Origin: Actinomycetota bacterium
GTDB lineage: Bacteria; Actinomycetota; UBA4738; HRBIN12
Assembly: GCA_016201135.1 (NCBI GenBank)
Contig: JACQDK010000069.1
Location: forward strand, 1 to 32,880
Length of the DNA stretch: 32,880 nucleotides
Reading direction: 5' to 3'
Shown piece after piece: positions 1-32,880 of this stretch. Below the pieces are notes generated by a model. The model worked only from the letters and a program-made list of their open reading frames with translations. It searched no databases and was not told the origin of the DNA. The translations under genes and the position numbers were made by a program. Each line of letters starts with the position of its first letter. The stretch's first letter is position 1.

Positions 1-1170
1 CGCGACGAGGCCCACGCGATCAGCGGCTCCAGTCACTTCCTGGAGCACCTGCTGTTCAAGGGCACGAAGACTCGGAGCGCCCGAGACATCGCCGAGGCCT
101 TCGACGCAGTCGGCGGCGACGTGAACGCGTTCACGGCCAAGGAGTACACCTGCTACTACGGTCGGGTGCTCGACCGCGACCTGCCGATGGCCGTCGACCA
201 CCTCTGCGACATGCTGCAGCACAGCTTGATCCGATCCGCGGACCTCGACGCCGAGCGGCAGGTCATCCTCGAGGAGATCCACATGCACGAGGACTCCCCC
301 GAGGACTTCGTGTACGACCTGTTCACCGAGACCCTCTGGCCCGAGCATCCGCTCGGCCGCCCCATCCTGGGCACGAGAGAGACGATCGCCGCCGCCACTC
401 GCGAGTCGGTCCGGCGCTTCTACAAGAGGCGCTACCTCCCGGGGAACCTCGTGATCGCCGCGGCCGGTGGGGTCCGCCACGAAGACCTGATCCGGCTCCT
501 TGGCGAGCACATGGAGACCGGGGCGGCGCTCCGCGACGGCCAGGTCTCCTCCCGGAACCTGCGCGAGGCCGGCCACCCGCCGGTCCCCTCGGGGCGGCAT
601 CTGGTCAAGCGGAAGAAGACCGAGCAGGCGAACATCCTGCTCGGCACGAACGGGCTGGCAAGGTCCGACCCCGACCGATTCGCGTTCCTGATCGTGAACA
701 CGGCGCTCGGGGGAGGCATGAGCTCGCGCCTCTTCCAGGAGGTGCGCGAGAAGCGCGGCCTCGCCTACAGCGTGTACAGCTATCACTCGCAGTACACGGA
801 GGCGGGCATCTTCAGCGCCTACGCCGGTACGACCCCGGCCAGGGCGAAGGACGTGATCGGGCTGCTCCGCCGCGAGCTGGCCGACGTCGCCGGGGGCGGC
901 CTCACCGAGGAGGAGTTCGAGCGCGCGAAGGGCCACGTCAAGGGCTCGCTGGTGCTCAGCCTCGAGGCCCCCGGGAGCCGGATGTCCAGGATCGGCAAGT
1001 CCGAGATCGCGCACGGCGAGATCCTCACGGTGGACCAGTCCCTTCGGCGCATCGGGGCCGTGACGTTCCAGGATGCGCGCCGCGTCGCGGAGCGGGTACT
1101 GTCCCAACCGATGACCCTCACCGTGCTCGGACCGTTCGGTGCCCGCGACCTGAAGGAAGCGATGCCGTGA
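1..1170 (+). CDS. M16-family zinc metallopeptidase (PepR-like), 5'-truncated by window edge
   Basis: The reading frame is open from base 1, so the gene begins upstream of the window; 389 residues are visible. The inverse zinc motif HFLEH (HxxEH) appears at about visible residues 12-16, and the downstream glutamate region (QVILEEIHMHEDSPED) supplies the third ligand expected for M16 peptidases. The C-terminal half carries the second M16 fold, with GGGMSSRLFQEVREKRGLAYSV-type sequence. Family members are processing-peptidase-like enzymes; the bacterial PepR group is poorly characterised. Only about 30-40 N-terminal residues appear to be missing. The stop codon overlaps the dapB start (GTGA), so the two are translationally coupled. 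Mycobacteria also keep a pepR gene near dapB (recalled knowledge). Confidence 0.9.
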   Translation, partial: RDEAHAISGSSHFLEHLLFKGTKTRSARDIAEAFDAVGGDVNAFTAKEYTCYYGRVLDRDLPMAVDHLCDMLQHSLIRSADLDAERQVILEEIHMHEDSPEDFVYDLFTETLWPEHPLGRPILGTRETIAAATRESVRRFYKRRYLPGNLVIAAAGGVRHEDLIRLLGEHMETGAALRDGQVSSRNLREAGHPPVPSGRHLVKRKKTEQANILLGTNGLARSDPDRFAFLIVNTALGGGMSSRLFQEVREKRGLAYSVYSYHSQYTEAGIFSAYAGTTPARAKDVIGLLRRELADVAGGGLTEEEFERAKGHVKGSLVLSLEAPGSRMSRIGKSEIAHGEILTVDQSLRRIGAVTFQDARRVAERVLSQPMTLTVLGPFGARDLKEAMP

Positions 1171-1973
1171 TCCGCGTCGGAGTGATCGGGGCCTGTGGCC
1201 GGATGGGGCAGATGGTGTGCCGCGCGGTGGCCGAGCAGGACGACCTGGCGCTGGTGGCGGCCGTCGACCGCTCGCACGTGGGGGAGTCGATCGGCAAGCT
1301 GATAGGCCGCCCGAAGCTCGACGTCTCGGTCTCCGACGAGCTCGACGCGCTCCTCGAGTCTCACGCCGAGGTGGCGGTGGACTTCACCCATCCCGACGTC
1401 GTCCGCGACGACATCCACTGGGCGGTCGCGCACGCGATGCATCTCGTGGTGGGCACCACCGGCCTGACGGAGGCGGACATCGAGGCGGTGGAGCGGCAGC
1501 TCGAGGCCGAGGGTTCCGAGTCGAACGTGATACTGGCGCCTAACTTCGCTATCGGCGCGGTGCTGATGCAGCGCTTCGCTGGGATGGCGTCGAGGTTCCT
1601 TCCCGCCGTCGAGGTGATCGAGCTCCACCACGACGGGAAGGCCGACGCTCCGAGCGGCACTGCGCTCGCCACCGCGCGCAAGATCGCGGCGGAGCGCGGG
1701 CGCGACTGGCACGGCCCGCGGGAGGAGTCCGTCGAGGGTGTCCGAGGCGGCGAGGTGGAGGGGGTGCGTGTGCACTCCGTTCGACTGCCGGGGCTCGTGG
1801 CGCACCAAGAGGTGATCCTGGGTGGCCTGGGCCAGACGCTCACGATCCGTCACGATTCGATGGACAGGTCGTCGTTCATGCCCGGCGTGCTGCTCGCGAT
1901 ACGCCGTGTGTCGACCCGCCCGGGGCTGACGGTCGGGCTCGAGCCGCTGCTGGATCTGCCCGAGGAGCGGTGA
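1167..1973 (+). CDS. dapB: 4-hydroxy-tetrahydrodipicolinate reductase
   Basis: Reduces the DapA product with NAD(P)H to tetrahydrodipicolinate in the lysine/diaminopimelate pathway in the cytoplasm. The protein has 268 residues, normal for the family. The N-terminal Rossmann motif is GACGRMG (residues 8-14). The catalytic and substrate motif ELHHDGKADAPSGTA contains the expected His154/His155 pair and Lys158. GTTGL and APNFAIG are further family signatures. The GTG start at 1167 overlaps the upstream TGA by the GTGA arrangement, so translation is likely coupled to the peptidase gene. dapA lies about 2.2 kb downstream, separated by genes on the other strand. Confidence 0.97.
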   Translation: MIRVGVIGACGRMGQMVCRAVAEQDDLALVAAVDRSHVGESIGKLIGRPKLDVSVSDELDALLESHAEVAVDFTHPDVVRDDIHWAVAHAMHLVVGTTGLTEADIEAVERQLEAEGSESNVILAPNFAIGAVLMQRFAGMASRFLPAVEVIELHHDGKADAPSGTALATARKIAAERGRDWHGPREESVEGVRGGEVEGVRVHSVRLPGLVAHQEVILGGLGQTLTIRHDSMDRSSFMPGVLLAIRRVSTRPGLTVGLEPLLDLPEER

Positions 1974-1980
1974 GCCGCTG

Positions 1981-2023
1981 CCCGGACTCCCGGGTTGCCG
2001 CCAGCCCCGGCCAGCCGCTGGCC
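1981..2023. terminator. Hairpins between convergent dapB and LysE-type gene
   Basis: Two perfect inverted repeats fill the 50-bp gap between the convergent stops: CCCGG-ACTC-CCGGG at 1981-1994 and GGCCAG-CCG-CTGGCC at 2009-2023. The second ends one base before the minus-strand stop. No U-tract follows, so this is a plausible but not proven bidirectional terminator. Confidence 0.5.
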
Positions 2024-2665
2024 CTAGCCGGCGGCCACCTGCCACGCGAACCACACCCCGATACCGACCAGCCCCGCGGCCAGCACGATCCGAAGCGCCC
2101 GTAGCCCGCGTTCGCCCAGTAGGCCTCGGCCCCCCGACCCCAGCAGCGCGAACGTGAAGTCGCTGGAGGAGACGCCGGCGGCCATGGCGAGGCCGCTCGC
2201 GACCGCCGCCCCCCGGCCCGCCTCGGTCGTCGCCTGCGCCACAACAGCCGCGGCGGTCGTGGCGAAGAAGACCCATGCGCCGGGGGACAGAGCGACCGAC
2301 AGGATCCCCTTGGTGGTCGGTCCGAAGGCGCGACCGCGCCGAGGGGGATCGGAGCCCTCATCGGAGCCCTCGTCGCGCGCCCGGAGCGATCGAAGCTCGA
2401 CCGCCCCCAGATAGATCAGGAACGCCCCTCCCACCAGCCGCAGGGCGCCGAGCGCCTCCTTTCCCGGAACGAACGCCGAGAACCCGAGCGCCAGCACCAG
2501 CATCACCGCGAGGAGCGTGCCGTTCGCCCCCAGCATGACCCGCAGGCCGCGCGAGAGTCCGCCTCGCGAGGTCTCGGAGAGGATCAGCACCTGGACGGGC
2601 CCCGGAGCCGCGCCGAGCGCGAACCCGAGCCCGAAAGCCGTCGGGACGTGGCCCAGCCAGCTCAT
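2024..2665 (-). CDS. LysE/RhtB-family amino-acid exporter
   Basis: Predicted inner-membrane exporter of 213 residues from the ATG at 2665. Hydrophobic segments are visible at the N-terminus (FGLGFALGAAPGPVQVLIL, with the family G-PGP motif), then LLAVMLVLALGFSAF, LVGGAFLIYLGAVEL, GAWVFFATTAAAVVAQ, AVASGLAMAAG and a last one at IVLAAGLVGIGVWFAW. This matches the six-helix LysE plan, and the charged stretch RARDEGSDEGSDPPRRGR is the usual cytoplasmic loop. The start overlaps the stop of the upstream histidine-phosphatase gene as ATGA, so the pair is coupled. The substrate cannot be read from sequence; amino acids are the family default. Confidence 0.8.
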   Translation of the reverse strand: MSWLGHVPTAFGLGFALGAAPGPVQVLILSETSRGGLSRGLRVMLGANGTLLAVMLVLALGFSAFVPGKEALGALRLVGGAFLIYLGAVELRSLRARDEGSDEGSDPPRRGRAFGPTTKGILSVALSPGAWVFFATTAAAVVAQATTEAGRGAAVASGLAMAAGVSSSDFTFALLGSGGRGLLGERGLRALRIVLAAGLVGIGVWFAWQVAAG

Positions 2666-3123
2666 CGAGGCAGGCGCGTCTCCTCGACCGTGATCGAGCC
2701 GTCGTCGGCCTGGGTCACCACGATCCCCTCGCACTCCGCCAGCGGCTCTATCTCCCGGCCGGTGAGGCCGAATGCTCCCCGTTCCACGAGCGGCGTGTGG
2801 CCGAACGCGATGCCGCGCCCACCCCCCGGAACCCGGTCGAGGAGCGCCCGGAGACCGGCCGCCATGCCCTCAGGGCTCCCGCCGCTCGAGTCCTGTCCCG
2901 CCAGACCTGCGACCACCTCGTGATCCGGTAGCACCAGCCCGGCCCCGCGCAGGAACCAGGCCGCGGTCTCTGCGGCACGCGCGGCCGGCGAGACAAACAC
3001 CACGTCGTAACGGGCGCCGGCCGCCTGCCGACCCAGCGCCTCCGCCTGGGATCGCCCCTCGGGGGAGAGCCGGTCTTCCTGAGGGTCGCGCGTGGCATGC
3101 CGGCGGACCTCCAGCCTCTTCAC
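2662..3123 (-). CDS. Histidine phosphatase superfamily protein (SixA-like)
   Basis: A 153-residue protein from a GTG start at 3123, preceded by AGGAAGG at good spacing. An in-frame upstream extension exists but looks non-coding. The N-terminal RRHATRD carries the RH phosphate-binding motif of the branch-1 histidine phosphatases, with SPEGRSQAEALG and SPAARAAETA following as in SixA, and GHTPLVE supplies the second catalytic histidine. The small size and the missing insertions favour a SixA-type phosphohistidine phosphatase over a phosphoglycerate mutase. Its substrate is unknown. It is coupled to the LysE-type exporter by an ATGA overlap. Confidence 0.78.
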   Translation of the reverse strand: MKRLEVRRHATRDPQEDRLSPEGRSQAEALGRQAAGARYDVVFVSPAARAAETAAWFLRGAGLVLPDHEVVAGLAGQDSSGGSPEGMAAGLRALLDRVPGGGRGIAFGHTPLVERGAFGLTGREIEPLAECEGIVVTQADDGSITVEETRLPR

Positions 3124-3164
3124 GCGGGCCCCTTCCTCGCCGGTTCGCGTATCATGCCCCTTCC

Positions 3165-3596
3165 GTGCGCGACCTACGGCGTTCCCTGGTGCTCCTGGTG
3201 CTCGGCTTGGCGGCCTGCACCAAGAGCGCTCTGCCCGTCGAGCCATCGACGTCCGCGACGACCCCCTCGATGCCCTCGCCGCCGGCCGTGATCACGCCGG
3301 GACAGTATCGCTGGTCGAGCGGCGGGCTCGTCGTCACGCTCACTCTCAAGACCAGCGTCGGCAAGATGGTCGTGAACAACGACACCCACTCCGCCCTGGC
3401 CGCGCCGGGGATCTACGTGCTGGACGCCGCGACGGGCAAGAGGATCGACGGCGAGGTAGTCGGAGCCGCGCCGGTGGGGGTCGGCGACGTCGGGGTGTTC
3501 CGCGTCAAGTTCCCCACAGGGGTGAACGACAAGGACTCCGGCATGGTCATCCTGCTCTTCGGCACCGACAACTACGGAGCGTTCGCCCCGGCCTGA
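3165..3596 (+). CDS. Small secreted lipoprotein of unknown function
   Basis: A 143-residue protein from a GTG start. The first 20 residues form a lipoprotein signal (MRDLRRS, then LVLLVLGLAAC) with lipobox LAAC and a predicted lipidated cysteine. A Ser/Thr/Pro-rich linker follows, then a beta-rich domain (QYRWSSGGLVVTLTLKTSVG, VGVFRVKFPTGVNDKDSGMV). I do not recognise the domain. A TATCAT -10-like hexamer at 3150-3155 lies nine bases before the GTG with no Shine-Dalgarno, which suggests a nearly leaderless mRNA. The 3' end overlaps the convergent adenosyltransferase gene by 25 bp. Confidence 0.72.
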   Translation: MRDLRRSLVLLVLGLAACTKSALPVEPSTSATTPSMPSPPAVITPGQYRWSSGGLVVTLTLKTSVGKMVVNNDTHSALAAPGIYVLDAATGKRIDGEVVGAAPVGVGDVGVFRVKFPTGVNDKDSGMVILLFGTDNYGAFAPA

Positions 3597-4138
3597 CGGG
3601 TCCCGGGCTCGCTCTCTCCCGCCGCCCATCGCGCGAGCACGAAGATCAGGTCCGAGAGCCTGTTGAGGTAGCGCCGCACCTCTGGGTTCACCTCGCGCTC
3701 GGCGCGCTCGAGCCCCACGACGTGCCGCTCGGCGCGGCGCACCACGCTGCGGGCGACGTCCAGCGCGGCGCTGACGGGGTTCGCGCCCGGCACGATGAAA
3801 GCATCGGGGAGCGGGCGCGCCGCCACGAGATCGTCGATCCGCCGCTCGAGTCGCTCCACCATCTCGGACGTGACGAGGGAGACCCCGGGGTCGAGCTTCC
3901 TGCGTTCCTTCGGGTTCGCGGCGAGATCGGCACCCACCACGAACAGCTCCCGCTGGAGCGCCAGGAGGTCCCGCCCAAGGGCCTCGTCCTTGCAGAGGGA
4001 CCGGGCCGTGCCGAGGAACGCGACGGCCTCGTCGGCGGTGCCGTAGGCCTCCGTGACCAGGTCGGACTTGGCGACGCGACCCCCGTAGAGCAGGCCGGTC
4101 GTGCCGTCGTCGCCGGTCTTGGTGTAGATGCGCGCCAT
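3572..4138 (-). CDS. ATP:cob(I)alamin adenosyltransferase, PduO type
   Basis: Transfers the adenosyl group of ATP to cob(I)alamin to make adenosylcobalamin. The 188-residue length fits the PduO/MMAB family. The N-terminal ATP-binding segment IYTKTGDDGTTGLLYGG is diagnostic, and RRAERHVVGL followed by NRLSDLIFVLAR are the C-terminal helical signatures. It ends in a short disordered tail (GESEPGTRQAGANAP) that overlaps the convergent lipoprotein gene. A TATGCT hexamer (minus strand, 4153-4148) lies nine bases before the ATG with no Shine-Dalgarno, so the mRNA may be almost leaderless. The product would feed the B12-dependent ribonucleotide reductase encoded at 28028. Confidence 0.93.
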   Translation of the reverse strand: MARIYTKTGDDGTTGLLYGGRVAKSDLVTEAYGTADEAVAFLGTARSLCKDEALGRDLLALQRELFVVGADLAANPKERRKLDPGVSLVTSEMVERLERRIDDLVAARPLPDAFIVPGANPVSAALDVARSVVRRAERHVVGLERAEREVNPEVRRYLNRLSDLIFVLARWAAGESEPGTRQAGANAP

Positions 4139-4145
4139 CGGGCGC

Positions 4146-4153
4146 TAGCATAG
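4146..4153. promoter_or_regulatory. Overlapping divergent -10 elements for dapA and the adenosyltransferase
   Basis: The eight bases TAGCATA plus flank read as TAGCAT (4146-4151) towards dapA and TATGCT (4153-4148) towards the adenosyltransferase gene. Both fit the TANNNT core common in actinobacterial promoters. The two promoters would be mutually exclusive. No clear -35 is seen, so this is an inference. Confidence 0.4.
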
Positions 4154-4164
4154 GCGCAGCACAT

Positions 4165-4204
4165 GGGGCTCGGCCGCCGCCGGCGGCCGGACCTCCCGAG
4201 CCCC
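4165..4204 (+). promoter_or_regulatory. Strong nested hairpin in the dapA leader
   Basis: Outer arms GGGGCTCGG (4165-4173) and CCGAGCCCC (4196-4204) pair. Alternatively, inner arms GGCCGCC and GGCGGCC (4172-4178, 4182-4188) form a 7-bp stem with a 3-base loop. The structure ends two bases before the dapA Shine-Dalgarno GAGGAGG (4206-4212). It may tune translation or attenuate transcription. It does not resemble a lysine riboswitch, which is much longer. Confidence 0.45.
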
Positions 4205-4217
4205 CGAGGAGGCGAAC

Positions 4218-5108
4218 ATGGCCGGCAGGTTCGGATCCGTCGTCACCGCGATGGTGACCCCCTTCAGGGAGGACCACGCCGTCGACCACGACCGCGCGCA
4301 GGAGCTCGCGTCCTACCTCATCGAGCACGGTTCCGACGCGATCGTCGTCGCGGGATCGACCGGCGAGTCGCCGACGCTGACGCACAAGGAGAAGGCCGAC
4401 CTGTTCCGCGCGGTGGGCGAGGCGATCCGCGGCCGCGGCCAGCTGCTCTGCGGCACCGGCACCTACTCCACCGCCGAGACCCTCGAGCTCACGCAGGCGG
4501 CCGAGGACGCCGGCGCCGACGGCCTGCTGGTCGTCACGCCCTACTACAACAAGCCTCCGCAGCGCGGCCTGATCGCGCACTTCGAGCGGATCGCCGACGC
4601 CACCGACCTGCCGATCATCGCGTACAACATCCCCGGGCGGACCGCCACGCGGATCGAGCACGACACCCTGCTGAAGCTCGCGCAGAAGCCGAACATAGTG
4701 GCGGTCAAGGACTCAACCGGAGACTTCCAGGGGATATCGAGGCTGATCGCCGAGGCTCCTCCAGGGTTCGAGGTCTACTCCGGCGACGACTGGGCCACGT
4801 TCGGGTACGTGTGCCTCGGCGCGGTGGGCGTCGTGTCGGTCGCCGCGCACCTCGTGGGCCCCCAGATTCGTCAGATGATCGAGCTGATCGAGACAGGCGA
4901 CGTCGCGGCGGCCAGGAAGATCCACGAGTCGCTCTCCCCTTTGTTCAACGCGCTCTTCGTCACGAGCAACCCGATCCCACTGAAGGCCGCCCTGGAGATG
5001 GTGGGTCGTTCGGCCGGCGAGCCTCGCCTGCCGCTCGTCCCCGTCACCTCCGAGGAGCGGGAGCGGGTCCGCAAGGCACTGGAGGACGCCGGTCTCCTCG
5101 ACAGCTGA
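4218..5108 (+). CDS. dapA: 4-hydroxy-tetrahydrodipicolinate synthase
   Basis: Condenses pyruvate with aspartate semialdehyde, the first committed step of the diaminopimelate/lysine pathway. The 296-residue TIM-barrel protein has the Schiff-base Lys164 in VAVKDSTGD, the catalytic-triad tyrosines in TPYYNKPP (Tyr109/110) and AYNIPGRT (Tyr136), and the GSTGES phosphate-loop-like motif near residue 47. The start is firm: ATG with GAGGAGG five bases upstream. The leader holds a strong hairpin. RNase J follows with no usable gap, an adjacency also seen in mycobacteria. Together with dapB, dapL and dapF in this window it gives most of the pathway. Confidence 0.97.
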   Translation: MAGRFGSVVTAMVTPFREDHAVDHDRAQELASYLIEHGSDAIVVAGSTGESPTLTHKEKADLFRAVGEAIRGRGQLLCGTGTYSTAETLELTQAAEDAGADGLLVVTPYYNKPPQRGLIAHFERIADATDLPIIAYNIPGRTATRIEHDTLLKLAQKPNIVAVKDSTGDFQGISRLIAEAPPGFEVYSGDDWATFGYVCLGAVGVVSVAAHLVGPQIRQMIELIETGDVAAARKIHESLSPLFNALFVTSNPIPLKAALEMVGRSAGEPRLPLVPVTSEERERVRKALEDAGLLDS

Positions 5109-5157
5109 CACCTGCCGCGTCGTCTTCCTCGGAGGGGTCGGCGAGGTCGGTCGCAAC

Positions 5158-6765
5158 ATGGCCTGCGTCGAGCTCGAAGGCCGCATCCTGCTGGTCGACG
5201 TGGGCCTGTCGTTCCCGCACGCAGACATGCCGGGGATAGACCTGGTGCTGCCGGACTTCGAGTACGTGCGCCAGAACGCCGACCGGGTCGAAGCCGCGGT
5301 GCTCACCCACGGTCACGAGGACCACATCGGGGCGCTCCCGTACCTGCTCCGCGAGCTGGAGGGGCTCCCCGTCTACGGCACCGCGTTCACCCTGGCCCTC
5401 CTTCAGGGGAAGCTGGAGGAGCACGAGGTCTCCGATCGCTGCGAGCTTCGCCTGGCGACGCCGGGCGAGGGCGCCTCGGTCGGGCCGTTCTCGATGCGGT
5501 TCCTGCGCGTCACGCACTCGATCCCCGACGGCATGGCGGTCGCGATCGACTCTCCCTTCGGGACGATCCTGCACACGGGCGACTTCAAGATCGACCAGAC
5601 GCCGCTCGACGGAAGGCCCACCGACCTGCACGGCCTCGCCGAGGAGGCCAGCGCCCCGAAGGGCGTGCACCTGCTCCTCAGCGACTCGACGAACGCCGAG
5701 GAGGCCGGGTACACGTCGAGCGAGAGGAGCGTGGGCCCGGTGCTGCACCGCATCATCGAGAACGCGCCGCAGATCGTCGTGGTGGCCTGCTTCTCGAGCC
5801 ACATCCACCGGATCCAGCAGGTCGTGGCCGCGGCGCGGGCCAACGAGCGCGTCGTCGCGTTCCTAGGGCGTTCGATGCACAACTCCGTCGGCGCCGCCCG
5901 GCGTCTGGGGCTGCTCAACGTGCCCGACGCGGACGTCGTGCCCATCGAGGAGGTCGAGCGCCTGGACCCGGGCCGCGTGGTCGTGATCTGCACGGGCTCC
6001 CAGGGCGAGCCGTACAGCGCGCTCAGCCTGATGGCGGCGCGCGAGCACAAGTGGGTGAAGCTGAAGGAAGGTGACGCGGTGGTGCTGTCCTCCTCGCTGA
6101 TCCCGGGCAACGAGCCGGCGATCCACCGAGTGGTTGACGCGCTCTACCGGAGCGGCGCGGACGTCTACCACATGCCGTCCGACGCGGTGCACGCCTCCGG
6201 CCACGCCGCCCAAGAGGAGCTCCGCCTGATGCTCTCGCTCGTCAGGCCACGCTGGTTCGTCCCGATCCACGGGGAGCGCCGGCACCTCCAGCACCACGCG
6301 CGCCTCGCCGTGGAGGTGGGGATCCCATCGGACCACGTGATGATCTGCGAGGACGGCGACGTGGTCGAGGTGGGGGAGCGGTGCCGGGTCGCGGGTCGCG
6401 TGCCCGCCGGCATGACGTTCGTGGACGGGCTCGGCATAGGCGACGTGGGTGGCGAGGTGCTGAGGGACCGGCGGAAGCTCGCCGGCGACGGGGTGGTTGT
6501 CGTCGTCGTCACGGTCGACTCGCACAGCGGCGAGGTCGTTGCCGGGCCCGACGTCGTGAACCGCGGCTTCGTGTACGACGAGACTTCCGGGGACATCCTT
6601 GAAGAGGCCCGCAAACGCGTCATGCTTTCCCTCGAGGACAGCGCGAAGGCGCGGGTCACCGACCCCAGCGCCCTGCAGCAGAACGTCCGGCGGGTCCTCG
6701 GCAAGTACTTCTACGAGGTGACGCAGCGCAAGCCGGTGATCCTTCCGGTGATCATGGAGGTCTAG
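5158..6765 (+). CDS. rnj: Ribonuclease J (start uncertain)
   Basis: Metallo-beta-lactamase/beta-CASP exo- and endoribonuclease of RNA maturation and decay. From the ATG at 5158 it has 535 residues. The zinc motif THGHEDHIGAL (His51, His53, Asp55, His56), later histidines (HTGDFKID; SDSTNAEE) and the beta-CASP segment with SGHAAQEELRL and PIHGERRHL are intact, and a C-terminal domain follows. The frame continues upstream of 5158 with a typical first strand (CRVVFLGGVGEVGRN, from 5113). However, no ATG, GTG or TTG exists in that frame back to the stop at 4981. The real start is therefore either non-canonical, lost to a sequence error, or the ATG given here with a shortened N-terminus. Confidence 0.93.
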   Translation: MACVELEGRILLVDVGLSFPHADMPGIDLVLPDFEYVRQNADRVEAAVLTHGHEDHIGALPYLLRELEGLPVYGTAFTLALLQGKLEEHEVSDRCELRLATPGEGASVGPFSMRFLRVTHSIPDGMAVAIDSPFGTILHTGDFKIDQTPLDGRPTDLHGLAEEASAPKGVHLLLSDSTNAEEAGYTSSERSVGPVLHRIIENAPQIVVVACFSSHIHRIQQVVAAARANERVVAFLGRSMHNSVGAARRLGLLNVPDADVVPIEEVERLDPGRVVVICTGSQGEPYSALSLMAAREHKWVKLKEGDAVVLSSSLIPGNEPAIHRVVDALYRSGADVYHMPSDAVHASGHAAQEELRLMLSLVRPRWFVPIHGERRHLQHHARLAVEVGIPSDHVMICEDGDVVEVGERCRVAGRVPAGMTFVDGLGIGDVGGEVLRDRRKLAGDGVVVVVVTVDSHSGEVVAGPDVVNRGFVYDETSGDILEEARKRVMLSLEDSAKARVTDPSALQQNVRRVLGKYFYEVTQRKPVILPVIMEV

Positions 6766-9000
6766 GTGGCGAAGAAGACGGCCCGCAGGGCCTCGGCCCG
6801 GCGGACTTCCCCGTCGTCGAGGAGGAAGAAGAAGGCCAGGACCCCGACCCGGCAGATCCTCTCACCGTGGGCGCGTGACGCGATCGGGATCGGTCTGGTC
6901 GTCTTCGGGCTTCTGGCGGTCCTCTCGGTGTGGTTCGCGGCGGCCGGCCCCGCCGGGCGGGCGATCTCATGGCTCCTGCACGGGGCGTTCGGCGTGGCCG
7001 CGATCACCGTGCCGGTGGTGGGGCTCTACTGGGGCGCCAGGTTGCTCCGGGACGTCGCCGCGGAGGAGCGCGTCCGAGCGTTCATCGGTTTCAGCGTGCT
7101 CGCGGTAGGGGCGCTCGGCATCCTGTCTCTGCTCCGGGGGAACCCGAGCCCGGCCTCCGTGGCCGCGCGCGAGGCCGCCGGCGCCGTCGGCGCGCTCGCC
7201 GGCTGGCCGCTCTCGAAGGTGATCTCGCCCGCCGGATCGGCGATCGTGTGCGCGGGGCTCGTCGCGCTGGGCGCGCTCGTCTTCGCCGGGATACCGGTCT
7301 CCTGGATCGTGGAGAAGCTGCGAGAGCTACGTGAGACCAGGGCCGAGCGCGATCCGGTCGGGCACGGGCCGCGCGACGTCCCGGAAGGCCGACCCCGCCG
7401 GCGGGTGATCCGGCAGGTGGAGGACCCCGTCGTGATACCCGAGGTGCCGGTCGAGCTCGGCTCCGGCTTCGATGAGCTGGAAGAGAGGGAGCCGGGCATC
7501 GTCCCGCGCGGGCGGAAGGTCGTCACGGACGACGGCCCGTACGAGCTGCCCCCGATGGACCTGCTGCGCACGGCGCCCCCGTCGACCGCCGACGGGCGCC
7601 ACCAGGAGGAGGTCATGGAGGCGCTCGAGCGCACCCTGCGCACGTTCGGCGTGGACGCCCGGGTCTCGGCGGCCCATCGCGGGCCGACCGTCACGATGTA
7701 CGAGGTCGGCATCGCCGCCGGCACGAAGGTGAACAAGGTCCTTGGGCTCTCGAGCGACATCGCCTACGCGCTAGCCACACCGGACGTGCGGATCATCGCG
7801 CCGATCCCCGGGAAGTCCGCGATCGGGGTTGAGGTTCCCAACAAGCACCGCGACTTCGTGATGCTCGGCGACATCTTGCGTTCGAAGGCGGCGAGCGAGA
7901 CGAGCCACCCCCTCACCGTGGCCCTCGGGAAGGACGTGCACGGCCAGACGCGGATGGTGAACCTCGCGACGATGCCGCACCTGCTGATCGCCGGCGCGAC
8001 CGGTTCGGGGAAGTCGAGCCTGATCAACTGCTTCGTCGCCTCGCTCCTGATGCGCGCCACGCCGGAGGACGTCCGGCTCGTTCTCGTCGATCCCAAGCGC
8101 GTGGAGCTCTCGCACTTCGCCGACGTTCCCCATCTGCTGTCCCCGGTGATCGTGCACCCCAAGCGCGCTGCGGAGGCCCTCGGCTGGATCGTGCGCGAGA
8201 TGGAGTTGCGCTACGAGCTGCTCGCGACCGTCGGCGTGCGCGACATCGACGGCTACGAGGAAGGCCTCGCGGAGGGGACGTTGCGGATCCCGCCGGGCAT
8301 GGAGGCGAAGTTCCAGCACATGCCCTTCATCTTGGTGGTGATCGACGAGCTCGCGGACCTGATGATGGTCGCGCCGCGCGACGTCGAGGACGCGATCTGC
8401 CGGATCGCGCAGATGGCCCGCGCCGTCGGCATCCACCTGGTGGTCGCCACGCAGCGCCCGAGCGTCGACGTCGTCACCGGCCTGATCAAGGCGAACATCC
8501 CCAGCAGGATCGCGCTGATGACCTCGAGCCAGGCCGACTCTCGCGTGATCCTCGACCAGAACGGCGCCGAGAAGCTCGTGGGCCACGGCGACATGCTGTT
8601 CGCTCCGGCGAACGCCTCGAAGCCCGTGCGCCTTCAGGGAGCGTGGGTGACCGAAGGCGAGATCCGCGCCGTGACCGACTTCATCCGCGGCCAGCGTGAG
8701 GCCGTGTACGAGATGAGCGTGGAGGGCCTGGGCAGGCCACCGGCTCCCGGCGAGGAGGCCGCGGACGATCTCGGCTCCGACGACGATCTCCTGCGCCAGG
8801 CGGCGGATCTCGTGATCCGCTCGCAGCTCGGCTCGACGTCGATGCTCCAGCGCAAGCTGAAGGTCGGCTTCGCCCGCGCGGGCCGCCTGATGGACCTCCT
8901 GGAGGACCGGGGCGTCGTCGGTCCGAGCCAGGGATCGAAGGCGCGCGACGTACTCGTCACCTGGGAGGAGTGGGAGGAGCACCGCTCCGCCCGGACCTAG
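6766..9000 (+). CDS. ftsK: FtsK/SpoIIIE-type DNA translocase
   Basis: Septum-anchored ATPase that pumps chromosomal DNA during division. It has 744 residues from a GTG immediately after the RNase J stop; GGAGG lies a few bases upstream. A basic N-terminus precedes four hydrophobic segments (about residues 35-60, 65-90, 103-122 and 160-185). After a charged linker comes the motor: Walker A GATGSGKSS (Lys416) and Walker B ILVVIDELADLMMV, with the RAVGIHLVVATQRPSVDVVTGLIKANIPSRIA signature. The C-terminal winged-helix gamma domain (LLRQAADLVIRSQLGSTSMLQRKLKVGFARAGRLMD) would read polar sequences. The linker is short, so this is the compact form. Confidence 0.96.
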   Translation: MAKKTARRASARRTSPSSRRKKKARTPTRQILSPWARDAIGIGLVVFGLLAVLSVWFAAAGPAGRAISWLLHGAFGVAAITVPVVGLYWGARLLRDVAAEERVRAFIGFSVLAVGALGILSLLRGNPSPASVAAREAAGAVGALAGWPLSKVISPAGSAIVCAGLVALGALVFAGIPVSWIVEKLRELRETRAERDPVGHGPRDVPEGRPRRRVIRQVEDPVVIPEVPVELGSGFDELEEREPGIVPRGRKVVTDDGPYELPPMDLLRTAPPSTADGRHQEEVMEALERTLRTFGVDARVSAAHRGPTVTMYEVGIAAGTKVNKVLGLSSDIAYALATPDVRIIAPIPGKSAIGVEVPNKHRDFVMLGDILRSKAASETSHPLTVALGKDVHGQTRMVNLATMPHLLIAGATGSGKSSLINCFVASLLMRATPEDVRLVLVDPKRVELSHFADVPHLLSPVIVHPKRAAEALGWIVREMELRYELLATVGVRDIDGYEEGLAEGTLRIPPGMEAKFQHMPFILVVIDELADLMMVAPRDVEDAICRIAQMARAVGIHLVVATQRPSVDVVTGLIKANIPSRIALMTSSQADSRVILDQNGAEKLVGHGDMLFAPANASKPVRLQGAWVTEGEIRAVTDFIRGQREAVYEMSVEGLGRPPAPGEEAADDLGSDDDLLRQAADLVIRSQLGSTSMLQRKLKVGFARAGRLMDLLEDRGVVGPSQGSKARDVLVTWEEWEEHRSART

Positions 9001-9006
9001 CCGGAG

Positions 9007-9390
9007 TCAGAGAGCGCCGGCCCGCCGGTAGACGTGGAGCAGGGTGTCGGCGTGCTGCTGGGGATCGATCATCACGGCATCCGACGCCCCGACGCGATCC
9101 TGCCAGAAGCGGTAGACCTCCTCGGGCGTCCATCCCCGCCGCCGGGCGCTGTGGTAGTTCCGAGCCATCTCGCTCCCTTGCCACAGCGCCTGGGGGTTCA
9201 CGACGAAGCCGCCCCTTGCTCCGTCGATCGACAGCCAGAAGGCCCCGATGACGCCCCACGCGTCGTCGTCGTGACGGCCCGACACCAGCAGGAAGCGGAC
9301 CGGTCCCTCCGAGACGAGGTTGGCCACCCCCTCCCGTCCGTAGACCGCCGCGAAGGGTGAGAGGTCGCCGAGGTCCGCGTGCTCCGTCAT
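9007..9390 (-). CDS. Uncharacterised 127-residue protein
   Basis: Starts at the ATG at 9390, with a GGGGGGA Shine-Dalgarno on the minus strand, and ends six bases from the convergent ftsK stop. The sequence is soluble and mixed alpha/beta: FAAVYGREGVANLVSEGPVRFLLVSGRHDDDAWGVIG, then FWLSIDGARGGFVVNPQALW, then a helical C-terminus (RGWTPEEVYRFWQDRVGASDAVMIDPQQHADTLLHVYRRAGAL). There are no membrane segments or recognisable motifs, and I do not recognise the family. It is transcribed in the same direction as the acetyltransferase gene 83 bp upstream and may share its promoter. Codon usage looks native. Confidence 0.68.
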   Translation of the reverse strand: MTEHADLGDLSPFAAVYGREGVANLVSEGPVRFLLVSGRHDDDAWGVIGAFWLSIDGARGGFVVNPQALWQGSEMARNYHSARRRGWTPEEVYRFWQDRVGASDAVMIDPQQHADTLLHVYRRAGAL

Positions 9391-9473
9391 GAGTGTCCCC
9401 CCAAGTCGGAAGGTAGTCCCCCGGATGGGTGAGCGGCAGCGGGCGAAAGGCGCGAACCGCGGGTCCGAAGGAC

Positions 9474-10094
9474 CTAGGGCCGCGGTCGCCCGTCCGGTCG
9501 GGCTGGGTCGTGCGGCGTCCGGCGACGGTCGTCCGCGAGCGCTGCCCAGCTCTCGTGGTCGCGCCAGCGTCCGGCGATCTTGAGGTACCGCGGGGAGAAC
9601 CCCTCCTTGTGGAACCCCGCGCCGCGCACGAGCGCGATCGACGCCGCGTTCTCCGGTTGGATGTTGGCCTGCAGGCGATGCAGACCGAGGGTCCCGAACG
9701 CGTGCCGCATCACGAGGCGCACGCCCTCGCGCATGTATCCGTTCCCGGCGAACGGCACGAAGGCGTAGTAGCCCAGGTGCGCGTTGCGGAACGACCAGTA
9801 GACGATCTGGGAGAGGCTGAACACGCCGGCGATGGCCGCATCCTCGTTGCGGCACACGAGGAGGGTCTCGTTCGTCGGAACTCTGGCTCGGCGCAGGAAG
9901 AAGTCGAAGGCCTCGGGCGTGTCCGGGGGGTAGCTCCAGGGATGTTGGAGAGACCTCGAGGCTTCCACCCGCTCCAGGAACTCTCCGGCGTCTCGGTGGG
10001 ACGGATGCCGCAGGAACACGCGCTCGCCGCGCGAGAGGGCGCGCGGCCTGGTCACCCGACGGCCGAGCCGGCCGCCCGGGAGCACCTCGTCCAC
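9474..10094 (-). CDS. GNAT-family N-acetyltransferase, RimJ/RimL type
   Basis: 206 residues from a GTG at 10094. The RimJ-like features are VFLRHPSHRDAGEFLERVEAS at the N-terminus, then AIAGVFSLSQIVYWSFRNAHLGYYAF, GNGYMREGVRLVMRHAFGTLGLHRLQANIQPENAASIALVRGAGF (acetyl-CoA binding and the N-x-x-S-I-x-x-x-x-x-x-G-F segment) and FSPRYLKIAGRWRDHESWAAL. It probably acetylates an N-terminal amine or a small amine; the substrate is unknown. TAGACT lies six bases before the GTG on the minus strand with no Shine-Dalgarno, so the transcript is probably leaderless. It is divergent from the rodZ-like gene with only 40 bp between starts. Confidence 0.88.
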   Translation of the reverse strand: MDEVLPGGRLGRRVTRPRALSRGERVFLRHPSHRDAGEFLERVEASRSLQHPWSYPPDTPEAFDFFLRRARVPTNETLLVCRNEDAAIAGVFSLSQIVYWSFRNAHLGYYAFVPFAGNGYMREGVRLVMRHAFGTLGLHRLQANIQPENAASIALVRGAGFHKEGFSPRYLKIAGRWRDHESWAALADDRRRTPHDPARPDGRPRP

Positions 10095-10100
10095 GTCGCG

Positions 10101-10122
10101 AGTCTACCCTTGGCGCTATCAT
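10101..10122. promoter_or_regulatory. Divergent promoter cores for GNAT and rodZ-like genes
   Basis: Within the 40-bp gap between the two starts, TAGACT (minus, 10106-10101) sits six bases before the GNAT GTG and TATCAT (plus, 10117-10122) sits twelve bases before the RodZ-like ATG. Neither start has a Shine-Dalgarno. This fits leaderless or very short-leader transcription. The -35 boxes are not evident. Confidence 0.4.
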
Positions 10123-10134
10123 CGCCGGGACCCC

Positions 10135-10866
10135 ATGGCCGGAGATCCGCTGATCGGGGTCGGCCCGGCCCTGCGAAAGGCGCGTGAGAAGCGCCGGCTC
10201 TCGCTCGACGAGGCGAGCAGGGACACGAAGCTGACCGTGAAACACCTGCGCGCCCTCGAGGAGGAAGACTTCGAGGCGCTGCTGGGCGACCCCTGGGTCC
10301 GCGGCTCGCTACGCACTTACGCTCGATACCTGGGTCTTTCGGCCGACAAGGTCGCGGCCGCATACGCGCGTCACGCCGAGGACCCGGCCCCGCCGCCCCC
10401 TCCCGGCGGCCTCGGCAGGATCGAACGGGCGATCGCTGCCACGCGGATCCGCGACAACCAGGGGCTCCTCTTCGTGATAGCCGCGGTCGTGATCGTCGCC
10501 GCCGGGGTCTTCGGGATAATGTCGGACCGGAGGTCCACGCCTGCGCCCGCGGCGCTGGGTAGCGTGTCGACGCCGATGCCGGTCGATCGGAAGATCGAGG
10601 CGGCGCTCGTGGCGAACGAGGACGCAGTGGTCACTATCACCACCGACATGGGCGATCCCGCGACGTACAGGCTCTCCCCGGGTGAGACGAGATCGTTCGT
10701 CGCGACGACTACGCTCGTCGTGCAGATCGAGAGCGGCGGCACCGTCCAGCTCACTGTGAACGGCGACGACCTCGGCTCTCCGGGCAAGCCCGGAGAGCTC
10801 TGGCAGCGGTGGTTCACCTCGGCTGGGGGCTCGGGCCCGGGGACGACGCCGTCCCCGGGCCCGTGA
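10135..10866 (+). CDS. RodZ-like HTH membrane protein with C-terminal DUF4115 domain
   Basis: 243 residues. The N-terminal HTH of the RodZ type is at residues 8-80 (ALRKAREKRRLSLDEASRDTKLTVKHLRALEEEDFEALLGDPWVRGSLRTYARYLGL). A Pro-rich linker follows, then one transmembrane helix at about 112-128 (LLFVIAAVVIVAAGVFGIM), then an extracytoplasmic beta domain (VTITTDMGDPATYRLSPGETRSFVATT) like DUF4115. RodZ links MreB filaments to the cell-wall elongation machinery, but no mreB is present in this window, so a direct role in shape is inference only. The gene lies between ftsK and cinA. Its last codons form a strong hairpin. Confidence 0.85.
   Translation: MAGDPLIGVGPALRKAREKRRLSLDEASRDTKLTVKHLRALEEEDFEALLGDPWVRGSLRTYARYLGLSADKVAAAYARHAEDPAPPPPPGGLGRIERAIAATRIRDNQGLLFVIAAVVIVAAGVFGIMSDRRSTPAPAALGSVSTPMPVDRKIEAALVANEDAVVTITTDMGDPATYRLSPGETRSFVATTTLVVQIESGGTVQLTVNGDDLGSPGKPGELWQRWFTSAGGSGPGTTPSPGP
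10832..10863 (+). terminator. Hairpin at the 3' end of the rodZ-like gene
   Basis: A perfect 13-bp stem (CGGGCCCGGGGAC at 10832-10844, GTCCCCGGGCCCG at 10851-10863) with a 6-base loop ends exactly before the TGA stop. There is no U-tract. It probably separates rodZ from cinA transcription, although the arms also encode the Gly/Pro/Ser tail. Confidence 0.5.
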
Positions 10867-10921
10867 GGGTTCCCGTGCGCCTGGGCCCGGCGGGCGGGAC
10901 CCGACGTTCGAGGGGGGCGGG

Positions 10922-12187
10922 ATGAGGGCCGAGATCGTCGCGGTCGGCACCGAGCTGCTGCTTGGGCAGATCGCGAACGAGAACGCGCGCTGGATATCTG
11001 AGCGGCTCGCCTCGATCGGGGTGGACGTGCTCCATCACCAGGTCGTCGGAGACAACCCGGACAGGATCGTGGAGGCGTTCACCCTGGCGTGCGAGCGCGC
11101 CGACGTCGTTCTCGTCACCGGAGGTCTCGGTCCCACCCAGGACGACATCACTCGCGACGCGCTAGCGGCGTTCCTCGACGTCCCCCTGGACCGCCACGGC
11201 GAGATCGAGTCTCTGCTGCGCGCGAAGTTCGCCGGCCTGGGGCGGGGGATGCCCGAGAGCAACCTTCGCCAGGCGCAGGTGCCGCAGGGCTGCCGGTACA
11301 TCACGCCGATCCGGGGTACTGCGCCGGGCCTCGTCGCGGAGCTCCCCGGCGGCGGCCGGATCTACCTGATGCCGGGCGTGCCGCTCGAGATGGTCGAGAT
11401 GATGGAGGGGACCGTGCTCCCCGAGGTCCGCGCGCTCTCCGGCCCCGCCGCGATCGTATCGCGCACGATCAGGTGTACGGGCATAGGGGAGTCCCGCGTG
11501 GCCGAGATGCTCGACGACCTATTCCGCGCGCTGACGAATCCCACGGTCGCGTACCTGGCCTCCTCGGGCGAGGTCAGCGTCCGTCTCACGGCCAGCGCGG
11601 CCACTGAGGAGGCGGCGGCTGCGATCATCGAGCCGGTCGGGAACGAGGTCGCGGCCCGTCTCGGAGACGCCGTGTTCACGATGGAGGGGGAGTCGCTCGA
11701 GGGGGTGGTGGTCCGCCTGCTCGGCGAGCGCGCCATCAAGCTCGCCCTGGCAGAGTCCATCACCGGGGGCGGAGTGGGGAAGAGGATCACGTCGGCGCCG
11801 GGCGCCTCGTCGGTCTTCTGCGGTTCTGCGGTCGTGTACACCGCCGAGGCCAAGCACGTGGTGCTCGGCGTCGAGCGAGCGACGCTCGATGGGCCCGGAC
11901 CCGTGAGCGAAGCGTGCGCGCGTGAGATGGCCGCGGGGGCGCGACGACTGTTCTCCGCGGACGTCGCGCTCGCGCTCACGGGCGCGGCCGGGCCGGAGCC
12001 TCACGGCGGCGCGGAGCCGGGCACCGTGTGGATCGCGCTGGACGCGGGCAAGGTCCGGCACGCTCGGGGCTACGTAGCGGCTGGGGAGCGGGACAGGGTC
12101 CGGCGCTGGGCGGAGCAGGCTGGGTTGGACCTGGTCAGGCGGTACCTCGAGGGACGCGAGCTCCCAAGCTCGGACCGCATCATCTGA
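10922..12187 (+). CDS. cinA: CinA-like protein (nicotinamide-nucleotide amidase / competence-damage family)
   Basis: 421 residues with an N-terminal MoaB-like/COG1058 domain (EIVAVGTELLLGQIANENARWIS; LVTGGLGPTQDDITRDA) and a C-terminal PncC amidase domain (LALAESITGGGVGKRITSAPGASSVFCGSAVVYTAEAKHVVLGV; ALALTGAAGPEPHGG). In the family, CinA recycles NMN produced by NAD-dependent DNA ligase and hydrolyses ADP-ribose. The usual ESCTGG is ESITGG here; the catalytic serine is kept and the cysteine is replaced. The G-rich Shine-Dalgarno lies just upstream of the ATG. thpR starts five bases after the stop, and the recA promoter lies beyond it: the common cinA-thpR-recA order. Confidence 0.94.
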   Translation: MRAEIVAVGTELLLGQIANENARWISERLASIGVDVLHHQVVGDNPDRIVEAFTLACERADVVLVTGGLGPTQDDITRDALAAFLDVPLDRHGEIESLLRAKFAGLGRGMPESNLRQAQVPQGCRYITPIRGTAPGLVAELPGGGRIYLMPGVPLEMVEMMEGTVLPEVRALSGPAAIVSRTIRCTGIGESRVAEMLDDLFRALTNPTVAYLASSGEVSVRLTASAATEEAAAAIIEPVGNEVAARLGDAVFTMEGESLEGVVVRLLGERAIKLALAESITGGGVGKRITSAPGASSVFCGSAVVYTAEAKHVVLGVERATLDGPGPVSEACAREMAAGARRLFSADVALALTGAAGPEPHGGAEPGTVWIALDAGKVRHARGYVAAGERDRVRRWAEQAGLDLVRRYLEGRELPSSDRII

Positions 12188-12191
12188 GGCG

Positions 12192-12776
12192 ATGGCGAGG
12201 GATCGCGCGAGCCGCCCGGAGGCAAGGCCGCTCCGGCTCTTCGTGGCAGTCGAGGTGCCGGAGGAGGCGCGCGAGCTCGTGGCGGCCGCCGTGGCGCCGT
12301 GGCGCGAGAGCTTCCCCAGGGGCAAGTGGGTGCCGACACAGAACCAGCACGTGACGCTGAAGTTCCTCGGATCCACGTGGCCGCGGCTCGTCCGATGGGT
12401 GATCGAGACGGTCGGGGCGGTGGCCGCCGGGGCGGAGCCGTTCGAGTCGCGCGTCGCCGGGCTCGGGGCCTTCCCCTCGGCCCGCCGGGCGCGCGTGCTC
12501 TGGGCCGGGCTCGAGGACCCCGGCGGGCGGATGGGCGCGCTCTCTGCCGCTCTGGAAGACGCCCTGTCGGCCGAGCTCGAGCCCGAGAAGCGCGCGTTCA
12601 CCGCGCATCTGACGGTGGCGCGCTTCGAGCCACCGGTGGAGCTCGGGGAGGAGCTGGGCCGATCGGAGCTGCGGTCCAAGCCGTTCACGGTGGAGCGGCT
12701 CGTCCTTTTCCGGAGCCACCTCCAACGCCCTGCCCCGCGGTACGAGCCGCTGGGGACCTTCCCGCTCGGAGGGTAG
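12192..12776 (+). CDS. thpR: RNA 2',3'-cyclic phosphodiesterase (2'-5' RNA ligase family)
   Basis: 194 residues. The two HxT motifs of the 2H phosphoesterase fold are present as HVTLKF (near residue 53) and HLTVAR (near residue 139). RLFVAVEVPEEAREL at the N-terminus is typical. The enzyme hydrolyses 2',3'-cyclic phosphates on RNA ends; the original ligase activity is in vitro. The start is an ATG four bases after the cinA stop, with GAGG immediately before it, so expression is probably coupled to cinA. The C-terminus RYEPLGTFPLGG fits the family end. The recA SOS promoter begins within 12 bases of its stop. Confidence 0.92.
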   Translation: MARDRASRPEARPLRLFVAVEVPEEARELVAAAVAPWRESFPRGKWVPTQNQHVTLKFLGSTWPRLVRWVIETVGAVAAGAEPFESRVAGLGAFPSARRARVLWAGLEDPGGRMGALSAALEDALSAELEPEKRAFTAHLTVARFEPPVELGEELGRSELRSKPFTVERLVLFRSHLQRPAPRYEPLGTFPLGG

Positions 12777-12785
12777 GGCGGCTGC

Positions 12786-12814
12786 TTGTGCTCGAACATC
12801 TGTTCGAGTAGCGT
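12786..12814 (+). promoter_or_regulatory. recA promoter: -35 TTGTGC, 17-bp spacer, -10 TAGCGT
   Basis: TTGTGC at 12786-12791 and TAGCGT at 12809-12814 are separated by exactly 17 bp, and the spacer is the SOS box. Transcription would start near 12821, about 30 bases before the first recA start. The same TAGCGT hexamer with a 17-bp spacer is found at lexA. Confidence 0.65.
12791..12808. promoter_or_regulatory. SOS box (LexA operator) of recA
   Basis: Perfect inverted repeat C-TCGAAC-ATCT-GTTCGA-G, matching the actinobacterial/Gram-positive LexA operator TCGAAC-N4-GTTCGA. It occupies the whole spacer of the recA promoter, so bound LexA would exclude RNA polymerase. Confidence 0.92.
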
Positions 12815-12851
12815 TACCCCCTGGCAGCGTCGAATGACAGGGGTGTAAGTT

Positions 12852-15128
<2,277 letters not shown>

Positions 15129-15136
15129 GCGGGCCC

Positions 15137-15802
15137 ATGCCTCGACAGGCCAGGCGCGAGCCGAAGAACCCGAGGAGCTGTCACGAGCGCGCCCTTGGGC
15201 TGCTGGCGGTACGCCCCCGCAGTCGCAGGGAGCTGGAGAGCCGCCTGCTCCGGGCTGGGTTCGAGCCCGAGGAGGTCCAGGACGTGCTCGGCCGGCTCGA
15301 GCGGGTGGGCCTTGTCGACGACGAGGACTTCGCCCGGCAGGTCGCCGAGCATGCCTTCGGGGTCCGGCGGGAGGGCAGGCGGGCCGTTGCCAGCAGGCTC
15401 GCCGCGAGGGGGATCTCCGGGGCCACGGCGGCCGCGATCCTCGCCGACGAGCCCGGCGACGAGGAGGACCGGGCGCTGGATCTCGCCCGGTCCCGGGCCG
15501 GGCGGATGTCCGGCGTCGACGACGCGAAGGCGTTCGCACGCCTGTCGTCGCTGCTCCAGCGCAGGGGTTATGGGCCCGAGGTGGCCCGGAGGGCCGCGCG
15601 GCGGGCGCTGGAGCTGGAGCTCGACGAGCAGGAGCTGGTCCGGCCTCTTGTTCGCGGCACCCGGAGGCCGTATCATCGTCCTCCAAGAGAGGTACAACCG
15701 GAACCCCAACCGTTCGACAAACGTAGGCATGTGAGCGAGCCCATCAGGAGCCGACCGACCGGAAGACCCACGGAGCGCGGTACACCCGAACGCGCTCCGT
15801 AA
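15137..15802 (+). CDS. recX: Regulatory protein RecX
   Basis: Modulates RecA filaments by capping. 221 residues, eight bases after recA. Three-helix repeats typical of RecX are visible: ALGLLAVRPRSRRELESRLLRAGFEPEEVQDVLGRLERVGLVDDEDFARQVAEH, then RREGRRAVASRLAARGISGATAAAILAD, then AKAFARLSSLLQRRGYGPEVARRAARRALE. The last 45-50 residues (from about RGTRRPYHRPP) are basic and Pro-rich and extend beyond the normal RecX end. That stretch overlaps a putative promoter for the next gene and a terminator-like hairpin at its stop. It is probably co-transcribed with recA and so LexA-controlled. Confidence 0.9.
   Translation: MPRQARREPKNPRSCHERALGLLAVRPRSRRELESRLLRAGFEPEEVQDVLGRLERVGLVDDEDFARQVAEHAFGVRREGRRAVASRLAARGISGATAAAILADEPGDEEDRALDLARSRAGRMSGVDDAKAFARLSSLLQRRGYGPEVARRAARRALELELDEQELVRPLVRGTRRPYHRPPREVQPEPQPFDKRRHVSEPIRSRPTGRPTERGTPERAP
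15648..15676 (+). promoter_or_regulatory. Putative rny promoter inside the recX 3' end
   Basis: TTGTTC (15648-15653), a 17-bp spacer and TATCAT (15671-15676) form a good promoter-like pair inside the recX tail. A transcript from here would start near 15683 and have a leader of about 190 bases before rny. This is inference from hexamer matches only. Confidence 0.35.
15771..15799 (+). terminator. Hairpin abutting the recX stop codon
   Basis: Perfect 9-bp stem CGGAGCGCG (15771-15779) / CGCGCTCCG (15791-15799) with an 11-base loop; the TAA stop follows directly. There is no U-tract. It could end the recA-recX transcript, or act as a structured leader element of rny if the promoter at 15648 is real. 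Confidence 0.4.
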
Positions 15803-15873
15803 CCTCGCGCCGCATCGCCCGTTCTCGAACTGCGAGGATCCGGAGTCCTCCCTGCGTCGCGTGAGGAGGAACG

Positions 15874-17406
15874 ATGGTCCCTGTGATCGTGGGCGCCGTC
15901 TGCCTGGCGGTGGGCGCCGCTGCTGGCTTCTTCTACCGCAAGGCCGTGGCGGCCCAGGACGCTCAGAGCGCCGAGGCGCGCGCCCGCAGGACCCTCCTGG
16001 AGGCCGAACGTGAGGCCGAGGAGATCGCCCAGCGCGGCCGCCAGGAGGCCAAGGAGGAGATCGCGGAGCTCCGTCGCGAGCTGGAGGAGGACATCCGGCT
16101 CCGCCGTGAGGAGATATCGCGCATGGAGCGACGGAGCGCCCAGGCCGAGGAGCAGCTCGACCGAAAGCTCCAGTCGGTCGAGTCCCGGGCGGGTGACCTC
16201 GACGAGCGCGAGGAGAAGCTGACGTACGTCCGTCAGCAGCTCGAGCGCGCCGCTGAGTCGCACCGGCTTCAGCTCGAGCGGATCGCTCAGCTCACCGCGG
16301 ACGAGGCGCGCAAGCAGCTCATGGCGCAGGTCGTCGACGAGGCGAAGCGCTCGGCGATGACATCGGTGCGGGAGATAGAGCAGCGCGCACGGGAAGAGGG
16401 TGAGGAACGTGCTCGCAAGATCGTGACGATCGCGATCCAGCGCGTCGCGTCGGAGCAGACGGCGGAGTCGACGGTTTCCGTCTTCGCCCTCCCGAGTGAG
16501 GACATGAAGGGGAGGATCATCGGTAGGGAGGGGCGGAACATACGGGCCTTCGAGGCGACGACCGGGGTGAACCTGATCATCGACGACACTCCGGAGGCCG
16601 TGGTCCTCTCCAGCTTCGATCCGGTCCGGCGCGAGGCCGCGCGCATGACGCTCGAGAAGCTGGTGTCCGACGGCCGGATCCATCCCGCCCTGATCGAGGA
16701 GGTCCACGATCGGTCCATGCGCGAGCTCGAGGAGCAGATCCGCAGGGCGGGTGAGGACGCCGTCGAGGAGATCGGAGTCACCGACATCCACCCGGACATG
16801 GTGAAGCTCCTGGGGCGCCTTCGGTACCGCACCTCCTACGGCCAGAACGTGCTGAAGCACCTCGTGGAGTCGGCGCACATAGCGTCGGCGCTGGCTTCGG
16901 AGATCGGCATCGATCCCGCTATCGCGAAGCGGGGGGCGTTCCTGCACGACATCGGGAAGGCTGTGACCCACGAGGTCGAGGGGTCGCACGCGATCATCGG
17001 CGCCGAGATCGCTCGCCGCCTGAAGGAGGATCCCGAGGTGGTCCACTGCATCGAGTCGCACCACGGTGAGGTCGAGCAGCACTCGATCCACGCGGTGCTG
17101 GCGCAGATCGCGGACGGCATCTCCGGCGGGCGCCCGGGCGCGCGGCGAGAGTCCCTCGAGACCTATGTCAAGCGGCTCGCCCGACTCGAGGAGATCTGCA
17201 ACGCGTTCCCCGGCGTGCAGAAGACGTTCGCCATGCAGGCAGGCCGGGAGGTGAGGGTAGTCGTGGAACCCGGCGACATCGACGACGTCCAGGCCCAGGT
17301 GATGGCGCGGGACATCGCGAAGCAGGTCGAGGAGGAGCTTCAGTACCCCGGCCAGATCAAGATCACGGTGGTAAGGGAGACCAGGGCCGTCGAGTACGCG
17401 CGTTGA
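15874..17406 (+). CDS. rny: Ribonuclease Y
   Basis: Membrane-anchored endoribonuclease that begins mRNA decay. 510 residues, the usual length. One N-terminal transmembrane helix ([18 protein letters not shown]), a long charged coiled coil to about residue 200, the KH domain ([44 protein letters not shown]) and the HD domain with [12 protein letters not shown] and catalytic His-Asp, then ESHHGE. The start is firm: ATG with GAGGAGG. The organism thus has both RNase J and RNase Y within 11 kb, like Firmicutes and unlike mycobacteria. The stop lies within a palindrome shared with the convergent coiled-coil gene. Confidence 0.97.
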
Positions 17407-17422
17407 GGGCCGCGGCCCTCAA
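17403..17422. terminator. Bidirectional terminator palindrome spanning both stop codons of rny and the coiled-coil gene
   Basis: Perfect 20-bp palindrome TTGAGGGCCGCGGCCCTCAA. The rny TGA (17404-17406) and the convergent gene's TGA (17421-17419) sit at symmetric positions inside it. It folds as an 8-bp stem with a CGCG loop on either strand. Confidence 0.65.
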
Positions 17423-19209
17423 GTCCACATGCCCTTCTTGTCGCCAGTGCTCTCGCCCGCGGCCGAGCCGTTGCCTTCGGATGCTTCAGGCGCGCGGGGT
17501 CCCGGGCCCTGGGAGGAAGCCAACTGCTCCTCCGCCCGAGCGGCGCGCTCGATCGCTCGCTTGATCTCGGTCTGCAGCCTCGCGACCTCTCGCTCGAGAT
17601 CGGTGACGGCGGGGTTGGTCATGGAGACCTCGCCCCGATCCTGCGCGGCCTTGAGCTGAGCCTCGGCGTACTCGGCTGCGGCATAAGCCCGGCGGGCGCG
17701 CATGTCGGTCTGCTCGACCCGCTGCTCGAGCTCGCGGACCTCGCCTTCGAGCTCGGCCACCCTCCCGGACCCGGCGCCCTCCTGGGCACCGTCCGAAGGG
17801 GTGGGTGACTGAGCACTCGCCGCCGCGGCCGCGGCCGCCTCCAGCTGGCGCTCCAGGTCCGCGACACGATCCTTCATGGCCGCGGCCGCGGCGGCCTCCT
17901 CCTCGGCCGTGGCGAGCCGCTGCTCCGCGACCGAGAGGGCGGTCTGGAGCTCGTGGACGCGCTCTGCCTGGGCCGCCTGCGCCTCGGCGCTCTGAGCGGA
18001 CTCGGCGAGCATGCGCTCTGCCTCCGCGACCCGCTGGGTCGACTCGGCGAGCGCGCGCTCGACCTCCGTTACCCGCTGCTCCGACTCCCTGGTCTTCTGC
18101 TCGGCGGCGGTGGCGCGCTGCTCGGCCGCCCCCGCCATGTCGCTCGCGCTCGTCGCCGCTTCGGTGATCCTCGTCTCTGCCTCGGTCGCCCGAGCGCGCT
18201 CGCGCTCGGCGGTCTCGCGGGCGTCCTGCAGCTCGCGCTCGAGCTCGTCGGCACGGAGTCGCAGCGAATCGCTGGCCGTGGCAGCGTCCGCCTCCAACGC
18301 GGCGGCCCGCTGCTCGGCGGCGGTGGCGCGCTGCTCCTCCCGGCTCGCCATCTCCAAGGCCTCGGCAGCGCGTCGCTCCGTCTCCGCCGTCTGCTCGGCT
18401 GCCTCCTCGGCTCGCCGGTCGGCGTCGGCGGCACGCTCGCGGGCGGCGCCGATCCTTCCTTCGACGTCTGCGAGCTGCTCGTGGATCGCGGCGGTGGCGG
18501 CCTCGGCCTCGGTGGCGCGCTGGTCCGCCTCGTCGGCACGCTGCTGCTGCTCGAGGGCCCGCTCGCGAGCGGCCTGAGCCATTCCTTCCTGGTCGGCCAG
18601 GCGTTCTCGCAGTATCAGGAGCTCGGCTTCCACCTCCGCCGCGCGCTGCGCCGCGGAGGCATTGGCCTGCTCAGCCTGGACGGCGCGCGCTTCCGCCTCG
18701 CTCAGCTGCTCCCTCGATTCGGTCGCGACCCGCTCGGCCTCGCTCAGCCGCCCCTCGGCTTCGGTCGCGACCCGCTCGGCCTCGGCGATCCTCTCCTCGA
18801 GGGATCGGCCCTGACGAGAGGTCTCGAGGTTCCGAGCCTCGGCCTCGGCGACCCGAGCCTCGGCCTCGGCGACCCGAGCCTCGGCCTCGGCGACCCGAGC
18901 CTCGGCCTCGGCGACCCGAGCCTGCAGCTGCGCGGCATGGGTCCGTGCCTCGGCGGCTCGCGCCTCCGCGTCGTCGAGCCGGGCAAGCACCTCAGGATTG
19001 GCTGTGGCGCCGAGGGGCGCGGTCGCGTCGCTGTCGCCGATCCTCGCGCGGAGGGACTCGAGCTCGGCCTCGGCCGCGCGGAACTGCGCGGCTTGATCCG
19101 CGAGCGCGCTGGCGCGCTCCTCGGCGGCGGCGAGATCGGCCTGGAGGCTGACGATCTGGTCTGCGTCGTCGGCCCTCGTGTCCATCTGGTCGGTGGTCTC
19201 TTCGTTCAC
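17419..19209 (-). CDS. Long Ala/Glu/Arg-rich coiled-coil protein
   Basis: 596 residues from a GTG at 19209 with a good GGGGGAG Shine-Dalgarno. Nearly the whole chain is heptad-repeat coiled coil (EARVAEAE, AEQRATAAEQ, AEARAVQAEQ patterns). It has no membrane helix, almost no aromatic residues and no cysteine. An acidic N-terminus (NEETTDQMDTRADDADQ) and a disordered Gly/Ser/Pro tail ending GMWT flank the coil. Four exact 21-bp repeats encode ARVAEAE. I do not recognise a specific family. By type and position it resembles the Ala/Arg-rich coiled-coil gene near miaB in mycobacteria (Rv2731, recalled), and a cytoskeletal or scaffold role as for FilP/Scy-like proteins is conceivable but not shown. 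It is convergent with rny. Confidence 0.82.
   Translation of the reverse strand: MNEETTDQMDTRADDADQIVSLQADLAAAEERASALADQAAQFRAAEAELESLRARIGDSDATAPLGATANPEVLARLDDAEARAAEARTHAAQLQARVAEAEARVAEAEARVAEAEARVAEAEARNLETSRQGRSLEERIAEAERVATEAEGRLSEAERVATESREQLSEAEARAVQAEQANASAAQRAAEVEAELLILRERLADQEGMAQAARERALEQQQRADEADQRATEAEAATAAIHEQLADVEGRIGAARERAADADRRAEEAAEQTAETERRAAEALEMASREEQRATAAEQRAAALEADAATASDSLRLRADELERELQDARETAERERARATEAETRITEAATSASDMAGAAEQRATAAEQKTRESEQRVTEVERALAESTQRVAEAERMLAESAQSAEAQAAQAERVHELQTALSVAEQRLATAEEEAAAAAAMKDRVADLERQLEAAAAAAASAQSPTPSDGAQEGAGSGRVAELEGEVRELEQRVEQTDMRARRAYAAAEYAEAQLKAAQDRGEVSMTNPAVTDLEREVARLQTEIKRAIERAARAEEQLASSQGPGPRAPEASEGNGSAAGESTGDKKGMWT
18718..18784 (-). repeat. 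Two 25-bp direct repeats, period 42 bp, in the coiled-coil gene
   Basis: The same 25 bases (beginning TTCGGTCGCGACCCG on the plus strand) occur at 18718 and 18760. The 42-bp period equals two heptads and encodes repeated EAERVATE, pointing to growth of the coil by in-frame duplication. Confidence 0.8.
18835..18918 (-). repeat. Four exact 21-bp tandem repeats encoding the heptad ARVAEAE
   Basis: Four identical copies of a 21-bp unit (plus strand begins AGCCTCGGCCTCGG) at 18835, 18856, 18877 and 18898. Each encodes one heptad, so copy-number changes keep the frame and only lengthen the rod. Confidence 0.95.
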
Positions 19210-19468
19210 TCGTGCTTCTCCCCCCGGCCCGGCGGCGAACCGGCGACCACCGAACGTGGTTCGGTCGTCGTGCTTCCTCGTCGTGGGCCCGTCCACCGAC
19301 GGGCGGCGCTCCCGCTGCGCGGGGGCTCCTGAGTAGGGTTCTCGACCGATGGGCGTAGGTCTTGAGTCCCGCGAGGAAGGGATTCGTGCGTCGGGGTCTC
19401 CCCGGAGGCATCGCCGGGTCTCGGCGGGCTCAGGGAGGGGTCGAGCGTTGGGGTACCCTCGGTGGCGG
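19210..19468. promoter_or_regulatory. Divergent control region between the coiled-coil gene and miaB
   Basis: 259 bp without a convincing gene. An operator-like palindrome ACCGAAC-GTG-GTTCGGT lies at 19249-19265, 40-56 bases upstream of the coiled-coil start; it overlaps a smaller repeat ACCAC-CGAAC-GTGGT. On the miaB side TACCCT (19454-19459) sits nine bases before the miaB ATG. No convincing -35 is seen. Confidence 0.45.
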
Positions 19469-20806
19469 ATGGAGTCGAGATACCTTATCCGCACCTTCGG
19501 GTGCCAGATGAACGAGCATGACTCTGAGGGCGTCGCCGGCATGCTCAGGGCCGGCGGCATGACGCCCACGGACGACGTTGGGAAGGCGCGCGTGATCGTG
19601 CTCAACACCTGCGCGATCCGCGAGAACGCGGACAACAAGCTCTACGGCAACCTCGGCCACCTCAAGCCGGTGAAGGAAGCCAACCCGCACCTGAGGATCG
19701 TCGTGGCCGGCTGCCTTGCCCAGAAGGACCAGGGACGTATCCAAGAGCGCGCTCCCTGGGTCGACGTGGTCGTCGGCACCCACGCCCTGCCGCACCTGCT
19801 CGAGCTGCTGCGCCTGTCCGAGGAGGAGGGGCCGCTGATGGACGTGCGCGAGCACACGGAGGTGTTCCCGAGCGCGTTCCCACCTGCTCGCGACGACGCC
19901 TTCCGCGCCTGGGTGTCGATCGCGCCGGGCTGCGACAACTCCTGCACCTTCTGCATCGTGCCGCTCGTGCGCGGGCCCCAGCGTTCGCGGCCGGTCGGAG
20001 ACATCCTCGCCGAGGTCCAGGGGCTCGCGCGCGACGGCGTGGTGGAGGTGACGCTGCTGGGCCAGAACGTGAACACGTACGGGCGCGACGTGTCGGTGCC
20101 CGGGTCGCCCAGAAGGCCGCTGTTCGCGGAGCTGCTGCGGCAGGTGGGCGCCGTCGACGGCATCCGTCGCGTGCGCTTCACCAGCCCCCATCCCCACGAC
20201 TTCACGCCGGATGTGATCGAGGCGATGGCGGTGACCCCCTCGGTCTGCGAGCACATCCACTTCCCGCTCCAGTCGGGGTCAGACGCGGTGCTGAAGGCGA
20301 TGAATCGCTCGTACCGGCGCGACCGGTACCTCGCTTGGCTCGACCGCATCCGGGAGGCGATCCCGGGGATCGGCGTCTCCACCGATCTGATCGTCGGGTT
20401 CCCGGGCGAGACCGAGAGGGACTTCCTCGACACGCTCGATGCTACGCGGCACGCGCGGTTCGACTCCGCGTACCTCTTCCAGTACTCGCCGAGGCCGGGG
20501 ACGCGCGCGGCCGCATTCCCGGGCCAGGTCCCGAAGGAGGTCGTCCAGGAGCGTTTCGACCGCCTCGTCGGGTTGCAGGAGTCGATCTCCCTCGATAACG
20601 CGCGCGCGCAGATCGGCGAGGAGTTCGAGGTGCTCGTAGAGGGCGAGGGGAAGAAGGGACCGGCCATCCGGTCCAGGACCCGGACGAACAGGATCGTGCA
20701 CCTTCCCGATCCGCTCGAACCCGGGACGTTCGTGCGAGCGCGCGTCATGGCTGCGGCGCCGCACCACCTGACCGGCGAGACATTGCGGGCGCCGGCCGCG
20801 GTCTGA
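19469..20806 (+). CDS. miaB: tRNA-2-methylthio-N6-dimethylallyladenosine synthase
   Basis: Radical-SAM methylthiotransferase acting on i6A37 of tRNA made by MiaA, the next gene. 445 residues from the ATG at 19469; an in-frame extension to 19349 is Arg/Gly-rich and unlike the family. The UPF0004 domain holds cluster-II cysteines Cys12 (FGCQMNEHDSE), Cys48 (NTCAIRENA) and Cys82 (AGCLAQ). The radical-SAM motif is Cys155-x3-Cys159-x2-Cys162 (GCDNSCTFC). VTLLGQNVNTYG and the C-terminal TRAM domain (EEFEVLVEGEGKKG; GRTRTNRIVH-like) complete it. Its stop overlaps the miaA start (TGATG). Confidence 0.96.
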   Translation: MESRYLIRTFGCQMNEHDSEGVAGMLRAGGMTPTDDVGKARVIVLNTCAIRENADNKLYGNLGHLKPVKEANPHLRIVVAGCLAQKDQGRIQERAPWVDVVVGTHALPHLLELLRLSEEEGPLMDVREHTEVFPSAFPPARDDAFRAWVSIAPGCDNSCTFCIVPLVRGPQRSRPVGDILAEVQGLARDGVVEVTLLGQNVNTYGRDVSVPGSPRRPLFAELLRQVGAVDGIRRVRFTSPHPHDFTPDVIEAMAVTPSVCEHIHFPLQSGSDAVLKAMNRSYRRDRYLAWLDRIREAIPGIGVSTDLIVGFPGETERDFLDTLDATRHARFDSAYLFQYSPRPGTRAAAFPGQVPKEVVQERFDRLVGLQESISLDNARAQIGEEFEVLVEGEGKKGPAIRSRTRTNRIVHLPDPLEPGTFVRARVMAAAPHHLTGETLRAPAAV

Positions 20807-21735
20807 TGACCGGGCGAGCCCCCCGGCTCCTGGCGCTCGTCGGCCCAACGGCCTCCGGGAAGACGGAGGCGGCCATGTCGATCGCCGAGAGGCTCTCGGC
20901 CGAGATCGTCAGCGTCGACTCGATGGTCGTCTACCGAGGGATGGACGTCGGTACCGCGAAGCCGACGCCCGAAGATCGCGCCCGGGTGGCGTATCACCTG
21001 TTGGATCTGGCCGAGCCGTCGGAGCCCTTCAGCGTGGCGCGGTTCCAGGTGCTCGGCCTGGAGACGATCGCCGACATCCGCGCCCGTGCCCGCCGCCCGC
21101 TCCTGGTCGGAGGGTCGGGGCTGTACTTCCGGGCGCTGGTGGACCGCCTCGAGTTCCCCGAGACGGATCCCGCGACGCGCGCCGAGCTGGAGCTCGAGGC
21201 CACAGCCGTCGGTCTCGAGCCCCTGCATCGCCGGCTGGCCGATCTGGACCCGGTCGCGGCCGCGAAGATAGAGCCGGGGAACCTCCGGCGCACGGTTCGG
21301 GCTCTGGAGGTGGTCGCGATCACGGGCCGCCCGTTCTCCTCGTTCGCCGGAGCGTGGGAGCGCTACCCGGACGGAAGGGCGGTCGCCGCCGGGGTCCGGG
21401 TCCCGCGCGAGGTCCTCGGGCGGCGGATCGAGGCCCGCGTCGACCGCATGATCGCAGTCGGCTTCTTGCAGGAGGTTCGCTCGTTGCTCGATCGGGGCTT
21501 CGGGGGATGGCTCACCTCCACGCAGGCCATCGGGTACGCTGAGATGGCCGCGCACCTCGAGGGACGCGTGGGCTTCCAGGAGGCGGTGGCCGAGACCGTT
21601 AAGCGGACGAAGGCCCTGGCCCGGCGCCAGATGGCGTGGTTCCGCCGGGACCCGCGTATCCGATGGTTCGAGGCCGGGGAGGAGGGCGCGGCCGCCCTCA
21701 CGGACGAGATCCTGGAGCACCTGGGAATGGCATGA
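20806..21735 (+). CDS. miaA: tRNA dimethylallyltransferase
   Basis: Adds dimethylallyl to N6 of A37 in tRNAs reading UNN codons, giving the substrate for MiaB. 309 residues, the usual length. The P-loop is GPTASGKTEAA near residue 13; IVSVDSMVVYRGMDVGTAKP and YHLLDLAEP are signatures of the fold; GGSGLYFRALVDRLEFP follows. The C-terminal QAIGYAEMAAHLEGR and TVKRTKALARRQMAWFRRDPRIRWF are the tRNA-contact and C-terminal motifs. The start overlaps the miaB stop by one base and the stop overlaps the dapF start (ATGA), so it is the second gene of a coupled operon. Confidence 0.97.
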   Translation: MTGRAPRLLALVGPTASGKTEAAMSIAERLSAEIVSVDSMVVYRGMDVGTAKPTPEDRARVAYHLLDLAEPSEPFSVARFQVLGLETIADIRARARRPLLVGGSGLYFRALVDRLEFPETDPATRAELELEATAVGLEPLHRRLADLDPVAAAKIEPGNLRRTVRALEVVAITGRPFSSFAGAWERYPDGRAVAAGVRVPREVLGRRIEARVDRMIAVGFLQEVRSLLDRGFGGWLTSTQAIGYAEMAAHLEGRVGFQEAVAETVKRTKALARRQMAWFRRDPRIRWFEAGEEGAAALTDEILEHLGMA

Positions 21736-22613
21736 CGGACGAGCTGCGGTTCGAGAAGTATCACGGCACCGGGAACGACTTCGTGTTCCTGGAGGATCTC
21801 GGCGACGAGCGCCCCCTGGATCCTGAGGTCGTGGCCGCCCTCTGCGACCGGCGTTTCGGTGTGGGCGCGGACGGGGTGATACGCGTCGTGAGAGGTGAGC
21901 GCGCCGACTTCTTCATGGACTACCGCAACGCCGACGGTTCGCTCGCAGAGATGTGCGGCAACGGGATCCGGTGCCTCGGCAAGTTCGTTTACGACCACGG
22001 CTTCACCGATGCGACGCAGCTCGAGGTCGATACGCGCGGTGGGGTGAAGCACCTCTCGCTGGACGTGCGCGACGGGGCCGTCCGGGAGGTCACGGTGGGG
22101 ATGGGGCCCCCGAGCTTCGCGAAGGCCGCGATCCCGATGCGCGGCCCGGCTTGGGAGACGTTCCTCTCGGAGCCGTTCGACATCGGGAACGGCATGACCG
22201 TGAAGGCGAGCGCGCTCTCGATGGGGAACCCTCACCTCGTGCTCTTCGTCGACGATGATCCGAGCAGGTACCACGTGGCGCACATAGGTCCGGTGCTCGA
22301 GCGCCACGAGCTGTTCCCCGAGAAGACCAACGTCGAGTTCGTGCAGCTGCAGAATGGCGAGCTGAAGGCGCGCGTGTGGGAGCGGGGATCCGGCGAGACC
22401 ATGGCCTGCGGCACCGGTGCGTGCGCGGTCGCGGTGGCCGCGAACGAGGCAGGGCTCGTCCCCGCCAGGGCCCTGGTTCGGTTCCCGGGCGGGGCGCTCA
22501 CCGTGGAACGGCTCAAGGACGACGTACTCCTCACCGGAACCGCCGAGAAGGTCTTCGACGGCATCCTCGGTGCTGACTGGCTCGCAGCAAGGAAGGAAGG
22601 ACGCGCGGGATGA
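21732..22613 (+). CDS. dapF: Diaminopimelate epimerase
   Basis: Converts LL- to meso-diaminopimelate with a two-cysteine acid/base pair. 293 residues from an ATG that overlaps the miaA stop (ATGA). The N-terminal KYHGTGNDFVFLED is diagnostic. The two catalytic cysteines are Cys75 (MCGNGIRC) and Cys226 (ACGTGACAVAVAA), each in the correct half of the pseudo-symmetric fold, and MGNPHLVLFVDD and FPEKTNVEFVQ are present. It takes the product of DapL, encoded by the next, overlapping gene. Confidence 0.97.
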   Translation: MTDELRFEKYHGTGNDFVFLEDLGDERPLDPEVVAALCDRRFGVGADGVIRVVRGERADFFMDYRNADGSLAEMCGNGIRCLGKFVYDHGFTDATQLEVDTRGGVKHLSLDVRDGAVREVTVGMGPPSFAKAAIPMRGPAWETFLSEPFDIGNGMTVKASALSMGNPHLVLFVDDDPSRYHVAHIGPVLERHELFPEKTNVEFVQLQNGELKARVWERGSGETMACGTGACAVAVAANEAGLVPARALVRFPGGALTVERLKDDVLLTGTAEKVFDGILGADWLAARKEGRAG

Positions 22614-23764
22614 AGGTCGCCGGGAGGATCGAGTCGCTGCCCCCGTACCTGTTCGCAGAGCTCGACCGGAAGCTGGCCGAGAAACGAGCCCAGGGCGTCG
22701 ACGTCATCTCGCTCGGCGTCGGCGATCCGGACCTGCCCACCCCCGAGCACATCGTCGGGGCGCTGCGGGACGCGGTCGGAGACGCCGCCACCCACCGGTA
22801 CCCGAGCTACTACGGAGCGCCCGCGTTCCGCGAGGCGGTGGCCGGGTTCTACCGTCGCCGGTTCGGCGTGGAGCTCGACCCCGACACCGAGGTGATGGCG
22901 CTGATAGGTTCGAAGGAAGGGATAGGGCACATCGCGTTCGCCTTCGTCGATCCGGGCGACGAGGCCCTGATCCCGGACCCCGGCTACCCTGTGTACGGCG
23001 TGAGCACACAGCTCGCGGGCGGCTCGCCCGTATCGCTCCCGATGCCTGCGGAGCGGGGGTTCCTGCCGGACCTTTCGGCGGCCGCGGTCTCCGGTCGCAC
23101 GAAGATGCTCTGGCTGAACTTCCCCAGCAACCCCACAGCGGCGGTCGCGAGTCTCTCGACGCTGGAAGAGGCCGTGGCCTTCTCGAGGGAGCACGGGCTC
23201 CTCCTCTGCCACGACGCCGCGTACAGCGAGATCACCTTCGACGGGTACGTCGCTCCCTCGGTGCTGCAGGTCCCGGGGGCGAAGGACGTGGCGATCGAGT
23301 TCGGCTCGCTCTCGAAGTCCTACAACATGACGGGGTGGCGGATCGGGTGGGTGGTCGGGTCGGCCGAGGCGATCCGCGCCCTCGGCGTCGTGAAGACCAA
23401 CCTCGATTCCGGCCAGTTCACCGCGGTCCAGCGAGCGGCCGTGGCGGCGCTGACGGGGCCGCAAGGGCACCTCGATGAGCTGCGCGCGATCTACCAGAAG
23501 CGGCGCGACCGGGTCGTCGAGACGCTGAACGGCCTCTGCTGGGAGCTCGAGCCTCCCAAGGGCTCGATCTACGTGTGGCTCCCGACCGCGGGAGGGCGGA
23601 CCTCGACGGAGATGACCGACCTCCTGCTGAACGAGGCTGGGGTGTTCGTGGCGCCCGGCAGCGGCTACGGGGCGGGCGGTGAGGGGTACGTGCGGGTCTC
23701 GCTCACCGTGGCCGACGATCGCCTGGAAGAGGCGATGGACCGCATCGCGCGCGTTCTCGGATGA
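22610..23764 (+). CDS. dapL: LL-diaminopimelate aminotransferase
   Basis: PLP enzyme of fold type I, 384 residues. SLGVGDPDLPTPEHIVGALRDAV and HRYPSYYGAPAFREAVAGFYRRRFGVELDP match DapL more closely than aspartate aminotransferases, as does GSKEGIGHIAFAFVDPGDEALIPDPGYPVY. The PLP lysine is Lys236 in GSLSKSYNMTGWRIGW. DapL makes LL-diaminopimelate directly from tetrahydrodipicolinate, bypassing DapD/DapC/DapE. Its place between dapF and hflX, with ATGA overlaps on both sides, supports this assignment. The alternative is a generic class-I aminotransferase. Confidence 0.88.
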   Translation: MKVAGRIESLPPYLFAELDRKLAEKRAQGVDVISLGVGDPDLPTPEHIVGALRDAVGDAATHRYPSYYGAPAFREAVAGFYRRRFGVELDPDTEVMALIGSKEGIGHIAFAFVDPGDEALIPDPGYPVYGVSTQLAGGSPVSLPMPAERGFLPDLSAAAVSGRTKMLWLNFPSNPTAAVASLSTLEEAVAFSREHGLLLCHDAAYSEITFDGYVAPSVLQVPGAKDVAIEFGSLSKSYNMTGWRIGWVVGSAEAIRALGVVKTNLDSGQFTAVQRAAVAALTGPQGHLDELRAIYQKRRDRVVETLNGLCWELEPPKGSIYVWLPTAGGRTSTEMTDLLLNEAGVFVAPGSGYGAGGEGYVRVSLTVADDRLEEAMDRIARVLG

Positions 23765-25089
23765 CGGATCGGTCCCGGCCCCGCGCGATCGAGCGGGCCG
23801 TCCTCGAGTCGCCGCTCTCTGCCACCTGGCGCCCCGCCGTCCGCGAGAAGGCGGTGCTGGTCGGCGTCGGGCCCGGGATCGGGGAGGACGACCTCGACGA
23901 GCTCGCTGCCCTGGCCGACTCCGCCGGCGCCGAGCCCATCGCCCGTCTGGTGCAGAGCCGGAGCGAGCCCGATCCGGCGACGTTCATCGGCAAGGGCAAG
24001 CTCGAGGAGGTGCACCGGGTCGTTCATGCTAACGACGCCGCAGCGGTGATACTCGACCGCGAGCTCTCCCCGGGCCAGCTCCGATCACTCGAGGAGAGGC
24101 TCGGCGTCAAGGTCATCGATCGCACCGCCCTCATCCTCGATATCTTCGCGCTGCACGCGCGGAGCCGGGAGGGCAAGGCTCAGGTGGAGCTGGCGCAGCT
24201 CAACTACCTGCTGCCCCGTCTGCGCGGCTGGGGTGAGGCCATGAGCCGGCTCGGCGGCGGCATCGGCACGCGCGGGCCGGGCGAGACCAAGCTGGAGGTC
24301 GACCGCCAGCACATCCGCCGCCGCGTGACGAAGCTGCGGCGCGACATCCGCGACCTCGCGCGGACGCGCGACGTGAAGCGCGGGCGCCGTCAGCGGTCCA
24401 ACGTGCCGCAGGTCGCGATCGCCGGATACACGAACGCGGGCAAGTCCACCCTGATGAATCGCCTGACCGGGGCGGACGTCCTAGTGGCCGACCAGCTGTT
24501 CGCCACGCTCGACCCCACGACCCGAAGGCTGTCGCTCCCGCGCAGGCGGAGGGCGGTCCTGTCGGACACGGTGGGGTTCGTGAGCAAGCTGCCCCACGAC
24601 CTCGTGGAGGCGTTCCGCTCGACCCTGGAGGAGGTGACCCAGGCCGACCTGATCCTGCACGTCGCCGACGCCGCGTCTGGCGAGCTGGAGCGGCAGGTCG
24701 AGGCGGTGCGCAGGGTGCTCGAGGAGATCGGCGCGGGCTCCATCCCCGAGGTGCTGGCGTTGAACAAGATCGACCGGGTCGCCGGCTCGCAACGCGTGCG
24801 CCTGGCCGTGCGGCACCGTGGGTCGGTGGCGGTGTCGGCCCTGACGGGGGAAGGCGTGGAGGGACTGGTGGAGGCCGTCGCCGCGGCGCTCCCTGACCCT
24901 CCGGTGGAGGTGACCGTGCTCGTGCCTTGGGGTCGCGAGGACATCACCGCACGCCTGTACCGTGATGCCGAGGTCCTGTCCACGGAGGCGGACGGCGCGG
25001 GCACGCTGGTGCGCGCTCGGGTCGGTCTCCGGGAGCTTGCGGCGGTGCGAGACTTCGTGGTTCGGGAGACGCGCGCCCAGGAGCTCTGA
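23761..25089 (+). CDS. hflX: Ribosome-associated GTPase HflX
   Basis: Binds 50S and 70S ribosomes and rescues or splits stalled ones, for example after heat or antibiotic stress. 442 residues starting with an ATGA overlap with dapL. The N-terminal HflX domain includes PATFIGKGKLEEV and RTALILDIFALHARSREGKAQVELAQL. The glycine-rich linker GGGIGTRGPGETKLE is diagnostic. The G domain has G1 GYTNAGKST (Lys228), the DTVGF G3 and NKID G4. A C-terminal domain follows. Last gene of the miaB operon; the lexA side is convergent. Confidence 0.96.
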   Translation: MTDRSRPRAIERAVLESPLSATWRPAVREKAVLVGVGPGIGEDDLDELAALADSAGAEPIARLVQSRSEPDPATFIGKGKLEEVHRVVHANDAAAVILDRELSPGQLRSLEERLGVKVIDRTALILDIFALHARSREGKAQVELAQLNYLLPRLRGWGEAMSRLGGGIGTRGPGETKLEVDRQHIRRRVTKLRRDIRDLARTRDVKRGRRQRSNVPQVAIAGYTNAGKSTLMNRLTGADVLVADQLFATLDPTTRRLSLPRRRRAVLSDTVGFVSKLPHDLVEAFRSTLEEVTQADLILHVADAASGELERQVEAVRRVLEEIGAGSIPEVLALNKIDRVAGSQRVRLAVRHRGSVAVSALTGEGVEGLVEAVAAALPDPPVEVTVLVPWGREDITARLYRDAEVLSTEADGAGTLVRARVGLRELAAVRDFVVRETRAQEL

Positions 25090-25154
25090 GGACGATGACC
25101 TCCGCGCCGGGGTGACCTCCGCGCGGCCGGGCTTCGATCTACGGGTTCGCGGCG

Positions 25155-26153
25155 TTACTGGTTCGGCGCGCCGATCGACCAGAGCCCTGGGTCGTCCCAG
25201 TGTCCGACGATGACCTTGTCGGGATCCTCCGAGCGGCTCGTGGCGATCCGGAGCGCAAGGAGCTGGAGGCGCACGGTGAGCGGGATCTGGGCGAGCAGCA
25301 CCGGCAGGGGAGCGGGCTCGGCCAAGCGGCTCACCCCGATGCCCTCCGCCTCGGCCGCGCGAGCGAGGGCTTCCACGAACCCGTCTTCGTCAGGCGTCCC
25401 GAGCGCCACCAGGTGATCGCGAGGCGTGAGCGGGACGGCCGAGCCGTGCAGCAGGTACTCGGCGTCGTACCCCTCGGCCAGGGAGCGCGAGGATTCGCGG
25501 ACCTTCAGCGCGCCCTCTCGGGCGGTCACGGAGGCGGGGCCGGCCCCGAAGATCGTGAGCATCCTCTCGGGGATGGGGACGGCGTCGATCCCCGAGCTCT
25601 CGATCGCGTTGCGGACCGATCCGGGGACGAGGGCCAGCTTGTCGGAGGTGAAACTCTCCGCGCCGATCTGGGCGGCCAGCATCGCCAGGGCGAGGAGCGC
25701 GACCGTGTAGCTGACCGTGTAGGTCTCCGACGTCTCCTTCTCGACGGTCTCGATCGCGTCGGGGAAGCCCCCGCCCTTCCTGGTGATCATGATCACGCCG
25801 AGCCCGGCCTGGAAGGCGAGAGCGCGCGCGGCGAGCGCGTACGCGGTCTCGGCCGTGTGAGTGATGACGATGACGGCGTCCTGTGGGCCCACGATGGGCG
25901 CGTGACGGACGAACTGCATCGAGGCCACCGCGTGGGCCGAGCGTCCGGCCTCCTGGAGCATCGCCGCCCCGAGCGAGGCGGCGTGCTGGCTCGTCCCCGT
26001 GCCCACGACCCAGATCCGCCGGGACCGCTGAAGGCCCTCGGCGGCCTCGTGGATCTTCGCCCCGACGGCGGGGGAGGAGAGGAACTCATCGAGCGCCTCC
26101 GGCTGAGAGCGGATCTGGCGTTCGAAGTTCGTGGCACCGAGCGCGCTCGACAA
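25155..26153 (-). CDS. SIS-domain protein, GlmS-isomerase-like
   Basis: 332 residues with two SIS domains and no glutaminase domain. The first has RRIWVVGTGTSQHAASLGAAMLQEAG and AVIVITHTAETAYA. The second has MLTIFGAGPASVTAREGALKVRESSRSLAEGYDAEYLLHGSAVPLTP, resembling the EGALKLKE and LKHGP segments of GlmS. It probably isomerises or binds a phosphosugar; the exact substrate cannot be told. Start: TTG at 26153 with a perfect AAGGAGG upstream; no better in-frame ATG or GTG exists nearby. It lies 55 bases after lexA in the same direction and could be co-transcribed with it. Confidence 0.85.
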   Translation of the reverse strand: MSSALGATNFERQIRSQPEALDEFLSSPAVGAKIHEAAEGLQRSRRIWVVGTGTSQHAASLGAAMLQEAGRSAHAVASMQFVRHAPIVGPQDAVIVITHTAETAYALAARALAFQAGLGVIMITRKGGGFPDAIETVEKETSETYTVSYTVALLALAMLAAQIGAESFTSDKLALVPGSVRNAIESSGIDAVPIPERMLTIFGAGPASVTAREGALKVRESSRSLAEGYDAEYLLHGSAVPLTPRDHLVALGTPDEDGFVEALARAAEAEGIGVSRLAEPAPLPVLLAQIPLTVRLQLLALRIATSRSEDPDKVIVGHWDDPGLWSIGAPNQ

Positions 26154-26208
26154 CGGGCCCTCCTTGGCGTCGTCCCGGCGGCGAGCTTATCGGGTTCCGG
26201 GCGGGCTT

Positions 26209-26817
26209 TCAGAGCTTGCGGAGGACCGCCACCACCTTGCCCGCGATGCGTCCTTCGGTCATCTCGAACGGCTTCATCGCGGGGTTCTCGGGAACGAGGA
26301 CGACGCGGCTACCCTCGCGGTGAAGGCGCTTGACGGTCGCCTCGTCCTCGGCGGGGCCCGGCAGGATCGCAGCGACGATGTCACCCTCGCGGGCGTCGGG
26401 CTGGCTTCGCACGACGACGACGTCGCCGTCGGTGATGCAGGCGCCGATCATCGAGTCGCCGACCACACGGAGCGCGAAGTGGTCTCCCTCCCCGGCGAAG
26501 CCCTCGGGCACGGCGAGGTACTCCTCGAACTGCTGCTCGGCGAGCAAAGGCGCGCCGGCGGCGATCCGCCCGATGACCGGGACGGCCACGGCGCCCGCCC
26601 TGGGCTCTGCGGCAAGGGTCATGGTCCTGGGCTTCGTCGGGTCCTTCTTCAGGAGACCCTTCCGTTCGAGGTTCGTGACCTGGGCATGGACGCTTGAGGA
26701 TGACGTGAGCCCCACGGCCTCGCCTATCTCGCGGACGGTCGGCGGGTAGCCGCGTTCACGGACGGTCTCGGCGATGAACTCGAGGATGCGTCGCTGGCGA
26801 GAGGTGATGTCAGACAT
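26209..26817 (-). CDS. lexA: LexA repressor
   Basis: SOS master repressor, 202 residues. The N-terminal winged helix (SRQRRILEFIAETVRERGYPPTVREIGEAVGLTSSSSVHAQVTNLERKGLL) is canonical. The cleavage site is Ala87-Gly88 (GRIAAGAP), the catalytic serine is Ser122 (VVGDSMIG) and the lysine is Lys163 (ATVKRLHR), so autoproteolysis should be intact. The ATG has AGGAGG nine bases upstream. Its promoter (minus -35 TTGCAT, -10 TAGCGT) overlaps a degenerate SOS box, and a perfect box lies further upstream in the divergent LysM promoter. Targets visible here are recA, the LysM gene and lexA itself. Confidence 0.97.
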   Translation of the reverse strand: MSDITSRQRRILEFIAETVRERGYPPTVREIGEAVGLTSSSSVHAQVTNLERKGLLKKDPTKPRTMTLAAEPRAGAVAVPVIGRIAAGAPLLAEQQFEEYLAVPEGFAGEGDHFALRVVGDSMIGACITDGDVVVVRSQPDAREGDIVAAILPGPAEDEATVKRLHREGSRVVLVPENPAMKPFEMTEGRIAGKVVAVLRKL

Positions 26818-26846
26818 GGTCTCTAGCCTCCTGACTCATGGAGGTG

Positions 26847-26875
26847 ACGCTAGCACCGACCCGGCCGCGATGCAA
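26847..26875 (-). promoter_or_regulatory. lexA promoter: -35 TTGCAT, 17-bp spacer, -10 TAGCGT
   Basis: On the minus strand TTGCAT (26875-26870) and TAGCGT (26852-26847) are 17 bp apart. The -10 is identical to that of recA. Transcription would start near 26840, leaving a 23-base leader that contains the AGGAGG. Confidence 0.5.
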
Positions 26876-26887
26876 ACATACGTTCGG
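26872..26887. promoter_or_regulatory. Degenerate SOS box at lexA
   Basis: GCAAAC-ATAC-GTTCGG matches 9 of 12 conserved positions of TCGAAC-N4-GTTCGA and overlaps the inferred lexA -35. A weak operator here would give mild autoregulation. Confidence 0.5.
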
Positions 26888-26895
26888 GTTGCCGC

Positions 26896-26924
26896 TTGAC
26901 ATCGAACGGATGTTCGACCAGGAT
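26896..26924 (+). promoter_or_regulatory. LysM-gene promoter: -35 TTGACA, -10 CAGGAT
   Basis: A perfect TTGACA (26896-26901) and CAGGAT (26919-26924, 3/6) have 17 bp between them, filled by the SOS box. The expected start of transcription is about 26931, which is the A of the LysM ATG, so the mRNA is probably leaderless. Confidence 0.6.
26902..26917. promoter_or_regulatory. SOS box (LexA operator) between lexA and the LysM gene
   Basis: Perfect TCGAAC-GGAT-GTTCGA. It sits in the promoter spacer of the LysM gene exactly as the recA box sits in the recA promoter. Confidence 0.92.
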
Positions 26925-26930
26925 CATGCC

Positions 26931-27227
26931 ATGGGCCGAACAGGCGTTCGACGGCGGAGATTCGTGCTCACACTTGTGAGCACGACCTTGTCGGCCCTCC
27001 TGATCGGCCCGGTCGGCCACGGGCTGTCGGCCGGCGCCCAGGTCAGGCGCGAGGCGGACAGCACCTACGTGGTGGGTCAGGGAGACACCCTGTGGTCGAT
27101 CGCGGCCGGCCGGGAGGCGCCCGGCGAGGACCCGAGGCCCCTGATCGACGCGATAGAGCGGGCGAACGGCATCGGCCCGGCCGATCTGGTGCCCGGGCAG
27201 ACCCTGGTCGTCCCCGCGTCGTCTTGA
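26931..27227 (+). CDS. LysM-domain protein, probable SOS-induced division inhibitor (YneA/Rv2719c-like)
   Basis: 98 residues from the ATG at 26931; a longer frame from 26838 would run through the operator and is unlikely. A basic start with arginines (MGRTGVRRRRF) leads into a signal or membrane anchor (VLTLVSTTLSALLIGPVGHGL), then a single LysM domain (TYVVGQGDTLWSIAAGREAPGEDPRPLIDAIERANGIGPADLVPGQTLVVP) outside the membrane, binding peptidoglycan. Divergence from lexA, the SOS operator in its promoter and nrdR next door match B. subtilis yneA and mycobacterial Rv2719c, which halt division during DNA damage. The function is inferred from this context. A 24-bp inverted repeat lies in codons 11-19. 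Confidence 0.85.
   Translation: MGRTGVRRRRFVLTLVSTTLSALLIGPVGHGLSAGAQVRREADSTYVVGQGDTLWSIAAGREAPGEDPRPLIDAIERANGIGPADLVPGQTLVVPASS
26962..26985. repeat. 24-bp inverted repeat inside the 5' coding region of the LysM gene
   Basis: Arms TCGTGCTCACA (26962-26972) and TGTGAGCACGA (26975-26985) pair perfectly over 11 bases with only CT between them. It begins 31 bases after the ATG and the inferred transcription start, so it may be a downstream operator or an mRNA hairpin. Confidence 0.9.
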
Positions 27228-27252
27228 CGGTCCCAGATGTCGCGGCTACGGT
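27224..27252 (+). promoter_or_regulatory. Putative nrdR promoter
   Basis: TTGACG (27224-27229) and TACGGT (27247-27252) are 17 bp apart and overlap the end of the LysM gene. Transcription would begin near 27259, just before the NrdR box at 27261. Confidence 0.4.
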
Positions 27253-27260
27253 TCGCGCTG

Positions 27261-27276
27261 CCACGACATCTTGTGG
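27261..27276. promoter_or_regulatory. NrdR box upstream of nrdR
   Basis: CCAC-GACATCTT-GTGG, a 16-bp imperfect palindrome sharing the CCAC/TTGTGG ends with the box in front of nrdJ. It lies 10 bases before the nrdR ATG, suggesting autoregulation. Confidence 0.65.
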
Positions 27277-27285
27277 TCTTCTGCG

Positions 27286-27762
27286 ATGCGGTGCCCATGG
27301 TGCAAGGCCGAGGACGACCGGGTCGTCGACTCCCGCCCCGCAGAGGGCGGGGCGGCGATCCGGCGCCGCCGCGAGTGTCATTCGTGCCGGCGCCGCTACA
27401 CCACCTTCGAGCGGATCGAGGGGGTGGGTCTCATGGTCGTGAAGCGCGACGGCTCGAAGGACCCGTTCGAGCGGGAGAAGGTCGCCGCCGGGATCTTGAA
27501 GGCCGCGAAGAACCGGCCGGTCACCCGCGACCAGGTGGATCGGATCGTGGACCGAGTGGAGGACCGGCTGCGGCGCAAGGGCCCCGTGGTCACTTCGCAG
27601 GAGGTGGGGCTAGAGGTCCTCGCCAGCCTCGCGAAGCTCGACCAGGTCGCGTACATGCGGTTCGCCAGCGTCTACAAGGACTTCCAGCAGATCACGGACT
27701 TCGAGCGCGAGCTCGGGGTGCTCCTGCAGAAGAAGGAGCCGGCGAAGCGCCGCTCGCGGTAG
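27286..27762 (+). CDS. nrdR: Transcriptional repressor NrdR
   Basis: ATP/dATP-sensing repressor of ribonucleotide reductase genes. 158 residues from the ATG at 27286 (MRCPWCKAEDDRVVDSR is the family N-terminus; the in-frame TTG at 27271 lies within the operator). The zinc ribbon has Cys3, Cys6, Cys31 and Cys34. The ATP-cone runs from about residue 48 to 138 (VVKRDGSKDPFEREKVAAGILKAAKNRPV; VAYMRFASVYKDFQ). The tail is basic. The target nrdJ follows 265 bp downstream. There is no Shine-Dalgarno at the expected place. The lexA / LysM / nrdR order matches mycobacteria. Confidence 0.96.
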   Translation: MRCPWCKAEDDRVVDSRPAEGGAAIRRRRECHSCRRRYTTFERIEGVGLMVVKRDGSKDPFEREKVAAGILKAAKNRPVTRDQVDRIVDRVEDRLRRKGPVVTSQEVGLEVLASLAKLDQVAYMRFASVYKDFQQITDFERELGVLLQKKEPAKRRSR

Positions 27763-27884
27763 GGGTCCCGGCCCGGAAAGAGCGACAGGAACCAGCCGTC
27801 CACAGGCGTTCCACTGGTTCCCCACCGGGGCCATCCGGTAGCCTCCGACTCTGATCCCGACCGCGACGTAGGGTTCACGCGCAC

Positions 27885-27933
27885 CCACAATATGTTGTGG
27901 TCCGGGGGGGTCATCTCCCACTAGATGTTGGAG
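27885..27933. promoter_or_regulatory. Two NrdR boxes upstream of nrdJ
   Basis: Box 1 at 27885-27900 is a perfect inverted repeat CCACAA-TATG-TTGTGG. Box 2 at 27918-27933 (CCACTA-GATG-TTGGAG) is weaker. Their starts are 33 bp apart, about three helical turns, close to the spacing known for paired NrdR boxes. Confidence 0.75.
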
Positions 27934-27941
27934 AATGGGTG

Positions 27942-27970
27942 TTGACACGACGTGCCGGTGGAGCAAGAAT
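27942..27970 (+). promoter_or_regulatory. nrdJ promoter: -35 TTGACA, -10 AAGAAT
   Basis: A perfect TTGACA (27942-27947) and AAGAAT (27965-27970, 4/6) with a 17-bp spacer, starting nine bases after NrdR box 2. It predicts a leader of about 50 bases to the ATG at 28028, too short for a cobalamin riboswitch. Confidence 0.6.
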
Positions 27971-28027
27971 CACACCCCTGTAACTCGACGGTCGTGATCC
28001 CTTCCCCACGGAGAGGAGGCGCCGAAG

Positions 28028-31843
<3,816 letters not shown>

Positions 31844-31864
31844 TATCAGCGGCGGAACGAGCGG

Positions 31865-31899
31865 ACGTGGGCCGGGGCTCGTCCCCGGCCCACGTGTTT
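31865..31899 (+). terminator. Strong rho-independent-type terminator after nrdJ
   Basis: Perfect 13-bp stem ACGTGGGCCGGGG (31865-31877) / CCCCGGCCCACGT (31883-31895), 5-base loop, followed by GTTT. It lies 22 bases after the nrdJ stop and ends 22 bases before the next GTG. Confidence 0.85.
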
Positions 31900-31921
31900 C
31901 CGGCGGAAGGAGGAGGCCGCG

Positions 31922-32299
31922 GTGGCTGACGAGGAACGAGGTCTTCTCGGCCTGCACCACGTGCAGCTCGCCATGCCGGCGGGCGAGGAGGAGGCCGCGG
32001 TGCGCTTTTACGCGGACGTGCTGGGGCTGGAGCATGTCGAGAAGCCGCCCCACCTCTCTCCGCGAGGCGGCGTCTGGTTCCGCTCCGGCGCCCTGGGGAT
32101 CCACCTCGGCGTGGAGGAGGGCTTCCGGCCGGCGGTCAAGGCTCACCCGGCGTTCCTGGTCCGGGGCCTGGAGAAGCTCCGCGCGCGTATCGAGGAGGCC
32201 GGGTACAAGGTGACCGACACGGTGCAGCTCGACGGGTACAGTCGCGTGTACGTCCGCGACCCCTTCGGGAACCGGCTTGAGCTGATCGAGCCCGCGTGA
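31922..32299 (+). CDS. Glyoxalase/VOC-fold protein
   Basis: 125 residues from a GTG with GAAGGAGGAGG upstream. It is a single vicinal-oxygen-chelate module: GLHHVQLAMPAGEEEAAVRFYADVLGL at the N-terminus with the first metal-type His, WFRSGALGIHLGVEE in the middle, and YVRDPFGNRLELIEP at the C-terminus with the conserved Glu. The fold covers glyoxalases, dioxygenases and resistance proteins; the reaction cannot be assigned. Its stop overlaps the possible GTG start of dut (GTGA), so the two are probably one operon. Confidence 0.87.
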   Translation: MADEERGLLGLHHVQLAMPAGEEEAAVRFYADVLGLEHVEKPPHLSPRGGVWFRSGALGIHLGVEEGFRPAVKAHPAFLVRGLEKLRARIEEAGYKVTDTVQLDGYSRVYVRDPFGNRLELIEPA

Positions 32300-32736
32300 C
32301 CATGGATCTTCCTTTCGAGCAGCTCGACTCAGGGGCGGAGCTGCCCTCGGCGGCACACCCGGGCGATGCCGGCTTGGACCTGCGCTCGGCTGTGGACATC
32401 GAGGTCGGGCCGGGAGAGCGCGCGATGGTGCCGACCGGCGTGGCCGTAGCCATCCCGGAGGGACACGCCGGGCTCGTTCTGCCTCGCTCGGGGTTGGCGT
32501 CGGTCCACGGGCTCACCCTGGCCAACGCTCCCGGGCTGATCGACGAGGGCTACCGCGGCGAGGTGACGTGCTCGGTCGTGAACCTCGACCGTGAGCAGCC
32601 GGTGAAGATCGTGCGGGGCGACCGGATCGCCCAGCTCGTGATCGTCGCGATCCCGCCGATCGTGCCGACCTGGGCCGACGCGCTGCCGCCGTCCTCACGC
32701 GGCGACGGAGGCTTCGGCTCGACCGGCGTGCGTTGA
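32296..32736 (+). CDS. dut: dUTP diphosphatase
   Basis: Hydrolyses dUTP to dUMP, keeping uracil out of DNA and feeding dTMP synthesis. 146 residues from GTG 32296 (overlapping the previous stop), or 144 from ATG 32302, which gives MDLPFEQLD. All five motifs of trimeric dUTPases are present: 1 HPGDAGLDLRSA, 2 LPRSGLAS, 3 GLIDEGYRGEVTC, 4 RGDRIAQLVIV and 5 GDGGFGSTG. Motif 5 is near the C-terminus as expected. It lies a short distance from nrdJ, so the end of the window groups enzymes of deoxynucleotide supply. Confidence 0.96.
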   Translation: MTMDLPFEQLDSGAELPSAAHPGDAGLDLRSAVDIEVGPGERAMVPTGVAVAIPEGHAGLVLPRSGLASVHGLTLANAPGLIDEGYRGEVTCSVVNLDREQPVKIVRGDRIAQLVIVAIPPIVPTWADALPPSSRGDGGFGSTGVR

Positions 32737-32772
32737 GGCCAGTAGCGTCTGAGTTCTGACAGTTCCGTCGTC

Positions 32773-32880
32773 GTGGCGGAGGTCGTCCCCGTCGTTCCCC
32801 GCCTCCCGACCGGGGACGGCGAACACGTCCCCTCCGAGGTCGAATCCGATCCTCGATCAGTCCGCGGCCTCACCCCACCA
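32773..32880 (+). CDS. Possible 5' end of a further gene (cut by window edge)
   Basis: From a GTG at 32773 the frame stays open to the window end, giving 36 residues starting MAEVVPVVPRLPTGDGEHVPSEVES, Pro/Val-rich and acidic. TAGCGT at 32743-32748, the same hexamer as the recA and lexA -10 sequences, lies 24 bases upstream. There is no Shine-Dalgarno and no recognisable domain. It may be non-coding. Confidence 0.25.
   Translation, partial: MAEVVPVVPRLPTGDGEHVPSEVESDPRSVRGLTPP

Follow-up and report, generated by a model that had tools for sequence, protein, structure and literature searches.

The locus discussed here raises the question of where translation of a gene begins when none of the common start codons precedes its conserved N-terminus. 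In a 32,880-nucleotide stretch of DNA from an Actinomycetota bacterium (“the window”), the RNase J gene rnj follows dapA and is read in the +1 frame relative to it. This frame opens after a stop codon at positions 4981–4983, and from there to the ATG at 5158 neither ATG nor GTG nor TTG is present. We propose, with a probability of roughly 0.57, that translation of RNase J begins at a non-canonical codon within the 3′ end of dapA, with GTC as the most likely one. The features of the junction are compiled in Table 1.

Table 1. Features of the dapA–rnj region; positions refer to the window.
Feature	Position	Strand	Basis
dapA (4-hydroxy-tetrahydrodipicolinate synthase)	4218..5108	+	stop TGA 5106-5108; TIGR00674 335.9 bits (cut-off 206.15); PF00701
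rnj (RNase J) as proposed, with its stop codon	5092..6765	+	557 aa
GGAGG, Shine-Dalgarno-like, within dapA	5081..5085	+	7/7 ACG genomes, 3/12 ATG genomes; -9.3 kcal/mol with anti-Shine-Dalgarno for the codon at 5092
Codon-invariant block GAG GAC GCC GGT CTC (dapA frame), read as putative initiation region	5082..5096	+	sole invariant five-codon window
ACG, rival start codon, homologue of the ATG in 12 relatives	5086..5088	+	junction comparison
GTC, most likely rnj start, six bases past GGAGG	5092..5094	+	7/7 ACG genomes, 1/12 ATG genomes
CRVVFLGGVGEVGRN codons: first strand and GGxGExGRN loop of RNase J	5113..5157	+	profiles, structures, conservation, predicted model
First canonical in-frame ATG, coding for an internal Met in the conserved GRNM stretch and improbable as a start	5158..5160	+	junctions, conservation

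The conserved N-terminus of RNase J

Read from position 5086, the gene product scores 560.1 bits against the RNase J profile TIGR00649 (cut-off 400) and, thus, belongs to this family, while its 617.1 bits against NF047419 (RNase J1/RnjA) fall below the cut-off of 820, hence, it is filed as RNase J and not as RnjA. The reading from 5113 matches the PDB chain 5a0t_A (“Ribonuclease J”) with an E-value of 4.2e-159, and homology to the solved RNase J structures 5a0t and 3zq4 spans residues 2–550 and 3–550 of this reading, respectively.

A first-pass annotation of the sequence had recognized a normal RNase J N-terminus in the codons from 5113 and had seen it join the ATG at 5158, which is borne out here. 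The encoded stretch, CRVVFLGGVGEVGRN, runs into that ATG, and 10 of its 15 residues are invariant in an alignment of 20 proteins. Between the window's genome (G000) and the related genomes G001, G014 and G006, the 15 codons preceding 5158 differ by 5, 3 and 4 synonymous changes and by 1, 0 and 0 replacements, respectively; since they change mainly synonymously, they display the pattern of translated codons. With the longer reading, matches to TIGR00649 and NF047419 both begin at profile position 3, whereas the shorter one is matched only from positions 16 and 17. In a predicted model of the 557-residue form, built on an alignment of 20 sequences (mean pLDDT 83.6; 64 and 71 in the first two ten-residue blocks), residues 8–12 (CRVVF) constitute the first strand, which a start at 5158 would delete, in agreement with the earlier annotation. 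As a control, rnj was inspected in four further families of the phylum (f5, f16, f19, f21); among 19 loci, one of which lacked the N-terminus, a canonical start at most 16 codons before the strand was present in 18 of 18 genes.

The lack of ATG, GTG and TTG between 4981 and 5158, asserted in the first-pass annotation, was confirmed, and G001, G014 and G006, which belong to the same family and, together with the window's genome, form a set of four, are alike in this respect. In none of these four genomes is there a canonical start that is compatible with the conserved N-terminus; in G014, the rnj frame is open to the contig edge and dapA is cut by the contig end.

The dapA–rnj junction in related genomes

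The comparison of the junction in relatives, as had been suggested for this locus, covered all 27 available genomes of the order (those available for the class are the same 27); the rnj N-terminus was found in 25 of them and an adjoining dapA in 23. An ATG overlapping the dapA 3′ end is present in 12 of these junctions, where it is made by the dapA codons GAT GCC or GAT GCA. In seven genomes—G000, G001, G014, G006, G003, G016 and G013—the Asp codon is GAC, and the homologous rnj codon is, consequently, ACG. The remaining four junctions (G019, G020, G026, G024) are arranged differently. All seven ACG genomes possess GGAGG directly before the ACG and an in-frame GTC two codons after it, the layout in the window being GGAGG ACG CCG GTC TCC. 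Among the 12 ATG genomes, the GTC is contained solely in G007, beside its ATG, and GGAGG in G007, G008 and G017. The start-less frame is shared by G001, G014 and G006, so that it extends over two genera of the family.

The distance between the dapA stop and the strand is 4 bases in the window versus 7, 10 and 10 bases in G001, G014 and G006, with identical phase. Throughout the 15 dapA-linked junctions of the family, spacings of 4, 7, 10, 13, 19, 28 or 61 bases occur, all in one phase (15/15). Given that the spacing is variable and the phase nonetheless constant, the rnj frame appears to be entered within dapA. The interval 5104–5160, to which attention had been drawn before, indeed holds a frame devoid of a canonical start; the decisive element, however, lies just upstream, at 5081–5096. 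Likewise, the idea of a non-canonical start coupled to the dapA stop was retained in so far as the start is linked to the end of dapA, but the candidate sites are situated within dapA, with ACG and GTC beginning 20 and 14 bases ahead of the first base of its stop codon, respectively.

Further codons are available in some ACG genomes. In G003 and G016, a TTG lies 12 bases past GGAGG, four codons ahead of the conserved stretch, and in G013, the sole canonical codon is a GTG, located at the fourth codon of that stretch; these TTG and GTG codons may serve as starts there. G016 also has a GTG further up. G024, a member of another family, likewise lacks a canonical start; its junction differs in kind and phase. 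At this locus (L023, just upstream of position 476), an in-frame TGA is found 11 codons before the strand, no ATG, GTG or TTG follows, and a CTG occupies codon 3 of the conserved stretch.

Several loci outside this comparison are worth recording. Where rnj has no dapA directly before it (L012 in G009, L024 in G018), an ordinary ATG is present 16 and 4 codons ahead of the strand, respectively. The rnj of G021 (L022) carries one in-frame TAG, with the open frame stopping 216 residues from the strand, reflecting either an error or a broken gene. In G010, rnj matches fall into three pieces on two contigs (L043, L045, L049), which suggests a broken assembly or gene.

In the phylogenetic tree, the seven ACG genomes are contained in a clade of nine (support 100/99) together with the ATG genomes G007 and G008, and the ATG/ACG site has changed at least three times in this clade. 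A single clade of the seven is disfavoured by the AU test (p 0.039), the grouping having been chosen after seeing the data. Three independent contrasts exist: GTC goes with ACG in two of them, the third being neutral (sign test, p 0.5), and GGAGG does so in about one, with two neutral. The case for GTC is one of codon conservation, Shine-Dalgarno (SD) placement and precedent, and not one of many origins.

Candidate start codons inside dapA

The five dapA codons of the invariant block are unchanged in all seven ACG genomes. Considering six genomes (without G014), windows of five conserved residues are fully invariant in 1 of 79 cases in dapA and in none of 129 in rnj; multiplying the per-residue rates for the block gives 0.0007, a value uncorrected for the number of windows. 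By a looser seven-codon score over seven genomes, another dapA stretch ranks above the block (0.97 vs 0.92), and in the four genomes of g1, g2 and g7, the stretch of the block ranks first. It is the dapA codon GGT that makes GTC in the rnj frame. GGT accounts for 12% of the glycine codons in dapA plus rnj, and among 67 glycine columns of the two genes (six genomes for dapA), the GTC-making one is the sole invariant GGT, while six other columns with GGT in the window are all variable. The GTC, hence, appears conserved beyond codon bias in seven genomes within one clade. ACG, in turn, comes from GAC, the usual Asp codon (81%), and its conservation is, therefore, weak evidence.

The dapA Leu codon CTC at 5094–5096, which overlaps the GTC, is invariant in the seven ACG genomes and in eight ATG genomes of the family, though CTG is about as common. 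An RNA hairpin over the SD sequence was considered as a cause of the conservation and discarded: pairing of GAGGA with TCCTC is predicted, but 5075–5108 folds no better than shuffled sequences (z 0.03). The larger region 5061–5135 folds worse than nearly all shuffles (z 2.18).

At usable spacing, all seven ACG genomes reach −9.3 kcal/mol in anti-SD pairing for the GTC, and GGAGG at six bases constitutes a strong, well-spaced SD; ACG lacks one. The same −9.3 kcal/mol is found in G007, G008 and G017, all of which bear the ATG. The standard 16S end GGATCACCTCCTT is present in 9 of 17 family genomes, including G001 and G006; from the window's genome, it was not recovered.

Our second choice is ACG, derived from the relatives' ATG or ancestral to it and kept functional in spite of the poor codon, perhaps through translation coupled to that of dapA. 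Initiation there, while possible, is clearly less probable than at GTC. The codon is the exact homologue of the ATG in 12 relatives, at a site with repeated changes on the tree. GGAGG abuts it with zero spacing, leaving a best usable SD of 0 to −2.8 kcal/mol; however, the relatives' ATG manages in the same place with pairing that is also weak (−2.2 to −4.9 kcal/mol), so that a weak SD alone does not exclude ACG. What initiation at ACG leaves unexplained is the invariant GTC two codons on. We infer from these sequence patterns that translation starts at GTC and not at ACG.

The other explanations fare worse. A programmed +1 frameshift close to the dapA terminus, yielding a DapA–RNase J fusion, would be in accord with an open +1 frame in constant phase at all family junctions and with the invariance of GAGGACGCCGGTCTC; yet the stop and its preceding codon vary (AGC TGA, CTC TGA, CTC TAG, GCC TGA), and the homologous position is simply ATG in 12 relatives, rendering frameshifting, one of the options entertained in the first-pass annotation, improbable. 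Even less credence is given to a start at 5158, which would yield RNase J without its first strand: although this ATG is the first canonical start in frame, the substitution pattern of the preceding codons, the invariant residues, the strand in the model and the late onset of the profile matches all speak against it. An assembly error that removed the rnj start codon, previously suspected as an indel near 5100–5115, is close to negligible. Fragmentation of the four start-less family genomes into 132, 290, 360 and 60 contigs may invite this explanation, but the start-less junction recurs in G001, G014 and G006 with differing spacers and one phase, and in the window, the frames of dapA and rnj are both intact.

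For initiation at GTC, the following sequence of events is envisaged. Ribosomes would bind GGAGG either fresh or during translation of dapA; pairing of the 16S 3′ end with this motif would place the GTC, six bases on, in the P site, where fMet-tRNA would initiate despite the poor codon match. The predicted product is fMet-Ser-Ser-Thr-Ala-Asp-Thr-Cys-Arg-Val-Val-Phe... of 557 residues. Changes at the neighbouring ATG/ACG site would be tolerated in the clade because GGAGG and GTC are already present. By analogy with known systems, we infer that expression from GTC, if used as a start, would therefore be limited and sensitive to initiation factor IF3.

A survey for genes lacking a canonical start compared 766,840 bases of the window's genome, with the window counted in, to 1,048,814 bases of G006, corresponding to about a third of each genome. 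From 61 gene pairs, 46 reach the 5′ part and 13 could be aligned in the codons upstream of the first canonical start; rnj alone is identical there (1.0, third-position changes only), the next gene attaining 0.67. With no second gene having such a start in the 46 pairs, start-less genes are no genome-wide habit in the sampled part. An initiator tRNA with a matching anticodon was sought with the pattern GGGCTNNNAACCC, which we take to be the initiator anticodon arm: an arm with GAC was detected in none of the 17 genomes (exact arm only; the genomes are incomplete), while the arm with CAT is present in 14 of 17, including the window's. G006 contains an initiator-like arm with CAC for CAT (C43:24719–24731), possibly by chance, as control counts are 2 and 2 there. 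IF3 (PF00707) scores above the cut-off in 16 of 17 family genomes.

Precedents and biological meaning

Hecht et al. (2017) reportedly obtained initiation from all 64 codons. The closest parallel is Streptomyces sigR, for which PMC5472188 describes a GTC start behind AGGAGGTG that is repressed by IF3, with proof from the Edman sequence, stop-codon replacement and IF3 mutants. According to the same paper, the annotated GTG of sigR is followed by GGT CCG GTC, the GTC start is kept in 32 of 34 Streptomyces, and its authors were in 2017 aware of no gene documented earlier with such a start. The window's rnj resembles sigR in the combination of GTC with a strong SD (AGGAGGTG in sigR, GGAGG in the window), in an apparent start codon that is badly placed inside or against the SD, and in CCG immediately before the GTC, which is conserved across species in both. 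It differs in the gene concerned, in the location of the site within the upstream gene, in the ATG of the relatives two codons upstream, and in being known here from sequence alone. By this analogy, we propose that rnj of the window works like sigR; it may, then, also be regulated by IF3.

A second comparison is infC, starting with ATT in E. coli and with ATC in Streptomyces, as stated in PMC5472188. Both infC and rnj would combine a non-canonical start with a central RNA or translation function; the codons differ, however, and IF3 control is established for infC but hypothetical for rnj.

According to PMC13232202, U occupies the second position in many active non-AUG codons, and UCC ranks with the lowest, which accords with GUC standing above UCC; a figure for GUC or ACG is not given in its text. 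For 61,358 ancestral AUG starts, PMC5622118 counts 363 switches to GUG, 113 to UUG, 2 to CUG and 1 to AUU. Passages of PMC11497404, PMC9841429 and PMC9845219 add nothing on GTC starts, and among the papers listed in the literature searches, none shows a GTC start for rnj in its title or the opening of its abstract. The rnj GTC would be a further case of the kind known from sigR, in a different lineage and in a core RNA-decay gene, a view to which the sequence patterns lend a somewhat better than even chance.

If true, this case, visible from codon conservation alone, would suggest that GTC starts are missed by annotation limited to ATG, GTG and TTG. A possible evolutionary route would be that a strong SD plus GTC arose beside an ATG, leaving the ATG free to be lost. 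A more tentative thought, again by analogy, is that limited or impaired IF3 might raise RNase J, linking initiation fidelity to mRNA decay, with dapA translation providing a coupled baseline; this is conceivable, if rather doubtful, and a link between IF3 and RNA turnover would become testable should the GTC start be real.
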